Of a stretch of 64,000 bases of DNA, positions 1 through 64,000 are shown in pieces; the first letter of the stretch is position 1, and each line of letters starts with the position of its first letter. The notes beneath the pieces are model-generated. The model searched no databases and had not been told where the DNA came from. It worked only from the letters and a program-made list of their open reading frames with translations. The stretch comes from Lentzea fradiae (lineage in GTDB: Bacteria; Actinomycetota; Actinomycetes; Mycobacteriales; Pseudonocardiaceae): the NCBI RefSeq assembly GCF_900100955.1, contig NZ_FNCC01000018.1, forward strand, positions 124,001 to 188,000, given 5' to 3'. The position numbers and the translations under genes are program-made.

Positions 1-670
1 CGCCGCGATCGTCGTCCGGCGTCACGCACGGCTGCCGCGTCACGTCGAGCAGCCCGGCCCTGTCCAACGCGCCGTCGAACACGCCGCCCTCCCAGAAGAA
101 CGAGTCGAAGTCGAACGGCGGGTCACCCAGCACGTGCACGCTGACCGGCTGCTTCACGTCCAGCGGCCCGGTGCGGGTGATCTCGTAGCCGTAGCGCCCG
201 TACTGGGCGAGCAGGTCCCAGTCGGCGTCGGGGTTCGGCACCAGCGCGACGAGCCGGCCGCCGGGAGCGAGGTTGGCCTTCAGGTTGCCGATCATGGCGT
301 CGAGCGCGGCCACGTCCTCCGCGTAGCCGAGCAGCCACACCGCCGTCACCACGTCGAACTCGCCCATCACGGGCAACGACGCCGCGTCGTGCTGCTCGTA
401 GCCGATCCCGCGCGGTTCACGTGCCTCGACGTACCGGGCATACCCGATCATCTCGCCCGCCGAGTCGACACCGGCCACCCGCACCGCGCCGAGGTCGTGG
501 AAGAGCCGTGTGTAGAAACCGGTGCCGCAGCCCACGTCCAGCACGCTCTTCCCGCGCAGGTCACCGACCGCGGAGAGCAGCGTGGCGCGCTCGGCCAGTC
601 CGGTCGGGATGTGTTTGGCACGTTCGTAGATCGCGCCCAGCGCGTCGTACTGCTCGTCGCTCTCCGCCAT
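1..670 (-). CDS. SAM-dependent methyltransferase, 3' end cut by window
   Basis: The frame opens with ATG at 670 and stays open to base 1, so the C-terminus lies outside the window; about 223 residues are visible. Residues 36-46 carry the class I methyltransferase glycine motif (VLDVGCGTGFY), followed by an acidic residue in the second strand (VAGVDSAG) and a motif IV-like stretch (FDVVTAVWLLGYA). This is the UbiE/Coq5-like Rossmann fold that transfers a methyl group from S-adenosylmethionine. The substrate cannot be read from sequence. It is divergent from the next gene, with about 250 bases between the starts. Confidence 0.85.
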   Translation of the reverse strand, partial: MAESDEQYDALGAIYERAKHIPTGLAERATLLSAVGDLRGKSVLDVGCGTGFYTRLFHDLGAVRVAGVDSAGEMIGYARYVEAREPRGIGYEQHDAASLPVMGEFDVVTAVWLLGYAEDVAALDAMIGNLKANLAPGGRLVALVPNPDADWDLLAQYGRYGYEITRTGPLDVKQPVSVHVLGDPPFDFDSFFWEGGVFDGALDRAGLLDVTRQPCVTPDDDRG

Positions 671-927
671 GCGGCTCAGCCTAGGCGGTGCCGGACGAAA
701 CGATGTTGATCCGCACAGGGCTCCGATGGCAGGCTGTTGCCGGGTGGTCTTTGTCCCTGCCATATGCAGAGTGTCCGCGAAAGAGGGCGGACGAGGAGCC
801 GGCCACCTCTCCCCCGCACGATCGACAGACCTCAGACCTACCTTTGTCCGCTGAGGAAGTTCGACGGCGCATTCACTTCTTTCACAGCAGCGCTGTGTTC
901 AGCGCGCGCAGACAAAGGGAATTCCAC

Positions 928-1815
928 ATGCCAGCCCCTTCCTTCGGCGACTTCCAAAAATGGGTCATCGACGAGTTCCGCGCGAACGCGGGAGTCGTCG
1001 GCGATCCTTTCGAGGGCTCGTCCCTGCTACTGCTCACCACCACCGGCGCCCGAACCCGCCGCCGCCACACAACCCCGTTGGGCTACCTCGACATCGACGG
1101 CGTCCGCGTGGTCGTCGCCTCCGCCGGCGGCGCGGACCACCACCCGGCCTGGCTGCACAACCTCCGCGCCCACCCGATCGTCACCGTCGAGGTGGGCACC
1201 GAGAAGTACCCGGCCGTCGCGTCCGTCATGGAAGACCGCGCCCTGTGGGACGAGGTGGTGCGCCAGGCACCGGGCTACGGCGAGTACCAGCGGAAAACGT
1301 CCCGCGTGATCCCGCTGGTGGAACTCCGTCCACTCCCGACCGCCGGTGCCGAGCGCGTGAGCGGACTCGGCGACTTCGTGAAGGAGGCCCACGAGTGGCT
1401 CGACACCGAACTGGAAGCCGTCCTCGCGCAGGTCGACGAGCTCATCGCGACCGCGGACACCACCACACCGATGACACTGCCGCCGCGCACGCTCCACGAC
1501 CAGATGCGCGAACGCTGCCTCGCCTTCTGCGGGGCGCTCGAACAACACCACAACGGCGAGGACCGCGGCGCGTTCCCGATGCTGGCGGCGGAGTTCCCCG
1601 CTCTCGCCCCGACGTTGGAGAAGCTCCAAGCCGAGCACGTGGTGGTGGCGGAGACGAACGCGTCCATTCGGGAGCTGGTGGAGGGGTACGTGCCCGGGGT
1701 CGCTGATCCGCGCGGGTTGCGGGCTGAGTTGCAGGGGCTTGTGAGCCGTCTCCGCGAGCACTTCGCGTACGAGGAGGCCACGATCCTCGACGCACTGAAC
1801 GCGATCAACAGGTAA
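928..1815 (+). CDS. Nitroreductase-fold (DDN-like) / hemerythrin fusion protein
   Basis: I chose the ATG at 928 because AAAGGGA sits 7 bases upstream; the open frame reaches back to 688 but has no sensible start there. The protein is 295 residues. The N-terminal half (to about 135) matches the F420-dependent deazaflavin nitroreductase family (DDN/Rv3547 type): a GARTxRxxxTPLGYL segment, then HPAWLHNLRAHP and a Tyr-rich GYGEYQRKTSRVIPL. The C-terminal half (about 140-295) is a four-helix hemerythrin HHE domain with spaced His and Glu ligands (LHDQMRERC, LEQHHNGEDRGAFP, LQAEHVVV, LREHFAYEEATI). Such fusions occur in actinobacteria and suggest a redox or oxygen/NO-linked role; the reaction is unproven. 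Confidence 0.85.
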   Translation: MPAPSFGDFQKWVIDEFRANAGVVGDPFEGSSLLLLTTTGARTRRRHTTPLGYLDIDGVRVVVASAGGADHHPAWLHNLRAHPIVTVEVGTEKYPAVASVMEDRALWDEVVRQAPGYGEYQRKTSRVIPLVELRPLPTAGAERVSGLGDFVKEAHEWLDTELEAVLAQVDELIATADTTTPMTLPPRTLHDQMRERCLAFCGALEQHHNGEDRGAFPMLAAEFPALAPTLEKLQAEHVVVAETNASIRELVEGYVPGVADPRGLRAELQGLVSRLREHFAYEEATILDALNAINR

Positions 1816-1857
1816 GAGAGAAGGGTCAGGCTCTCCGGCCAGGATGAGCCGAGGCTG

Positions 1858-1953
1858 CTACTTGAAGCTACTTGCAGCCCACGCTTGAGCGACGAGAACA
1901 ACCTAAGCTGCGAGAACAGCTCACCGAACGCACTACTTGAAACCTACTTGAAG
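1858..1953. repeat. Four short CTACTTG repeats in intergenic DNA
   Basis: CTACTTG followed by AA or CA occurs four times, in two close pairs near 1858-1877 and 1933-1953, between the hemerythrin fusion and the lipoprotein terminator. The copies are 8-10 bases long. No gene or known binding site explains them; chance or a decayed duplication are both possible. Confidence 0.3.
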
Positions 1954-1957
1954 AGAT

Positions 1958-1988
1958 GAGGCCCTTGCCGTGGAACGGCAAGGGCCTC
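1958..1988 (-). terminator. Terminator of the lipoprotein gene
   Basis: A 14-bp perfect stem (arms 1958-1971 and 1975-1988) with a 3-base loop lies 10 bases past the stop of the minus-strand lipoprotein gene. A run of 34 bases covering it is repeated identically at 2522-2555. Confidence 0.75.
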
Positions 1989-1998
1989 CTCAAAGTCG

Positions 1999-2448
1999 TC
2001 AGCAGTCGTCCTGTTTCCACACCGCGTCTTCGCGAACCCACGGCTCGCTGCGCTGGTCGATCTCCGGTTTCGCGGCGTAGGTGTAGGTCACCCGAGCAAG
2101 GTCGCCGGCCTGCTGGTCGATCTTGAACGTCGAGATCTGCTGCGGCCCCAGGGTCTGCTTCGCCAAGGTGACGAGCTCGATGAAGGACAGGCGCGTCATG
2201 CGTTCCTTGCAACGCACCGACAGCATGTCGTACGCCTCGCCTTGGCCGTTGAGGTAGGCATCGGAATAGGCGCGTACCGCCGCCTCGATCTCTGCCGACG
2301 GATCGGTGGTGGTCGACGCAGCCACCGGCGCGCTGGTCGGCGAGTTCACCGCTGAACTGGTCGGTGAGTTCGCCACCGGTTGATCACTACCGCAGGCCGT
2401 GAGACCACCGAGAACACAGAAGACGGCCACCGCGGGCATGTAACGCAT
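1999..2448 (-). CDS. Putative secreted lipoprotein
   Basis: This 149-residue protein starts at ATG 2448; a GTG directly before it at 2451 is an alternative. It opens with a lipoprotein signal peptide: a hydrophobic stretch ending in the lipobox LTAC (about residues 16-19), so the Cys would be lipidated and the protein tethered outside the membrane. A Ser/Thr/Pro-rich linker of about 30 residues follows, then a domain of about 95 residues (SAEIEAAVRAYSDAYLNGQ onward) resembling the NTF2-like/Rv0361-type domains of mycobacterial lipoproteins. A Cys ends the chain. No enzymatic motif is visible. It is flanked on both sides by the same terminator sequence. Confidence 0.7.
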   Translation of the reverse strand: MRYMPAVAVFCVLGGLTACGSDQPVANSPTSSAVNSPTSAPVAASTTTDPSAEIEAAVRAYSDAYLNGQGEAYDMLSVRCKERMTRLSFIELVTLAKQTLGPQQISTFKIDQQAGDLARVTYTYAAKPEIDQRSEPWVREDAVWKQDDC

Positions 2449-2521
2449 CACGCATGATTATCTATCGCGCCTGATTCGCGTTACTTCGCCCGGAAAGCCG
2501 TTCGTGCGCAGATATGAGAAA

Positions 2522-2550
2522 AGGCCCTTGCCGTGGAACGGCAAGGGCCT
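2522..2550 (-). terminator. Terminator of asd-lysC operon
   Basis: A 13-bp perfect stem (arms 2522-2534 and 2538-2550) begins 15 bases past the asd stop. It is identical to the hairpin at 1958-1988, as is the base run after it as far as CCTCCTCA. Confidence 0.75.
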
Positions 2551-2564
2551 CCTCATCTCGCTCG

Positions 2565-3629
2565 TCAGATGCGCTTCGCGAGCACTTCCGCGATCTCGTA
2601 GGTGTTCAGCGCCGCGCCCTTGCGCAGGTTGTCACCGCACACGAAGAAGTCCAGCGTGTTCGGGAAGTCGAGCGCCTGGCGCACGCGGCCCACGTACGTC
2701 GGGTCCTCGCCCACGACGGCCGCCGGGGTCGGGAACTTCTTCGCGGCCGGGTCGTCGACGAGGACGATGGTCGGCTGCTCGGCGAAGATCTTGTGCGCCG
2801 CCTCGACGGTGACCTCGCGGGCGAAGGTCGCGTGGACGGACAGGGAGTGCGTGGTGACGACCGGGACCCGGACGCACGTCGCGGAGACCTTCAGGTCCGG
2901 GATGCCGAGGATCTTGCGGGCCTCGTTGCGGACCTTCAGCTCCTCCGACGACCAGCCGTCGTCCTTGAGCGAACCGGCCCACGGCACCACGTTCAGCACC
3001 AGCGGCGCCGGGAACGGGGAGTCCTCCGCGGACAGTCCGGCGGCGGTGAGGGCCTGCGCCACGTCGCCCGCGACGGTGCCCGCCTCCTTGCCGGCGACCG
3101 CGGCGATCTCCGCGTACAGGCGGTCGATGCCGGACTGGCCTGCGCCCGAGGCGGCCTGGTAGGACGCGACGACAAGCTCCTTGAGCTCGAACTCGCGGTG
3201 CAGGGCGCCCAGTGCCGCCATCATCGACAGGGTCGTGCAGTTCGGGTTCGAGATGATGCCGCGCGGGCGGTTGTCGACCTGGTCGGCGTTGACCTCCGGC
3301 ACGACCAGCGGCACGTCGGCGTCCATCCGGAACGCGCCGGAGTTGTCGATCGCGATGGCGCCGCGTTCGGCGGCGATCGGGGCCCACTCGGCCGAGATCT
3401 CGTCCGGCACGTCGAACATGGCGATGTCGACGCCGTCGAACGCCTCGGGCGAGAGGGCGACCACCGTGAGGTCCTGGCCCCGCACGTTGATCTTCTTGCC
3501 CGCCGAGCGCGCGGACGCGATCAGGCGGATCTCGCCCCACGGCACGGAGGAGCGGGTGTTCATGATGTCGATCATCACGGTGCCCACGGCACCGGTCGCG
3601 CCCACCAGCGCGAGCACGGGGGCGCTCAT
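2565..3629 (-). CDS. asd: Aspartate-semialdehyde dehydrogenase
   Basis: This 354-residue enzyme makes L-aspartate 4-semialdehyde from aspartyl phosphate using NADPH, at the branch toward lysine/diaminopimelate, threonine and methionine. The N-terminal nucleotide-binding loop GATGAVG (residues 10-16) and the catalytic Cys131 in SNPNCTTL are present, with a later GAGQSG substrate loop. Length is normal for the family. Start ATG 3629 overlaps the lysC stop by 4 bases (ATGA), so the two are translationally coupled in the usual actinobacterial ask-asd operon. Confidence 0.97.
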
Positions 3630-4891
3630 CGGCCAGTCCCTGCGTAGACGACGGCCTCTTCCTCGCCACCGAGCTCGAACGCGTCGTGCAGGGCACGGAC
3701 GGCGTCGTCGAGCTGGGTGTCGCGGCAGATGACCGAGATGCGGATCTCGGAGGTCGAGATGATGTCGATGTTGACGCCGGCCGTGGCCAGCGCCTCGCAG
3801 AACAGCGCCGTGACGCCGGGGTGCGAGCGCATGCCCGCGCCGATCAGCGACACCTTGCCGACGTGCTCGTCGTAGATGACCTGGTCGAACCCGATCTCGC
3901 CGCGGGCCTTCTCCAGCGCGGCCACCGCGCGCGGACCGTCCACCTTGGCGAGCGTGAACGTGATGTCGGTGCGGCCGGACGCCGCCTGCGAGACGTTCTG
4001 CACGACCATGTCGATGTCGAGCTCGGCCTGCGCCACGACCCGGAAGATCCTGGCAGCGATGCCGGGGTGGTCGGGCACGGCCGTCACGGTGATCTTGGCC
4101 TCGGACCGGTCGTGCGCGACGCCGGTGATCATCGCCTGTTCCACGGGAAGGTCCTCCACTGAACCGGACACGATGGTTCCGGTCTTGTTGCTGAACGAAG
4201 AACGGACGTGCACGGGGACGTTGTAGCGCCGGGCGTACTCCACGCAGCGGAGCATCAGCACCTTGGCGCCGCAGGCGGCCATCTCGAGCATTTCCTCGTA
4301 CGTGATCGTGTCGAGCTTCTTCGCGTTCGGCACGATCCGCGGGTCGGCGGTGTAGACGCCGTCCACGTCGGTGTAGATCTCGCACACGTCGGCCTTGGTC
4401 GCCGCCGCGAGCGCCACCGCGGTGGTGTCGCTGCCGCCGCGGCCGAGCGTGGTGATCTCCTTGGAGTCCTGGGAGACGCCCTGGAAGCCCGCGACGATCG
4501 CGATGGCCCCCTCCGACGTCGCGTCCTGGATCCGGCTCGGCGTCACGTCGATGATCCGCGCTTTGCCGTGCACCGACGTCGTGATCACACCGGCCTGCGA
4601 GCCCGTGTACGAGCGCGCCTCGGCACCGAGCGAGTGGATCGCCATCGCGAGCAGCGACATCGAGATCCGCTCACCGGAGGTGAGCAGCATGTCGAGCTCA
4701 CGGGCCGGAGGCACGGGCGAGACCTGGCGTGCGAGGTCGAGCAGCTCATCGGTCGTGTCGCCCATCGCGGACACGACGACCACGACGTCGTTGCCCGCTT
4801 TCTTGGTCGCGACGATGCGCTCGGCCACACGTTTGATCCGCTCGGCACTTCCCACCGATGAACCGCCGTACTTCTGGACGACGAGCGCCAC
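3626..4891 (-). CDS. lysC: Aspartate kinase
   Basis: This 421-residue protein phosphorylates L-aspartate, the first step of the aspartate amino-acid pathway. The kinase signature KYGGSSVG is at residues 6-13, and two ACT regulatory domains fill the region from about residue 260, as expected for lysine/threonine feedback control. The GTG start at 4891 is favoured by AAGGAGGT just upstream; the open frame extends further but lacks a ribosome site. In relatives an internal start yields a separate beta subunit, and here Met is found near the matching point (AMITGVAHD); whether it is used is inference. First gene of the lysC-asd operon. Confidence 0.97.
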
Positions 4892-4997
4892 CGACCTGAC
4901 CTCCTTCGCGCGTCCTAAAACCCCACGTCGCTGGCAGCCTACCCGGACCACCTGGTGAGAACCTGGAGCCCGTGACGCGCGTGACTACTCTGTCCGG

Positions 4998-6221
4998 GTG
5001 TCGACGAGCACCGATGTCGTGGAGGCCCCAGCAGCCGTGCCTGCCAGCAGTGCGCGCTCGCGGATGGCCGAGGCGCTCAGACACCCGGTCGCCCTGTGGA
5101 CCGCTCCCGCGCTGGTCTACCTGGCCGTGCGCCAGATCGGTTTGTTCGTCCTCCAACTGGTCGTCGAGTACCAGAACAAGACGACCGGCAGGGCCGACAC
5201 GTCCGTCGACAACCTGAAGTCGTGGGACGGCGAGTGGTTCCTCGGCATCGCCGAGGGCGGCTACGACGGCGTGCCGATGCGCCTGACCGACGCCGCGGGT
5301 CAGCGGACCGACGAGACCCCGCTCGCGTTCTTCCCCGGCTACCCCGCCCTGGTCAGGTGGATCGGCGGCCTGCCGGGCGTGGACGTGGTGGGCGCGGCGT
5401 TCGCGGTCAGCATCATCAGCGGCCTGCTCTGCGCGTACGGGCTGTTCGTGCTCGGCCGCGTGGTGCGCGACGGCTCGGTCGCGTCCGGCCTGGTCCTGGT
5501 GACGCTGTTCGCCGCCTCGCCGATGGCCGTCGTGCTGTCGATGACGTACTCGGAGGCGACGTTCTGCGCGTTCGCCGCCTGGTCGCTGGTCGGCGTCGTG
5601 CGGAAGCGCTGGCTGCTCGCGGGGGTGTGCTGTGCGGCGGCGGGCTTGGTCCGTCCGACGGCGGCGGCCCTGGTCGTGGCCGTCGGCCTGGCCGCGCTGG
5701 TCGCGGTGATCGCCGACCGCGGCGACTGGCGCGCGTGGGCGGGTGGCCTCGTCGCCCCGCTGGGCCTGCTCGGCTACCTCGGCTGGGTCGCGGCCCGCAC
5801 CGGCGACCTCACGGGCTGGTTCGGCGTGCAGCAGCGCGGCTGGGGCTCGAAGTTCGACGGCGGCGTCGCCACCTGGGACTTCGCGATGGGCCACCTCGCC
5901 AACCCGCGCTCGGTGCTGGAGACCGGCACGGTGTGGCTGCTGGTCCTCGCGATCGTGCTCGTCTTCTACGCCTTCCAGCGCCGCCTGGAGTGGCCGCTGA
6001 TCGCCTACGGCATCGGCGTGCTGGTCATGGACCTGGGCTCGAACGGCCTGATGAACTCGAAGGCCCGCCTGCTGCTCCCGGCGTTCACGCTGCTCGTCCC
6101 GCTGGCCCTGGTCCTGGCCCGCCGCCGGCTGTCCACCGTGCTGACCGTCCTCGGCGTGGCGACCCTGTTCAGCGCCTGGTTCGGCGCCTACTCCCTCGCC
6201 GTTTGGCAGTATGCGATCTGA
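4998..6221 (+). CDS. PIG-V-like integral membrane mannosyltransferase
   Basis: The 407-residue protein begins at GTG 4998 and has about eight to ten hydrophobic helices. The luminal-type loop after the first helix carries SWDGEWFLGIAEGGY, the acidic motif typical of GT-C glycosyltransferases of the PIG-V family, and LAFFPGYPALVRW follows. Actinobacterial members are thought to transfer mannose from a polyprenyl-phosphate donor on the outer face of the membrane. Divergent from lysC. The TGA stop overlaps the next ATG by one base (TGATG), so the nitroreductase is probably co-expressed. Confidence 0.8.
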   Translation: MSTSTDVVEAPAAVPASSARSRMAEALRHPVALWTAPALVYLAVRQIGLFVLQLVVEYQNKTTGRADTSVDNLKSWDGEWFLGIAEGGYDGVPMRLTDAAGQRTDETPLAFFPGYPALVRWIGGLPGVDVVGAAFAVSIISGLLCAYGLFVLGRVVRDGSVASGLVLVTLFAASPMAVVLSMTYSEATFCAFAAWSLVGVVRKRWLLAGVCCAAAGLVRPTAAALVVAVGLAALVAVIADRGDWRAWAGGLVAPLGLLGYLGWVAARTGDLTGWFGVQQRGWGSKFDGGVATWDFAMGHLANPRSVLETGTVWLLVLAIVLVFYAFQRRLEWPLIAYGIGVLVMDLGSNGLMNSKARLLLPAFTLLVPLALVLARRRLSTVLTVLGVATLFSAWFGAYSLAVWQYAI

Positions 6222-6781
6222 TGAACGAGCTGATCACCAAACGCCGCAGCCCCCGCGCGTTCGCCGCCGACGCCACGATCTCCGACGACGACCTGCGCAC
6301 CCTCATGGAAGCCGCCCGCTGGGCCCCGTCCCACGGCAACACCCAGCCGTCCCGCTTCATCGTGGGCAAACGCGGCACGCCGACGTTCGACACCATCTTC
6401 GAGACGCTGACCAGGGGCAACCGCAACTGGGCCTTCCGCGCCTCCGCCCTGTTGATCGGCTGCGTCGTCACCACCGACGACAGCGGCGAGATCCCGAACA
6501 TCGAGTTCGGCCTGGGCCTCGCGATGCAGAACATCGCCCTCCAGGCCGTCGACCTGGGCCTGATCACCCACATGATGGCGGGCTTCGACCCCGAAGCGGC
6601 CCACACCGCCTTCGCCATGCCCGCGAACGTCCGCCCGCTGGTCGCCATGGCCATCGGCACGCAGGGCGCCCCGGAAGACCTCCCCGAGGATCTCCAGGCC
6701 CGTGAACAGCGCGAACGCACCCGTCACCCGCTGTCGGAGACGGTCTTCACCGGCTCCTGGGGCCAGTCACAGTTCAGTTGA
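6221..6781 (+). CDS. Nitroreductase family flavoprotein
   Basis: The protein has 186 residues, normal for the FMN-dependent nitroreductase fold. The N-terminal KRRSPRAF (residues 7-14) is the family's FMN phosphate-binding stretch. Then follow MEAARWAPSHGNTQPSRF and the C-terminal GLGLAMQNIALQAVDLGL helix. These enzymes reduce nitro groups, quinones or similar using NAD(P)H; the substrate is unknown. Start ATG 6221 overlaps the previous stop. The 3' end overlaps the convergent NUDIX gene by 15 bases. Confidence 0.88.
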   Translation: MNELITKRRSPRAFAADATISDDDLRTLMEAARWAPSHGNTQPSRFIVGKRGTPTFDTIFETLTRGNRNWAFRASALLIGCVVTTDDSGEIPNIEFGLGLAMQNIALQAVDLGLITHMMAGFDPEAAHTAFAMPANVRPLVAMAIGTQGAPEDLPEDLQAREQRERTRHPLSETVFTGSWGQSQFS

Positions 6782-7267
6782 GAAGTACTTCGTGGCGACG
6801 TCGTTGTGCAACGGGAACGCCAACGGCTCGCACTCGAAGATGATCTTCCGTTCGGACGCCTCGTCGTTGGGCACGAACGGCGGCATGTCGTCGGCGTTGA
6901 TCGCGGGGGCGGTGGCGAACAACAACACCGTCCCCCCGTCCGGCGTCGACACGAAGTGCAACGGCCGCAGCTCACCGGGGTCGATCCGCACATAGGCTTC
7001 TTCTTCGAGCTCGCGAGCAGCACTCTCCTGCCACGACTCCCCGCGGTCCATGAACCCGCTGACGAACGCCAGCTGCCCCACAGGCGGAATCGCCCGCCGA
7101 ACGGTGAGCAGCCCGGTCCGAGGCCCGTCCTTGACAGGCACCAGCACCACGACGACCGGCACGGGGTTGGCCCACACCATGTGCCCGCAGCCGTCGCACG
7201 AGCGGGGGTATCCAGCCGTGTCGGCGTACCGAGCACCGCAGCTGCAGCAAAAGTCGTCACGCGCCAT
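6767..7267 (-). CDS. NUDIX hydrolase with zinc ribbon
   Basis: I chose ATG 7267 (166 residues) because it starts right before the zinc ribbon CCSCGARY...CDGCGH (four Cys, about residues 7-28), the layout of NudC-like NUDIX enzymes. The NUDIX box runs from about residue 71 (GFMDRGESWQESAARELEEE) and keeps the REL-EE metal ligands, but Tyr replaces the usual Gly near the end of the motif. These enzymes cleave nucleoside diphosphates linked to another moiety. It overlaps the nitroreductase gene tail to tail. Confidence 0.85.
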   Translation of the reverse strand: MARDDFCCSCGARYADTAGYPRSCDGCGHMVWANPVPVVVVLVPVKDGPRTGLLTVRRAIPPVGQLAFVSGFMDRGESWQESAARELEEEAYVRIDPGELRPLHFVSTPDGGTVLLFATAPAINADDMPPFVPNDEASERKIIFECEPLAFPLHNDVATKYFSTEL

Positions 7268-7423
7268 GCACTCGAACTTAGTTGAGCGACCTAACGCGCT
7301 TAAGGACGTTCGCTCGAACGCCAGCCGAACACGAGATCGACCCCGCCGGCACCGAGCCCGCCACAGCGACGGGCCCACCACCAACGGGGCCGACCATCCT
7401 CAGGAGCACAAGACCGCACGAGC

Positions 7424-7720
7424 TCAGTAACGCGAGACCGCACGAGCGAGGATTCCGGTCACGACCAGCCAGAACACAGCGGCCAGACCGTAGTTGAGGA
7501 AGACGTCGAGGTTGTAGTTCCCCGTCTGGAACAGCCCGGGGAAGAACAGGGCAAGGGGATCGGCGAGAGACTTGATGAAACCGAAGAACGAGTTCGCCGT
7601 GTTCGCACCGAGCACGACCATCAAGATGTACAAGATCTCGATGAATGCGAAAAGGACGCCGATGCCGCTGATCACGCGGGAAGCCGTGCCGCGGCCACTG
7701 GTCGTACGTAATCTGGACAT
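7424..7720 (-). CDS. Small membrane protein, possibly YggT-like
   Basis: From ATG 7720 the product has 98 residues; an upstream ATG at 7780 would add 20 residues, and neither has a strong ribosome site. Two hydrophobic helices are seen (ISGIGVLFAFIEILYILMVV and a C-terminal YGLAAVFWLVVTGILA), separated by a loop containing SLADPLALFFPGLF. The helix-loop with Asp-Pro recalls the YggT family, but the match is weak. No function can be given. The 155 bases between its stop and the NUDIX start hold no gene. Confidence 0.55.
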   Translation of the reverse strand: MSRLRTTSGRGTASRVISGIGVLFAFIEILYILMVVLGANTANSFFGFIKSLADPLALFFPGLFQTGNYNLDVFLNYGLAAVFWLVVTGILARAVSRY

Positions 7721-7957
7721 GTATGAACTTTTCCCAGGTTCAGCCCCCACAAAACTTGCAAGTTGACCAGCTTCCGGCATTCACCCCGATGCCGAAGGGA
7801 TCTCGCAGAACGTGAGCGGCCACGCGGTGGGGCCCCGGATCAGCCCGCCACCCGCAGCTGATCACAAAAAACCCTCTGACCAGACGAAACCCCCACCCCG
7901 ACCCACCCCCGAATCCCACGATCCGGTCCCCGAGTTCCATCCCCACCCCACCAGGGC

Positions 7958-7963
7958 TACGCT
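7958..7963 (+). promoter_or_regulatory. Possible -10 box of the leuA leader
   Basis: TACGCT ends 7 bases before the GTG of the leader peptide, so transcription would begin at or next to that GTG and the leader would be leaderless, as reported for many actinobacterial attenuators. No convincing -35 is seen. The rest of the 7721-7957 stretch holds no gene I can support. Confidence 0.35.
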
Positions 7964-7970
7964 GTCCCCC

Positions 7971-8000
7971 GTGTGGCGTTCCCTCCTGCTTCGCTGCCGT

Positions 8001-8012
<12 letters not shown>
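7971..8012 (+). CDS. leuA leader peptide (attenuator)
   Basis: GTG at 7971 opens a 13-codon frame reading MWRSLLLRCRDGV then TGA, with three consecutive different Leu codons (CTC CTG CTT). It lies 78 bases upstream of leuA. Leu-rich leaders before leuA are known in Streptomyces and related genera, where ribosome stalling at Leu codons senses charged tRNA-Leu. The stop codon lies inside the hairpin at 8001-8030, the geometry expected for coupling translation of the leader to RNA folding. Function is inferred from position and codon content. Confidence 0.7.
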
Positions 8013-9881
<1,869 letters not shown>

Positions 9882-9887
9882 CCTGGG

Positions 9888-9926
9888 GATGTGGCGTCCG
9901 TCCAGACCGGACGGACGTCACATCCT
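9888..9926 (+). terminator. leuA terminator
   Basis: Arms 9888-9904 and 9910-9926 form a 17-bp stem with one G-U type wobble and a 5-base loop, starting 6 bases past the leuA stop. No T-run follows, as is common in these G+C-rich genomes. Confidence 0.75.
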
Positions 9927-9990
9927 GTGGGCGGGCTGAAGAAACGCGCCGATCGGGATTGTTTTCGCCGGTCAGGAGCGTTGACCGAGC

Positions 9991-10566
9991 ATGAGCACCG
10001 CCGCGAGCCTCGTCGTGCTTTTCCTGGTGGCCGTCGTGCCGCTGGCACCGACGGAGGTGGTGCTCATCGGTGCGGGTGTCCTGGCTGCGGCCGGTGAGGT
10101 GCCGCTCTACCTGGTGGTGCTGATCGCCGCGGCCGGCTGCCTGGCCAGCGACCTGATCAACTTCAGCGCGGGCCGCAGGCTCGGCATGAAGGCGCTCGCC
10201 AAGGTCAACCGCAACGCCAAGGCGCGGGCGATGGTGGTGTGGACGGCCGACCAGCTGGCGTCCAGGGGCGAGACGATCCTCATCGCGGCGCGGTTCCTGC
10301 CCGCGGGCGGCATCGTCGGCGCGTTGCTGACCGGTGCGCTCAAGTGGCCGCTGCGCCGGTTCGTCCCGGTCGCCGCCGTGGGTTCGGCGCTGTGGAGCCT
10401 CTATCCCGCCACCGTCGGGTACATCGGTGGTCAGCTCGTCGAGGAGACGTGGCTCGCGATGCTGTTGTCGTTCGGCGTGGCGACGGCCATCTCCGCCCCG
10501 ATCGGCATGGCGATCCGTGCGCGCAACGCCAACCGCACCCTCTCGTACGCCGAGTCGTCGTCGTAG
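9991..10566 (+). CDS. DedA/VTT-domain membrane protein
   Basis: The 191-residue protein has four to five hydrophobic segments and the conserved DedA features: an N-terminal PTEVVLIGAG, then SDLINFSAGRRLG, and the central ETILIAARFLPAGGIVGALLTG with the buried Arg and Gly residues of the family. DedA proteins are linked to lipid-carrier (undecaprenyl phosphate) recycling and envelope homeostasis. ATG at 9991 follows the leuA terminator, so it has its own promoter. Its last 136 bases overlap the convergent TetR gene. Confidence 0.85.
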   Translation: MSTAASLVVLFLVAVVPLAPTEVVLIGAGVLAAAGEVPLYLVVLIAAAGCLASDLINFSAGRRLGMKALAKVNRNAKARAMVVWTADQLASRGETILIAARFLPAGGIVGALLTGALKWPLRRFVPVAAVGSALWSLYPATVGYIGGQLVEETWLAMLLSFGVATAISAPIGMAIRARNANRTLSYAESSS

Positions 10567-11012
10567 AGGACGGCGTACCGGTCGGCGGCGGCCAGCAGTG
10601 CGTCCACTTCGAACGCCAGCTGCGCGTCACCGCACAGCCGTTCCAGCAACGAGATCCAGCGCAGGTTGAAGAGCATCAACGCGTCGCGCACCCGGCCGGG
10701 ACGGGCGGCGAACTCGGAGCGCGTGACGACGAAGAAGCAGCCGCCGGGGAACACGCGGCGCTTCGAGTAGTCGAGCCACCGCTCGCTCAGGTCCAGCACG
10801 GACCCGCCGGCGACGACGACCTCGCGCGCGAAGATGTCCGCGGCCGTGTGCACCGCCGAGAGCTGCAGCTCTTCCTTGGCGCCGAAGTGCGAGAACACCC
10901 CGCTCTTGCTCATGCCGAGCTCGACGGCGAGCCGTCCGATCGTGACTCCTTCGAGCCCGTCGACGGACGCGATCTCCGCGGCTCGGAGGAGGATCGACCC
11001 ACGACTGTCCAC
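10431..11012 (-). CDS. TetR family transcriptional regulator
   Basis: The 193-residue protein starts at GTG 11012. The N-terminal helix-turn-helix is clear (ILLRAAEIASVDGLEGVTIG then ELGMSKSGVFSHFGAKEELQ), and the longer C-terminal ligand domain contains RWLDYSKRRVFPGGCFF, as in the TetR_C_16/YcdC-like group. Target and ligand are unknown. The 3' end runs 136 bases into dedA on the other strand, which is longer than usual; the last 45 codons could have drifted after loss of an earlier stop. Confidence 0.85.
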   Translation of the reverse strand: MDSRGSILLRAAEIASVDGLEGVTIGRLAVELGMSKSGVFSHFGAKEELQLSAVHTAADIFAREVVVAGGSVLDLSERWLDYSKRRVFPGGCFFVVTRSEFAARPGRVRDALMLFNLRWISLLERLCGDAQLAFEVDALLAAADRYAVLYDDDSAYERVRLALRARIAMPIGAEMAVATPNDNSIASHVSSTS

Positions 11013-11087
11013 GTCGGCAACGACATCACCGCCCGCTAGAGACAGCCTCGCCGTTCACCCGAACCAGCGACACTTCCCCGCCGCTCA

Positions 11088-11146
11088 AACGCCACGCGGG
11101 GGCCCTTCGTACTAAGTGACAGTACGAAGGGCCCCCGCGTGGCGTT
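11088..11146 (-). terminator. Terminator of the opp operon, 26-bp perfect stem
   Basis: Arms 11088-11113 and 11121-11146 are perfect complements of 26 bases with a 7-base loop. The hairpin begins 25 bases after the oppF stop on the minus strand and lies upstream of the TetR gene, so it isolates the two units. It would work in both directions. Confidence 0.8.
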
Positions 11147-11170
11147 GGGAAACGTGGAGGGTGGATTGGG

Positions 11171-12274
11171 TTAGCCGAGGGCCTCGGTTACCGAGGCCGG
11201 TCCCACCAGGGGGACGTCGGGTGACAGGCCGTCGCCCTCCTCGACCAGCTCGGGCTTCACCGCGTGCGGCTGGAGCTCGCCGGAGCGGATCTGCTCCGCC
11301 CAGTGGCACGCCACCTTGTGGCCGGGCTTGAGCTCGCGCAGCGCCGGGCGTTCGGTGTCGCACTTCGTCTCCTGCCGCCACGGGCACCGGGTGTGGAACC
11401 GGCAGCCGCTCGGCGGGTTCGCGGGCGACGGCAGGTCGCCCGCGAGCAGGATGCGCTCGCGCCGGTCCTCGACCTCGGGGTCGGGCACCGGGATGGCCGA
11501 CAGTAGCGCCCGCGTGTACGGGTGCAGCGGCTCCTCGTAGAGGTCGTCCGCGGTGGCCTCCTCGACGATCCCGCCGAGGTACATCACGCCGACCCGGTCG
11601 GAGATGTGCTTCACGACCGCGAGGTCGTGGGCGATCACCAGGTAGGTGAGGCCGAACTGCTCCTGAAGGTCCTCCAGCAGGTTCACGACCTGGGCCTGGA
11701 CCGACACGTCGAGCGCGGACACCGGCTCGTCGGCGACGATCAGGTCCGGGTTGAGCGCCAGGGCACGGGCGATGCCGATGCGCTGCCGCTGACCGCCGGA
11801 GAACTCGTGCGGGTACTTGCGCAGCGCCGACGTCGGCAGGCCCACGGCGGAGAGCAGCTCGCGCAGGCGCTTGTCGGTCTCCTCCTTGCCCTTGTCGAGG
11901 TCGTGCGCGCGCAGGCCCTCGACGAGGATCGACTCGACGGACTGCCGCGGGTCGAGCGAGGACAGCGGGTCCTGGAACACCATCTGGATCCGGCGCCGCA
12001 TCTTGCGCAGCTCCTCGCCCCGCAGGGACGAGAAGTCCTGCCCGTCGAAGACCATCTTGCCGTCGGTCGGCTCGTTGAGCCGCAGCATCGCCCGCCCGAG
12101 GGTGGACTTGCCGCAGCCGGACTCGCCGACGAGGCCGTAGGTCTCGCCGCGCTTGATCTCCAGGTCTACGCCGTCGACGGCGTAGACGTAGCCGACGGTC
12201 TTGTCGAAGAACACGCCCCGCTTGATCGGGAAGTGCACCTTCATGTCCTGGACCGAGACCAGGGTCTCGCTCAT
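11171..12274 (-). CDS. oppF: Oligopeptide ABC transporter ATP-binding protein OppF
   Basis: This 367-residue ATPase carries Walker [10 protein letters not shown] (about residues 54-62), the Q-loop [10 protein letters not shown], the signature [15 protein letters not shown] and Walker [13 protein letters not shown], then the oligopeptide-transporter C-terminal domain with its Cys-rich [10 protein letters not shown]...KCDTE, which binds an iron-sulfur cluster in relatives. Start ATG 12274 overlaps the oppD stop (ATGA). A C-terminal tail of about 45 residues beyond the usual end is acidic. Last gene of a five-gene peptide importer operon. Confidence 0.93.
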
Positions 12275-13269
12275 ACCGACACCTCCTCGGCGGCGGGAGT
12301 TCCCGGCACCACCGGGTTGTGGCAGCGGAGCAGGCGGCCGAGCTGCGCTTCTTCGGCGGGCGTCTCCCGCGTGCAGACGTCCAGCGCGTTGGGGCAGCGC
12401 GGAGCGAACGCGCAGCCCTGCGACCACGGGATGTTGTCCGCGACGGAGCCCTTGATCGGCGTCAGCTTCTCGCCGCGCGGGGCGTCGAGCCGCGGGATGG
12501 ACGCGAGCAGGCCGTGCGTGTACGGGTGGCGCGGCTCGGCGAAGAGCTTGTGCCGCATGGCCTTCTCGACGACCTTGCCGCCGTACAGCACGTTGACCTC
12601 GTCGCACAGGCCCGCGACGACACCCAGGTCGTGGGTGATCATCACGAGCGCGGTGCCGAGGTCGTGCACCAGTTCCTTCATCAGCGTGAGGATCTGGGCC
12701 TGGATGGTCACGTCCAGAGCGGTCGTCGGCTCGTCCGCGATCAGCAGCTTCGGCCGGCAGGCCAGCGCGATCGCGATGAGCGCGCGCTGCCGCATGCCGC
12801 CGGAGAGCTGGTGCGGGTACTCCTTGAGCCGCCGGTTCGGGTCGGGGATGCCGACCTTGTCCAGCAACGTCTTCGCCTCGACCATGGCCTCCTTGCGGGC
12901 CATGCCGCGGTGCCGTTCGAGCACCTCGGTGACCTGGAGACCGATCGGGACGACGGGGTTGAGCGAGGACAGCGGGTCCTGGAAGACCATGCCGAGGTCG
13001 CGGCCGCGGCGGTCGCGCATCTCCTTGTCCGACAGCTTCAGCAGGTCGGTGCCGTCGTAGGAGACGCTGCCGGTGATCGTGACGCCGCGCTTGGGCAGCA
13101 GACCCATGATCGCCAACGATGTCACCGACTTGCCGCAGCCGGACTCGCCGACGAGACCGACGGTCTGGCCGGGCTCGACGTCGAAGCTGACGCCGTCGAC
13201 GGCGCGGAACGGCTCCTCGCCCTTGCGCTGGAACACGACGGAGAGGTCACGTACTTCGAGCAGTGCCAC
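12271..13269 (-). CDS. oppD: Oligopeptide ABC transporter ATP-binding protein OppD
   Basis: This 332-residue ATPase has Walker [10 protein letters not shown] (about 40-48), the Q-loop [10 protein letters not shown], signature [15 protein letters not shown] and Walker [13 protein letters not shown], then the family C-terminal segment [15 protein letters not shown]. The start at 13269 lies 6 bases after the oppC stop. Together with OppF it powers uptake of peptides through OppB/OppC. Confidence 0.93.
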
Positions 13270-13275
13270 GACGAC

Positions 13276-14202
13276 TCACCGCCTGTTCTTCGGGTCGAGG
13301 GCCTCGCGCAGGGTCTCGCCCATGAGCGTGAAACCGAGAGCGACGATGATGATGCAGATCGCGGGCCACGCGGCGAGGTGCGGGTGGGTGTCGAACACCT
13401 TCTGCACGTCACCGAGCATCTGACCCCACTCCGGCGTCCGGTCGTCCGGGTTGCCGAGGCCGAGGAACGACAGCGCCGCCGCCTCGATGATCGCGGTGGC
13501 CAGCACCAGCGTCGACTGGACGATCACCGGGCCGAGCGAGTTCGGCAGCATGTGCCGGAACACGATCGCGCCCTTCTTCACGCCGAGCGCGGTCGCCGCC
13601 AGCACGTGGTCGCTGTGCCGCTGCGCGAGCATCGAACCGCGCAGGAGGCGTGCGAACACCGGGATCTGCACGATCGAGACCGCGAGGATCACCGTGAACT
13701 GGCTGGGCCGCGAGAACATCGCGGCGATCGAGAACGCGAGCAGCAGCGACGGCAGCGAGAGCATGACGTCGACGACGCGCATGACCAGCGAGTCGACCCA
13801 GCCGCCGAGGGCGCCCGCGAGCGTGCCGAGGATCAGGCCGCCGGTGAGGCCGAACAGCGTGGCGACGACACCGACGATGAGCGTCTGCTGCGAGCCGACC
13901 AGCACACGCGACAGGAAGTCGCGGCCCTGGAGGTCACCACCGAGCGGGTGCCCCGGCTGCGACGGCGGGATCTCGTTGCGCGCCTTGACGACCTGGTCGA
14001 TCAGCATCGGGTCGGCCGGGTTGTGCGGCGCGAGCCACGGCGCGAGCAGCGAGACCAGGATGAACAGGCCGATGATCACCGCGCCGGTGAGGAACACCGG
14101 GCTGCGGCGCAACCGCTTCCACGCGCTCGCGGCGAGCGAGACGCCGGCGGTCGCGTCGATCTTCTCCTTCTTCGCGGAAAGTCCGAGAACCACGTCGCTC
14201 AC
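13276..14202 (-). CDS. oppC: Oligopeptide ABC transporter permease OppC
   Basis: The 308-residue permease has an N-terminal cytoplasmic segment, one helix (VFLTGAVIIGLFILVSLLAP), then the BPD_transp_1 domain with five more helices and an EAA loop (LAATALGVKKGAIVFRHMLPN). The sequence GHPLGGDLQGRDFLSRVLVGSQ before the core is typical of OppC/DppC. GTG 14202 overlaps the oppB stop by 4 bases (GTGA), so this start is firm. Confidence 0.93.
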   Translation of the reverse strand: MSDVVLGLSAKKEKIDATAGVSLAASAWKRLRRSPVFLTGAVIIGLFILVSLLAPWLAPHNPADPMLIDQVVKARNEIPPSQPGHPLGGDLQGRDFLSRVLVGSQQTLIVGVVATLFGLTGGLILGTLAGALGGWVDSLVMRVVDVMLSLPSLLLAFSIAAMFSRPSQFTVILAVSIVQIPVFARLLRGSMLAQRHSDHVLAATALGVKKGAIVFRHMLPNSLGPVIVQSTLVLATAIIEAAALSFLGLGNPDDRTPEWGQMLGDVQKVFDTHPHLAAWPAICIIIVALGFTLMGETLREALDPKNRR

Positions 14203-15203
14203 CTCGTCCTGATGCGCGGGTCGATGAGCGCGTACGACAGGTCGACCAGCAGGTTGACCACGACGTAGACGATGGTGGCCATGATGATCAGCAACAGCAG
14301 CACCGGGTAGTCGCGCCGTTCGAACCCGATGGCGAGCGCCTCGCCGACCCCGGAGAACGAGAACACCTTCTCGGTGAGCACCGCGCCGGAGAGCAACGCG
14401 CCCGTCTGCAGGCCGATCGTCGTGACGACCGGCAGCATGGCGTTGCGCAGCACGTGCCGGCGGCGGATCACCGGTGCGGTGAGGCCCTTCGACTCGGCGG
14501 TGCGCACGAAGTCCTCGTCGAGCACGTCGAGGACGGCCGCGCGGGTGATCCGGAAGATCACCGCGAACGGGATCGTGGCCAGCGCGATCGCGGGCAGGAT
14601 CAGGTGTTCCAGCGCGTTCAGGGTCGCGTCCCACTCGCCGGTGATCATGCCGTCGAGGGTGAAGAACCCGGTGACGCGGGTGGCGTCGATGGCGTCCTGA
14701 CGGCCGCTGGACGGCAGGCCGAGCGCGGACGACGCCACGCCCTTGAGCACGTAGGCCAGGAAGAACACCGGCACGGCGACGCCGATGAGCGAGCCGACGA
14801 CGCTGACGTTGTCGAACCAGCTGCCGCGGCGCTTGGCCGCGATGTACCCGAGCGGCACGCCGACCAGGATCGCGATGAGGATCGCGAAGAAGCTCAGCTC
14901 GAGCGTGGCGGGGAACCGCTGGAGGAAGATCTCGAGCGCCGAGTCACCGGGCTGGACACCGGTCGAGACGCCGAAGTCCCCGGTCGCGGCACGACCGAGG
15001 AACTTGAAGTACTGGACGAAGATCGGCTGGTCGAGGCCGAGCTGCTTGGTGAGGGCTTCTCGCGACTCCGGCGTAGCGCGCTCTCCCAGGAGGGCCGAGA
15101 CCGGCCCTCCTGGGAGTACGCGCAACCACGCGAAGAGCAGCAGCGAGAGCACCAGCACCACGCCGACCAGCTGGATCAGCCGTCGAATGGTGTAGCGGAG
15201 CAC
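14199..15203 (-). CDS. oppB: Oligopeptide ABC transporter permease OppB
   Basis: The 334-residue permease starts with MLRYTIRRLIQLVGVVLVLS, the first membrane helix usual for OppB/DppB, followed by PGGPVSALLGERATPE and the transport domain; the EAA loop reads FVRTAESKGLTAPVIRRRHVLRN. It is 43 bases downstream of oppA on the same strand. Confidence 0.93.
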   Translation of the reverse strand: MLRYTIRRLIQLVGVVLVLSLLLFAWLRVLPGGPVSALLGERATPESREALTKQLGLDQPIFVQYFKFLGRAATGDFGVSTGVQPGDSALEIFLQRFPATLELSFFAILIAILVGVPLGYIAAKRRGSWFDNVSVVGSLIGVAVPVFFLAYVLKGVASSALGLPSSGRQDAIDATRVTGFFTLDGMITGEWDATLNALEHLILPAIALATIPFAVIFRITRAAVLDVLDEDFVRTAESKGLTAPVIRRRHVLRNAMLPVVTTIGLQTGALLSGAVLTEKVFSFSGVGEALAIGFERRDYPVLLLLIIMATIVYVVVNLLVDLSYALIDPRIRTR

Positions 15204-15246
15204 TGTGAGCTACCCCGTTGTTCTCTTGTGGTGGGAGCTAGTCCGC

Positions 15247-16926
15247 TCAGCCCTTGGAGGCCGAACCGAACTTCTCGTCGGTCAACGGGCTGGGAACGAC
15301 ACCCTTGATGTCCGACTTCAACACCAGAGCGGGCGGGGAGTGCGAGATCGGGATCGCGGGGAGGTACTCCTCCATGATCTTCTTGTTGATCTCTTCGTAC
15401 AGCTTGGTGCGCTCGGACTCGTTCGGCTCGGAGTTGGCCTTGGCCAGGTCCGCGGCGAGCGTGGCGCCCCACGGCGACACACCGGTGTTGAAGCGGTTGT
15501 CGGTGCGGCCGAAGAACGTGCCGACCCAGTTGTGCGCGGTGCCGTTGTCGCCGGTCCAGCCGAGCAGGAAGATGTCCGAGATGCCGTTGTCGACGTCGGT
15601 GAGGTAACCGCCGTTCCACGGCTTGGTGACGACGTCGAGCTTGATGCCCGCCTTCTCCAGGTCACCCGCGATGGCGCCCCACAGGTCCTTCGGGGACGGC
15701 ATGTACGGACGCGTGACCTCGGACGGCCAGTACGCCTTCAGGGTCAGGTCGGTGGCGCCGGCCTCGGCCAGCAGCGACTTCGCCTTCTCCGGGTCGTACT
15801 TCACCTCGGTGATCGACTTGTTGTAGCCGTTCACGGTGTCCGGCATGAACTGCGTCGCGACCTTGGCGCCCTCGGGCAGCTGCGACTTGACGAGCTGCTC
15901 GCGGTTGATCGCGTACTGGAGGGCCTGGCGGACCTTCAGGTCGGCGAGCTTCGGGTTGTTCTTCTGGTTGATGCCCAGGTAGAACACGTTGAACGCCGGG
16001 CGGATCGCCACGTTGAAGCCGTCGGACTTGAGGCTCGCCCAGTCGGCCGCGTTCGGCAGGTCGTACCCGTCGATGTCACCGGCCTTGAGCGCCTGCTTGC
16101 GGGCGGTCTCGTCCGGGATGATCTTGAAGACGATCTTGTCCAGGTTGGCCTTCGTGCCGTGGTAGTCGTCGTTGCGGACGAGCTCGACGGTGTTGTTGGC
16201 CTTGTCGTACTTGCTGAACTTGAACGGGCCCGTGCCGGTCGGGTGCTCCGTCGCGTAGGCCGGGTAGGTGAACGCGTCACCGGCGGCCTGCACGTTGTCC
16301 GCGTCGTACTTCTTGAGCGCCTCGGGGCTCGAGATGGAGAACGACGTGAAGCCGAGGACCGACGGGAACTGCGAGGTGACCTCGTTCAGCTCGACCACGG
16401 CGGTCTTCGGGTCCTTGGCGGTGCAGGACTTGTACAGCGAGGGCTTGTCCGGCGTGTCCTTGAACCCGCCGAAGTTGTCCAGCCAGTACTGCGAGACGGC
16501 GTCGGACTGACCCGCGCCCTTCTGGTTGTACCAGCGCTCGAAGTTGAAGCACACGGCCTCGGCGTTGAACTCCGTGCCGTCGTGGAACTTCACACCCTCC
16601 TTGAGGGTGAAGGTCCAGGTCTTGCCGTCCGTGGAGGGCTCGTAGCTCGTCGCCAGCGCCGGCTCGACCTCGGCGGTGCCCGCCTTGAAGCCGACCAGGC
16701 CCTCGAACATCTGCCGGGAGACGCGGAACGTCTCACCGTCAGTCGCGTAGAACGGGTCGAACAGCTTCGGCGCGCCCGCGGCACCGAAGGTCAGCGTGCC
16801 GCCCTGCTGGCCGCCACCGCCGGAGTCGCGCTGCGATTGCGCGCAACCTGACAGGGCCAGCGCGCTGACGCTGAGGAAGCCGATCGCGGCAACCCAACGG
16901 CGGCGTGCCGTTACTGAGTGGACCAT
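15247..16926 (-). CDS. oppA: Oligopeptide ABC transporter substrate-binding lipoprotein OppA
   Basis: The 559-residue protein starts at ATG 16926, which has AAGGGG upstream; an in-frame ATG 9 codons earlier is less likely. A signal peptide ends at the lipobox ALSGC, so it is tethered outside the membrane. The rest is a family 5 solute-binding protein (SBP_bac_5), with VEPALATSYEPSTDGKTWTF near residue 75 and GDIDGYDLPNAADW further on. It captures peptides or similar solutes for OppBCDF. It is the first gene of the operon; the 216 bases to the divergent AfsR-type regulator must hold both promoters. Confidence 0.93.
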   Translation of the reverse strand: MVHSVTARRRWVAAIGFLSVSALALSGCAQSQRDSGGGGQQGGTLTFGAAGAPKLFDPFYATDGETFRVSRQMFEGLVGFKAGTAEVEPALATSYEPSTDGKTWTFTLKEGVKFHDGTEFNAEAVCFNFERWYNQKGAGQSDAVSQYWLDNFGGFKDTPDKPSLYKSCTAKDPKTAVVELNEVTSQFPSVLGFTSFSISSPEALKKYDADNVQAAGDAFTYPAYATEHPTGTGPFKFSKYDKANNTVELVRNDDYHGTKANLDKIVFKIIPDETARKQALKAGDIDGYDLPNAADWASLKSDGFNVAIRPAFNVFYLGINQKNNPKLADLKVRQALQYAINREQLVKSQLPEGAKVATQFMPDTVNGYNKSITEVKYDPEKAKSLLAEAGATDLTLKAYWPSEVTRPYMPSPKDLWGAIAGDLEKAGIKLDVVTKPWNGGYLTDVDNGISDIFLLGWTGDNGTAHNWVGTFFGRTDNRFNTGVSPWGATLAADLAKANSEPNESERTKLYEEINKKIMEEYLPAIPISHSPPALVLKSDIKGVVPSPLTDEKFGSASKG

Positions 16927-17142
16927 CAAACACCCCTTGGACAATCCGCACATCTCACGGTGTGGTCGCCGACGATAACCGTTGTGGATACCCCACCCGG
17001 GGTTACTCAGGTCACGATCCGGCCACTAGACCAGGCATTCTGATACGTCCGGCGCATGTTCGCTGACCCAACGTGAGCACGGCGGATGCGTCGAACGCTC
17101 TCCTAGGCTGTAGAAACGACTGCGAAACGTGGAGGAGGTCGC

Positions 17143-20100
17143 ATGCACAGGCAGGTCGAGTTCCGCCTCCTCGGCCCCCTCCAGGTCCTGGTCGACTCCG
17201 AGTCACTGCTGGTCCGGGCGGGACGGCAGCGCGCACTGCTCGTGTCGCTGCTGCTGCGCGTGGGCACGTCGGTGTCCGTCGACGAGCTCGCGGCGAACGT
17301 CTGGGGGGACAACCCTCCCGCCAGAGCGCGTGCGACATTGCAGACATATGTCATGCGTCTCAGACAGCTGCTGGGACCGTCCGTCCCGATCAGGACCGTC
17401 CCCGACGGCTACCTCGTCGACGTCGACGAGAAGACGATCGACCTGATGCGCTTCGAACCCCTCATCGAGCAGGGCGAACAGGAGCGCGCGGCCGGAAACC
17501 CGCAGGCGGCGTCGGCCGCGTTCGCCGCCGCGCTGGGGCTCTGGCGCGGCCCCGCGCTGGCCGACGTGCCGTCGGAGGTGCTGCACCGCGACGAGGTGCC
17601 CCGGCTCGACGAGCGCCGCCTGCACGTGCTGGAACGCCGGGTCGAGGTCGACCTCGAACTGGGCCGCCACGGCGAGCTGGTCGCGGAGCTGTCCCGCCTG
17701 ACCGGCGAACACCCGCTGCGCGAGCGGTTCTGGGCGCAGCTCATGGTGGCGCTCTACCGCTCCGGCCGGCAGAGCGAGGCGCTGGCCGCCTACCAGCGCG
17801 TTTCCCGGCTCCTGGCCGACGAGCTGGGCATCGACCCCGGTGACGAGCTGCGGCGCGTCCACGGCCGGGTGCTGTCCGGGTCGATCGGCGCGGTGGCCGC
17901 GCCGTCCTCGGGACCCGCTGTCGTCACCGCGAAGCCGGAACGGGTCGTGCCGTCGCAGCTCCCGGCGGACATCCCGGACTTCGTGGGCCGCGGCGAGGCC
18001 GTGTCGCTGGTCACGGCCCTGCTGCGGACCGCGCAGGGCGTCCCCGTCGTCACCCTGGCCGGGCCTCCCGGCGTCGGCAAGACGGCGCTCGCCGTGCACG
18101 CCGCCCACCGGATGCGCGCGGACTTCCCGGACGGCCAGCTGTACGTCAACCTGCGCGGATACGCCCCCGGCCCGCCGCTGAGCGCCGTGGACGTGCTGCC
18201 GCGGTTCCTGCGCGCGCTCGGCACCGAACCCGACCAGGTGCCGCTCGACCAGGACGAGCAGGAGGCCATGTTCCGGTCCACCCTGACCGGTCAGCGCGTG
18301 CTCCTGCTGCTCGACAACGCGTCGTCCGCCGAGCAGATCCGGCCCCTGCTGCCCGGCTCACCCGGGTGCGCGGTGCTCGTGACGTCCCGGGACACGCTGC
18401 GGGGTCTGGCCGTCTCGCACGCGGCGTCGAACGTGCGCCTCGACGTCCTCGACTGGCACGAGACGCGGTCCCTGCTCGCGGGCATCCTGGGCGAGAGCGA
18501 GGTGGCGTCCCAGGAGGACGCCGCGGTCGAGCTGGCGTCGTTGTGCGCGCATCTGCCATTGGCATTGCGAATAGCCGCGGCCAACCTCGTGTCGCGTCCG
18601 GAGCTGTCCATCGCGGACTACGTGGAGGAGCTGAGGGCGGGCAACCGGCTCGCCGCGCTGGCCGTAGAAGGCGACGAACGGGTCGCGGTGCACGCGGCGT
18701 TCGACCTCTCCTACGCCGCGCTGAAACCCGAGCTGGCGCAGATGTTCCGGCTGCTGTCGCTCGTGCCCGGCGGCGACTTCACGCCGGAGGTCGCCGCCGC
18801 GCTGTCCGGACTGACCACTCAGGACGCCCGGCGCAGGCTCGACCGCCTGGCCACCGCCAACCTGATCGCGAACCACGCGCCGTCCCGCTACCAGTTCCAC
18901 GACCTGCTGCGCGACTACGCGGCCGAACGGCTGTCCGTCGAGGACAGCCCGGCGGACTCGCGGCTCGCGCTGCGGCGGCTGTTCGACTGGACGGTCCGCT
19001 CCGTCGACAACGCCACGTCGGTGATGAGGTCGACGCTGTTCCGCTTCCCGCGTGCGGACCCGATGGCGGGCGTCGTGCCGCGCACGTTCAGCACCAGCAC
19101 CGAGGCACGCACCTGGCTCGACAGCGAACGCGCCAACCTCGTCGCGCTCGTGGCGCACTGCGTCGAACGCGACCCGGAGAACGCGCCGTGGCGGCTCGCC
19201 GACGCGTTGCGCGGCTACTTCTACACGCAGGGCCTGACGGCGGAGTGGCGCGAGACGGCCAGAGCGGGCCTGCTCGGGGCCCGCGCCCCGCGTGACGAGG
19301 TCGGCCAGCTCGCGATGCTCTCCTCGCTCGGCACCCTCTACTGGGTGACGGGCCAGCACCGCACCGCCCTCGACCACTACCAGCAGGCCATCGCGTTGCA
19401 GGAGCACCTCGACCTGCCGGAGGCGGAGGCGGCGGTCCTGTCGAACGCGGGCAGCGTCAACATCGACCTGGGCGAGCTGGAGCAGGCCGCCGAGCACCTC
19501 GAACGCGCGCTGGTGATCACCCGCCGCATCGGCGCCTTCCAGGTCCAGGCCAACGCCTTGTTCAACCTCGGCGGCGTCTACATGCAACTCGGCCTCCTCG
19601 ACCGCGCCGCGGCGACGTTCGAGGAGGCGCTGGAGGCGGGCACCCGCATCGACTCGTGGATCAGCCAGGCGAACTCGATGCGCGCCCTCGGCGAGGTGCA
19701 CGCGTGGCGCGGCGACCCGGACCGCGGCGCGTCCTACTTCGCGCGGGCCAGCGAGCTGTACGAACGCGCTGCCGCCCGGAACTTCAGCCACGCCCGGCAC
19801 GAGGGCATGGCGATCACGCTGATCATGCGCGGCCGGTTCGAGGAAGCCGCGGTCGAGGCCACCGCCGCGATGCGGATCGCCCACGAGATGAACAACGTCA
19901 AGAGCGTCTGCGACGCCAGGAACCTGCTCGGTCGCGCCCTGGAGGGTGCGGGCCGCTACGAGGAGGCCGTCGAGCAGTTCACGTCCGCGCTCACCATCGC
20001 GACCGAGACGGGCTACCCGTGGGGCGGGTGCTCGGCCCGCCGCGGCCTGGCGTCGGCCTACCGGGGCGTCGGCCGGTACGCCGAGGCGCTGGAGATGGCC

Positions 20101-20421
20101 ACCTCGGCGCTGGAGGGAGCGGGCCGCTCCCGGTTCCGGCTGGTGGAGATGGAGGTGCTGCTCGTGCTCGGGCGCCTGCACCTCGACACGGACGACCCCG
20201 CCGGATCACTGGAGTGCGCCCTGCGGGCCGCGTCCGTCGGATCGGACTCCGGGCACCGGTGGGTGTTCGGGCGGGCGCTGCTGCTGGCCGGGGACGCGTG
20301 TGCGGCTCTGGGCGACGTCGACAGCGCTCGTGCGCACTGGTCGTCGGCGTTGGAGGTGTTCAGCGCGATCGGCACGCCGGAGGCTTCCGTCGTGCGGGCT
20401 CAGCTCGAAGTGACGACGTAG
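17143..20421 (+). CDS. AfsR/SARP-type regulator with NB-ARC and TPR domains
   Basis: The 1092-residue protein starts at ATG 17143 behind GGAGGAGG. Domains in order: OmpR-like winged helix (about 5-95, EFRLLGPLQVLVDSESLLV), bacterial transcriptional activator domain BTAD (about 100-245), NB-ARC ATPase (about 275-560; P-loop GPPGVGKTAL, Walker B LLLLDN, and the LPLALRIAAANL motif), then TPR helices from about 690 to the end. This is the layout of AfsR, a signal-integrating activator of secondary metabolism genes. It is divergent from oppA, so control of peptide uptake is possible; no biosynthetic cluster for it is in the window. Confidence 0.92.
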   Translation: MHRQVEFRLLGPLQVLVDSESLLVRAGRQRALLVSLLLRVGTSVSVDELAANVWGDNPPARARATLQTYVMRLRQLLGPSVPIRTVPDGYLVDVDEKTIDLMRFEPLIEQGEQERAAGNPQAASAAFAAALGLWRGPALADVPSEVLHRDEVPRLDERRLHVLERRVEVDLELGRHGELVAELSRLTGEHPLRERFWAQLMVALYRSGRQSEALAAYQRVSRLLADELGIDPGDELRRVHGRVLSGSIGAVAAPSSGPAVVTAKPERVVPSQLPADIPDFVGRGEAVSLVTALLRTAQGVPVVTLAGPPGVGKTALAVHAAHRMRADFPDGQLYVNLRGYAPGPPLSAVDVLPRFLRALGTEPDQVPLDQDEQEAMFRSTLTGQRVLLLLDNASSAEQIRPLLPGSPGCAVLVTSRDTLRGLAVSHAASNVRLDVLDWHETRSLLAGILGESEVASQEDAAVELASLCAHLPLALRIAAANLVSRPELSIADYVEELRAGNRLAALAVEGDERVAVHAAFDLSYAALKPELAQMFRLLSLVPGGDFTPEVAAALSGLTTQDARRRLDRLATANLIANHAPSRYQFHDLLRDYAAERLSVEDSPADSRLALRRLFDWTVRSVDNATSVMRSTLFRFPRADPMAGVVPRTFSTSTEARTWLDSERANLVALVAHCVERDPENAPWRLADALRGYFYTQGLTAEWRETARAGLLGARAPRDEVGQLAMLSSLGTLYWVTGQHRTALDHYQQAIALQEHLDLPEAEAAVLSNAGSVNIDLGELEQAAEHLERALVITRRIGAFQVQANALFNLGGVYMQLGLLDRAAATFEEALEAGTRIDSWISQANSMRALGEVHAWRGDPDRGASYFARASELYERAAARNFSHARHEGMAITLIMRGRFEEAAVEATAAMRIAHEMNNVKSVCDARNLLGRALEGAGRYEEAVEQFTSALTIATETGYPWGGCSARRGLASAYRGVGRYAEALEMATSALEGAGRSRFRLVEMEVLLVLGRLHLDTDDPAGSLECALRAASVGSDSGHRWVFGRALLLAGDACAALGDVDSARAHWSSALEVFSAIGTPEASVVRAQLEVTT

Positions 20422-20918
20422 TCGGCTCTGGCCCTCGTCTCGTCGACCGCGAACCAGCCTCGTTCGTACTGCTGCCAGCGGATCAGGTGTGCGCGTTGGT
20501 GTTCGCCGTCTCTGGCCGTGGCGCGGTCCAGGCGGGCCTGCTCGTCTGCGTGGTCGACGAAGACGCGGTAGCTCGCGTGGACGTTCGCCTTCCTGGCTGA
20601 GGAGAACCCCTCCAGGATGATCGTCCCCTGTGGACTGATCGTGACCTCGTCGCCCTCGCCGACGCACGGGAAGCCTTGGGACCAGTCGGTTTTCCGGTAC
20701 CTCGCCTCGTGGCCGTCCGCGACTCGGAGCAGGGCTCGTTCGAGCGTCGGCCACCACCTCGTCGTCGGGTCGTCCCACGTGGCGAAGTGGTCGGTGCTGA
20801 TGAGCTGGGCGCCCAGCTGCTCCGCGAGAGCTCGCGCGAACGTCGACTTGCCGGCACCCGAGGGACCGTCCACCGCGACCAGGCGGGTCGCGCCCAGTCG
20901 CGGTGGGGCCGCTGTCAC
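20400..20918 (-). CDS. Uridine kinase-like P-loop NTPase
   Basis: The 172-residue protein has Walker [10 protein letters not shown] (residues 18-26), then [14 protein letters not shown] in the position where uridine kinases bind substrate, and [12 protein letters not shown] as the Walker B-like strand. The C-terminal [21 protein letters not shown] matches small uridine-kinase-like proteins of actinobacteria. The substrate is uncertain. GTG 20918 overlaps the recR stop (GTGA), so it is coupled to recR. The 3' end overlaps the AfsR-type gene by 22 bases. Confidence 0.8.
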
Positions 20919-21523
20919 ATGCTGCGGCGACCAGATAGCGCACGCCCCAGCGTCAGCTCGTCCGCGAACTCCAGGTCACCGCCCATCGGCAACCCGCTGG
21001 CCAGCCGCGTGACGGTCAAGCCGGGGAAGTCCCTCAGCATCCGCACCAGGTACGTGGCCGTGGCCTCGCCCTCGGTGTTGGGGTCCGTGGCGATGATGAC
21101 CTCGGAGATGTCCACACCGTCGGTCGGCGTGCCGATCCGGTTGAGCAGCTGCCGGATCCGCAGCTGGTCGGGACCGACCCCGCTCAACGGGTCCAGGGCG
21201 CCACCCAGCACGTGGTAGCGCCCCTTGAACTCCCGCGTGCGCTCGATCGCCTGGACGTCCTTCGGCTCCTCGACCACGCACACCAGCGCGAGGTCCCGCT
21301 TCGGGTCGCGGCAGATGCGGCACCTCGTCTCCGCGGAGACGTTGCCGCACACGTCGCAGAAGACAACGCCCTCCTTGACCTTCTGCAACGCCTGCTGCAG
21401 CCGCTCGATGTCGGCCGGCTCGGTCGCCAGGAGGTGGAAGGCGATGCGCTGCGCGCTCTTCGGGCCTACGCCTGGGAGCCTGCCCAGCTCGTCGATCAGG
21501 TCCTGTACGGGGCCCTCGTACAT
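20915..21523 (-). CDS. recR: Recombination mediator RecR
   Basis: The 202-residue protein is standard length. It has the helix-hairpin-helix ([19 protein letters not shown]), the four-Cys zinc finger ([16 protein letters not shown]), the Toprim domain ([12 protein letters not shown] then [14 protein letters not shown]) and the C-terminal Walker B-like tail. RecR works with RecO/RecF to load RecA at gaps. It lies 15 bases after ybaB in the conserved dnaX-ybaB-recR order. Confidence 0.97.
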
Positions 21524-21538
21524 CGGTCGGCCGCTCTC

Positions 21539-21862
21539 TCAGCCGAGCAGTCCGCCGAGGCCGCCCTGGGCCAGCGGGCCGAGCTTCTGCTCCACCAGCT
21601 GCTGCGCCTTGACGTTGGCGTCCTTGATCGCGGCGATGACGAGGTCCTGGAGGGTCTCGATGTCCTCCGGGTCCACGATCTTCGGGTCGATGGCGAGGTT
21701 GACGAGGTCGCCGCCGCCGGTGACGGTGGCCGTGACCAGGCCGTTGCCCGCGTTGCCGGTGACCTGCGTCTCGGCCAGCTGCTGCTGGGCTTCCGCCATC
21801 TGCTGCTGCATGGACTGGGCCTGCTGGAGCAGGGCCTGCATGTCGAACTGACCGGGTTGCAC
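21539..21862 (-). CDS. ybaB: YbaB/EbfC nucleoid-associated protein
   Basis: The 107-residue protein starts at GTG 21862, preceded by AGAGGA; the longer open frame upstream is unlikely coding. It shows the YbaB pattern: a coiled N-terminal helix rich in Gln ([20 protein letters not shown]), a beta core with [19 protein letters not shown], and a C-terminal helix. It binds DNA as a dimer. The position between dnaX and recR is conserved across bacteria. Confidence 0.93.
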
Positions 21863-22051
21863 CGCTGGTCCTCTCGCCTTGGGGTGGGGTTGTCCGTTCA
21901 GCGTACGGGGCTGGTTTTCCGGGTGCGGGGCTCCGCCCCGGAACCCCGCCGCTGATCGAGGACCTGGGGCCACAGCGGCGGCGGGTAGATGGCACGCCCG
22001 GGCGAGCCTTCCGTCAGACCAGGCCCAGGGTCCCTCTGGGCGGGCCTTCCG

Positions 22052-24061
22052 TCACGCCTTCTTCAGCGGGCGGGCGCCCAGTTCGTCGGCCAGGAGTTTC
22101 AGCAGGACCGTTTCCGGGTCCTGGGCCGCTGCCTCCTGGACTGCGTTCGGGTCTGCCGGGCGGGCGGCTTCGGCGAGCATCGCCTCTTCGTCGTCCGGTT
22201 CCGGCGGCAGGGGGTCGTCCGGCTCGGGGGGTTCCGGGGGCGGAGGGATGTCGTCCGCCGGCGGGCGGGGGGCTGGGCGCTGCGGGGGTTCCTGCTGGCG
22301 CGGGGGTTGCTGCTGGGCCTGCTGGCTCGGGCGGGTCGGGGGCCGGCGGGGGGCCTTGGCCGGGGTTGCCACCGGTGCGGTGGCGCCGGGGGCGCCGTGG
22401 GTGCAGCGGACCTGCCAGGTGCCGCCCAGGACCGCGGACAGGGCGTGCGCGATGGCCTCGGTGTTGCGGGGTTCCGCCAGGCGGCGGGCCAGGGGGGCCG
22501 AGGTGTGGGTGACCGTGACCACGTTGCCGTCGACCTCGCTGACCATCGCGTTGGTCAGCATCGCCTCGGTGCTGCGGCTCTTCGCCCTGACCGCGGCCAG
22601 CAGCTCGGACCAGACCCTGCGGACCGCTGTCGCGTCCATCTCGCCGGTCGTCGTCGCCGGGGCCGGAGCGGCAGGGGCGGGAGCGGGAGTGGCGGCGGGC
22701 GCCGGGGCTGCCTGGACCGGGGGCGTCGCCTGGGGCGTGGGCTGGGCGGCCGGGGTCGGGGCCGCTGCCCGGGCAGGTTCCGGTTGCCTGGCGGGTTCGG
22801 CGGGTGTGGCGGCAGGCGCAGGTTGCTGGGACCTGCGGGTGAAGACCGGGGCGTTCGCCGGGGCTGCCGCCTGGGGGTCGCCGGGGGTTGCCGCGATGGC
22901 GGCCGGGGGGCGGCGTTCCAGCTGTTCCAGGCGTTGGAGCAGGGCCGCTTCCGACTGGCTCACCGACGGCAGGAGCATGCGGGAGACCAGGAGCTCGAGG
23001 AGCAGGCGGGGGGCGGTGGCTCCGCGCATGTCCACCAGGCCCGCGTGGACGATCTCGGCGTAGCGGGTGAGGGTGGCCGGGCCCAGTCGTTCCGCCTGGG
23101 AGACCATCGTGGCCAGCTCGTCCTCCGGGACGCTGACCAGGTTGCGGTCGGCCGCGTCGGGGACCGCGCAGAGCAGCACCAGGTCGCGGAGGCGGTCCAG
23201 GAGGTCGCTCGCGAAGCGGCGGGGGTCGTGGCCCGCGTCGACCAGGCGGTCGATGGTGCCGAAGACGGCCGCGCCGTCGCCTGCCGCCAGGCCGTCGACC
23301 ACGTCGTTGATCAGGGCCGAGTCGGTGACGCCGAGCAGGGTGATGGCGCGTGCGTAGGTGACGCCCTCGGGGCCCGCGCCGGACAGCAGCTGGTCCATGA
23401 CCGACTGCGTGTCGCGGGCCGAGCCGCCGCCCGCGCGGATGACCAGCGGGAACACCGCCGGTTCGACCGCTACGCCCTCGGCGGCGCAGTTGCGTTCGAG
23501 CAGGGTGCGCATCACGCCGGGCGGGATCAGGCGGAACGGGTAGTGGTGCGTGCGGGAGCGGATGGTCGGGAGGACCTTGTCCGGCTCGGTGGTGGCGAAG
23601 ATGAAGATCAGGTGGTCCGGCGGCTCTTCGACGATCTTCAGCAGGGCGTTGAAGCCCTGCGTGGTGACCATGTGCGCCTCGTCGATGATGAAGACGCGGT
23701 ACTTGGACTCCGCCGGGGCGTAGAACGCCTTGTCGCGCAGCTCGCGGGCGTCCTCGACGCCGCCGTGGGAGGCCGCGTCGAGCTCGACCACGTCGACGCT
23801 GCCCGTGCCGTTGGGGGCCAGACCGATGCAGCTGTTGCACTCGCCGCACGGGTCGGGCGTGGGGCCGTTCACGCAGTTCAGCGAGCGCGCCAGGATGCGG
23901 GCCGACGAGGTCTTGCCGCAGCCGCGCGGGCCGCTGAACAGGTACGCGTGGTTCACCCGGCCTGCCGACAAGGCGGTGCGCAGGGGATCCGTCACGTGCT
24001 CCTGGCCGACGACCTCGGAGAACGTGGCCGGTCGGTACTTGCGATACAGAGCGAGGGCCAC
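22052..24061 (-). CDS. dnaX: DNA polymerase III subunit gamma/tau
   Basis: The product is 669 residues from GTG 24061, where the conserved ALYRKYRPATFSEVVGQEHV begins; longer frames would cross the SRP RNA gene. Features: Walker A GPRGCGKTSS (about 45-54), four-Cys zinc site (C-NCVNG...CGEC-NSC), Walker B VFIIDEAHM, and the sensor region TTEPDKVLPTIRSR. After domain III comes a long Ala/Pro-rich linker (about 395-520) and a C-terminal domain. It loads the sliding clamp. The 190 bases between its stop and ybaB hold no gene. Confidence 0.96.
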   Translation of the reverse strand: MALALYRKYRPATFSEVVGQEHVTDPLRTALSAGRVNHAYLFSGPRGCGKTSSARILARSLNCVNGPTPDPCGECNSCIGLAPNGTGSVDVVELDAASHGGVEDARELRDKAFYAPAESKYRVFIIDEAHMVTTQGFNALLKIVEEPPDHLIFIFATTEPDKVLPTIRSRTHHYPFRLIPPGVMRTLLERNCAAEGVAVEPAVFPLVIRAGGGSARDTQSVMDQLLSGAGPEGVTYARAITLLGVTDSALINDVVDGLAAGDGAAVFGTIDRLVDAGHDPRRFASDLLDRLRDLVLLCAVPDAADRNLVSVPEDELATMVSQAERLGPATLTRYAEIVHAGLVDMRGATAPRLLLELLVSRMLLPSVSQSEAALLQRLEQLERRPPAAIAATPGDPQAAAPANAPVFTRRSQQPAPAATPAEPARQPEPARAAAPTPAAQPTPQATPPVQAAPAPAATPAPAPAAPAPATTTGEMDATAVRRVWSELLAAVRAKSRSTEAMLTNAMVSEVDGNVVTVTHTSAPLARRLAEPRNTEAIAHALSAVLGGTWQVRCTHGAPGATAPVATPAKAPRRPPTRPSQQAQQQPPRQQEPPQRPAPRPPADDIPPPPEPPEPDDPLPPEPDDEEAMLAEAARPADPNAVQEAAAQDPETVLLKLLADELGARPLKKA

Positions 24062-24091
24062 GCCCGGAACAGTACCGGTGGGCACCGACAC

Positions 24092-24184
24092 AAAAAGGGG
24101 ACCCCGTGCACCCACCAGAGCCCGCTTATCCTTGCTGCCTTCCGGCCCTGGGGAGGTTCGCGAGATGTGTGCCGCACGAGGTCC
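24092..24184 (-). ncRNA. ffs: Small signal recognition particle RNA (4.5S type)
   Basis: The minus strand contains the SRP apical core CAGGGCCGGAAGGCAGCAAG (about 24127-24146), including the GGAAGG tetraloop region and the asymmetric AGCA internal loop that binds Ffh. The ends pair: GGACC-UCGUGC at the 5' side (from 24184) with GCACGG-GGUCC at the 3' side, followed by CCUUUUUG as terminator. Length is about 93 nt. The spot just upstream of dnaX is the usual one in actinobacteria. Confidence 0.93.
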
Positions 24185-24303
24185 GACGCAAGTGTAGCGA
24201 ACGGCCTCAGTCGAACGCATGTTCGAGTTGCCCACAGCGTTGTCCCCACCTGTGGACAACTGGGCGGTCGGACGAGTTTCAGCAGTTCAGGTGAACTTTT
24301 CGA

Positions 24304-24843
24304 CTACGCGAGGCCGTTCGGGGACAACCCGTCCAGCACCACGCCGACCGCTTTGTCCACCACGGGCCCGTCACCCGGAGCGTTGGCCAGTGCGGTGATG
24401 AGCAGGTAGACCTCGGCCACGGTGACGTCGGGCCGCACCTCCCCCGCCTCCTGCGCGCGGGACAGCACCGCCCCGACCGCCTCCCGCAGCTCGGCGACCG
24501 CCGCCTCCACGTCGCCGGTCGAGCCGGTCTCCTCGCGCAACGCGATCAGCGCGAGCTTCGCCGGGGCGCCGGAGACCAGTTCGCGGAACGTCGTGCGGAA
24601 CGCCTCCCCGGCGTCGGCGGCCTGCGCCCGTGCCCGCGCGGTGGCGGTGAGCAGGCCGAAGTGCCGCACGATCGTGGCGTCCACCAGCAGCCGCTTGGCC
24701 GGGAAGTGCCGGAACACCGTGCCGATCCCGACCCCGGCCCTGCGCGCGACCTCCTCGGTCGACCCGGCCTGACCGAACTCCCGGAAGACCTCGTCCGCCG
24801 CGGCCAGGACCCGCTCCCGGTTCGCCTGCGCATCGCTCCGCAT
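24304..24843 (-). CDS. TetR family transcriptional regulator
   Basis: From ATG 24843 the protein has 179 residues; an in-frame start at 24879 would place the first codons inside the operator. The helix-turn-helix is typical (VLAAADEVFREFGQAGSTEE then AGVGIGTVFRHFPAKRLLVD). The C-terminal domain matches the SbtR-like TetR group. It is divergent from a SnoaL-like gene and separated by two palindromes (24865-24910), so it most likely represses itself and that gene. Confidence 0.9.
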   Translation of the reverse strand: MRSDAQANRERVLAAADEVFREFGQAGSTEEVARRAGVGIGTVFRHFPAKRLLVDATIVRHFGLLTATARARAQAADAGEAFRTTFRELVSGAPAKLALIALREETGSTGDVEAAVAELREAVGAVLSRAQEAGEVRPDVTVAEVYLLITALANAPGDGPVVDKAVGVVLDGLSPNGLA

Positions 24844-24864
24844 CCCGACATCCTGCCCCTTGCA

Positions 24865-24910
24865 TTCCGGAGTCGTCACTCCGTATGTTTCCGGAGTGAC
24901 GACTCCGGAA
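24865..24910. promoter_or_regulatory. Twin palindromic operators of the TetR/SnoaL pair
   Basis: CGGAGTCGTCACTCCG (24868-24883) and CGGAGTGACGACTCCG (24892-24907) are each palindromes of the form CGGAGT-N4-ACTCCG. The two are also mirror images of one another over 19 bases with an 8-base spacer. They fill most of the gap between the divergent starts. Binding by the neighbouring TetR protein is inferred. Confidence 0.7.
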
Positions 24911-24922
24911 AGGGGACACTCC

Positions 24923-25357
24923 GTGCTCTCGACAGCTGAACGGACTTTCCACGCCCTGCTCGACGGCGTCTGCCGCCTGCACGCGGGCGATGACGGCCAG
25001 GTCGACCGGCTGGCCGCGCTCTACGCCGAGCCGACCGACGTGCGGCACCCGATGGCTCCGCTCGGCGACACGCCGCTGGTCAGCCGCGAGGACCTCCGGC
25101 AGCACTTCGCCGCTGCCGGCGCCGGCCGCCTCGCCGGCCTGCGGGCGGAGGACGTGCGCGTCCACGCGACAGGCGACCCCGAGGTGTTCGTCGGCGAGTT
25201 CACCTACCGCGGCGAACCGGACTGGTCCGTGTCGAACGTCATCGTCTTCCGGCTGCGCGACGGGCTGATCGCCGAGTCGCGGGACTACCTCGACCACCTC
25301 GGCCTCGCCCGCGCCACCGGCGGCGTCGACGCACTGGCCGAGCGCCTCCGGGCGTGA
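24923..25357 (+). CDS. SnoaL-like / NTF2-fold protein
   Basis: The 144-residue protein starts at GTG 24923 with GGAAAGGGG upstream. It has the NTF2-like cone fold pattern: an N-terminal helix (TFHALLDGVCRLHAGDDGQVD), RLAALYAEPTDVRHPM, and strands GEFTYRG and NVIVFRLRDGLIAESRDYLD at the C-terminus, which is the signature of SnoaL-type proteins. Members include ketosteroid isomerase-like enzymes; the substrate is unknown. It is probably the target of the divergent TetR repressor. The stop directly abuts the stop of the sigma factor. Confidence 0.8.
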   Translation: MLSTAERTFHALLDGVCRLHAGDDGQVDRLAALYAEPTDVRHPMAPLGDTPLVSREDLRQHFAAAGAGRLAGLRAEDVRVHATGDPEVFVGEFTYRGEPDWSVSNVIVFRLRDGLIAESRDYLDHLGLARATGGVDALAERLRA

Positions 25358-26533
25358 TCACCGCAGGAGGGCCGCCAGCCTGAGGCGCAGGAGCTCTCGT
25401 TCGGACTCGGTCCCGGCGAGCTCGATCGCCTCCCGGTAGGCCGACACCGCCTCGTCGTCCCGGCCCAGGCGGTGCAGCAGGTCCGCACGAGCCGCCCTGA
25501 ACGGGTGGTAGTCGCGGAGCTTCGGCTCACCGGCGAGCTCGTCGAGCAACGCGAGACCCGCGGCGGCGCCGTCGCGCATGGCGACCGCCGCGGCCCTGTT
25601 CAGCGCCACCACCGGTGACGGCGCGAGCTTGGTCAGGACGTCGTAGAGAGCCACGATCTGCGGCCAGTCCGTGTTCTCGAAGTCCGGCGCCTCGTCGTGC
25701 AACGCGTTGATGGCCGCCTGCACGCCGTACGGGCCGTATCCGCCCGTGAGCGCGCGTTCGACCAAGGCGGTGCCCTCGTCGACCATGTCGCGGTCCCAGA
25801 GCGTGCGGTCCTGGTCCTCCAGCAGGTCGTGCCGCGCGTCCCGGCGGGCGTGGACGAGCAGCATCAACGCCAGCAGCCCGGTCACCTCCCGTTCGGCGGG
25901 CAGCAGCCCGTGCAGGATCCTGGCCAGCCGGATCGCCTCGCCGGCCAGGTCGGCGCGCTGGGCCGCGTACCCCTCGGTGAAGATCGAGTAGACGGCCTGC
26001 AGCACGCCGGGCAGGCGTTCCGGGAGCTCGTGCGGGTCCGGCACGCGGAACGGGATGCGCGCCTGGCTGATCTTCTTCTTCGCACGCACGATCCGCTGCT
26101 GCATGGTCGTGACCGGCACCAGGTAGGCCCGCGCGACCTCGGGCGTCGTGAAGCCCGCCAGGAACCGCAGCGTCAGCGCGCCCCGGTCCTCCTCCGGCAG
26201 CGCCGGGTGCGCGCACGTGAAGAACAGCTCCAGCCGCTCGTCCGGCAGCCCGTCCGCGACCGGCGGGTCCGCCCGGTCGACCTCGACCTGCAACACCGCG
26301 AGCCGGGCCGCGTGCACCCGGTCGCGCCGCAGCCGGTCGACCGCCTTGCGGCGCGCGGTCGTGAGCAACCACGCGCCGGGCCGGTCGGGAACGCCGTCCA
26401 CCGGCCAGTGCCGCAACGCCGCCTCGATCGCGTCGGAGGTGAGCTCCTCCGCCAGGTCGAGGTCACCGAAGCGCTTGACCAGGGTGGCGAGCAGCCTGCC
26501 GCGCTCCTCCCGGAACACCTGCTCGACGTTCAC
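25358..26533 (-). CDS. ECF42-type RNA polymerase sigma factor
   Basis: The 391-residue protein starts at GTG 26533, just 7 bases after the DGPF gene. It has sigma region 2 (FREERGRLLATLVKRFGDLD...PGAWLLTTARRKAVDRLRRD), region 4 (LRFLAGFTTPEVARAYLVPV then MQQRIVRAKKKI), and a C-terminal helical/TPR-like extension of about 200 residues (DUF6596). This long C-terminal domain plus a YCII/DGPF neighbour defines group ECF42, which lacks a classical anti-sigma factor. The extension is thought to regulate activity. Confidence 0.92.
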   Translation of the reverse strand: MNVEQVFREERGRLLATLVKRFGDLDLAEELTSDAIEAALRHWPVDGVPDRPGAWLLTTARRKAVDRLRRDRVHAARLAVLQVEVDRADPPVADGLPDERLELFFTCAHPALPEEDRGALTLRFLAGFTTPEVARAYLVPVTTMQQRIVRAKKKISQARIPFRVPDPHELPERLPGVLQAVYSIFTEGYAAQRADLAGEAIRLARILHGLLPAEREVTGLLALMLLVHARRDARHDLLEDQDRTLWDRDMVDEGTALVERALTGGYGPYGVQAAINALHDEAPDFENTDWPQIVALYDVLTKLAPSPVVALNRAAAVAMRDGAAAGLALLDELAGEPKLRDYHPFRAARADLLHRLGRDDEAVSAYREAIELAGTESERELLRLRLAALLR

Positions 26534-26540
26534 GGCGGAC

Positions 26541-26879
26541 TCAGAAGTCGAACTCGGCGATCGGCCGCACGACCACCGCGCCACCGTCACGCGAACCGGG
26601 ACACTTCGCGGCCCACTCCAGCGCCGCGTCGAGGTCCGGCACGTCGATCACGTCGTAGCCGCCGAGCACCTCGCGCGTCTCGGCGAACGGCCCATCGGTG
26701 ACGGTGCGCTTGCCGTCCGGTCCCACCTGGACGGTCGTCGCCGTGACGAGGTCGGCGAGCGAGTGCCCGGAGACGAGCACGCCCGCGTCCCGCATCTCCT
26801 TCTCGTAGGCCATCCAGTCCTCGACGGTGCAGTTCACCTGCTGGTCGGCGGCGGCGTAGATCATCAGCATGTACTTCAC
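26541..26879 (-). CDS. YCII-related DGPF protein
   Basis: The 112-residue protein starts at GTG 26879 behind GAGGAGGG. It begins KYMLMIYAA and contains the defining TDGPFAETREVLGGYDVIDV motif, ending with a KCPG site. DGPF proteins accompany ECF42 sigma factors and are thought to be their partners or targets. First gene of the two-gene operon. The 26880-27030 stretch upstream has no supported gene beyond its promoter. Confidence 0.9.
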   Translation of the reverse strand: MKYMLMIYAAADQQVNCTVEDWMAYEKEMRDAGVLVSGHSLADLVTATTVQVGPDGKRTVTDGPFAETREVLGGYDVIDVPDLDAALEWAAKCPGSRDGGAVVVRPIAEFDF

Positions 26880-27030
26880 GGGTTTGCCCTCCTCGATCGG
26901 GTGTTACGGGACCACGACGAGCGGGCAGGCGCCAGATCGACACGGGCCGCGAACCTTTTCCACCCGGTCCACAGCTCGCCGAACCGGGCGTGCGGTGCGT
27001 CATCTACAACCGGACCATCTGCCCCGGCTC

Positions 27031-27306
27031 CTACGCCGAGGCGAGCTGTCCGTCTGCCCACTGACGGGCTGCGTCCGCCATGCGCTGTTTCCACGGCTTC
27101 GGATCGCTGGTCGCGATGTCTGCCCACATGTCGACGTTGGCGCGAGCGAACACGCTGACCGCAGCGCGAGGCGCCGACACCCATGCGCCCGTGCGGCTCA
27201 CGAGCTGCTCGGCCTGCACGGCGGTGTGCCCGGCAGCGATCAGCCGCAGCGCGAGACAGCACGGGTCGATCCATGAGGCGCCACCCGCCGGCCACGCCCG
27301 ATCGAC
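27031..27306 (-). pseudogene. C-terminal remnant of an APH-fold kinase
   Basis: About 92 codons align well with the C-terminal third of the intact kinase at 27584-28399: AWPAGGASWIDPCCLALRLI versus AWPTRGAAWIDACCLIIWLI, then AAGHT/ASGHT, FARANVDMWADI versus FALANIRLWDEI, and a matching QRMADAARQWAD tail. Upstream of the aligned part the frame shows no kinase sequence and no N-lobe or catalytic loop, so this is a broken copy. It suggests a past duplication and deletion at the island edge. Confidence 0.7.
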
Positions 27307-27317
27307 ATCCGAGCCGT

Positions 27318-27509
27318 GCCGTGAGCCTCGGCGCACCGGCCTACCTCACCGACGCACTCGGCAACGCGACCAAACTCGTCGTCCTGCCGATCGCACTCGG
27401 CGTCGTGTACCCGCTGCTGCGGAAGTCCGAGGCGAGCCGGCCCGACTGGCTGCCCCGCATCCTGCTCGGCTCCGCACAGCCGCCGACCTACTTCGGCAAG
27501 CACGAGACC
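27318..27509 (+). pseudogene. Possible fragment of a membrane protein gene
   Basis: This plus-strand frame has strong third-position G+C bias and encodes a hydrophobic run (LVVLPIALGVVYPLLRKSE) followed by DWLPRILLGSAQPPTYFGKH. It has no start of its own and meets the kinase remnant on its left. I recognise no family. It could be the tail of a gene whose front was lost when the island rearranged, or chance. Confidence 0.25.
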
Positions 27510-27561
27510 CATAACGACGAACGTCCCGCGCCCATCAGGGGGCGGGACGTTCGTCGTTATG
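27510..27561 (-). terminator. Terminator at the end of the radical SAM operon
   Basis: Arms 27510-27529 and 27542-27561 are 20-base perfect complements with a short inner loop. The hairpin starts 22 bases after the kinase stop on the minus strand and defines the operon end. Confidence 0.75.
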
Positions 27562-27583
27562 TGGTTGTGGGTTCGTCGATTGT

Positions 27584-28399
27584 TCAGGAGGTGCCGACGG
27601 TGACCATGCGGGAGTCAGCCCATGCTCGTGCGGCCTCGGCCATCTGCCGGTGCCAGTCCGACGGCTTGTGACTGACGATCTCGTCCCACAGGCGGATGTT
27701 GGCGAGGGCGAACACGTCGACGGCCGTTGGTGGCGCGTCTCGCCATGCACGAGCCTGCTGCACCTCTGCCTCGGCTTCGGCCGGGGTGTGGCCGGATGCG
27801 ATTAGCCAGATGATCAGACAGCAGGCGTCGATCCAGGCGGCGCCACGAGTGGGCCATGCCCAGTCGACCATGCGCACCGTTCCGTCGGGCGTGATGAGGA
27901 CGTTCGCCGGGTTGAAGTCCGTGTGCAGCAGGCTGCCACCAGCGAGAATCTCCGGGTCTTGACCGTCGAGGTACGACCGCCATCGCAGATGGTTTTTGAT
28001 CGGCAGGTCGGGGCAGCGCAACACGGCGAGAAGGTCGAGAGCCTCAGTCACCAACGGCAGGTCCGGTGATCCGGGGCTGTAGTCCGGGTGTCGCCCCTCG
28101 ACGTGCTCGAAGCCGAGGACGTTCCACCCCGCAACGTCTTCGATGTGCCACAGCAGTGCGGGCGCGATAGGCCACACATGAGCGTTGATCAGGGCCTCGC
28201 GACCTTGGGTGATCACGCCGGGCTGGTCAGTGCGGAGACCCTTCACGAACACGGTTCCCGACTCGGTCCGCAGGACCGCCGCGAGAGCCGAGTTGAGTCC
28301 CTCGGACACCGTGCGAGCCTTGAGAACCGGACCTGTGCGAGCGATCACCGCGGCGTGCAGAGCCTCCGGAAGGCTTTCCCAATCAGTCCGCTGCGGCAT
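27584..28399 (-). CDS. Aminoglycoside phosphotransferase-fold kinase
   Basis: The 271-residue protein starts at ATG 28399 with AAGGGAA upstream. It has the APH/choline kinase layout: N-lobe Lys in TVFVKGLR (K53), catalytic loop HTDFNPANVL (159-168) with Asp and Asn in place, and VDWAW (178-182) as the metal-binding Asp. So it should be an active phosphotransferase of small molecules or peptides. It is the last gene of the operon holding a radical SAM enzyme and a 43-residue peptide, 97 bases after the peptide gene. A role in peptide modification or self-protection is inference. Confidence 0.85.
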   Translation of the reverse strand: MPQRTDWESLPEALHAAVIARTGPVLKARTVSEGLNSALAAVLRTESGTVFVKGLRTDQPGVITQGREALINAHVWPIAPALLWHIEDVAGWNVLGFEHVEGRHPDYSPGSPDLPLVTEALDLLAVLRCPDLPIKNHLRWRSYLDGQDPEILAGGSLLHTDFNPANVLITPDGTVRMVDWAWPTRGAAWIDACCLIIWLIASGHTPAEAEAEVQQARAWRDAPPTAVDVFALANIRLWDEIVSHKPSDWHRQMAEAARAWADSRMVTVGTS

Positions 28400-28452
28400 G
28401 GATTTCCCTTGCGCTGCTCGGCTTTCGTTGCCGCCGAGGCTAGCGGAAACAG

Positions 28453-28487
28453 CGGGTGGTCAGACGCTCGCCGCGCCTGACCACCCG
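28453..28487 (-). terminator. Hairpin between peptide gene and kinase gene
   Basis: Arms 28453-28463 and 28477-28487 are 11-base perfect complements around a 13-base loop. The hairpin begins 9 bases after the peptide stop on the minus strand. Without a T-run it may act as a leaky terminator or stabilise the upstream message, as hairpins after RiPP precursor genes often do. Confidence 0.55.
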
Positions 28488-28495
28488 TTGACTCA

Positions 28496-28627
28496 TCAGG
28501 AGTACGGCGCGTCGTCCGATGCCGAACACGAGCATCGGTTGAACGTGCCGAGCTGCTCGACGTCGTCGACCATCTGCACCGCGTCTGCGGCGATGGGCAG
28601 CGGCTCCAGCTCGACAAGAATCGTCAT
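28496..28627 (-). CDS. Candidate RiPP precursor peptide, 43 residues
   Basis: ATG 28627 overlaps the radical SAM stop (ATGA) and is preceded by GGAGGGAAGG, a strong ribosome site. The peptide begins MTILVELEPLPIAADAV, has an acidic, leader-like middle (VDDVEQLGTFN) and ends in a short Cys/Ser segment, RCSCSASDDAPYS. The two Cys are the only ones. Its size, its position directly behind a SPASM-type radical SAM gene, and the Cys/Ser-rich tail all fit a modified-peptide precursor. I do not recognise a named family. Cleavage site and product are unknown. Confidence 0.7.
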   Translation of the reverse strand: MTILVELEPLPIAADAVQMVDDVEQLGTFNRCSCSASDDAPYS

Positions 28628-29745
28628 GACCTTCCCTCCTCTCCGTGCTGGCAGTAGCGGGACAAGGGGGCTTTCGCCTCTTGGTAAAGCTTGGCCAGCG
28701 GGCGGCATGTCGAGCAGGTGCCCGACAGAGCACAGCCGGAGCAACCGCCCGTACGCAGTTGCAGCGCGTCGGCGATCTCGCCGAGCCTGGTCAAGCCGTC
28801 GAGACCCTCGTCGAGCAACGACACGTGCTCGTCGCGCCCGATCTTGCAAATCGTGGCCTTGCCGTGCGGATCGGTGGCGAAATGCGTATGTCCTGCGCCG
28901 CACCCGGCGAACACGGTGCGCTTGCGCGGAAACTCCGTGGCCTGCGAGATCAGCGTTTCGCCGCCACCGTAGATCGTTGGCGAAATATTCGAATAGGTGG
29001 CGTAAGAGACACCGAGGTTTTCGGCGAACGCGCGCATTTCGTCCAGCTCGTGCGCATTGTGCCTAGTGATGACCAGGCTCAGGTTGAGCGGCAGTCCGGC
29101 CTCGCGAGCCGCAGCAATGCCACGACTGAATGCCTTGAACGACCCGCGACGGCGGGTGAGGCCGTCGTATGATTCCTCGGTGGCGCCGTACACGCTGACC
29201 GTGAGCCGATACGGGCGACGACCAGAGAAGAGGTCCAGCAACGGTTTGGAAGCAAGTCGCGAGCCGTTGGTCGCTACGGTGATCATCATCCCGTAGTCCC
29301 ACGCTCGTGCGTACACCTGCGGGAACAGCCGGTCAACGGTTGCCTCGCCGCCGGTGATCTGAAGCCACAAAACACCAGCGTCATGCATTACCTCGAGCAC
29401 TCGCTCGCGGTCGGGCCATTCGAGCCCCGAAAATTGCTTCAGACCGAGATAGCAGTGCTCACAGTCGTAATTACACCCGAGATTCACCTCATACGACGCA
29501 CGGCCGAACCCGTGAAGCGACGGCTCGCGCACCTTTACCGCCTGCGCGAGCGGCTCACCCGCAATATCAACGTCCCAGCGCTGACGCGCGGCGTCGACAA
29601 GCCACTGCGGGCACAGCTCGTTCGGGGACTTCGACGCGGTGAGCAACTCGCCGAACTTGGCCGAACCGATCTTTACGGCCCGCTGGTCATCCGGTTTCAG
29701 CACTAGGTAGTCGGTCAGGAATGGGCTTGCGATCAGCGCGTGCAT
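28624..29745 (-). CDS. Radical SAM/SPASM peptide maturase-like enzyme
   Basis: From ATG 29745 (GGGAGAGG upstream) the product is 373 residues. An N-terminal domain of about 80 residues comes first and could bind a leader peptide. The radical SAM motif CNYDCEHC lies at 91-98, the SAM-binding GGE in LQITGGEATVD, and the C-terminal SPASM region contributes Cys in GCGAGH, TICKIG, GGCSGCALSGTCSTC and YCQHG, enough for auxiliary iron-sulfur clusters. SPASM enzymes install thioether or C-C bonds in peptides. The overlapping peptide gene is the obvious candidate substrate. Confidence 0.88.
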   Translation of the reverse strand: MHALIASPFLTDYLVLKPDDQRAVKIGSAKFGELLTASKSPNELCPQWLVDAARQRWDVDIAGEPLAQAVKVREPSLHGFGRASYEVNLGCNYDCEHCYLGLKQFSGLEWPDRERVLEVMHDAGVLWLQITGGEATVDRLFPQVYARAWDYGMMITVATNGSRLASKPLLDLFSGRRPYRLTVSVYGATEESYDGLTRRRGSFKAFSRGIAAAREAGLPLNLSLVITRHNAHELDEMRAFAENLGVSYATYSNISPTIYGGGETLISQATEFPRKRTVFAGCGAGHTHFATDPHGKATICKIGRDEHVSLLDEGLDGLTRLGEIADALQLRTGGCSGCALSGTCSTCRPLAKLYQEAKAPLSRYCQHGEEGRS

Positions 29746-29784
29746 CAACCTCTCCCGTGGTGGGCGCTCGGCGTCCCGTGCACC

Positions 29785-29985
29785 TCAGCCACCGTCGGCA
29801 GCGAGGCAGACGGGACAAGCGTGTTCAGGGTCAACCGGCCTCTTCGGCGAGTAGATCGGCACGAACGGTTCGCGGTCGCACAAGGGGATAACTTCCCCAC
29901 CAGCGATCGACCGCGCCCGGTGCGCGTCGCCATCGCGCATCGACGCGTTGCGCCAGCGGTCGTCAGATTTGAGCGTGGCGGCCAT
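29785..29985 (-). CDS. Small protein with possible zinc-binding Cys
   Basis: The 66-residue protein is polar and ends in PEHACPVCLAADGG; with an earlier Cys in VIPLCDREPF it could bind a metal through CxnCxxC. Similar short proteins are seen in accessory regions of actinobacteria, but I cannot name a family. It lies 39 bases upstream of the radical SAM gene and 3 bases after the membrane protein gene, so it belongs to the same operon. Confidence 0.55.
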   Translation of the reverse strand: MAATLKSDDRWRNASMRDGDAHRARSIAGGEVIPLCDREPFVPIYSPKRPVDPEHACPVCLAADGG

Positions 29986-29988
29986 GTT

Positions 29989-30276
29989 CTAGGCCGCAAC
30001 CAGTTCGGGCAGCGTCCACACTGACGCGGCTGGGTCCCTCAGACGGACAGGCGACCTAGGGAACGGCCTTTCGGGTGAGATCGGGCGAGTTGTCTCGACC
30101 AACGCCTCTACCTCGGCCTTGATCCGTTCCTCAAGCTCGCCGACGGACATCGTTCCTTCCCCGGCTCCGGCGTGCTGCCCGTACGTCTTCGTGATGAACC
30201 ACGAGACCACCAGGGCAGCAACCGACAGCACTCCGAGCACGAAAACGGCCGTGAAGATGAGAGCGGTACCGAACAC
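29989..30276 (-). CDS. Small single-pass membrane protein
   Basis: GTG 30276 is preceded by AAGGAGAT and gives 95 residues. The N-terminus is one long hydrophobic helix (ALIFTAVFVLGVLSVAALVV). A charged region follows (SVGELEERIKAEVEALVETT) and then a Pro/Arg-rich tail. No known domain. It shares the minus-strand operon of the island; its job is unknown. Confidence 0.6.
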   Translation of the reverse strand: MFGTALIFTAVFVLGVLSVAALVVSWFITKTYGQHAGAGEGTMSVGELEERIKAEVEALVETTRPISPERPFPRSPVRLRDPAASVWTLPELVAA

Positions 30277-30313
30277 GTCGAAATCTCCTTGTGTCCCATA
30301 GGGCTCGTCGCGG

Positions 30314-30625
30314 CTACTGCCGCAGGTGGTCACCCGGCGGGGACCACTGGAAGCGCTGTTCGAACGCGACGGCGAGAGGTTCGAACGGCATCGAACGAAC
30401 AGGGCCACGCGCCATCGGCATCAGGGGGCTTTCCCACATCCGCTGAGGAGGCAGCCGAGTCGCAACCGCGTAGTCCTCGTGGAAGACGGCGACAACGTCG
30501 AGGTGCTGCCGATCCGAGCCCCAGCGCCAAAACTGCAACGCGTGGTCCACGCCGTCCCGATCGAGAAGGGGCAAGACGCCGAATCCGGCGCGCAGAAGGC
30601 GCTCGACATCTGGATGCGTGCTCAC
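30314..30625 (-). CDS. Conserved-looking small protein of unknown function
   Basis: GTG 30625 with AAGGGGA upstream gives 103 residues; a longer open frame to 30655 lacks a ribosome site. The protein has no membrane segment; HALQFWRWGSDRQHLDVVAV and FEQRFQW suggest a compact mixed fold. No family recognised. It is the first gene of the minus-strand operon. The 258 bases between it and the divergent DUF6879-side gene hold no supported gene and must contain both promoters. Confidence 0.55.
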   Translation of the reverse strand: MSTHPDVERLLRAGFGVLPLLDRDGVDHALQFWRWGSDRQHLDVVAVFHEDYAVATRLPPQRMWESPLMPMARGPVRSMPFEPLAVAFEQRFQWSPPGDHLRQ

Positions 30626-30883
30626 CGCGGTTCCCCTTCGAGTGGCGTGCGTCATTGCCGGCGCAGCTGCTGCGCCGGTGGAAGCGGAACTGGCGACCGC
30701 GTCCGTGTTCCCGTCGCCAGTTCCGCCCGATCACCATCTCGAACACCAAGCACGAACGCAAGCAATCCGAGCAATCTTGCGCATACTTGCCCCACTCGGC
30801 TTACGCGATGGCTACACAGAGCAGCATCCGAAGCCACAGGTCGCCCGGTATGGCGTTGACCCGGATGGCAATTGCGCAACAGG

Positions 30884-31129
30884 ATGCTTGCCGGTGCGCA
30901 ATCTCTGGAGGAGATCCTGAAACTGGAGTTCCTCGGCACGACCAGCAACAGCGGCTCGTGTCCGACCCTGTTCCTCACCGATCGCGGGACCTACGTAGTG
31001 CAGGGATACCGCGTCACGGACCCCGAGGCGATCGCAACCGCTGAAGCTCGTGAAGGCGGATTGCCCGACACCGAGACGCTCATCGAGATCCCGGTCGAGC
31101 TGCTGAAGTTCGCACCGCAGGGTGTGTGA
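30884..31129 (+). CDS. Small protein paired with DUF6879
   Basis: From ATG 30884 the product is 81 residues; TTG at 30872 would add four. The core reads EFLGTTSNSGSCPTLFLTDR then GTYVVQGYRVTDPEAIA, a pattern I associate with small proteins found just before DUF6879 genes in Streptomyces-like accessory loci. Its stop overlaps the DUF6879 start (TGATG), so the two are coupled. Function unknown. Confidence 0.65.
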   Translation: MLAGAQSLEEILKLEFLGTTSNSGSCPTLFLTDRGTYVVQGYRVTDPEAIATAEAREGGLPDTETLIEIPVELLKFAPQGV

Positions 31130-31653
31130 TGCCGGAACTGATCAGCGGCGCAGCGTTCGGCGCCCTCTTCCGCGAGTTCGAGAGTTCGGCTTGGCGATGG
31201 GAAGCGCAAGGCACCTACAACCAGCCCGACGAGGTCGAGCCGTGGCAACGATGGCGAGATGGTGTTCCTGTACTCGACGACCTCGAATGGCTGCGTTCAT
31301 GGCTTGACGACATCCGGGCCGCTACCGAGGTTGGCAAGGTCTTCCAACGGGTCCGGATGCTGACCGAGCCGTTGACGGAGTACCTGCGGTGGCAGATGGA
31401 AGTGACACCGGCGAACGTGGACGCCGGGGAGGAGATCCGCCTGCTCACGCAGGCTGCGGCATCGAGGCTGGCTCTACCGGAGCATGACTTCTGGATCTTC
31501 GATCGTGTCCGGGTTGCAGTACTCCACTACGGTCCTGGAGGACTCATAGGTGCAGAGATCGTGACCGAACCCGCTACGGTGGCGCGGTACGAGCAATGGC
31601 GCAAGATTGCTTGGGCCGAGGCAGTCTCGTATGAGGATTTCGTCAAGACCTAG
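31129..31653 (+). CDS. DUF6879 family protein
   Basis: The 174-residue protein (ATG 31129, or GTG 31126) has the DUF6879 pattern: FGALFREFESSAWRWEAQGTY, RMLTEPLTEYLRWQ, and DFWIFDRVRVAVLHYG. The mix of Trp and Arg residues is typical of the family. These genes stand next to XRE/DUF397 pairs in actinobacteria and have been proposed to be part of signalling or toxin-antitoxin-like sets, which is unproven. Confidence 0.8.
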   Translation: MPELISGAAFGALFREFESSAWRWEAQGTYNQPDEVEPWQRWRDGVPVLDDLEWLRSWLDDIRAATEVGKVFQRVRMLTEPLTEYLRWQMEVTPANVDAGEEIRLLTQAAASRLALPEHDFWIFDRVRVAVLHYGPGGLIGAEIVTEPATVARYEQWRKIAWAEAVSYEDFVKT

Positions 31654-31670
31654 CCACCAACGAGGAGCCC

Positions 31671-32549
31671 GTGAGCACGCCAGAGGAGCGCCGCGCCGAG
31701 TTCGCCGACGAACTTCGGCGGGTCCGGCAAGACGTCGCCAAGTTGAACGGCAAGGACTTCGCCGCTCGGTGTGGTTGGCATGCTTCGAAGGTCTCGAAGA
31801 TCGAAAACAAGCGTCAAGATCCCGACGACTCCGATGTCCTCGTATGGATGACCACGGCGGGGGCATCGGAGTCCGAGACCGAGCGCATGCGCGCATGGCT
31901 GCGCGGGATCAACATCGACGCGGCCTCGTGGAAACATCAGCTCCGCAAGGGACACAGCGACCGCCAGACCTACAGCAAGCAGGTTGAGGCGACCGCCAAA
32001 CGCATCCGCGTGTTCGAGCTGATCATCGTGCCAGGGCTTGTGCAGATCGCCGACTACGCGCGGTGGGTCTTCGACGCCGCTGCGAGGTTCCAGCGAGTCC
32101 CGATCGACACGGAAGAGGCGCTGAGCATCCGCATGCAGCGGCAGCACGCCCTCTACGACAACGCAAAAGAGATCGAGCTGCTCATCTGTGAGTCGGCGCT
32201 GCTCTACTACGTGTGTCCTCCAGAGGAGATGGTTGCGCAGATCGACAGACTGCTCGCCTTGCTCGGACTCCGCGTCAAGTTCGGCATCATTCCGTTGGGC
32301 ACCCGGCTTCCGGTCGTTCCGCCCAACGGCTTCTGGATAGTCGGCGAACGCGTGTTGATCGAGACCGTCGACACGGAGATCAACACCGAAACACCCTCCG
32401 ACATCGAGACCTACAACCGTCTGATGGACGAGTTGTGGACTGTGGCGGTGATGGGTAACGACGCTCGCAAGATCCTCGTTCGTTGCTCCGAGGCCGTTTC
32501 AGCCGCCGCCACGGCTGACAAAGTTCCGCCTCAGGAGGTAATCAGCTAG
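31671..32549 (+). CDS. XRE-family regulator with DUF5753 (WhiJ-like)
   Basis: GTG 31671 follows GAGGAG and gives 292 residues. The N-terminal helix-turn-helix covers about 10-75 (ELRRVRQDVAKLNGKDFAAR then GWHASKVSKIENKRQDPDDS). The larger C-terminal DUF5753 domain includes IIVPGLVQIADYARWVFDAA and GFWIVGERVLIETVD. The WhiJ-like family pairs with small DUF397 proteins, as here; the DUF397 start follows its stop at once. Confidence 0.88.
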   Translation: MSTPEERRAEFADELRRVRQDVAKLNGKDFAARCGWHASKVSKIENKRQDPDDSDVLVWMTTAGASESETERMRAWLRGINIDAASWKHQLRKGHSDRQTYSKQVEATAKRIRVFELIIVPGLVQIADYARWVFDAAARFQRVPIDTEEALSIRMQRQHALYDNAKEIELLICESALLYYVCPPEEMVAQIDRLLALLGLRVKFGIIPLGTRLPVVPPNGFWIVGERVLIETVDTEINTETPSDIETYNRLMDELWTVAVMGNDARKILVRCSEAVSAAATADKVPPQEVIS

Positions 32550-32747
32550 ATGGAACAGGTGCGCTTCAAGAAGTCGAGCTACAGCGGCGGAAGTCCCGAG
32601 GCATGCGTCGAAGTCGGGTTGGCGAGCGAGGGTGTTCACGTGCGCGACTCCAAGAACACGGCGAACGCGGTAACGCTGACGTTCGGGCCTGCCGCGTGGG
32701 CCGCCTTCATGTCCTCCCCGAGTGTCGCGGTCCCAACATCCGCCTGA
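32550..32747 (+). CDS. DUF397 family protein (BldB-like)
   Basis: The 65-residue protein has the DUF397 signature: FKKSSYSGGSPEACVEVGL, then VHVRDSKNTANAVTLTFGPA and AWAAFM. Its ATG immediately follows the XRE stop and CAGGAGG precedes it. BldB, needed for Streptomyces development, is in this family. It is likely the partner of the regulator upstream. Confidence 0.88.
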   Translation: MEQVRFKKSSYSGGSPEACVEVGLASEGVHVRDSKNTANAVTLTFGPAAWAAFMSSPSVAVPTSA

Positions 32748-32824
32748 CGGGCCGCGCCGAGCTTGCGGGGGTCGACCCACATCGGGTCGCCCCCCTTCGT
32801 CTCGGTTGGGCCTGCTGACCTCCG

Positions 32825-33052
32825 CTACGTGGCGACTCGGTCGGACCTCAGTCCCCGCGCTCGCGCGCTACGCAGCGCCAAGCCTCGGAAGTAAGCACGT
32901 CGGGCCAGCAGCGCCCGCCGTTCTCTCTGCTCAGGTGCAAGGTTCCGATGCGGATCGACTTGATCCTCGAAACGCTGTAGAGCTGCGCGTCGAGCTGGTT
33001 CCGTTCGCAATGCGAGATCTTTTGTGTTCGCCCATGACGCCAGCGATAGCCA
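32825..33052 (-). pseudogene. Truncated small conserved gene fused to integrase remnant
   Basis: The frame reads SWANTKDLALRTEPARRAAL then a helical region ending in LARRAYFRGLALRSARAR. This resembles the C-terminal two thirds of a common small actinobacterial protein (WA...TAPAR...RFE..VDP...RA...ARKAHF..LALKSA). Its N-terminus and start codon are missing: upstream, in the same frame, is the stop of the integrase remnant. A TTG inside could start a 61-residue product, but loss of the front is more likely. Confidence 0.5.
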
Positions 33053-33664
33053 TCAATCCGGCTTCACTACCGCCTGCATCCTGCCAACGGTGTAAAAAGT
33101 CATGCGGACGCGGTAAGCGTGCAGAGAGTCGGCGAGACCTGCTCGCTCACCAAGTCGGTTGAGCATCATTTTAATACCGTTGATCGACAGCGGTTTGCCG
33201 GTCCGGCGCGACAGCCAAAGGGCAGGGCCGAAGTCGGCGAGCGCCATATTGCGGAGTGCCTGAAGATCGGTACCCCTGCACGCCAGTAGAACCGCCGCGT
33301 GGTCCTCATCGCTCAATAAAGGAGTGAGCTTGTCCGGCACCTTCGGCGCCTCGGTCTCGTCGAACGGATTGCCGCCGGTGATCTGCTTCCGCTTCTTAAG
33401 CCACGTGATGTACACGCGCAGGTTGCGGTAATGGTGCGCCGCGTTCGCGGGCGAAGACTTGTCGACGATGTCGACGTGGAACGACTCGACGTCGTCCGGT
33501 TCGATGTCGTAGCCCTCGGTCTCAAGCCACTTCCGCCACCCCCGGGCGGTGTAGAGGTACCCCCTCAGCGTGTTGTCTGAGAGCCCCTGCGCCTTGAGTG
33601 ACTTGCGCCACCTCTCGGCCTGCATGTCCCACACAGCGGCGCTCGTGCACGTCGTCGTCCCCAT
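33053..33664 (-). pseudogene. Truncated tyrosine recombinase / integrase
   Basis: The 203-codon frame keeps the N-terminal SAM-like core-binding domain of phage-type integrases (SLKAQGLSDNTLRGYLYTAR, then HHYRNLRVYITWLKKRKQI) and NPFDETEAPKVPDKLTPLLS. The catalytic domain is broken. It jumps from DLQALRNMAL straight to LWLSRRTGKPLSINGIKMML, so the stretch with the first catalytic Arg is absent. It then ends at LHAYRVRMTF, where the HxxR-type motif is spoiled, and lacks the final His and the Tyr nucleophile. It therefore marks a dead mobile element beside tRNA-Ser. Confidence 0.8.
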
Positions 33665-33781
33665 GTCTCAACCTCAGTAACCGTGTTGTCACCGAGCGCC
33701 GCGCAAGCCACGGGTCCAGCCGCCCCCTCGTCCGACCCCCCGTTTTGGGCCGTCGAACCCCCGTCCGGTAAGGTTCTCCAC

Positions 33782-33866
33782 GGAGGATTCGCATAGCGGC
33801 CTAGTGCGCACGACTGGAAATCGTGTTGGGTTCACCCCCTCACGGGTTCAAATCCCGTATCCTCCG
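33782..33866 (+). tRNA. tRNA-Ser(GGA)
   Basis: Acceptor arms GGAGGAT (33782-33788) and ATCCTCC pair, with discriminator G at 33866. The anticodon stem CACGA/TCGTG holds loop CTGGAAA, giving anticodon GGA for Ser, with a long variable arm as in class II tRNAs and a GGTTCAAATC T-loop. No CCA is encoded. An integrase remnant lies just upstream. Confidence 0.95.
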
Positions 33867-33875
33867 CTCGCTGAC

Positions 33876-33906
33876 AGGGCGCCGGACGTTCAACGTCCGG
33901 CGCCCT
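33876..33906 (+). terminator. Terminator after tRNA-Ser(GGA)
   Basis: Arms 33876-33890 and 33892-33906 are perfect 15-base complements around one base (the real loop takes in a few pairs). It begins 10 bases after the tRNA and precedes the GPP34 gene. Confidence 0.75.
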
Positions 33907-33923
33907 TCGCGCGTTACGGTGAC

Positions 33924-34574
33924 ATGATGCTGCCAGAAGACCTGATGCTGCTGTTCGTCAACGGCCAGACCGGCAAGCTGCGCGTCGACTCGATCTCGGC
34001 GGACAACTCGCTCGCCGGCGCCCTGCTCATCGAGCTGGTCGAGTCGGGGCGCGTCGCGTTCGAGCCGGGCGGCAAGAAGCTCCAGGTGGTCGACCCTACG
34101 CCGCTGAGGAACCCGTTGCTGCAGGAGGCGCTCGGCCGGTTCGACAAGCCGATGAAGCCGCAGCGGGCCGTCGAGCGGCTGCGCAAGAAGGTGCGCGACA
34201 CCGTGGCCGCGGAGCTGGAGAGCCGGGGTGCGGTGCGCGTCGAGCACCGCAAGGTGCTCGGGATCTTCCCCGCCAGGAGCTACGTCGTCACCGACGAGGC
34301 CAGGGCGGACGAGGTGCGGAGGGTCGTCGGCGACGTCGCGCGCGGCTATCGCGGGGCGGACGCGCGCACCGGGTCGCTGATCACGTTGCTGCACGCGGTG
34401 AAGTCCGTGCACAAGGTCGTCGAGGGCGACAAGCGCGACCTGAACCGGCGGGCCAAGGACATCGCGGCCGGCAACTGGGCCGGTGACGCCGTGCGCAAGG
34501 CCGTCGAGGCGATCCAGGCGGGCGTGGTCGCCGCGGCGACCGCTTCCGCCGCTGCCGCGTCATCCGGCGGATGA
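33924..34574 (+). CDS. GPP34 family phosphoprotein
   Basis: The 216-residue protein starts at ATG 33924 (or 33927). It begins LPEDLMLLFVNGQTGKLRVD and has the GOLPH3/GPP34 pattern: an N-terminal helix, ALLIELVESGRVAFEPG, and the helical bundle with RRVVGDVARGYRGADARTGS and LITLLHAVKSVHKVV. Eukaryotic relatives bind phosphatidylinositol 4-phosphate; bacterial ones are abundant in actinobacteria and their role is unknown. An Ala-rich tail ends the chain. It stands alone, convergent with the nuclease gene. Confidence 0.85.
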   Translation: MMLPEDLMLLFVNGQTGKLRVDSISADNSLAGALLIELVESGRVAFEPGGKKLQVVDPTPLRNPLLQEALGRFDKPMKPQRAVERLRKKVRDTVAAELESRGAVRVEHRKVLGIFPARSYVVTDEARADEVRRVVGDVARGYRGADARTGSLITLLHAVKSVHKVVEGDKRDLNRRAKDIAAGNWAGDAVRKAVEAIQAGVVAAATASAAAASSGG

Positions 34575-34592
34575 CGCGGCAGCGGGAGCGGA

Positions 34593-37034
34593 CTACTTCT
34601 TCAGGCAGTCGACGAGGTCCTCGAGCGCGAACACGATCTTGTCGACGTTCGCGTCACCCGTGGACGGGCGGGCGCGGACGATCTGCGGGTCGTGGTCGCT
34701 CGCCTGGTCGGCGAACTCGGCGTTGACGTGGACGACGTCGTAGCTGAAGCGCGTGATGTTCTTGCTCATCACGATGTGGTCGAGCGTCTGCGAGTTGCCC
34801 TCGAAGACGTAGCTGTACCGCTCGTTCACGGGCAGCGACTCGATCAGCGCCTTGAGGTTGCCGTCACCGGTCAGCGTCTTCAGCGCGGGTGAGAACTGGT
34901 AGTCGTTCAGGTCGCCCGCGATCACCACGTTGGCGCCCTTGTCGATCGCGCGCACCTGGTCGGCGAACGTCTTCAGCGCCGCGGCCTGCTTGGCGCGCTG
35001 CACCTCCGACGAGCGGTTCGGCGGCTGGAAGCGGCCGTGGACCGCGTCGTCGCCGCCCTTGGAGTTGAAGTGGTTCGCGACGACGAAGACCGTGCGGCCG
35101 CGGAACTTGAACTCACCGGCGAGCGGCTTGCGGCTGCTGGCCCACGCGTCGTTCAGCGGGTCGATCCGGCCCGGTGACACGGAAAGCGCGGCGCGGCCGT
35201 TCTTCTTCACGACCTGGACGGGCGTCTTGAAGTCACCGCCGGGACGGTCCACGAAGGACACCCGCTTGGGGTTGAAGAAGAAGCCGACGCGGATGTTGCC
35301 GCCGGGCTCGCCGCCGTCCTTGAGGTTCTCCGGGTCGATCTGCCGCCACTCGTAGCGCGGGCCGCCCTTGGCGACGATCGCGTCCGCGAACTTGCGCAGC
35401 GTCTGGTCCGCCGCGACGACACCGTCGTTGGTCGCGCCGTTGTTGTCCTGGATCTCCTCCAGCACCAGCACGTCCGGGCTGCGCAGGTTCGTCGTCACGC
35501 CGTCCGCGAGCCGGTCGAACTTGGCCTGGTCGTCCGACGGGTCGAGGTTCTCGACGTTGTAGGTCGCGACCGAGAGCTCCGACTCCTTCTGCTGCGCCGT
35601 GACCTCGCGCTGCAGGTTGGACGACATGTGCGCGCCGAGCGTGAGCGCCGCCAGCGTGTAGCCGCCGTAGTTCGTGTACTCCAGGGCGCCGACGGTCGCG
35701 CCGGCGAACACGTCGCCGACGTTCGCGGCGGGCAGCGTCCCGGCGGTCTTGATCTTCAACCGGCCGCTGTTGGAGCTGTCGTAGCCGGTGTAGGTGGTGC
35801 CGCCGCGCTGGTTGCGGTTCTGGTCGGGGTTGACCGTCACCCAGACCTCGCCGAAGGTGTTGCTCGGGCCGACCACGCGGGCGTCGTCGACCTGGACGAG
35901 CGTGCCCTCCAGCGACTCGAAGTAGTCGAGGGCGTACTTCGCGGGCTCCAGCGGGAGCTGCTCGATGCTGCCGCCCGGCGTGGGAACGTAGGCCGCGGGG
36001 ACGTTCTTCAGGACGACCGGCGCAGGGACCGGGTTGCCCTGCGACAGCACGACCGTGGTCGGCGAGGTGATCTCGGTGAGGGTCTGGTTGGAGCCCGTCT
36101 CACCGCCCGGCCGGTACTCGGCGATCGTGCCGCTGACCAGCACGCTGTCGCCGACGGACACGGTCGGCGCGCTGCCGGCCGTGTAGACGAAGACGCCCTC
36201 GCTGGTGCGCGGGTCGTCGTCGGCGCCGGTGACGTCCTGGATCCAGAAGCCGCGGTCACCGGAGGCGCGGGTGCCGGTGACGACACCGGGGACGTTGGTG
36301 ACCTTCTGGCCGAGCAGCGGAGAGATGCGCGTCGTGCCCTGGATGTCGTGGATGCGCTTCTCACCGGGCGTGGGGTCCGGGTCGGGATCGGGGTCCGGGT
36401 CGCCGCCGCCCGGCGTCTCGCCCTTCGAGTTGACCGGGCTGGGGTTGCCGACGGAGAAGTCGGCCGAGTTGTCGTCGGTGTCGGGCAGGCCCGCCTTGCG
36501 CGACGCCGAGGTGGTGTTGCTGAGCGCACCCGTCGCGGCGGTCTCCCGGACGGCGGCCGAGCCGAAGCCGACGAGGTCCTTGATCCGCGGGTCGGCGGCG
36601 CAGTCGGCGGCCGTCTTGCAGGTGAGCGCGGTGGTGCCGCTGACCAGCGCGATGGTGCCGCCGGTCGCGCTCATGGCGATCGAGCCGGTGGCGTCGGGCG
36701 TGGGCAGCTCGACGGTGCCGCCGCTGCCCTTCGACTCGGCGACGAGGAACGTCCCACCGGGCGCGATGGAGCCGGAGAGCGGGGTGACACCCCACAACGT
36801 GTTCGCACCGGGGCTCGCCGAGATGTACTGGACGCTGAAGCCGTCGAGCGAGAACGGGGCGGTGCCCTTGTTGGCCAGCTCGACGAAGTCCTGCGTGAGG
36901 GTGGCGCCGGAGTTGCCGCCGCCTCCGTAGACCTCGGAGATCAGCGCGTCGGTGCTGGGTGCGGCGGCGGCGGGCGCGGCGGCGAGCACGAGTGCCGCCA
37001 CCGCTGTCCCGACGACGGGCAGGGTGGGTCTCAA
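34593..37034 (-). CDS. Secreted endonuclease/phosphatase with lamin-tail domain
   Basis: The 813-residue protein has a Sec signal peptide (to about residue 25, ending AAAAP). A lamin tail domain follows (about 28-170: ALISEVYGGGGNSG, TQDFVELANKGTAPFSLDGF). A Gly/Asp/Pro linker (GGGDPDPDPDPDPTPGE) comes next, then an OB-fold/ExeM-type region (IQGTTRISPLLGQKV). Last is the endonuclease-exonuclease-phosphatase domain (from about 505: VATYNVENLDPS, VLVLEEIQDNNG, NHFNSKGGDD, VIAGDLNDY, SDHDP). The metal-binding and catalytic Asn, Glu, Asp and His residues are present. This is the ExeM/NucH-like extracellular nuclease family, likely used for scavenging DNA. Confidence 0.92.
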   Translation of the reverse strand: MRPTLPVVGTAVAALVLAAAPAAAAPSTDALISEVYGGGGNSGATLTQDFVELANKGTAPFSLDGFSVQYISASPGANTLWGVTPLSGSIAPGGTFLVAESKGSGGTVELPTPDATGSIAMSATGGTIALVSGTTALTCKTAADCAADPRIKDLVGFGSAAVRETAATGALSNTTSASRKAGLPDTDDNSADFSVGNPSPVNSKGETPGGGDPDPDPDPDPTPGEKRIHDIQGTTRISPLLGQKVTNVPGVVTGTRASGDRGFWIQDVTGADDDPRTSEGVFVYTAGSAPTVSVGDSVLVSGTIAEYRPGGETGSNQTLTEITSPTTVVLSQGNPVPAPVVLKNVPAAYVPTPGGSIEQLPLEPAKYALDYFESLEGTLVQVDDARVVGPSNTFGEVWVTVNPDQNRNQRGGTTYTGYDSSNSGRLKIKTAGTLPAANVGDVFAGATVGALEYTNYGGYTLAALTLGAHMSSNLQREVTAQQKESELSVATYNVENLDPSDDQAKFDRLADGVTTNLRSPDVLVLEEIQDNNGATNDGVVAADQTLRKFADAIVAKGGPRYEWRQIDPENLKDGGEPGGNIRVGFFFNPKRVSFVDRPGGDFKTPVQVVKKNGRAALSVSPGRIDPLNDAWASSRKPLAGEFKFRGRTVFVVANHFNSKGGDDAVHGRFQPPNRSSEVQRAKQAAALKTFADQVRAIDKGANVVIAGDLNDYQFSPALKTLTGDGNLKALIESLPVNERYSYVFEGNSQTLDHIVMSKNITRFSYDVVHVNAEFADQASDHDPQIVRARPSTGDANVDKIVFALEDLVDCLKK

Positions 37035-37139
37035 AACTTCCTCCAGGGGATGCGGCGGACCGACGCATCCTTCCTCGATCAGGTGAGCTTTGGTAGCCGT
37101 TGTTACTAACGGTTAACCGGTTGGCCCAACAATGATCAC

Positions 37140-37155
37140 TCGAACAAGTGTTCGA
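37140..37155. promoter_or_regulatory. LexA binding site (SOS box)
   Basis: TCGAACAAGTGTTCGA is a perfect 16-base palindrome-with-spacer (TCGAAC-N4-GTTCGA), the actinobacterial/mycobacterial LexA consensus. It lies 80 bases upstream of the tandem isomerase genes and 106 bases from the divergent nuclease start. A TATGCT at 37164-37169 could be the -10 of a rightward promoter, which would place the box over its -35. Confidence 0.7.
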
Positions 37156-37182
37156 TCATGGTGTATGCTGGATTTCGGAACG

Positions 37183-37215
37183 CCGGCCGGTGAACCCCTC
37201 CCAGGCACCGGCCGG
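37183..37215 (+). promoter_or_regulatory. Hairpin in the 5' leader of the isomerase pair
   Basis: CCGGCCGGTG (37183-37192) and CACCGGCCGG (37206-37215) are perfect 10-base complements with a 13-base loop, ending 19 bases before the ATG. If the promoter is at the SOS box, this stem would be in the 5' untranslated leader. Confidence 0.4.
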
Positions 37216-37234
37216 TGTCCCTACGTTGGAAACC

Positions 37235-38005
37235 ATGGGGATTCCTGACTACGAGCGCCGCCGCGCCGAGATCGTCCACCAGACCGAGCTGCTCGTCTCC
37301 GTCCTGGAAGGCGCTGACCTGGGCGTTCAGGTCCCGTCCATCCCGAACTGGACCCTCAACCAGCTGCTGCGCCACCTCGGCCACACCCAGCGCTGGGTCG
37401 CCATGATGCTCCGCGAGAGGGTGCCGGAGGTCGACTTCTCCCGCAACCGGGCGCACGACCTCGACACGTACGTGGACGAGAAACCGGCCGACCTGGTCCC
37501 GTGGCTGCGCGAAGGCGCCACCGCCCTGTCCGACGTGCTCGGCGAGCTGGACCCGGACGAGATGATCGCCCCGTTCGGCGGCCTCCCGGGCCCGCACATG
37601 TGGTCGCGCCGGGCGACGCACGAGGTCGTCGTGCACCGCTGGGACGCGTACGACACCCTCGGCGTCTCGTACGCGCTGGCCCCGGAGATCGCCCAGGACA
37701 CGCTGCGCGAGTGGACCGACATAGCCGTGCCCCACGCGTTCCGCCGCCGCCCGTCCGAGACCGCCGCACTGGCCGGCACCGGCACCGTGCACCTGCACGC
37801 CACCGACGCCGAAGCGGAGTTCGTGATCGACTTCACCGGCGCGACTCCGGTGGTCCGGGAGGGGCACGAGAAGGCTTCGGTGGCCGTCCGCGGCCCCGTC
37901 GTCGACCTGATGCTGGCCGTCTACCGGCGAGGACCGGCCGACGGGCTCGAGGTGTTCGGGGACCGCGACCTGCTCGACCTGATGCTGGACAAGGTGAGGT
38001 TCTGA
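37235..38005 (+). CDS. Mycothiol-dependent maleylpyruvate isomerase-family protein
   Basis: From ATG 37235 the protein is 256 residues. The N-terminal DinB-like four-helix domain contains the metal/thiol site pattern (LNQLLRHLGHTQRWV with its His, later RRATHEVVVHRWDAYD). The C-terminal MDMPI domain contains LHATDAEAEFVIDFTG and AVRGPVVDLMLAVYRR. Characterised members use mycothiol to isomerise maleylpyruvate; most homologues have unknown substrates. It overlaps the next, paralogous gene by TGATG and sits behind a perfect SOS box, which suggests DNA-damage induction. Confidence 0.87.
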   Translation: MGIPDYERRRAEIVHQTELLVSVLEGADLGVQVPSIPNWTLNQLLRHLGHTQRWVAMMLRERVPEVDFSRNRAHDLDTYVDEKPADLVPWLREGATALSDVLGELDPDEMIAPFGGLPGPHMWSRRATHEVVVHRWDAYDTLGVSYALAPEIAQDTLREWTDIAVPHAFRRRPSETAALAGTGTVHLHATDAEAEFVIDFTGATPVVREGHEKASVAVRGPVVDLMLAVYRRGPADGLEVFGDRDLLDLMLDKVRF

Positions 38006-38742
38006 TGGACTACCCGGCCTGTGTCGTGTCGCAGACCGCGCTGCTGGTGCCCGCGCTGGACCGCGCGGACCTGAGCGTGCAGGTACCCGCGACACCGGAC
38101 TGGACGCTGAACCAGCTGCTGAGGCACCTCGGCCACGCCCACCGCTGGGTCGCGGAGATGATCGAACGACGGGTGCCGAAGACCGACAGATCGTTCAGCA
38201 AGGCCCACTCCGTCTCCGGCTATGCGAACGAGACAGCCGCCGAGCTCGGCCCGTGGCTCCTGGAGGGCGCGACCCTGCTCTCCGACGCGCTGTCGAGCGT
38301 CGACCCCGACGCCCCGATCGCGCTCATGCTCGGCCTACCCGGCCCGCGGTTCTGGAGCCGCCGCATGGCACACGAAACGGTGGTCCACCGCTACGACGCG
38401 CTGGACGCCCTCGGCCTGCCGTTCTCGGTCTCCGACGAGATCGCCCGCGACACGGTCGCCGAGTGGATGGAGACGCTGCTGCCGTTCATCTTCACGATCC
38501 GGCCGGAGACCGCCGAACTGCGCGGGGCGGGAGCGTTGTACTTCGAGACGCCGGTTTGTTCTTGGACCGTCGACCTCTCCGGACCTGTCGCGTCCGAGGG
38601 CGAGCGGGAGTGGGACGTGGCGGTGCGCGGGTCCGTCACCGACCTGGTGCTGGCGTTGTACCAGCGGCGTGGGGTGGAAGGGCTGGAGGTGACCGGGGAC
38701 GTCGGGCTGGCGGAGAAGTTCCTGGCCTCGGTGAGGTTCTGA
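38005..38742 (+). CDS. Mycothiol-dependent maleylpyruvate isomerase-family protein, second copy
   Basis: The 245-residue product is a tandem paralogue of the gene before it: TPDWTLNQLLRHLGHAHRWV matches IPNWTLNQLLRHLGHTQRWV, and RRMAHETVVHRYDALDALG matches the metal-binding His/Asp segment. Both end in VRF. The ATG overlaps the upstream stop, so the two are translated from one message. The divergence outside the core shows an old duplication and likely a different substrate or a heterodimer. Confidence 0.87.
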   Translation: MDYPACVVSQTALLVPALDRADLSVQVPATPDWTLNQLLRHLGHAHRWVAEMIERRVPKTDRSFSKAHSVSGYANETAAELGPWLLEGATLLSDALSSVDPDAPIALMLGLPGPRFWSRRMAHETVVHRYDALDALGLPFSVSDEIARDTVAEWMETLLPFIFTIRPETAELRGAGALYFETPVCSWTVDLSGPVASEGEREWDVAVRGSVTDLVLALYQRRGVEGLEVTGDVGLAEKFLASVRF

Positions 38743-39100
38743 CCAGTCGCATGACGCACGTCACAACAGCCTCGTCGTGCGTCCTCAATAGGAGCCAAAC
38801 GCTATTCTCGTGGTGCGCGACCCCGTCCGACGAAAGAGCCCCTGGGCTCGGCTTTTGCCTAGTTGGGCGGGGGTTCGTGCATTTCGGGGCCCGGTCAGGG
38901 TGACGTAGACGCGGAAGTCGATCAGCTCCAGCGCCTGACGCAGCTTCCCCGTTCCGGTTCCTCGATCAGCAGGGTGCCGACAGCGAAGTTGCTCTGTACC
39001 TGTCCGAGGTGCCGGGCACTGCCGCGTGAGTCCTGCGCTGCCCGACGGCTGCGGTCTCACCAGCCAACGCACGTGAGACGGCAACTGGGCCGAAACGTCG
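38743..39100. other. Intergenic stretch with possible decayed coding sequence
   Basis: No intact gene is seen in these 358 bases. On the minus strand, two short coding-like pieces in different frames lie end to end around 38900-39000 (SNFAVGTLLIEEPERG and LRQALELIDFRVYVTLTG), as a frameshifted remnant would show. This is weak evidence and I name no family. Confidence 0.3.
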
Positions 39101-39134
39101 GAGCCCCGGTTGCCATGTCTGGCAACCGGGGCTC
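39101..39134 (-). terminator. Terminator of tRNA-Ser(CGA)
   Basis: Arms 39101-39115 and 39120-39134 are perfect 15-base complements with a 4-base loop, starting 8 bases after the tRNA 3' end on the minus strand. Confidence 0.75.
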
Positions 39135-39141
39135 TGAGCAG

Positions 39142-39226
39142 CGGTGGCGGTGGGATTTGAACCCACGGAGGCTTGCACCTCACACGCTTTCGAGGCGTGC
39201 TCCTTCGGCCGCTCGGACACGCCACC
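39142..39226 (-). tRNA. tRNA-Ser(CGA)
   Basis: The minus strand begins GGTGGCG at 39226 and ends CGCCACC at 39143 with discriminator G. The anticodon stem CACGC/GCGTG holds CTCGAAA, anticodon CGA (Ser). A long variable arm and the GGTTCAAATC T-loop are present. No CCA is encoded. Confidence 0.95.
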
Positions 39227-39258
39227 GGTAAGAACAATACACAGTCCGATCCACCGGG

Positions 39259-39711
39259 TTAACGCTGGGTCCGGAAGAAGCGTTCGAGCAGGTCAGAGCA
39301 CTCGTCCTCCAGAACGCCGCCGCGGACCTCCGGCCGGTGGTTGAGCCGGCGGTCGCGTACGACGTCCCACAGCGACCCCACGGCGCCTGTTTTGGGCTCC
39401 CAGGCGCCGAAGACGAGACGAGAAACACGGGCGAGGACCAGGGCGCCGGCGCACATGGTGCACGGTTCGAGTGTGACGGCGAGGGTGCAGCCGTCGAGGC
39501 GCCAGCCGTCGCCGTAGTGGCTGGCGGCTTCGCGCAGGGCCAGGACCTCGGCGTGGGCGGTGGGGTCGCCGAGGGCTTCGCGGGCGTTGCAGGCTTCGGC
39601 CAGGACGGAGCCGTCCGGGGCGTAGACGACGGCGCCGATCGGGACGTCCGCGCCGGAACGGGCGGCTGCTTTCAGCGCCGTTCTGACCATGTCCTCCGCT
39701 GACGGGGTCAC
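39259..39711 (-). CDS. tadA: tRNA adenosine(34) deaminase
   Basis: The 150-residue enzyme deaminates A34 to inosine in tRNA-Arg(ACG), which is encoded at 58586-58658 of this window. The zinc site is complete: TAHAEVLAL (His and catalytic Glu) and EPCTMCAGA (two Cys). The GTG start at 39711 overlaps the stop of the upstream partner gene (GTGA). Met at codon 8 is an alternative start. It is downstream of the conserved tRNA adenosine deaminase-associated gene. Confidence 0.93.
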   Translation of the reverse strand: MTPSAEDMVRTALKAAARSGADVPIGAVVYAPDGSVLAEACNAREALGDPTAHAEVLALREAASHYGDGWRLDGCTLAVTLEPCTMCAGALVLARVSRLVFGAWEPKTGAVGSLWDVVRDRRLNHRPEVRGGVLEDECSDLLERFFRTQR

Positions 39712-40196
39712 GCCTGGATGGTGTCGAGCAGCTGGGTGAACTCGTCGATGAAGCCGATGCGCTGGGCGATCATCTGGAGCTGCTCGTCCGGGTAGAGGTC
39801 GACCTGGTCGACGATGATCTGCAGTTCGTGGGAGGGCATGCCGAGGTCGGACAGGACGCCCAGGTCACCTTCCGGCCAGATCTCGTTGTCCTCGTCGTCC
39901 GGGGGGTCCACGCGCAGCAGGTCCAGGACGTCGGCGGCGATGTCGTAGTCGAGGGCGGCTGCCGCGTCGGAGAGCAGCAGGGCCACGCCGCCGGGGACGG
40001 GGCGCAGGACGATGAAGAACTCGTCGTCGACGGCGAGGAGCCCGAACACGGCACCGGTCGACCTCAGTTGGCGCAGCTGTGTGATCGCCGCGTCCAGCTC
40101 CGACAGCGCGGAGCTGTCCATCTTGCTGCACCGCCAGCGGCCGTCCTCCCGGACGACCGCGACCGCGAAGCCGTTGACCGGCTCCTGCTGTGTCAT
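39708..40196 (-). CDS. tRNA adenosine deaminase-associated protein
   Basis: The 162-residue acidic protein starts at ATG 40196 (a GTG two codons earlier is possible). It contains GFAVAVVREDGRWRCSKMD, LLAVDDEFFIVLRPVPGGVA and an Asp/Glu-rich middle (VDPPDDEDNEIWPEGD). This family is found next to tadA throughout actinobacteria, and its stop overlaps the tadA start. No activity is established; a helper role for TadA is suggested only by context. Confidence 0.85.
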   Translation of the reverse strand: MTQQEPVNGFAVAVVREDGRWRCSKMDSSALSELDAAITQLRQLRSTGAVFGLLAVDDEFFIVLRPVPGGVALLLSDAAAALDYDIAADVLDLLRVDPPDDEDNEIWPEGDLGVLSDLGMPSHELQIIVDQVDLYPDEQLQMIAQRIGFIDEFTQLLDTIQA

Positions 40197-40256
40197 GTGC
40201 ACACCGTAGGGCTCCGGCGACCTTCCCGGTAGCCGAGGTGGTGCCACTATCGAGAG

Positions 40257-41462
40257 ATGAGCACATCAACGCCGGACCCCCGTCTCGTCGGACTGCTCGA
40301 AGGGGCGCGTGCGCTGCAGCCCCGCACGGTGGCGCTGCGCAGGCAGATCCACCGCCAGCCTGAACAAGGACTTCAGAACCCGAAGACGCAGGCGGCGATC
40401 CTGCACGCGTTGGAGGGGCTGCCGCTGAAGATCACCAAGGGTGAGTCGACGACCTCGGTCGTGGCGGTGCTCGAGGGTGACCGGCCGGGGCCGACGGTGC
40501 TGCTGCGCGGCGACATGGACGGGCTGCCGTTGCAGGAGGACACGGGGTTGCCGTTCGCGTCCGAAGTGGACGGGAACATGCACGCCTGCGGGCACGACAC
40601 GCACGTGGCGATGCTGGCCTCGTCGGCGCGGCTGCTCACGGACCGGCGCGACGCGTTGCGCGGGCGGGTGCTGTTCATGTTCCAGCCGGGTGAGGAGGGG
40701 CATCACGGCGCGCGGTACATGATCGAGGAGGGCCTGCTCGACGACGGTGTGGAGAAGGCGTTCGCGCTGCACATCACCTCGACGCTGCGGTCGGGCGTGG
40801 TGACGTGCCGTCCCGGGCCGATGATGGCGTCCGCGGACACCTTCCACGTGCACGTGAAGGGCCGTGGCGGGCACGGCGCGATGCCGCACAACGCGCTCGA
40901 CCCGGTGCCGGCGGCCGCGGCGATGGTCGGGGCGATCCAGACGATGCTCGGGCGACGGGTCAGCGTGCACGAACCGGCCGTGGTGACGGTCGCGCAGATC
41001 AACGCGGGCACGACGACCAACATCATTCCGGAGGTGGCGACGCTCGACGGGACGATCCGGACGTTGTCGGAGGCGACGCGCGCGCTCGTGCACAAGGAGC
41101 TGAAGCTGGCCGTGAAGCACACGGCGGCGGCGTACGGGTGTCACGCCGAGGTCAGCATCGTGCCGGGTTACCCGGTGACGGTGAACGACGACGTCGTGGG
41201 GCAGCACGTCGTCGACCTGGCCGCGAGGGCGATGGGTCCGTCGTGGAGCGAGCCGATGCAGGACCCGCTGATGGGCGCGGAGGACTTCTCCTACGTGCTG
41301 CAACGGGTGCCGGGCGCGATGGCGTTCCTCGGGGCGTGCCCGCGCGGCACCGATGTGGAGAACGCGGCGCCGAACCACTCGAACAGGGTGCTGTTCGACG
41401 AGGCCGCGATGGAGCACGGGGTGGCGACGTACGCGGCGTTCGCGCTGGACGCGCTCCGGTAG
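40257..41462 (+). CDS. M20D amidohydrolase (hippurate hydrolase-like)
   Basis: The 401-residue enzyme belongs to the M20D peptidase/amidohydrolase family, which removes N-acyl groups from amino acids or indole-acetyl conjugates. Visible motifs: LLRGDMDGLPLQE, the metal-binding MHACGHDTHVAML (Cys/His), FQPGEEGHHGARYMIEEGL with the catalytic Glu pair, the dimerisation domain lid (GRGGHGAMPHNALDPV), and DPLMGAEDFSYVLQ near the C-terminus. The substrate is not known. The start at ATG 40257 is divergent from the deaminase partner gene. Confidence 0.9.
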   Translation: MSTSTPDPRLVGLLEGARALQPRTVALRRQIHRQPEQGLQNPKTQAAILHALEGLPLKITKGESTTSVVAVLEGDRPGPTVLLRGDMDGLPLQEDTGLPFASEVDGNMHACGHDTHVAMLASSARLLTDRRDALRGRVLFMFQPGEEGHHGARYMIEEGLLDDGVEKAFALHITSTLRSGVVTCRPGPMMASADTFHVHVKGRGGHGAMPHNALDPVPAAAAMVGAIQTMLGRRVSVHEPAVVTVAQINAGTTTNIIPEVATLDGTIRTLSEATRALVHKELKLAVKHTAAAYGCHAEVSIVPGYPVTVNDDVVGQHVVDLAARAMGPSWSEPMQDPLMGAEDFSYVLQRVPGAMAFLGACPRGTDVENAAPNHSNRVLFDEAAMEHGVATYAAFALDALR

Positions 41463-41520
41463 CCGCCGGTCCGCCCCTGAGCAGGACGGGGTTTCGTCCG
41501 AGCACCACTCGCACGGAATG

Positions 41521-42468
41521 ATGGTGCCCGTGCGAGACGTGTGCGTGATCGGACTGGGACTGATCGGCGGCTCGGTGCTGCGGGCCGCGAAGGCCGCCGG
41601 CCGCACGGTGTGGGGTGCGACGGCCGGCAAGGAGGACGCGGACAAGGCTCGCGCCGAGGGCTTCGACGTCGTGCCGGTCGAGGAGGCCCTCGGCCGCGAC
41701 CCCGAGGCGCTCGTCGTCCTCGCGGTGCCGTTGCCCGCGCTTCCCGACCTGCTGCGCAAGGTCCCCGCCGGTACCCGCCTCACGGACGTGACCAGCGTGA
41801 AGGGGCCCGTCCACGACGCCGTCCACCGGTACGCGAAGGACGCCAGGTTCGTCGGCGGCCACCCGATGGCGGGCACCAGCCGCAGCGGCTGGGACGCGGG
41901 CAGCGCCACGCTGTTCCAGGACGCCGCCTGGGTCGTGACGCCGGAGGAGGCCGACGACCACCTCAACGACGTCATGCGGCTCGCGCTCGACCTCGGCGCC
42001 CACGTCGTGCCGACGACGCCGGAGGAGCACGACGAGGCGGTGGCGCGGATCAGCCATCTGCCGCACGTGCTGGCGGCGGTGCTGGCCGCGGTCGGGGCGG
42101 GTGGCGGGCCGCTCGCCCTGGCGCTCGCGGCGGGCAGCTTCGGAGACGGCACGCGGGTCGCGGGCAGCCGGCCGGAGCTGGTGCGCGCGATGTGCGAGGG
42201 CAACCGGGGCGCGCTGCTGACGGCCGTCGACGACGCGCTCGGACGACTCGGCGCGGCCCGCGGGTCGCTCGCGTCGACAGGAGGGCTCGCGAAGACCGTC
42301 GAGGCTGGTCACGAGGGCCGAAACATGCTGGTCAACCAGCCGAAACGGACTCCTGTCACGATCGACCTGACCAAGCCGGGCGCACTGGCGGCACTGCGCA
42401 ACCTCGGCTCCCGCGGCGGGCGCGTCGTGGGGCTGGACGGCACCACAGCGGCCGCGGAAACGTCGTAG
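41521..42468 (+). CDS. tyrA: Prephenate dehydrogenase
   Basis: The 315-residue enzyme (ATG 41521; nearby in-frame ATG 41518 and GTG 41530 are alternatives) oxidises prephenate to 4-hydroxyphenylpyruvate in tyrosine synthesis. The NAD-binding loop GLGLIGGSVLRAAK is at about residues 11-24, DVTSVKGPVHDAV and GGHPMAGTSRSGWDAG are typical substrate-site motifs, and EHDEAVARISHLPHVLA is in the helical dimer domain. No C-terminal ACT domain is seen. It is followed 10 bases later by an unrelated anchored protein gene. Confidence 0.93.
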   Translation: MVPVRDVCVIGLGLIGGSVLRAAKAAGRTVWGATAGKEDADKARAEGFDVVPVEEALGRDPEALVVLAVPLPALPDLLRKVPAGTRLTDVTSVKGPVHDAVHRYAKDARFVGGHPMAGTSRSGWDAGSATLFQDAAWVVTPEEADDHLNDVMRLALDLGAHVVPTTPEEHDEAVARISHLPHVLAAVLAAVGAGGGPLALALAAGSFGDGTRVAGSRPELVRAMCEGNRGALLTAVDDALGRLGAARGSLASTGGLAKTVEAGHEGRNMLVNQPKRTPVTIDLTKPGALAALRNLGSRGGRVVGLDGTTAAAETS

Positions 42469-42478
42469 GGTCGGGCCC

Positions 42479-44026
42479 GTGGATCGACGGACGCTCGCCG
42501 GAGGGCTGGGTGGCCTCGTCCTGGTCGTCGGCGCCGTCGTGGCACTGCGGGCGGGTGACGCCCCGGACACGCTGAAGCGCGAGATCGCCGACGGCGTCGA
42601 GGTCGTCGCGTCGCAGGAGCCGGTGAAGCCCGCCAACGCGCGGACGCGTGCGCTGGACGCCGACGCGTTGCAGGTCGCGTGGAACGGTTCCGCGTCCGCC
42701 TACGAGGTCCGCTGGAACGGCAACACCCAGCTCGTGCCGGGTCCCGAGGTCGAGCTGGCCGGGCTGAACCCCGGCCAGGTGACCGACGTCGAGGTCAGGG
42801 CGGTCAACGCCACGGGCAAGCGGTCGGAGCCGCTCAGGATCGCCGCGACGCCGGGGGAGCTCTACGACGACAGCTGGGACGACCAGCTCGTCGGGCAGAC
42901 CGACAGGTTCGACGGGCCGGAGTCGCTCGACCCGCGCAGGTGGCGGGTGGAGGCCGAGCCGGAGTGCCTGGGGCTGCGGCCGTTCGGGTCCGGCAAGCGT
43001 GTGGACGTCGACTGCTCGATGGCGGCGTTCCAGTCGAACACGCCGATCAGGTTCGGCGTCCCCGCGAGCGACGGCGCGGTCGGCCGGGCGATCATCGGCG
43101 TCGCCGGTGCGGTCGAGTCGAGCCACGTGCGGCTGACGCTGCTGCCCGACCCGTGGCAGTACCTGGCGGAGACCGACGTCCCGCCGCGCGACGCGGTGAG
43201 CCTCGACATCACGACCCAGGGCACGCGGATCGTCGCCGACCCCGGCCTGCCCCGCACGGACAGGCAGGTCGACCTCGGCGACGCGCCGATCACCGGTCTG
43301 GTCGCGGGCGTGCGGCACCGGTGGGAGATGCGGGTGCTGCCGGACGCGGTGCTGGCGCTGCGCGACGGCGTCGTGGTCGCCTACGAACCGGTCGCGATCA
43401 CCGCTCCGCTCGTGCACCCGCGGGTCCGCGTCGACGGTGGCGGGTTCCTGGACACGTTCGGCGTCGGCGGCGTGCCGGAACGCGTCGTGCCCACCGAGGT
43501 CGTCCCCCTCACGCGGGACGTCGAGGTGCCCTCCGACGCGATCACGGCCAAGGTCGTGGCACGCGAGCAGGGCGGCGGGGTGCGGGTGACCGACGCGACC
43601 GGCGTCGCGAAGGTCGCGGCGGCACCGGACGCCCAGCTCGTGCTGGTCCGCAGACCGGAGAGCCGCCCGAAGGCGCTGCCCCGGCTCGCGGACCGCCCCG
43701 GCGGCATCAAGACCGGTGCTCCCCGGCTGCACGTCATGCACGAGAACGGCGCCAAGCCCCCGCAGCGGCTGGCGGGCTCCGGCCGCGTCCTCGTCACCGC
43801 CGAGGTCAACGCCATCGGCCACCGCGGCATCGAGCTGGAGCTGGACGGCAGGCGGATCGTCGCGCTGCCCACGAACGAGCAGGGCGCGGGCGTGCCCGGC
43901 AGGCACGAGTTCTGGCTCGACGCGGCCGATCTGCCCAGCGGCTCGGTCGCTCGGCTCAAGCTGAGCGTCCTTCCGGCAGACGATGGCGAACCCGTTACCA
44001 CGGAAACCGTGTTCGAGCTGGGGTGA
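42479..44026 (+). CDS. Membrane-anchored beta-sandwich protein (FN3 plus LamG-like), copy 1
   Basis: The 515-residue protein starts at GTG 42479 with a short cytoplasmic end and one hydrophobic helix (GGLGGLVLVVGAVVAL), so it is probably exported and anchored. A fibronectin III-like domain follows at about 45-125 (ADALQVAWNGSASAYEVRWN, VTDVEVRAVNATGKRS). After that comes a region resembling a concanavalin/LamG fold (DRFDGPESLDPRRWRVE). The rest is beta-rich. No catalytic motif is visible. The next gene encodes a paralogue of similar size and order. Function unknown; a cell-surface carbohydrate-binding role is a guess. Confidence 0.7.
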   Translation: MDRRTLAGGLGGLVLVVGAVVALRAGDAPDTLKREIADGVEVVASQEPVKPANARTRALDADALQVAWNGSASAYEVRWNGNTQLVPGPEVELAGLNPGQVTDVEVRAVNATGKRSEPLRIAATPGELYDDSWDDQLVGQTDRFDGPESLDPRRWRVEAEPECLGLRPFGSGKRVDVDCSMAAFQSNTPIRFGVPASDGAVGRAIIGVAGAVESSHVRLTLLPDPWQYLAETDVPPRDAVSLDITTQGTRIVADPGLPRTDRQVDLGDAPITGLVAGVRHRWEMRVLPDAVLALRDGVVVAYEPVAITAPLVHPRVRVDGGGFLDTFGVGGVPERVVPTEVVPLTRDVEVPSDAITAKVVAREQGGGVRVTDATGVAKVAAAPDAQLVLVRRPESRPKALPRLADRPGGIKTGAPRLHVMHENGAKPPQRLAGSGRVLVTAEVNAIGHRGIELELDGRRIVALPTNEQGAGVPGRHEFWLDAADLPSGSVARLKLSVLPADDGEPVTTETVFELG

Positions 44027-44045
44027 ACGCCCTAGCGTGACTGCT

Positions 44046-45767
44046 GTGAAGCGGGTCGCCTTCGCCGTAGTGGGCCTCGCGCTGGTGGTCGGCGTGCTCG
44101 TGCTGCGCGACCCCGGTGCGGGTTCCGACCTGCCCACGGCTCCCCCGCCGCCGACGAAGCTCAAGCCGTACGTCGCCGACCAGGTGCTGGTGCCGAGCCC
44201 GCAGGGCCGTCCGGCCACACCGGCCGGGGTCGTCGCGCGCGGCGGGCACCACCGGATCACGCTGACCTGGAACGGCGACGCCCCCGCCTACGAGGTGCGC
44301 TGGGGCGACAGGACCAAGCTCGTGACCAGGCCGGGCGCCCAGCTCAACGGCCTGGAGAACGACCGCGAGCAGCAGGTGGAGATCCGCGCGGTCGACGCGT
44401 TCGGCCAGTACTCCCAGCCAGCCCTGACCAGCGCGACTCCCCGCGCCGACCGCGAGCGGTTCACGTTCGCCGACCGCTTCGACGGCTCCGACGAGCCGGA
44501 CCCCCGGCTTTGGAGGCTCTCCAAGCGCACCGACTGCGCCCGCGCGACCTCGGGTGACGCCGACGACCACGACCGGCTCGTGATCAGCAGCAGCTGCGGC
44601 ACGCGGGCCGCGACGCTGCGGTCGCGCACGCCGTTCGTCCGCTCCGACGGCGAGAGCCGGTTCGTCGTCGAGACCGACGCCCCCGGCACCGGCGGCGAGC
44701 TGCTGCTGGACCTGGTGCCGGGCCCGGTGAGCGTCCAGGGCGAGCCGGTGCCGCCGAACACCGTCCGCGCGACCGTCTCGACCGACGTCGCGGGCAACTC
44801 GGTCGTGGAACTCGTCCCGGACGGCACGCCGGTCAAGCCCGTCCCCGCCGCGCTGCCGGGCGTGACGGTGCGCTGGGAGATCGTGCTGACGCCGGAGGGC
44901 GTGCGGGTCGAACGGGACGGCGAGGTCGTCGCCACCTCCCCGTTCGTGCCGCAGTGGCGCGAGGCGACGGCACTGGTCGGCGTCGCCGCGCTGGCGGGCG
45001 ACCGGGTCCGCGCGGGCGTCGACCTCATCGGCTTCCAGACCGCGAAGGCCGACGCACCGCCTGCCGCGATCACGCCGCAGGTCCGCGTCGACGGCCCCGC
45101 CTCGCCGAGTCCGGAACGCCTCCCCGGTGTCACGGCGGGTCAGCTCCGCCTCGCCGTCATCCCGGCCCAGGAGAGCCCGCTGCTCACGACCGTGCTGGTC
45201 AACGGGGTGCAGCTACCGCTGCGCCCCGCCGTCGAGGGCATGCCGTGGAAGCCCGGCGCCGAGTACCCGGCCGTCGCGGACCTGCCGGAGGCCGCGTTCA
45301 CGAGCACTCTCGACGTCGCGCTGCCCACGACCGAACGCATCCAGGTCACGCACACCGACGTCGAGCTGACCGGTGCCGCCGTGGTGGTGGAGCGCGAGCC
45401 CGGCACTCCCCTGGTCGACGCGAAGCCGGCGCTCGCCGACCCGGTCGCCGAGGTCCTCGACGCGAGCGGCCAGCCGGTGGAGAACGGCGCAGCCTTCCCG
45501 CGCGGCCGGGTGGTGCTGGAGGTGCGGCTGAACGCCCTGGACGCGGCCGTGGCGGGCCTCGCGGGGTTCGAGCTGAGGATCGACGGCACGCACGTCGCGA
45601 CCGTCCCGACCACGGCCGACGGACCCGCGGGCGCGGGCAGGTGGCGGATCGCGCTGAACACCTCGACGATGACGGCCGGTGCGCACGCGATCGAGGTGAA
45701 GGCGTTCAGCACCGACCAGGAGGTCCATCCCGAAACGGGCTACGTTCCTTTTTTGCTCAAGGCGTGA
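44046..45767 (+). CDS. Membrane-anchored beta-sandwich protein (FN3 plus LamG-like), copy 2
   Basis: From GTG 44046 the protein is 573 residues (GTG 44037 is an alternative). The layout repeats the previous gene: anchor helix (VAFAVVGLALVVGVLVL), an FN3-like domain (HHRITLTWNGDAPAYEVRWG, QVEIRAVDAFGQYSQ), then FADRFDGSDEPDPRLWRLS as the start of a LamG-like region. It has an additional beta domain at the C-terminus. The two share motifs but have diverged strongly, so the duplication is old. Probably one operon with copy 1. Function unknown. Confidence 0.7.
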   Translation: MKRVAFAVVGLALVVGVLVLRDPGAGSDLPTAPPPPTKLKPYVADQVLVPSPQGRPATPAGVVARGGHHRITLTWNGDAPAYEVRWGDRTKLVTRPGAQLNGLENDREQQVEIRAVDAFGQYSQPALTSATPRADRERFTFADRFDGSDEPDPRLWRLSKRTDCARATSGDADDHDRLVISSSCGTRAATLRSRTPFVRSDGESRFVVETDAPGTGGELLLDLVPGPVSVQGEPVPPNTVRATVSTDVAGNSVVELVPDGTPVKPVPAALPGVTVRWEIVLTPEGVRVERDGEVVATSPFVPQWREATALVGVAALAGDRVRAGVDLIGFQTAKADAPPAAITPQVRVDGPASPSPERLPGVTAGQLRLAVIPAQESPLLTTVLVNGVQLPLRPAVEGMPWKPGAEYPAVADLPEAAFTSTLDVALPTTERIQVTHTDVELTGAAVVVEREPGTPLVDAKPALADPVAEVLDASGQPVENGAAFPRGRVVLEVRLNALDAAVAGLAGFELRIDGTHVATVPTTADGPAGAGRWRIALNTSTMTAGAHAIEVKAFSTDQEVHPETGYVPFLLKA

Positions 45768-45785
45768 GTGCCCCAAGATGGGGGC

Positions 45786-46970
45786 ATGGCCCGCGCACTG
45801 ATCATCGACGCAGCCCGCACGCCGTTCGGCCGCTACCGCGGAGGACTGTCCGGCATCAGAGTGGACGACCTCGCCGCCCTGCCGATCGTCGACCTGCTGC
45901 GCCGCTACCCCGGCCTCGACCTCGCGCGGATCGACGACGTGCTGCTGGGCGACGCGAACGGCGCCGGTGAGGACAACCGCAACGTGGCGAGGATGGCCGC
46001 GCTGCTCGCGGGCCTGCCGGTGTCGGTGCCGGGCGTGACGCTGAACCGCCTGTGCGCCTCCGGCGGCGAGTCGATCATCCAGGGCGCACGGGCGCTGGTC
46101 GCGGGCGACGCGGACCTCGTCGTGGCCGGTGGCGTGGAGGGCATGTCACGGGCGCCGTTCGTGACGCCACGACCGGACAGGGCGTTCCCCGACCGCGTGG
46201 AGACCGTGTCGACGGCCCTGGGCTGGCGGCTGGTGAACCCGCGCATGCCCAAGCACTACACGGTGCCGCTGGGACTGGCCGCCGAGACGGTCGCCCACGA
46301 GCTGGGCATCACCCGCGACCAGATGGACACCTTCGCGCTCCGCTCCCACCGACGCGCCGCCGCGGCGTGGGACGCGGGCGTGCACGAGGGCTTCGCGTTC
46401 CCCGTCCAACTGCCGGACGGCACCACGATCCGCCGCGACGAGAACGTCCGCGCCGACACCAGCGTCGAGAAGCTCGCCAAGCTCAAGCCGGCCTTCTCCG
46501 AGACGGGCTCGGTGACGGCGGGCAACGCCTCACCCCTCAACGACGGCGCACTGGCCGCGTTGCTCGGCACGGAGGCGATGGCCGAGGAGCTGGGCGTGAC
46601 GCCGCTCGGCGAGGTGCTCGGCAGCGCGACGACCGGCGAGGAGCCGCACCGGTTCACGGTCGCGCCGGTCTCGGCCATCCGCAAGCTGCTCAAGCGCCTG
46701 CACCTCGACGCCGAGCAGGTCGACCTGTGGGAGATCAACGAGGCGTACGCCGCGATGGCGCTGTCCGTGCTGCACCACCTGCCGGAGATCGCCCCGGAGA
46801 AGGTCAACGTCCACGGCGGCGCCATAGCCTACGGCCACCCGCTGGGGGCCTCGATGCCGCGCGTGATCATCGACGTGTGCCGCCACCTGCGGGCGCGGGG
46901 CGGCGGCGTCGGGATCGCCGCCGCGTGCGTCGGCGTCGGCCAGGGCGTCGCGGTGGCCGTGCGGGTTTGA
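45786..46970 (+). CDS. Acetyl-CoA C-acyltransferase (thiolase)
   Basis: The 394-residue enzyme has the thiolase motifs: the nucleophile Cys in NRLCASGGESII (about residue 88), VAGGVEGMSRAPF, NEAYAAMALSVL, and the second-half GGAIAYGHPLGASMPR with His. The final CVGVGQG replaces the usual CGGGQG-type sequence but keeps the catalytic Cys. It either condenses acetyl-CoA or cleaves 3-ketoacyl-CoA. The acetoacetyl-CoA synthetase gene lies 12 kb away, and a metabolic link is possible. Start ATG 45786. Confidence 0.9.
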   Translation: MARALIIDAARTPFGRYRGGLSGIRVDDLAALPIVDLLRRYPGLDLARIDDVLLGDANGAGEDNRNVARMAALLAGLPVSVPGVTLNRLCASGGESIIQGARALVAGDADLVVAGGVEGMSRAPFVTPRPDRAFPDRVETVSTALGWRLVNPRMPKHYTVPLGLAAETVAHELGITRDQMDTFALRSHRRAAAAWDAGVHEGFAFPVQLPDGTTIRRDENVRADTSVEKLAKLKPAFSETGSVTAGNASPLNDGALAALLGTEAMAEELGVTPLGEVLGSATTGEEPHRFTVAPVSAIRKLLKRLHLDAEQVDLWEINEAYAAMALSVLHHLPEIAPEKVNVHGGAIAYGHPLGASMPRVIIDVCRHLRARGGGVGIAAACVGVGQGVAVAVRV

Positions 46971-46998
46971 GGGCTACGGCCTCGGGAGCGAAGAACCG

Positions 46999-47166
46999 CT
47001 AGGTGGTCTGGCGGGACTTCACGGACGTCAGGAATGCCGACCACGCCCTGCCCGACACGGGCAGGTGCGTGGCCGGCGCCTTGCTGTCGCGGATACCGAC
47101 CCTCCGCCCCACCTCGACGCAGTCACTCGACGTGCCGCTGCGGCTGCTCTTTCGCCAGGTCGTCAT
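46999..47166 (-). CDS. DUF397 family protein (BldB-like), second copy
   Basis: This 55-residue frame has a clear DUF397 signature: TWRKSSRSGTSSDCVEVGR, then VGIRDSKAPATHLPVSGRAW and SAFL. It starts at ATG 47166, 9 bases after the stop of the XRE regulator on the same strand, and ends TAG at 46999. It is shorter than most members but complete. It is one of two DUF397/XRE pairs in the window. Confidence 0.87.
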   Translation of the reverse strand: MTTWRKSSRSGTSSDCVEVGRRVGIRDSKAPATHLPVSGRAWSAFLTSVKSRQTT

Positions 47167-47175
47167 GCGATCCCC

Positions 47176-48003
47176 TCAAGCCAGCAAGCTCGTGATCAAC
47201 TCCCTCGATTGTTCCTCACCCAGGGCTTGGACGGCGAGGTCCTTCAGCACCTTGTCGTAAACGGCGATCGAGACCTTGTCTTCGAGGAACAGGCTGGAGT
47301 TGTGACTCTCCAGGTAGACCACCGGCTCGAACTTCTCGAACGCCAGCTTGGTGAAGGACCCGGCGAGCCCGGCATGCACCCCGATCGAGAGCGGCACGAT
47401 CCTGATGCTGACGTACGGGCGCACCGACATGCGGAGCAGGTGGTGCAACTGCTCCGCCATCACCTCCGGGCTGCCGACGTGTAGCCGTAGCGCCTGCTCG
47501 TGGACGAAGAAGACGAACTCGCGGCTCCGGTGGAAGATGGCCCGCCGCCCCATCTTCGCCGCGACGATCTGTTCCACCTGGTCGGGTGTCACCGTCGCGG
47601 CTGCCCGCACGACCTCGGTCGAGTAATCGGGGGTCTGGAGGAGTCCGGGAACGAGGTTCATCGCCCAGGCGACGATCTCGTCCGCGAGGCGTTCCTGGCT
47701 GATCAGGGTGCGCAGCTGGTCGGGAACACCGTTCGCGAGCTGGAGGTAGGCGTTCTCGCGGGTCTCCCGGTACAGGGCCAGCAGGCGGCGGGCTTCCTCC
47801 GCTTCGACGCGGCACAGGCCGAGGAGCATCGCGACCTCGACCTCCGTGGCCCCACCCTTGCCTCTGACCAGGTCGGAGACCTTGGCCTCCTCCCAGCCGA
47901 GCAGTTCGGCGATGCGCCGCTGGGTCATCCCGGTGGACCGGATGGCGTCGCGGATGCCATCGCCGAACGAGCGTCCCACCACGCTCGAAAATCGTTTGGG
48001 CAT
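47176..48003 (-). CDS. XRE-family regulator with DUF5753 (WhiJ-like), second copy
   Basis: The 275-residue protein has an N-terminal helix-turn-helix (GIRDAIRSTGMTQRRIAELL, then GWEEAKVSDLVRGKGGATEV) and a C-terminal DUF5753 domain (NLVPGLLQTPDYSTEVVRAA, then FVFFVHEQALRLHVG and VVYLESHNSSLFLED). It forms an operon with DUF397. The pairing is typical of developmental or antibiotic-linked loci in filamentous actinobacteria. Its sequence differs clearly from the regulator at 31671. Confidence 0.9.
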   Translation of the reverse strand: MPKRFSSVVGRSFGDGIRDAIRSTGMTQRRIAELLGWEEAKVSDLVRGKGGATEVEVAMLLGLCRVEAEEARRLLALYRETRENAYLQLANGVPDQLRTLISQERLADEIVAWAMNLVPGLLQTPDYSTEVVRAAATVTPDQVEQIVAAKMGRRAIFHRSREFVFFVHEQALRLHVGSPEVMAEQLHHLLRMSVRPYVSIRIVPLSIGVHAGLAGSFTKLAFEKFEPVVYLESHNSSLFLEDKVSIAVYDKVLKDLAVQALGEEQSRELITSLLA

Positions 48004-48085
48004 GGCGGAAAGCTAGGAGGCGCGCCCCTCCGCTGCCACCGTTCGCGGGCGACTCGCCACGAAGGAAGTACTTCTTGGAGGGGTT

Positions 48086-48646
48086 CTAAATCCGCTTCGA
48101 GATCAGCGGGTACTCGAGGACGAGGCCGTTGGGGTCGACCTTGATGTTCTGCTCGAAGCCGCCGCTCTTGAACCGCACCACGGAGACGTCGTCGCCGACC
48201 GACACCGTCCGGTAGGTCTGGGTCACGGCGCGGACCGAGAGGTCCGGCAGGGAGACCCGCACGACCGGCAGTGCGTGCTCGGAGGCTTCGCGGTGCAGGG
48301 CGAGCCTGCGGATCGGGATGGCGTTGAACAGCACGGCGAACTGCACGTCGACGTCGAGGGCGTCGTTGAACGTCTCGCGCTTGCTGCCGTGGCCGTGGTC
48401 GACCAGCCAGGCGCCGTCCTCGGTCCTCGACAGGGAGCACTGGCGCTCCTCCAGGACCGTGGCCGTGCGCAGCAGCAGGCGGGTGACCTGCCCGCTCTCG
48501 CCGACGGACACCTCGAACGAGGCGTTGAACTGCTCGTCGGGGCCCGCGGCGACGAGACGGCCGGACGCGCGCAGGCGCTGGTCGTTCGACAGGAGCAGGC
48601 GGACCTGCTCCAGCCGGGGCTCGTGGATGCCCTGCCAGGTGATCAT
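48086..48646 (-). CDS. Putative glycolipid-binding protein (DUF1089)
   Basis: From ATG 48646 the product is 186 residues; the longer frame to 48727 reads as unlikely N-terminal sequence. It starts ITWQGIHEPRLEQVRLLLS and contains ASFEVSVGESGQVTRLLLRT, GAWLVDHGHGSKRETFNDAL and DVDVQFAVLFNAIPIRRLAL, which matches the Putative_glycolipid-binding family. The fold is a beta barrel of the Rv0793/spa-type group. No ligand is proven. It stands alone between an antitoxin-like gene and the XRE regulator. Confidence 0.8.
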   Translation of the reverse strand: MITWQGIHEPRLEQVRLLLSNDQRLRASGRLVAAGPDEQFNASFEVSVGESGQVTRLLLRTATVLEERQCSLSRTEDGAWLVDHGHGSKRETFNDALDVDVQFAVLFNAIPIRRLALHREASEHALPVVRVSLPDLSVRAVTQTYRTVSVGDDVSVVRFKSGGFEQNIKVDPNGLVLEYPLISKRI

Positions 48647-48727
48647 TTCCGGCCGGCGGGCAGAAGGAGAGCGGGTCTCCCCGGCAGAGGTGACCCGCCC
48701 CGCGTCAGTGGCTTTGAAGGAGTTCAC

Positions 48728-48898
48728 TCATCCACCCGGGAGGATGTCCTTGATCTTCGTGGCGACCGAGTCGACCTGCTCTTCGTGACCGAACTTGCCG
48801 GCGACGAAGTCGGCAGCGGCGTCGATGCCCTGGTCGACCTTCTCGTGGTTCTGCTCGGCCAGCTCGAGGGCCTTGTTCTTGATCTCGTCGAAGTTCAT
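48728..48898 (-). CDS. MT0933-like antitoxin-family small protein
   Basis: The 56-residue protein starts at ATG 48898 behind AAGGAGCACC. It reads MNFDEIKNKALELAEQNHEK, then VDQGIDAAADFVAGKFGHEE: an amphipathic helical protein of the MT0933 antitoxin-like family common in mycobacteria and relatives. No toxin gene is beside it, so an antitoxin function is doubtful; these proteins are also stress-linked. Confidence 0.75.
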   Translation of the reverse strand: MNFDEIKNKALELAEQNHEKVDQGIDAAADFVAGKFGHEEQVDSVATKIKDILPGG

Positions 48899-49057
48899 GA
48901 GGTGCTCCTTCGTTCCCGACGCAGAGTACCCGAGGGAACCCTGCGTGTTTATAGCCGCGAACACGCTAACCGCACCCGGACGTACCGGCTGACCGACACG
49001 CAAGACGCCGGGTGCCACCGAGGGGGACATCACGGTGGCGGGTCGCCGAGAACGGCA

Positions 49058-49093
49058 AACGCCCCCAGGTCCGGCGCGGGACCTGGGGGCGTT
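49058..49093 (-). terminator. Terminator of the thioester-domain protein gene
   Basis: Arms 49058-49072 and 49079-49093 are perfect 15-base complements with a 6-base loop, starting about 23 bases after the minus-strand stop of the surface protein gene. Confidence 0.75.
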
Positions 49094-49116
49094 CGTCTAC
49101 GGGGCGGTGCTAGCTA

Positions 49117-50322
49117 TCAGGCACCAGCGTTCTTGCGGCGCACCACGAACAGCGCACCGACACCGGCGCCGACGAGCACCAGACCGCCGACGAGCGGCCA
49201 CAGGATGGACGCACCGGTCGAGGCGAGGTCCTCACCGCCACCGGGCGCCGGGGCGGCCGGGGTGGTCTCGGTCGTGGTGGTCGTGGTCTCCGGAGCCGTG
49301 GTGGTCGTCTCCGGGGTGGTGGTCGTCGTGGTCGGCTGGGTCGGGACGGCCTCGGTCTTCCAGTCGGCCTTGGCCTCGGTCTCGACCTTCACCTTCTGCG
49401 GCTGCGCGACGACGAGCGACTGGGCGACACCGTCGTCCTTGCCGTCGTGCGCGACGAACAGGCGGCCCAGGGCGATCTCGGCCTCGGCGGAGAGCTTGAA
49501 GGAAGCCTTGCCGTCCTTGGAGCCCTCGGGCACGTTCACGAAGAACTCGGAGACCTTGTCACCGGTACCCTGGACGGCGAGCTCGTCCTTCTTCTGCACG
49601 GCGAGCGGGCTGCCGTCGGCGTCGACGAGGGTGACGCCCTCCGGCAGGTTCGCGGTGACCTTGACCTCGGTGGCCGTGGTCGTGACCTTGAACGGGCCGA
49701 TCTTCTGGCCGGCCTTGCCGGACTGCGAGGCGGGGTCGATGTTCAGCGTCGGCTTCGGCGCCTCGGCCTCGACCTGGGCCTGCGAGATCAGCTTCTTGTA
49801 GAGGTCGACGACGTCGGAGTCGTTCTTCTTGTTGTCGACCTCGAGCTCGGCGTCGTCCGAGAAGTGCCAGAGCGCGGCCTGCGTGGCGGCGATGACGTCC
49901 TTCTTGTCGAGCTTCGGGACGTCGAACGCCTTCTTGATCTCGTCGACCGACTTGTTCGGGTAGGACCGGTTCAGGACCCAGAGGACCTTGCCGGGGTTGT
50001 CACCCTTGAACTTGGTGTTCTTGTTGGGGTGCTTGTCCCACGGCACCTCCTTGAGGACGTCGCCGTCCTTCAGCGGGGTCGGCAGCTCGACGCAGTACGC
50101 GAGGACGTTGGTGCGGTCCTTCTCGTCGTCGATGCGGAGCTTGATGACCGAGGTGCCCTGCTTCTCGCTCTTGTTGCCGTGCTTGAGCCACACGTCGTGG
50201 CCCTGCTCCTGGCCGCCGCGGTCCGGCGTGATCTTGACTTCGGCGTGGGCCGGAAGGGCCGACAACGACAGGGCGGCGGTGGCGCCGAGCAGCGCCGCGC
50301 CGATCCTCAACCGGGAAGCCAT
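49117..50322 (-). CDS. Thioester-domain LAXTG surface protein
   Basis: The 401-residue protein has a signal peptide (to about 27, ALPAHA). A thioester domain follows, with Cys77 in AYCVELP and the TQAA box at 147-150 (AATQAALWHF); Cys and Gln side chains are expected to form an internal thioester that can bond covalently to host or surface amines. A beta-rich stalk domain is next, then a Thr/Glu-rich linker (PTTTTTTPETTTTAPETTTT). LASTG at 366-370, a hydrophobic helix and RRKN end the chain. LAXTG is the sorting signal for class E sortases. Similar proteins are seen in Streptomyces and Corynebacterium. Confidence 0.88.
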   Translation of the reverse strand: MASRLRIGAALLGATAALSLSALPAHAEVKITPDRGGQEQGHDVWLKHGNKSEKQGTSVIKLRIDDEKDRTNVLAYCVELPTPLKDGDVLKEVPWDKHPNKNTKFKGDNPGKVLWVLNRSYPNKSVDEIKKAFDVPKLDKKDVIAATQAALWHFSDDAELEVDNKKNDSDVVDLYKKLISQAQVEAEAPKPTLNIDPASQSGKAGQKIGPFKVTTTATEVKVTANLPEGVTLVDADGSPLAVQKKDELAVQGTGDKVSEFFVNVPEGSKDGKASFKLSAEAEIALGRLFVAHDGKDDGVAQSLVVAQPQKVKVETEAKADWKTEAVPTQPTTTTTTPETTTTAPETTTTTTETTPAAPAPGGGEDLASTGASILWPLVGGLVLVGAGVGALFVVRRKNAGA

Positions 50323-50632
50323 GGGTCTCCTTGTTCGCGTGAAGTTAGCCCGAACGCGGTGGAAAAGTCAGTCGCCCCGCCGGGACGGTCGGCGCGTCGA
50401 CAGCGACACAGAACCGACAGGAAGCGACCGGACACTAACCGATGGGGTGTCACACGGAAGAGTGAGGTATGAACCACCCACACACCGGCCGTGACCTGCG
50501 CGAAGTCACCCAGCGTGTCCACAATGGATAGGACCGCGATGCATCGGATTTGTCAGGTGACGTTAGTTTTGTTGCCCAACAGTTATCTGCGCTCCGGCCC
50601 GCTACGTATGGCGGCCGGGGTCGGTTCAACCG
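50323..50632. other. Intergenic stretch upstream of the surface protein gene
   Basis: These 310 bases separate the thioester protein start from the 3' end of the DNA methyltransferase. They should hold the surface protein promoter and 5' leader. I see no gene, RNA structure or repeat that I can support. Confidence 0.4.
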
Positions 50633-51838
50633 TCAGGCCACCAATTCCGCGAGTTCGACGGGACGAATGTCACCCGGACGCAACGACGTGCCCCGCAGGC
50701 ACATCTCCCTGGGCTCCGGACGGCGGCCGGTGAGAATCCACCGGGTCAGTCCCGCCAGCTGATACGCGATCAACGGAGGAACGGCGTCACCCACGTGGCG
50801 GTACGCGTTCCCGAGAATCGTGACGTCGAACCGGAACTGCCGCGGGAACCCCTGGAGCAGCGCCATCTCCCTGACCGTGCAGAGCCGGTGCTGGACGGGG
50901 TGGGCATAACGGCCATTCCCGACGTGACCGCATTCCCTCTTGATCGTCCGCGCCGGTTCGTCCCACCACATGCGACCGTAGACATCGGGGTGCGAACCCC
51001 AGTTCTGCTGTTCGACGATCTTGCGCTGCGCCGGGTTCAACAACTCCGCGGTCTCCGGTGAGCGGAGCAGATCAGCCCACGATCCGCCGTTCGCGGGAAT
51101 CGCGCGCATTCTTTCGAGGCTGCGCTCCTGGGAAAAGGTGGGCGAGACGTGAATGGGGTCGTCCGGGTCGGCGAGGCCAGCCTCGATCGGGGGGAGCTTG
51201 CCGATGGCGCGACGGACGGTGACCGCCGACGGCCGGACGACCCTGCCGTCCCAGAGGTCGTCCAGGGTCAGCAGCGGCAGTCCCCCGTCCACGGCGACCA
51301 TCAGCGTCCGCTCGCGCAGCTGCGGCAGGCCGAACCGGGACAGCATGTGCGTGCCGCCCCAGACCGTGTAACCGATCCGGGTGAGCTCCTCGGCGAGGCT
51401 GTCGAAGTGGTGGCGCTGCTTGCCCTTCACGAGCTCGCGGGCGTTCTCGACGAGCACGACCTTGGGACGCAGCTCCTGCGCGTAGACGGCGATCCGGCCG
51501 ACCAGCGAGTTGCGCGGGTCGTCGCGCAGGTGGTTCTGGGAGGTGATCCGGCTGAACCCGGAGCACGGCGGGCAGGCCAGCAGCACGTCCAGCTCGCCCC
51601 GCCTGAGGCCCCAGACCTCGCGCAACGCCGCCGGGGACACCTTCGCGAGGTCGACCTCCAGCGGGTCGACGCCGATGTTCGCGCGGTAGGTGTCGTTGCA
51701 GCGCAGGGAACCGAGCTTCGAGCTGGGCTTGCCGATCTGCGCATCGGCGGCACCGACCACCCGGAAGTCGCGATGGGCGTGGAAGCCGTAGCTCATGCCG
51801 CCCGCACCGGAGAAGATGTCGGCCACCGTGAAGGACAC
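50633..51838 (-). CDS. C5 cytosine-specific DNA methyltransferase
   Basis: The 401-residue enzyme starts at GTG 51838. Motif I is FSGAGGMSYGF (9-19), motif IV with the catalytic Cys92 is ACPPCSGFSR, motif VI is LVENARELVKG, motif VIII is QLRERTLMV, and motifs IX-X are RTIKRECG and ILGNAYRHVGDAVPP. ENA stands where ENV is usual but the Glu is kept. No restriction endonuclease gene is adjacent, so it is an orphan methylase or part of a defence system with the divergent gene at 51901, 62 bases away. Target sequence unknown. Confidence 0.92.
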   Translation of the reverse strand: MSFTVADIFSGAGGMSYGFHAHRDFRVVGAADAQIGKPSSKLGSLRCNDTYRANIGVDPLEVDLAKVSPAALREVWGLRRGELDVLLACPPCSGFSRITSQNHLRDDPRNSLVGRIAVYAQELRPKVVLVENARELVKGKQRHHFDSLAEELTRIGYTVWGGTHMLSRFGLPQLRERTLMVAVDGGLPLLTLDDLWDGRVVRPSAVTVRRAIGKLPPIEAGLADPDDPIHVSPTFSQERSLERMRAIPANGGSWADLLRSPETAELLNPAQRKIVEQQNWGSHPDVYGRMWWDEPARTIKRECGHVGNGRYAHPVQHRLCTVREMALLQGFPRQFRFDVTILGNAYRHVGDAVPPLIAYQLAGLTRWILTGRRPEPREMCLRGTSLRPGDIRPVELAELVA

Positions 51839-51900
51839 GGCGAGATCGTACGGGCGAGGTTCCGATGACCTTTCCGTGACATCCCGTACCTTTCCCGCCT

Positions 51901-52659
51901 ATGGAGCTGCCGCGTGCCTGGCAACGGCCTGACCCGTTGCGCGGACTCGACAGGATTTCCTGGGGCGAGGTGTACGACGGCCGAGGTGTCGCCGACCGCG
52001 TCCCACGTCTGCTGCGCTCCCTGACGGACCCGAGCGCGGACGTGCGCCTGGAGGCGTTCCGCTCGCTCGCCGACCGGCTGCTGACCGATGACACGGTCTC
52101 CGAGGCGTCGTTCTGCGCCGTGCCGTTCCTGGTGGAGCTGGGAGCGTCCTACAAGGTCGCGGGAGACGTGCGCGATCGGGTGATCTTCCTGCTGGCCGCG
52201 ATGGCGTTGGCGGGCAAGGGCTTCACCGACGAGGGCCGCCGCACGCACCGCCGGTGGAACGCCATCGGGCGCGAACTGCCGCGCACGGCACCGGACTGGC
52301 TCACGCAGACGCGGCACGCCGTCGCCCAGGGCGCGCCGAAGATCTTCGAGGCGCTGGCCTCGGAACGGGTGGCGTGCCTCGTCGCGCTGGCGTGCGCCGT
52401 GCCGGAGAACCTGCCGTCGTTCGTCACCGGGCTGATCAGCGAGATGGTCGACCTGCCGGGCGAGGAGATGCTGGCCGACGCCGCCGAGATCGCCACGGCG
52501 CTGCTGCGGCGCTCCCCCGAGCTGCTCGGCGTGGAGCGGCCGAAGGTGCTCGGCGAAGGGCTGGTGCGTCCCGCGCACCAGCCCCGCGAGGTCGTCGCGG
52601 CGTTGATGGGCTACCGGTTCGCCCTCGACTCCGCGTACGGCGACGAGGGCGCCTGGTAG
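51901..52659 (+). CDS. Helical-repeat (HEAT-like) protein, function unknown
   Basis: The 252-residue protein is predicted all-helical, with regular amphipathic helices (VPRLLRSLTDPSADVRLEAF, then CAVPFLVELGASYKVAGDVR and RVACLVALACAVPENLPSF) resembling HEAT-like repeats. No catalytic or nucleic acid motif is seen. It is divergent from the C5 methyltransferase with 62 bases between starts, so promoters are shared. A functional link to the methylase is inference from arrangement only. Confidence 0.65.
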   Translation: MELPRAWQRPDPLRGLDRISWGEVYDGRGVADRVPRLLRSLTDPSADVRLEAFRSLADRLLTDDTVSEASFCAVPFLVELGASYKVAGDVRDRVIFLLAAMALAGKGFTDEGRRTHRRWNAIGRELPRTAPDWLTQTRHAVAQGAPKIFEALASERVACLVALACAVPENLPSFVTGLISEMVDLPGEEMLADAAEIATALLRRSPELLGVERPKVLGEGLVRPAHQPREVVAALMGYRFALDSAYGDEGAW

Positions 52660-52665
52660 GTCCGT

Positions 52666-54093
52666 CTAGGCGATCACGGCCTCTTCGAAGGTCTCCTCCA
52701 CCGGGACGGTGTCCTCGACCGCGATGGCGGGCTCCAGGGCCCCGAGACCGGTGCCCCACTCCTGGTCCGCGAGCGCGAACGCCGCGACCGTCAACGCCGC
52801 CACGGGAGCGCCCACGGGCATGTTCTCCCGGTGCAGGTCGAGGTCGAGCCTGCCGCCGATCGGCGACGGGCTCAGCCGCAGCGTGGCCTGCGCGGGCTCG
52901 TCCGGGTGCGCCAGGCGGCACGCCCAGCCCGTGAAGACCACGCGGCGCTCGTCCACGTCGGTCGGCTGCACGGCGCGCACGTTGGCGCCCACGGCACCGG
53001 CGCGGTGGTTGTCCGCCGCCTGCAGGACGAGCTCCTCGAACTCCATCGAGGAGACGCCGAGGTCCCAGCCCGCGACCAGGGCGACCTGGACGAGCGCGAG
53101 CGGCAGCACCGGGACGGCGTCCTCGAAGCAGACCATCGCGCCGCCGTAGCGGGTGTTGATCTCGGTCGGCAGGAAGCCGTCCTCGGTCGCGATGCCGTCC
53201 AGCGTGAACGTGCCGCGGTAGCCGACGGTGCCGCGCAGGTGCTCGCCGACGCGGCGAGCCAGGTTGCGCATCTCGTCGCGGATCCACACGGGCGGGTCGT
53301 AGAACGACGCGCAGCCCGCGTAGAGGAACTTGGCCTGGCCCTGGCGGCGCGGCACGACCATCTCGATCGGACGCAGCACCGCGGTGCCGTCCGGGAAGAC
53401 GATGCCGTGCACGCTCACCGGGATGCCTTCGAGGAACGGCATCACGCGGACCTGCTCGCACTTGGGCGCGAGCACCTCGAAGGCTTCCTTGGCCTCCTCG
53501 TAGGACCGCACGCGGCGCACGAAGTTCGCGCCGCCGTTGATCGCCGGGCCGTCGCCGGACCAGACGACGCCCGCGCCGCGGTCCAGGATCTCCGAGGCGC
53601 CCCAGAGGCGTTCGAAGTCGAGGTCGAACACCATCGCCGGCGCGCGGCGGGCGGACAGCTCGTCCCACAGCGCGTCGATCGTGGTCTTGTTCTCCAGCTC
53701 GACCCAGCCGCGCTCGCGGGCGTTGAGCACGGGGCGGCCCTGGAAGGTGCCGATCTCGTTGTAGGGGGTGCTGATCACGACCGCTTCGCGCCGGGCGTCG
53801 AAGTCGCGGAGGATCGCGCGGACCTCCGCGCCGGGCTTGGTGAGCAGCTTGCCCAGGCGGCGCTGCTCGACGGCGACGAAGCCGCCCTTGATGCCCAGCG
53901 ACACCCAGCGGGCGATCTCCGAATCATGCAGCGGGGCATGATCATCGGTATCGAGCACGAGCGTGTGGCGAGCTCCGAGCGCGTGGAGCTCCTGCGCGCG
54001 CTTAGCCAGACGTGTACCACCGGCCAGAACTACGAGCCGGTCACCGAACAACCTGCCGAGGCGCTCGTTGAGCGCTGCGAGAACATGATTCAT
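52666..54093 (-). CDS. ATP-grasp ligase, PGM1-like
   Basis: From ATG 54093 the protein is 475 residues; the longer open frame lacks support. An N-terminal pre-ATP-grasp domain reads NHVLAALNERLGRLFGDRLV and VVLAGGTRLAKRAQELHALG. The ATP-grasp domain holds VELENKTTIDALWDELSARR and a Gly-rich loop (GPAINGGANFVRR). The metal-binding end reads TLDGIATEDGFLPTEINTRY, with Glu and Asn in the usual places. The overall order recalls PGM1, which joins an amino acid to a ribosomal peptide in pheganomycin synthesis. Substrate unknown. Upstream on the same strand is an 83-codon small gene. Confidence 0.8.
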   Translation of the reverse strand: MNHVLAALNERLGRLFGDRLVVLAGGTRLAKRAQELHALGARHTLVLDTDDHAPLHDSEIARWVSLGIKGGFVAVEQRRLGKLLTKPGAEVRAILRDFDARREAVVISTPYNEIGTFQGRPVLNARERGWVELENKTTIDALWDELSARRAPAMVFDLDFERLWGASEILDRGAGVVWSGDGPAINGGANFVRRVRSYEEAKEAFEVLAPKCEQVRVMPFLEGIPVSVHGIVFPDGTAVLRPIEMVVPRRQGQAKFLYAGCASFYDPPVWIRDEMRNLARRVGEHLRGTVGYRGTFTLDGIATEDGFLPTEINTRYGGAMVCFEDAVPVLPLALVQVALVAGWDLGVSSMEFEELVLQAADNHRAGAVGANVRAVQPTDVDERRVVFTGWACRLAHPDEPAQATLRLSPSPIGGRLDLDLHRENMPVGAPVAALTVAAFALADQEWGTGLGALEPAIAVEDTVPVEETFEEAVIA

Positions 54094-54270
54094 CGCCGAG
54101 AACCCGCTTTGAGAAGAAGCAGAAGATGAACCGGCGATCGCCGGGTGACGCGTAGCGTAGAGCCACCCGGTATGTGTGTCGAAGCACGGTCCGGCAACGG
54201 CCGGATGAATCTTGCGACGGGCCTGTCGGCTCAAGCTCGCGGCAAGTGGATCAGGCGACGATCCGTGCGC

Positions 54271-54522
54271 TCAGAGTGAGCGCGTCGCGTCCCGGAGGAC
54301 CTGGTCGACGCGGTCGAGGAAGCTGCGCCTGGGGTTGGCCGGCGGCAGTGGCGCGGTCAGCTCGGCCGGTCCGGGCATGGGCACGGCACCCACGATCTCG
54401 GACACGTTGCGCAGGAACTCCTGCCGCTTGAACTCGTGCACCGCGTGGTCGTGCAGGAGCCCGGCGATGCTTGTGTGCACAGCGCGATGGGGGTAACTCA
54501 CATGAGTGTTATCGGTGCTCAA
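54271..54522 (-). CDS. Small protein of unknown function upstream of the ATP-grasp gene
   Basis: TTG 54522 (AAAGGT upstream) gives 83 residues; GTG at about 54501 would give 76. The sequence HTSIAGLLHDHAVHEFKRQE, then NVSEIVGAVPMPGPAEL and PLPPANPRRSFLDRVDQVLR, shows helices around a Pro-rich centre, with no known domain. It has no transmembrane segment or Cys. It is on the strand of the ATP-grasp gene, 178 bases upstream, and divergent from the epimerase with only 24 bases between starts. It could be the ligase's peptide substrate or an unrelated gene. Confidence 0.4.
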   Translation of the reverse strand: MSTDNTHVSYPHRAVHTSIAGLLHDHAVHEFKRQEFLRNVSEIVGAVPMPGPAELTAPLPPANPRRSFLDRVDQVLRDATRSL

Positions 54523-54546
54523 GAGAGCGACCTTTAGGGTCAGTTC

Positions 54547-55413
54547 GTGCGAGTTCTAGTGACCGGCGCCACTGGGTACGTCGGCCGAGTCGTGGTGCGT
54601 GAGCTGCGGTTTCACGGACATGAACCGGTTGTGTCCCGTCAACGCCTCTCCGAGCCCTTCGACGCGACCGAACTCTCCGGAGTCGGCGCCGTCATCCATC
54701 TGGCGGCCGTGGCGCGCGTTCGCGAGTCGTTCCTCGACCCCGTCCGGTACTACGGGACGAACGTCGGCGGGACGCTGAACCTCCTCGAAGCCCTTCAGGG
54801 CCAACGATTCCTGCTCGCCTCGACCGGTGGCGTGTACCGGCCGTCGGACGAGCCGCTGACCGAGGACGCGGCCCGCGAGCCGTCGTCCCCGTACGCCGCC
54901 ACCAAGGCCGCCGCGGAGGACCTCGTCGCCTGGACCGCCCGGTCGGGGCGGATCGGCGCGACCACGCTCCGTCTCTTCAACGTTGCCGGAGGAGGTGACA
55001 CCGACACCACACGGGTGATCACGCGGGCCGTGGCGTCCGCCGCCGGGACGGTGCCGGGCATGGAGGTCTACGGCGACGGCTCGGCCGTGCGCGACTTCGT
55101 GCACGTGCGCGACGTCGCCGCCGCGTTCGTCGTGGCGCTGGAGGCGTGCGAGGTGGGCACGTCGTCGGTCTACAACGTCGGGGCCACCCCCGCGTCCGTG
55201 CGGGACGTGCTCGACACCGTCTCCGCCGTGACCGGTCGCCCCGTGCCCGTCGAGTGGAAGCCCGCCCACCCCGGCGAGGTCCGGTTCCAGCGGGCCGACG
55301 TGACGCGGCTGCGCGGACTGGGCTGGGAGCCGCGGCACTCGTCGCTGGAGGAGATCGTCACCGACCAGTGGCTCGCTTCGGCACCGGGACCCGGTCCAGG
55401 TCCTTCGCGATGA
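54547..55413 (+). CDS. NAD-dependent epimerase/dehydratase
   Basis: The 288-residue extended short-chain dehydrogenase starts at GTG 54547. It has the NAD-binding [11 protein letters not shown] (residues 7-17), the Ser of LLASTGGVY, the catalytic [12 protein letters not shown] with Tyr-x3-Lys, and [17 protein letters not shown] typical of nucleotide-sugar 4-epimerases (GalE/RmlB group). It probably acts on a UDP- or dTDP-sugar, but the substrate is not shown. Its 3' end overlaps the convergent RNase Z gene by 56 bases. Confidence 0.88.
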
Positions 55414-56269
55414 CGATCTCCCCGTCGAACTCCGCCGCCGCCTCGGCGTGGAACTCGGCGGGGTCGTCGTAGCGCTGGGAGAAGTGGGTCAGCACGAGCT
55501 TGCGGACGCCGCTCTCCCGCGCGACGCGGGCCGCCTGCCGGGCGGTGAGGTGGCCGTGGTCGCCCGCGAGCTTGGTGTCGCGGGCGAGGTAGGTCGACTC
55601 GATGACCAGCAGGTCCGCTTTGTCCGCGAGCTCGTAGACGTTGTCGCACAGACGCGTGTCCATGACGAACGCGAACTTCTGCCCGATGCGGGGCTCGCTG
55701 ACGTCGCCGAGCTTGACGCCGTTCAGCTCCCCCTGCGCCTGCAACGTGCGGACCTCCGGCCCTTGGATGCCGTGCTCGCGCAGCTTCTCGGGCAACATGC
55801 GGTGGCCGTCGGGTTCGACGAGCCGGTAGCCGAAGCTGTCGATGCCGTGGTCGAGCCGGTACGCCTCCAGCGTCCCGAACTTGCCCCTCGCGACCACGCC
55901 GTCCTCCTCCACCGGCACCTCGGCGATCTCCGCGGCGTCGTAGAAGGCGCTGGCGTGGCGGAGGCGCTCGAAGAAGTGCGCACCGGACTTCGGGAAGTGC
56001 GCGTGCACGGTGTGCCGGACCCGGTCGAGGCTGAGCCGCTGCACGACGCCGGGCACGCCCAGGCAGTGGTCGCCGTGGAAGTGCGTGATGCAGATCCGGG
56101 TGATGTCGCTCGCGGCGACGCCCGCCCGCAGCATCTGCCGCTGGGAGCCGTCGCCGGGGTCGAAGAGCAGGCCCTCGCCGTCCCACCTGAGCAGATAGCC
56201 GTTGTGGTTGCGCTGGCGCGTGGGAACCTGGCTGGCCGTTCCCAGGACGATCAGTTCCCGGACTGTCAC
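55358..56269 (-). CDS. rnz: Ribonuclease Z
   Basis: The 303-residue metallo-beta-lactamase-fold enzyme cuts tRNA precursors just after the discriminator base, as needed for the tRNA genes here, none of which encodes CCA. The zinc motif [15 protein letters not shown] (about residues 59-73), [12 protein letters not shown] at the N-terminus, [12 protein letters not shown], and VLTHFSQRY near the C-terminus carry the expected His and Asp ligands. Overlap with the epimerase 3' end is 56 bases. Confidence 0.93.
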
Positions 56270-56292
56270 ACCCTGACGTTAACGTCTGTGCC

Positions 56293-57114
56293 ATGCGGAG
56301 CGTGGAAGTGGCAGCGTCGTGGCCGGTGGAGAACGTGGCGGTGGCCGTCGTCTCGGACGGGGCCGTCGTGGGCTCGTTGGGTGATCAGCAGCGGGTGTTC
56401 CCGCTCGCGTCGGTGACGAAGCTGCTGACGTCCTACGCGGTCCTCGTCGCCGTCGAGGAGGGGGCGGTCGAATGGGACCAGCCCGCCGGGCCGCCGGGAG
56501 CCACCGTCCGGCACCTCATCTCGCACACCGCCGGCTACGCGTTCGACAAGGCCGAGGTGCAGGCCGAGCCGGGCAAGCGCCGGATCTACTCCAACGCGGG
56601 CTTCGACGTGCTGGCGTCGTTCGTCGGCACGGCGTGCGAGATGCCGTTCGAGACGTACCTGCGCGAGGCCGTGTTCGTGCCGCTGGGGATGAAGTCGTCC
56701 GCCCTCGTCGGCTCGGCCGGTGCGGGCGCCGAGTCCTGCGCGGCCGACCTGGCCCTGTTCGCCGCCGAGCTGCTGTCGCCCACGCTCGTGTCGGCCGAGC
56801 TGTTCGGCGAGGCCACGTCCGTCGTCTTCCCCGGCCTGAACGGCGTGCTGCCCGGCTACGGCATGCAGAAGCCGAACGACTGGGGCCTCGGCTTCGAGCT
56901 CCGCGACGGCAAGTCGCCGCACTGGACCGGCCTGAGCCACTCGCCGCGCACGTTCGGGCACTTCGGCCAGTCCGGCACGTTCCTGTGGGTCGACCCGGAG
57001 ATCTCCGCCGCCTGCGTCGCCCTCACCGACCTGCGCTTCGGCCCGTGGGCCGTCGAGGCGTGGACCCCGTTCTCCGACGGCGTGCGCGAGGAGCTCGTCA
57101 GTCGGCGAGCCTGA
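56293..57114 (+). CDS. Serine beta-lactamase-fold hydrolase
   Basis: The 273-residue protein has the class C beta-lactamase/esterase triads: SVTK (residues 40-43), YSN (about 97-99, KRRIYSNAGFDVL), and HFGQSG (about 224-229) as the third box. A VFVPLGMKSSALV segment matches the LGM(K/T) motif of these enzymes. No signal peptide is present, so it works in the cytoplasm as an esterase or DD-peptidase-like enzyme rather than a resistance lactamase. Convergent overlap of 17 bases with the next gene. Confidence 0.85.
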   Translation: MRSVEVAASWPVENVAVAVVSDGAVVGSLGDQQRVFPLASVTKLLTSYAVLVAVEEGAVEWDQPAGPPGATVRHLISHTAGYAFDKAEVQAEPGKRRIYSNAGFDVLASFVGTACEMPFETYLREAVFVPLGMKSSALVGSAGAGAESCAADLALFAAELLSPTLVSAELFGEATSVVFPGLNGVLPGYGMQKPNDWGLGFELRDGKSPHWTGLSHSPRTFGHFGQSGTFLWVDPEISAACVALTDLRFGPWAVEAWTPFSDGVREELVSRRA

Positions 57115-57424
57115 GCGCGAGCTGCCGGAGGATCTCCTGCACGTCGGCGTCCTCGTAGTCGTTCTCGTACGCCTGCGCGACGCCGTGGAAGGCGTAGAGC
57201 AGGCCCGCGGTGAACCACCCGAACTGCGACAGCACCTGGTCCATCGCCTGCTTGAGCGCCTGGGCGCCGGCCTCGTTCAGCTCGCCGTCGACCTTGACCT
57301 CGTAGCTGAACACGCCCTCCTGCAACGACTTGAGCGCCATCCGCAGGTAGTCGTCCGACCCGGCGCCGTCGTAGGTGAGCGTCAGGACGCCGAGCGCCCG
57401 CTGCATGATCTCCCGCTGCTCCAC
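57098..57424 (-). CDS. Small conserved-looking protein, function unknown
   Basis: GTG 57424 gives 108 residues, predicted helical (EIMQRALGVLTLTYDGAGSD, then ALKQAMDQVLSQFGWFTAGL and EILRQLALRLAD). No Cys, signal peptide or catalytic motif. I do not recognise a family. It is 36 bases downstream of the methyltransferase start-side unit on the same strand and might share its transcript. Confidence 0.6.
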   Translation of the reverse strand: MEQREIMQRALGVLTLTYDGAGSDDYLRMALKSLQEGVFSYEVKVDGELNEAGAQALKQAMDQVLSQFGWFTAGLLYAFHGVAQAYENDYEDADVQEILRQLALRLAD

Positions 57425-57460
57425 GCCGCCACTCTGCCCGCTGGACCCGCGCGAGTCACG

Positions 57461-58297
57461 TCACCGGCGCGCGACCCACCGCCCGACCGAGAAGACCCCG
57501 GCCGCCCGCGCCGCGTCGAGCACCCGCTTGCCCGCGTGGATCACGGTCTCCCGCTCGCCGCTGTACTCGCCCCAGCCCTGCCCGTCGTCCGGCGGGGTGC
57601 TGCCCCAGCACTCGACGCCGGGAAAGAGGTCCTCGGCGACCTCGACGACGAACCCGGCCGCCGCCATCGCGTCGCGGTACTCCTCCAGCGAGCCCAGCCG
57701 AGGGATGGAGATGACCTCCTCCACGGGCCGGACGAACGGCGCGATCTCCTCCTCGGTCCGCCGCTCGCCGAACGGCCGCCGGATCCAGTCGACGCCGACG
57801 AGACGGGCGCCGGGCTTGAGAACCCGGAACGCGGCCTCGAAGAACGCGCCCTTCTCGGGCAGGTGGCACACCGACTCGTAGAAGCTGACCATGTCGAGCG
57901 ACGCGTCCGGCCAGGCCGTGAGGGTCTTGTAGTCCTCGTCGCCGACCGTGAGGAACGCCACGCGGTCCCCCATGCCCCGCTCGGCGGCGTAGCGGCGTGC
58001 CTCCGCCGACAGCCACTCGTTGTTGGAGATGCCGACGACGTTCGCCCCGGACAACTCGGCCATGTGGACGGTCGTGCCGCCGACACCGCTGCCGAAGTCG
58101 AGCGCCGTCTGCCCTGCGCGGAGGTTCGCGGCCTCGACCTGCTTGCGCGCCAACGCCTTCGCCGCGTCCTCCGGCGACAGTCCGGCCTGCTCGGCCGCCA
58201 AGTCGCCGTGGTGCCAGAACTGCCCCATGAGCGCGTGGTACGCGGGCCCCGCGTGGTCGTAGTACTCGCGGACCTGCCGCTCGACAGTGCTGTTCAC
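57461..58297 (-). CDS. SAM-dependent methyltransferase
   Basis: The 278-residue protein has the glycine motif ALDFGSGVGGTTVHMAEL (about 65-82), then VVGISNNEWLSAEARRYA, MVSFYESVCHLPEKGAFFEA and RVLKPGARLVGVDWIRRPF, which match the sterol/cyclopropane-type methyltransferase group used on lipids and natural products. The substrate is unknown. Start ATG 58297. The gap of 246 bases to the tRNA-Arg terminator holds no gene. Confidence 0.88.
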   Translation of the reverse strand: MNSTVERQVREYYDHAGPAYHALMGQFWHHGDLAAEQAGLSPEDAAKALARKQVEAANLRAGQTALDFGSGVGGTTVHMAELSGANVVGISNNEWLSAEARRYAAERGMGDRVAFLTVGDEDYKTLTAWPDASLDMVSFYESVCHLPEKGAFFEAAFRVLKPGARLVGVDWIRRPFGERRTEEEIAPFVRPVEEVISIPRLGSLEEYRDAMAAAGFVVEVAEDLFPGVECWGSTPPDDGQGWGEYSGERETVIHAGKRVLDAARAAGVFSVGRWVARR

Positions 58298-58543
58298 CAG
58301 TCCGGCCTTTCGGTTCTCACTCAGCCTCGGTGAACAGGGAACGTAGTGTCCTGTTCAACCACTTGTCCACGATGCCTCATCGCAACGACCACCTGCGGTT
58401 TTCGATGCTGTGATCACCGGCACGGAAGCCGGATCGTGAACGTCGGCCCGGCCCCTTCCACGCGCGCTCCGGCTGGTGGTCACCGATGACGATGCCCGTG
58501 TCCTGCGTGGCATGACTCGAAAGAACCGCGGTCACGAATGCGG

Positions 58544-58580
58544 TCAGAGCCCCGGCGGAATTTCTCCACCGGGGCTCTGA
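58544..58580 (-). terminator. Terminator of the tRNA-Arg/tRNA-Ser pair
   Basis: Arms 58544-58555 and 58569-58580 form a perfect 12-bp stem with a 13-base loop, 5 bases after the tRNA-Arg 3' end on the minus strand. Confidence 0.7.
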
Positions 58581-58585
58581 GCTGG

Positions 58586-58658
58586 CGCGCTCGACAGGAT
58601 TCGAACCTGTAACCTTCTGATCCGTAGTCAGATGCTCTATCCGTTGAGCTACGAGCGC
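58586..58658 (-). tRNA. tRNA-Arg(ACG)
   Basis: The minus strand reads GCGCTCG at the 5' end (58658) and CGAGCGC at the 3' end, discriminator G. The anticodon stem TCTGA/TCAGA holds CTACGGA, anticodon ACG (Arg), the substrate of TadA encoded at 39259-39711. No CCA is encoded. It lies 42 bases after tRNA-Ser(GCT), likely the same transcript. Confidence 0.95.
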
Positions 58659-58700
58659 AGGCTATTCAATTATAACCGATCCCCGAGAGGTTCGGCCTTG

Positions 58701-58790
58701 CGGAGGCTCCGGGATTTGAACCCGGGATGGGGGGTTACCCCAAACCGCATTAGCAGTGCGGCGCCATAGACCAGACTAGGCGAAGCCTCC
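58701..58790 (-). tRNA. tRNA-Ser(GCT)
   Basis: The minus strand begins GGAGGCT at 58790 and ends AGCCTCC at 58702 with discriminator G. The anticodon stem CCGCA/TGCGG holds CTGCTAA, anticodon GCT (Ser). The long variable arm and the GGTTCAAATC T-loop are present. No CCA is encoded. Confidence 0.95.
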
Positions 58791-58945
58791 CGGGACCATC
58801 CTTGGCCACGACGCATAGGTTACACAGGTCCTCGACCGACTTGCAAAACGCCCCCCTCCTAACTGCATCCGCGCTGCTCAGGGCATGTACGGAGAGCCGG
58901 AGAGGGGCGTAAAACGCCTGGTCGGCGGCGACGGAGTGACCTAGA

Positions 58946-60892
58946 TCATTCCGAGGCGAGTTCCAGGAAGGGCCGCAGGGACTCCGGATTGCGCAGCGCG
59001 CCCTTGCTCACCGCCTTCTCCGGGTCGGCGCCCGCGAGGATCTTCTTGACCGGGACCTCGCACTTCTTGCCGTTGAGGGTCCTGGGAATCTCGGCCACGG
59101 CGACGAACCTGTTCGGGACGTGGCGCGGGGAGAGGGACGCGCGCAATTCCTTGCGCAGCAGTGGTTCGACGTCGGCGAGTTCCACGCCGTCCAGGACGAC
59201 GAAGCAGAGCAGCTCGCCCTCGGTGACGCCGGAGGTGTCGATCACCAGGGAGTCGGCGACGCCGTCGACCGACTCGACGACGCGGTAGAACTCCGAGGTG
59301 CCCATGCGGACGCCGCCGCGGTTCAGGGTCGAGTCGGAGCGGCCGTAGATCACCGCGGAGCCGCGCGGGGTGATGCGGATCCAGTCGCCGTGCCGCCAGA
59401 CGCCGGGGTAGGTGTCGAAGTAGGCGTCGCGCAGCCGGGAGCCGTCGGTGTCGCCCCAGAAGCTGACCGGCATCGAGGGCATCGGCTTGGTGATCACGAG
59501 CTCGCCCACCGCGTCGTCCAGGGGGCGGCCGGACTCGTCGTACGCCTCCACGGCGGCGCCCAGGGCGCGGCAGGACAGCTCGCCGAGCCAGACCGGGCGG
59601 TCGGGGGACGCGGCGACGAACGCCGTGCAGACGTCGGTGCCGCCGGAGACGGAGGCGATCTGGACGTCCTCGCCGATGGCGTCGGCGATCCAGCGGAAGC
59701 CTTCCGGGGTCAGGGGTGCGCCGGTCGAGCCGACGACGCGCAGGCCCGTCAGGTCGTACGTCGCGGCCGGGTCGAGCCCTTCCTTCAGGCACGACTGGAT
59801 GTACGGCGCGGAGGTGCCGAAGTAGGTGATGCGGTGCTGTTCGGCCAGGTGCCACAACGTGTTCAGCGACGGGTAGGCGGGGCTGCCGTCGTACAGGACG
59901 ATGGTCGTGCCGACCAGCAGGCCGCCGACCAGGTAGTTCCACATCATCCAGCCGGTGGTGGTGAACCAGAAGAAGCGGTCGCCGGGGCCGAGGTCGCTGT
60001 GCAGGCCGAGCATCTTCAGGTGCTCCACCACGATGCCGCCGTGGCCGTGCACGATGCCCTTGGGCAGGCCGGTGGTGCCGGACGAGTAGAGCACCCACAG
60101 CGGGTGGTCGAACGGCACCGGGGTGAACTCCAGCGGCGCGCCCTCGTGCGCCGCCAGCAGGTCCGTGAACGACAGCGTGTCCGGCAGCGTGGAGCCGTTG
60201 TCCAGGTAGTCGATCAGGATCGTGGCGCGCAGGCCGGGCAGCTGGGCGCGGATCTCCTCGACGACCGGGCGGCAGTCGAACGACCGTCCGTTGTAGACGT
60301 AGCCGGAGACGGCGACGAACACCGCCGGCTCGATCTGCGTGAAGCGGTCCGCGACGGCCCTCGCGCCGAAGTCCGGGGAGCACGACGACCACGTGGCGCC
60401 CAGCGAGGCGGCCGCCAGGAAGGCGACCAGCGCGTCCGGGGTGTTCGGGACCAGCGCCACCACCCGGTCGCCCTGCGAGACGCCCAGGGACACGAGTGCG
60501 GCGCGGAAAGCGGCCACGCGCGAGCGCAGCGCGCCGTAGGTCAGCGAAGTCGAGAGACCGTCTTCTCGGTGGAAGAGAACCGCCAGGTCGTCGTCGTCAC
60601 CGCGACGCAGCGCGTGTTCGGCGTAGTTCAGCGTCGCGCCGGGGAACCACTTCGCGCCGGGCATGTCCGCCGATCCCAGCACCCGTTCCGGGGCCGAGTG
60701 GAACCGCACGTCGAAATAGGACGCCACGGCGCCCCAGAACCCTTCCAGATCGGAGACCGACCATTCCCACAACGACTCGTAGTCGGGGAAGTCGTGGCCT
60801 CGTTCAGAACGCAGCCACGTCCTGAAGCCGGCCATTCCGTTGTCCCTGGAGGGATCGGGGCGCCAGAGCAGTTCGACGTCGGTGTCGGTCAT
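58946..60892 (-). CDS. Acetoacetyl-CoA synthetase
   Basis: The 648-residue adenylate-forming enzyme activates acetoacetate (or a related short acid) to its CoA thioester. The AMP-binding loop is YSSGTTGLPKGIVHGHGG (about 274-291), with WMMWNYLVGGLLVGTTIVLY, GGTDVCTAFVAA, DWIRITPRGSAVIYGRSDST and the C-terminal LNGKKCEVPVKKIL bearing the catalytic Lys. Length, and the N-terminal ACAS_N domain (DYESLWEWSVSDLEGFWGAV), fit the acetoacetate-CoA ligase family. It may act with the thiolase at 45786 in ketone-body or polyhydroxyalkanoate metabolism; this link is inferred. Confidence 0.9.
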   Translation of the reverse strand: MTDTDVELLWRPDPSRDNGMAGFRTWLRSERGHDFPDYESLWEWSVSDLEGFWGAVASYFDVRFHSAPERVLGSADMPGAKWFPGATLNYAEHALRRGDDDDLAVLFHREDGLSTSLTYGALRSRVAAFRAALVSLGVSQGDRVVALVPNTPDALVAFLAAASLGATWSSCSPDFGARAVADRFTQIEPAVFVAVSGYVYNGRSFDCRPVVEEIRAQLPGLRATILIDYLDNGSTLPDTLSFTDLLAAHEGAPLEFTPVPFDHPLWVLYSSGTTGLPKGIVHGHGGIVVEHLKMLGLHSDLGPGDRFFWFTTTGWMMWNYLVGGLLVGTTIVLYDGSPAYPSLNTLWHLAEQHRITYFGTSAPYIQSCLKEGLDPAATYDLTGLRVVGSTGAPLTPEGFRWIADAIGEDVQIASVSGGTDVCTAFVAASPDRPVWLGELSCRALGAAVEAYDESGRPLDDAVGELVITKPMPSMPVSFWGDTDGSRLRDAYFDTYPGVWRHGDWIRITPRGSAVIYGRSDSTLNRGGVRMGTSEFYRVVESVDGVADSLVIDTSGVTEGELLCFVVLDGVELADVEPLLRKELRASLSPRHVPNRFVAVAEIPRTLNGKKCEVPVKKILAGADPEKAVSKGALRNPESLRPFLELASE

Positions 60893-60967
60893 GCCCCATG
60901 TCTAGTTGAGGCGAACCCGCACGTCCATGTGTGATTGGCGGACTTGCGTTCGCCCACCTGTGTGTTC

Positions 60968-61723
60968 TCACCCCGCCGCGAGCAACTCGTCGACGGCCGT
61001 CGTGAGCCGGGAGGCGTCGGCCGGCGCGAGCACGAGCCAGCCGTCCTGCTTGCGCAGGAGGTACCGGCCCTCGCGGGTGTCGAGCCACGACACCGAACGG
61101 CCGGTCGGGCGCGGCACTCCGTCGCGGTTGCGCGCGGTCAGGCCCAGCTCGCCGCCGCCGATGCGGGACGTGACGAGGCGCAGCAGCGTGTGCGCCTCCG
61201 GCTCGCGGACGCCCGCGTCGCGCAGGACCTCGAGGAACGCCTGCTTGCCGTCCTGCTCCCCCGCCTTGCCGGCGCGGACGTAGTCGTCCCAGCGCACGTT
61301 CACGGCGCGGCCGGTGCCCGGTGCGAGCCCCGGCAGCGACGACACCGTGGCCGAGGCCAGTGACGTCGGGCGGAACGAGTAGAGGTGCACCTTGTCGTTC
61401 ACGCGGGCGGCGAAGGCACCGGTCCAGCCCGCGCAGGCGATGCCGCGGGCCAGCTCGGCGCCCTTGAAGTACGCGATGTCCAGTGCCCTTTCGAACTCGC
61501 CGAGGCCGCTGACCAGCGCTCTCAGGTTCGGATCAGGGCGCTGCACGGTGCCGAGCCCGCGCGCCAGCAGCGTCTGCGAGCTCGCTTCGACGAGGCGTTG
61601 CCGTGCCGCGCGGGTGGCCCCGACGTGGGGCGTCCCGAGCGGCACGGCGCGGTCCTCACCGTGCACGGCCTGCCACAGCAGGAAGAACTCCTGGGAGCTC
61701 ACCGTGAACTGACGTTCGTTCAC
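60968..61723 (-). CDS. espG: EspG-family ESX secretion-associated protein
   Basis: The 251-residue protein matches the EspG family: it starts FTVSSQEFFLLWQAVHGEDR, has RALVSGLGEFERALDIAYFK and ends in SWLDTREGRYLLRKQDGWLV. EspG proteins are cytosolic chaperones that bind the tip of PE-PPE pairs for type VII secretion. Its ATG overlaps the PPE-like gene stop (ATGA), and the PE-like gene precedes that, giving the expected PE-PPE-EspG set. No ESX core genes (eccA-E, mycP) lie in the window. Confidence 0.88.
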   Translation of the reverse strand: MNERQFTVSSQEFFLLWQAVHGEDRAVPLGTPHVGATRAARQRLVEASSQTLLARGLGTVQRPDPNLRALVSGLGEFERALDIAYFKGAELARGIACAGWTGAFAARVNDKVHLYSFRPTSLASATVSSLPGLAPGTGRAVNVRWDDYVRAGKAGEQDGKQAFLEVLRDAGVREPEAHTLLRLVTSRIGGGELGLTARNRDGVPRPTGRSVSWLDTREGRYLLRKQDGWLVLAPADASRLTTAVDELLAAG

Positions 61724-62988
61724 TGACCGATCACCGGCGGAGCTGCCTTGCGGTCGAGTCCGAAGACGTTGTCGTCCTCTTCCAGGTAGCTCGCGCTCTT
61801 GTGCTCGCGCGAGTCGTCACGGCCGCCCGCCGCGGCACCGGCGGCCATCGGCGCGGCACCCATCGCGAGCGGGTTCTGGAACGCCTTGGTCTGGCCACCG
61901 GCCGCCGGCGACGAGGCAGCCGCCGCGGCACCGGCACCGGCACGCGCTCCCTCGTTGACGCCGGCCGCGCCACCGCCCGCACCGGGACCGCCGGACGCGA
62001 CAGCGCCACCGCTCTGGCCAGCGGAACCGGAGCTGAACGGACGGGCCATGCCCATGCCGCCACCACCGAAGCCGCCACCGCGACCGCCGCCGAACCCGCC
62101 ACCGCCGCGCGACGAGGCGTTCGTCGTGCCGCGGTTCTGGCCGTTCGCCGGGGAGGTCGTCACGGGTCCCGCCGCGCCACCGCCGGGGTTCGTCTCCGGG
62201 GTGCCGGGCGTGCGGCCGCCACCGAACTCGGGGTTGGCCGGTGTCGGGTTGACCGGGTTGACCGGGGGCGTGAACTGCTGCGGCACGGTCTGGTCGACCG
62301 CGGCCGAGTTGCGCTGGAACGCCGCCATCACGTCGGCCGCGCGGCGGTGCGACGCGTCGGCGGCGGCGAGGGTCTCGACGGGGCTGCTGCCGATGGTCTC
62401 GAAGTTGGCGAACTCGTCGGTGGACCGCACCAGCCGCGCGTCCTGCAGGCTCGTGCCGGCGCTGACCCCGTCGGCCTGCTCCACCAGGGCGAGCCTGTCG
62501 CGCAGGGCGGGCTTCACCGTCTCGGTGGGCACCGGGGCCTCGGGGGCCTGGGGAGGCGGCGGCATCGCGGCGCGGGCCGCCTCGACGTTGCTCGTCTCGG
62601 TCGTGATGGCCGCGGAGACCTTGGTCGCGTAGGTCGCGGTGTCGTCGACCCAGTTGGTGACCTCGGTGATGCCGTCACGGGCCAGGCGCGCCGACTCGCT
62701 GTCCCAGCCCACGGCCGAGTCCTCGACGGCCTTGAGCAGGTTGAGGCGCACGCCGGCGATGTCCTCGCCGATCTTCGCCCAGTTCGTGGCCGCGGCCTGG
62801 GCACCGGCGAGGTTCACGCCCGTGTGCACCATGTTGTAGAGCTGCTCGTGGGTGTAGGTCATCCAGTCGACCGGCTCGTGGAGGTCCTCGCGGTTGTAGC
62901 GGGGACCGCCGTGGTGCCCGTTCCCGTGGCCACCGTTCCCGCCGTGACCACCGCCGTGGCCGCCCCTGTTGTTCGATCCGTGGCTCAC
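61720..62988 (-). CDS. PPE-like type VII secretion substrate
   Basis: The 422-residue protein starts at GTG 62988 and overlaps the PE-like gene by GTGA. The N-terminus has an unusual Gly/His-rich tail (GGHGGGHGGNGGHGNGHHGG) of 28 residues before the helical domain. The PPE/WXG-type domain (about 30-170) holds DWMTYTHEQLYNMVHTGVNL and AVGWDSESARLARDGITEV. A long Gly/Ala/Pro-rich C-terminus follows, with FGGGRGGGFGGGGMGMARPF. The Ala-rich tail resembles the disordered regions of secreted PPE proteins. It is likely exported with its PE-like partner, helped by EspG. Confidence 0.78.
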   Translation of the reverse strand: MSHGSNNRGGHGGGHGGNGGHGNGHHGGPRYNREDLHEPVDWMTYTHEQLYNMVHTGVNLAGAQAAATNWAKIGEDIAGVRLNLLKAVEDSAVGWDSESARLARDGITEVTNWVDDTATYATKVSAAITTETSNVEAARAAMPPPPQAPEAPVPTETVKPALRDRLALVEQADGVSAGTSLQDARLVRSTDEFANFETIGSSPVETLAAADASHRRAADVMAAFQRNSAAVDQTVPQQFTPPVNPVNPTPANPEFGGGRTPGTPETNPGGGAAGPVTTSPANGQNRGTTNASSRGGGGFGGGRGGGFGGGGMGMARPFSSGSAGQSGGAVASGGPGAGGGAAGVNEGARAGAGAAAAASSPAAGGQTKAFQNPLAMGAAPMAAGAAAGGRDDSREHKSASYLEEDDNVFGLDRKAAPPVIGQ

Positions 62989-63530
62989 CAGGACCCCCCG
63001 GCGTTCTTCATGGCCTGCTCGGCCTCCTCATCGGTGGCGCGCAGACTGTCACGGCTGCGGCGCAGGGCGTTGCCGATGTCGTCGAGGACCTTGAAGAGGT
63101 CCAGCAGCGCCTTGGCGGCGCCGGAGTCCTCGCCGACGGCGAGGTCGGTGAAGCGGGCGCTGATGGCCCTGGCGACGGGGTTGTCCCCGAGCTGCAGCGG
63201 CGTGGCCAGCTGCTGGCTCGCGCGTCTCCACAGGTCCATGACCTGGTCGCGGGCTTCCTCGACGGCCTTGATCAGGGCATCGGCCGCGTCGTAGTCGAGC
63301 GTCAGCGTGCCGCGGTCGGCTGCCTCGTCCAGCTTGGCGGCGGCCTGGCTCGCCTCGGCTTTGTCCGCCTGCATCTGCTGCTGGAGAACGGGCTTCGCCG
63401 CGGCGAGCTGTTCCGCCGTGATGGGCACGGTGGTCGACGTGGTCGTCGCCGTCGTCGGATCAGGCGTCACCGTGGATGCCGCCCCCGTACCTTCCGCCGT
63501 CCCACTCGCCGTCCCAGTGCCTTCAGCCAT
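62985..63530 (-). CDS. PE-like / small helical partner of the PPE protein
   Basis: The 181-residue protein begins with a low-complexity Thr/Ala/Gly segment of about 35 residues, followed by two or three helices (PVLQQQMQADKAEASQAAAK, DYDAADALIKAVEEARDQVM, ALLDLFKVLDDIGNALRRSR). This fits the helical hairpin role of PE or Esx-type partners but I see no clear PE or WXG motif. It is first in the operon with the PPE-like and espG genes (GTGA overlap). Start ATG 63530. Its upstream region (63531-63670) has no gene. Confidence 0.65.
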   Translation of the reverse strand: MAEGTGTASGTAEGTGAASTVTPDPTTATTTSTTVPITAEQLAAAKPVLQQQMQADKAEASQAAAKLDEAADRGTLTLDYDAADALIKAVEEARDQVMDLWRRASQQLATPLQLGDNPVARAISARFTDLAVGEDSGAAKALLDLFKVLDDIGNALRRSRDSLRATDEEAEQAMKNAGGSW

Positions 63531-63670
63531 CCCTCACAACCCCCTGCACTGCATAACTCGTCACCGCAGCACTGGGCGTTACTCGTGATCCACACCCAGG
63601 CAGCCCGTCCGAAGCCCTTCTTAGATGTACCCGGACGCCAGTTCGGTTCCAATCCGCCGGAAAGACCCCC

Positions 63671-64000
63671 TTACCGCATGTGGGCGTCGAACCAGTTCAA
63701 CGCCCGCGACCACGCCTCATCACTGGATACATCGAATCGGACCAAATCAGAGGCAGTTTCGGAACTGATCACAGCATCACGAAGCTTGCTCACTTCTTCC
63801 GAGTCGTCGTCGCGGTAGATGCCGAGCCACGGGCAGGACAGGTCGGAGGCCACGTCGACCAGCGCGGGAAGCCCGTCGGACAGCGGTTCGAGGATGCCGG
63901 GTCCCTGCACGGTGACGGCCGCGCCGATCGCACGGCTCGCGGCGACCACCATCGCGACGGTGCCGCCGATGTCGAAGCCGACGACCCCCATGCGGTCGGC
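63671..64000 (-). CDS. Dienelactone hydrolase-like protein, 5' end cut by window
   Basis: The frame is open to base 64000, so the N-terminus is outside; about 109 residues are visible. The fold is alpha/beta hydrolase of the dienelactone hydrolase group: GVVGFDIGGTVAMVVAAS in the nucleophile elbow, CPWLGIYRDDDSEEVSKLRD and AWSRALNWFDAHMR at the end. In the usual motif GFCxGG the nucleophile is Cys; here it is Asp. The His near the C-terminus (usually in an HGF motif) is not seen. It may be a non-catalytic or altered homologue. Confidence 0.7.
   Translation of the reverse strand, partial: ADRMGVVGFDIGGTVAMVVAASRAIGAAVTVQGPGILEPLSDGLPALVDVASDLSCPWLGIYRDDDSEEVSKLRDAVISSETASDLVRFDVSSDEAWSRALNWFDAHMR

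Follow-up and report, generated by a model that had tools for sequence, protein, structure and literature searches.

The locus lies in a window of 64,000 nucleotides, by which we mean the whole stretch of DNA that was analysed. Our analysis of its open reading frames places three genes in a row on the minus strand: a radical SAM/SPASM enzyme, then a peptide of 43 residues, then a kinase of the APH fold. The stop codon of the enzyme gene and the start codon of the peptide gene overlap as ATGA (28627-28624), and the peptide gene has a ribosome site of its own, in agreement with the operon that the original prediction had claimed. The following features, given in coordinates of the window, are needed throughout:

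27584..28399, minus strand: APH-fold kinase, 271 aa
27902..27925, minus strand: kinase catalytic loop HTDFNPAN, residues 159-166 (H159, D161 and N166 invariant in 29/29)
28496..28627, minus strand: precursor peptide gene, 43 aa, a homologue of which adjoins the enzyme gene in 156/159 loci
28499..28534, minus strand: core of the peptide, CSCSASDDAPYS, with the Tyr42 codon at 28504-28502
28535..28627, minus strand: leader part of the peptide, with the conserved acidic patch VDDVE-L
28624..29745, minus strand: radical SAM/SPASM peptide maturase of 373 aa, start codon ATG at 29745
28635..28640, minus strand: AGGAGG, ribosome-binding site of the peptide gene, seven bases upstream
28651..28902, minus strand: SPASM auxiliary-cluster cysteines C282 to C365 (alignment of 19)
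29452..29475, minus strand: radical SAM motif CxxxCxxC (C91, C95, C98), residues 91-98, invariant in 19/19 aligned
29530..29745, minus strand: residues about 1-72 of the maturase, its N-terminal and probably leader-binding (RRE-like) domain (from the model and the SuiB/SkfB alignments)
31126..31653, plus strand: DUF6879 protein, divergent to the operon (Pfam 186 bits; 21/159 loci have a member of its cluster)
31671..32549, plus strand: divergent XRE/DUF5753 regulator, probable control gene
32550..32747, plus strand: DUF397 partner of the regulator (Pfam 62.7 bits)

The span 27584-29985 also contains a 66-aa open reading frame (29985-29785).

The predicted maturase and its peptide

SPASM cysteines follow a spacing rule, and the seven C-terminal cysteines of the maturase (282, 300, 335, 338, 344, 347 and 365) have such a SPASM-like spacing; with the CxxxCxxC motif they make up the combination by which SPASM enzymes are recognised. 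C335 is replaced in one of the 19 aligned proteins (L034). The structure model aligns to SuiB, one best match, and to SkfB over 309-322 residues from residue 2-3, few rows spanning the N-terminal part, and its N-terminal domain has the predicted order E-E-E-H-H-H with a pLDDT of mostly 92-96. Because the predicted enzyme aligns with SuiB and SkfB from residue 3, and both presumably carry an RRE, its N-terminus is probably a leader-binding (RRE) domain like theirs. Pfam and NCBIfam have no model naming the family beyond the generic radical SAM domain. Against the named NCBIfam radical SAM families (mycofactocin, StsB, AlbA, PqqE and others) the window protein reached at most 67.3 bits and stayed below cut-off in the best 25 of 47 matches; in a second NCBIfam scan all 13 matches of the window protein fell under their cut-offs, and the strongest E-value among 18 other members of the family was 7e-24. 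The window peptide matched no Pfam or NCBIfam model, two further peptides matched none in Pfam, and neither peptide nor kinase matched a PHROG family at 0.01. The libraries thus name neither the peptide nor the enzyme family, as anticipated by the original prediction, which knew of no named class with this set of genes.

A scan that took a single genome from each species returned 53 loci with the enzyme, 51 of them actinobacterial (52-71% identity over the best segment) and two distant and proteobacterial (24-27%). Whole-genome searches placed the gene in 71 of 392 sampled Streptomyces genomes. For the window's own family the count was 18 of 297, for the family to which an Actinomadura genome belongs 30 of 298, for that of a Winogradskya genome 19 of 200, and for a phylum-wide sample 6 of 396; these samples overlap in part, gene fragments count as matches, and partly repeated re-samples are left out of the frequencies. 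From 164 sequences we oriented 159 loci, dropping L042, L048, L053, L055 and L056, which had no enzyme reading frame above threshold. A peptide gene lies directly 3' of the enzyme in 156 of the 159, recognised in 153 by a motif built from the first loci met and in three (L049, L224, L230) by eye; some loci duplicate one genome across two collections (L037/L251 and L039/L249 among them). The three loci without a peptide are two contigs ending just past the enzyme gene (L036, L047) and a truncated enzyme gene with DNA behind it (L054). The association of enzyme and peptide exceeds chance, and the locus shows one of the features of a RiPP biosynthetic locus, a short precursor gene that is conserved in linkage with a modifying enzyme. 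The original prediction of a RiPP-type locus of radical SAM enzyme, peptide and kinase was to fall if the peptide proved not to be conserved beside the enzyme; the association held in other genomes. A few of the 156 loci (L046, L049) have a broken or short enzyme frame, and shorter reading frames occur in L231, L261, L271 and L272.

The window peptide has the sequence MTILVELEPLPIAADAVQMVDDVEQLGTFNRCSCSASDDAPYS. Distinct peptides of the family span 38-81 aa, with starts chosen mechanically, and their constant feature is the core Cys, found in 159/159. Tails fall into two classes: CxC, with the usual end C-x-C-x-A-[GS]-D-D-[NQA]-P-[YFHN], and GC, with the usual end C-[GNS]-D-D-N-P-Y plus 0-2 residues. 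By parsimony, the class changed once on a FastTree tree and three times on a careful tree. The first Asp of the tail is Ser, Asn or Glu in some peptides, and the second is Asn or Ser in a few. The window peptide has C-x3-D, as do 101 of the 105 distinct CxC-class cores; the GC class is without CX3D and has C-x-D.

Kinase, GNAT protein and the residue after proline

The kinase model (pLDDT 96) has the APH/choline-kinase fold, with the choline kinase LicA and other APH-fold enzymes structurally tied as matches. An alignment of 29 sequences, the window's included, shows no variation at K53, E68, H159, D161, N166 and D179. The fold, the catalytic HxDxxxxN and the metal-binding D of an APH-fold kinase are all in place, and the catalytic loop is as intact as originally described. 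The Pfam model APH scores 19.2 bits on the window kinase, under its cut-off of 23.2, and matches 18 of the 29 members at E 0.01; a PDB sequence search gave weak matches to Ser/Thr-kinase loops only. Counted when its start lies at most 1.5 kb from the enzyme stop, with L036, L047 and L054 left out of the tally, the kinase accompanies the peptide in 121 of 156 loci. In L222, L232 and L261 it has a broken or partial frame, and in L257 and L284 it stops at the contig end. Relatives exist elsewhere in the genomes, some beside a different radical SAM gene. Among 22 genomes picked for a kinase-less locus, 13 are without any kinase of the family at E 1e-15 and nine have a match, which in G1158 belongs to a second cassette and in others stands in unrelated surroundings.

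In 42 of the 156 loci, 33 without the kinase and nine with it, a gene 3' of the peptide encodes some 290 aa with a GNAT domain (one member was scanned and gave 29.5 bits to Pfam Acetyltransf_1). Neither gene is found in two loci (L204, L243) versus 25.6 expected by chance, a figure that ignores kinship, and this near-complementary pattern is the best argument for a common purpose of kinase and GNAT, such as masking or self-protection. All 42 distinct GNAT-linked peptides have N before the Pro and end at the residue after it.

That residue covaries with the kinase. In a first tally it was Tyr in 118 of 118 kinase-bearing loci with a called peptide; where the kinase was missing, it was His in 18 loci, Phe in 10, Tyr in four and Asn in three. 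We then merged identical peptides and added ten of 15 viral, phage and plasmid loci, omitting L277, L278, L281, L285 and L288 as copies or near-copies, and L049 as well. In the resulting table Tyr follows the conserved Pro position in 123 of 123 distinct kinase-linked peptides, versus 4 of 36 others. These 36 have His (18), Phe (11), Tyr (4) or Asn (3), and 34 of them have the GNAT instead. The four that keep Tyr come from the Glycomyces loci L027 and L037/L251, from L243 and from the viral contigs L280/L281; the Tyr-bearing loci L222, L232 and L261 count as kinase-bearing despite their damaged kinase frames.

On a FastTree tree of 155 enzyme proteins, kinase-keeping branches account for 27.1 of 34.2 substitutions per site and for none of the seven changes of this residue (P 1.6e-5 if changes fell by branch length; 9e-4 for the four changes off kinase-loss branches). 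On the careful tree, which has 97 rows, the corresponding branches sum to 25.6 of 31.9 and again carry 0/7 changes (P 1.1e-5); kinase-bearing branches make up about 80% of the length of both trees, which omit L046 for its short frame, the 97-row trees omitting L049 too. Pagel-type likelihood-ratio tests on three trees yielded p = 1.2e-6 and 7.7e-7, both approximate with some rates at bounds, and 1.1e-5. A paired sign test, with three to four informative pairs, stayed under significance (p 0.125-0.25); one or two of five pairs were equal in Tyr and none was opposite. As the kinase was lost independently only a few times, it is the long stasis of Tyr that carries the strong P values, and the link between kinase and Tyr is, at the level of sequence, strong but founded on few losses. 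Since Tyr is kept beside the kinase and replaced in most peptides without it, the target of the kinase is probably the C-terminal Tyr and not Ser, one of the targets that the original prediction had suggested. Ser/Thr was considered as a general target and rejected: 49 of 53 kinase-linked GC-class tails have neither after the core Cys, whereas all 70 kinase-linked CxC-class tails have one, which in that class may still be the target.

A possible route to the product

The operon, its conservation, the predicted SuiB/SkfB-like architecture, the intact kinase site and the co-variation of Tyr and kinase are demonstrated computationally. The reading that we prefer, and to which we give a probability of about 70%, is that of a RiPP cassette in which the leader is held by an RRE, a SAM-dependent change takes place at the core Cys and the kinase then phosphorylates Tyr42. 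The peptide would be translated right after the maturase and serve as its substrate, its acidic leader being bound by the RRE-like N-terminal domain, and the enzyme would use S-adenosylmethionine to modify the C-terminal core at the conserved Cys. The modification would most likely be a thioether to the Asp/Asn side, C34-x3-D38 in the window peptide, by analogy with the CX3D precedent of PapB (PMC9413430). Such a Cys-Asp thioether is not demanded by every sequence, because the GC class has no CX3D and Asp is replaced in a few peptides. The APH-fold kinase would next phosphorylate Tyr42, the residue past the conserved Pro, a step for which the sequences give indirect evidence, and release could occur through host proteases. 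In other lineages a GNAT acyltransferase joins or replaces the kinase, and after kinase loss the Tyr would be free to become Phe, His or Asn.

The alternative that survives best concerns the chemistry of the first step: the radical SAM enzyme may form no Cys thioether and instead carry out, for instance, Cys decarboxylation, epimerisation or the making of a carbon-carbon link, which we judge to be only somewhat less than an even chance. SPASM enzymes catalyse several reactions, SuiB reportedly making a carbon-carbon link, and the Cys-Asp spacing differs between the two tail classes. It is the constancy of the core Cys in all distinct peptides, and the recurrence in nearly all CxC-class cores of the motif given for PapB (excerpts of PMC9413430), that point back to the thioether.

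It is also possible, if on balance unlikely, that kinase and GNAT are interchangeable means of self-protection, a toxic peptide being disarmed in the cell by Tyr phosphorylation or, elsewhere, acetylation, as producers of aminoglycosides and peptide antibiotics do. Their near-complementary pattern would suit such a role, but the fold gives no decision, as LicA and other APH-fold enzymes tie structurally; the recurrent neighbour families (30 largest clusters) include no dedicated protease or exporter, and the kinase stands third in a tight peptide operon, a position also of tailoring enzymes.

A signalling peptide, read in its modified form by the divergent XRE-type regulator as a switch of, for example, development or lysogeny, seems to us distinctly improbable. 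Of the 147 loci that have enough DNA, 103 carry a gene of two regulator clusters at most about 3.6 kb upstream of the enzyme; the window genome, with 107 HTH_31 matches in 8.5 Mb, would lead one to expect about 5%, a rough control from one genome with another detection method, and the cassette of phage Success is close to HTH and recombinase genes. However, the clusters are loose (single-linkage BLAST), with one member of each scanned by Pfam (window, L051), such regulators are common in actinobacteria, and control of the operon, the part that the divergent XRE gene would play in the RiPP cassette that we prefer, is a simpler reason for the linkage. That the kinase is a passenger or a small-molecule enzyme, tied to Tyr by shared ancestry alone, is very improbable, for although it has relatives elsewhere, some by a different radical SAM gene, and the paired sign test is above 0.05, none of the seven changes falls on kinase-bearing branches, likelihood-ratio tests on three trees give p values of about 1e-5 or lower, and most loci (121/156) have the kinase.

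Among known systems, the SuiB and SkfB maturases are alike in their fold over 309-322 aligned residues and in the peptide gene adjoining the enzyme; they differ in sequence (14-16% identity) and in peptide, and the cassette has a kinase or GNAT in place of the export genes that we take these systems to have. Class V lanthipeptide operons contain HopA1-like or other dehydratase/cyclase partner genes, and Pfam found no lanthipeptide-type domains in ten window proteins. Class V lanthipeptide kinases (LxmK type) and kinase-fold cyclases are a precedent for a kinase-fold protein in a RiPP operon, according to two publications (PMC9486802, PMC12291118); in contrast, the cassette has a radical SAM partner, a covarying Tyr and an intact catalytic loop. 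PapB/freyrasin ranthipeptides have Cys-Asp thioethers in CX3D motifs (PMC9413430, excerpts), and the CxC-class cores, encoded beside a SPASM enzyme, resemble them in their C-x3-D; unlike ranthipeptides, the cassette has a single motif near the very C-terminus, C-x-D in the GC class and an extra kinase or GNAT, and is known here from sequence. Antibiotic-inactivating APH enzymes (corramycin kinase, AmiN, APH(4)-Ia) share 10-16% identity with the cassette kinase, which differs in lying directly behind a peptide gene. Prokaryotic viperins (pVip) with nucleotide kinases are alike in a weak similarity of the radical SAM core (PADLOC E 4e-12) and a kinase nearby, whereas the cassette has SPASM cysteines and a peptide gene; viperin or nucleotide chemistry was rejected at 37.9 bits versus the NCBIfam viperin cut-off of 180, with the best structural matches elsewhere and viperins lower in the list.

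The cassette would be a RiPP of the radical SAM sort, hence no new kind of system, and it may represent a new family of bacterial peptide product. To our knowledge, no tyrosine-phosphorylated RiPP has been described. Titles and abstract beginnings in a library of open-access papers gave no description of the locus, and the tail motifs DDNPY/GDDNPY appeared there in an unrelated cancer paper only. Three public records name parts of the cassette hypothetical protein, radical SAM protein, oxidoreductase, kinase, GNAT or aminoglycoside phosphotransferase.

Mobile carriers and neighbouring genes

In Streptomyces phage Success the cassette consists of genes 3-2-1 (radical SAM enzyme, 38-aa peptide and a kinase of 43% identity), near HTH and recombinase genes, and a 20.9-kb Streptomyces element named plasmid phiDSM40276 combines the cassette with a recombinase. 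Eight plasmid records contain the enzyme gene; two of these come from a single strain, and one has the size of a chromosome. With the peptide beside it, the gene is also on 12 IMG/VR contigs, of which some probably represent prophages in genomes that are part of the counts above. A bolder proposal, speculative and rather unlikely in our estimate, is that of a new RiPP family on actinobacterial chromosomes, plasmids and phages whose Cys-cross-linked C-terminus receives a phosphate on Tyr from a peptide tyrosine kinase of the APH fold. Kinase and GNAT would be interchangeable safety catches on an inter-strain or mobile-element weapon, which in phage Success would be a lysogen-borne weapon or exclusion factor. 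If the reading that we prefer is right, some annotated aminoglycoside phosphotransferase genes would be peptide-modifying enzymes, a tyrosine-phosphorylated RiPP would become testable, and a phage-borne RiPP cassette would be open to study in a laboratory host.

The upstream genes small66, TM96 and p113 were considered as core parts and rejected, with homologues in 2, 2 and 5 of 53 loci; in the clustering of 159 loci, TM96 recurs in six and p113 in four, all within the window's own genus. Because few loci carry homologues, they are placed outside the conserved core, and the help that upstream membrane and Cys-containing small proteins had been expected to give loses its footing. An integrase fragment (PF13495, 29.0 bits) and a tRNA-Ser lie 3-4 kb upstream of the enzyme gene in the window; no direct repeats of at least 18 bases mark an element boundary between 24800 and 34200, and a promoter and terminator scan gave nothing above chance. 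A second kinase gene is left as a broken 3' end (27031-27336), with a DNA identity of 84-89% to the kinase genes of five same-genus loci, whereas the intact window kinase has about 58% protein identity to the Lentzea kinase of L004, and recombination between related cassettes is the likely explanation for this remnant beside the intact gene.

Kinase remnant and the cassette in a phage

Beside the intact kinase, the third gene of the operon, lies a second, broken copy of a kinase gene:

27031-27336, minus strand, kinase 3' end

Its DNA is 84-89% identical to the kinase genes at five loci from the window's own genus, whereas its protein identity to the adjoining intact kinase is only 50%, and from these sequence comparisons it would likely be the trace of an exchange between cassettes. 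The whole rSAM-peptide-kinase cassette is also found at one end of the genome of Streptomyces phage Success (NC_073472.1, 266-2380), where its genes are annotated as an oxidoreductase, a hypothetical protein and a kinase.

Surroundings of the cassette

Four features flank the cassette:

33782-33867, plus strand, tRNA-Ser gene
33053-33664, minus strand, integrase N-terminal domain (PF13495), adjoining the tRNA gene
29785-29985, minus strand, 66-aa protein with C-terminal end HACPVCLAADGG, upstream of the rSAM gene
27510-27561, long near-perfect hairpin directly 3' of the kinase stop codon, identified by visual inspection

With an integrase domain and a tRNA-Ser gene side by side, this region could represent an element that integrated long ago; direct repeats of at least 18 bases were absent from 24800-34200. 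Among the 53 rSAM loci searched, homologues of the 66-aa protein occur only in the two Lentzea loci. The hairpin is probably the operon terminator, and was not among the matches of a terminator pattern scan that required a T run.

Kinase relatives beside another rSAM gene

Two actinomycete genomes (L295 and L298) carry kinase relatives directly 3' of a different rSAM gene, whose product ends with a tail rich in Cys and Pro; this tail may be a substrate fused to the enzyme that modifies it.
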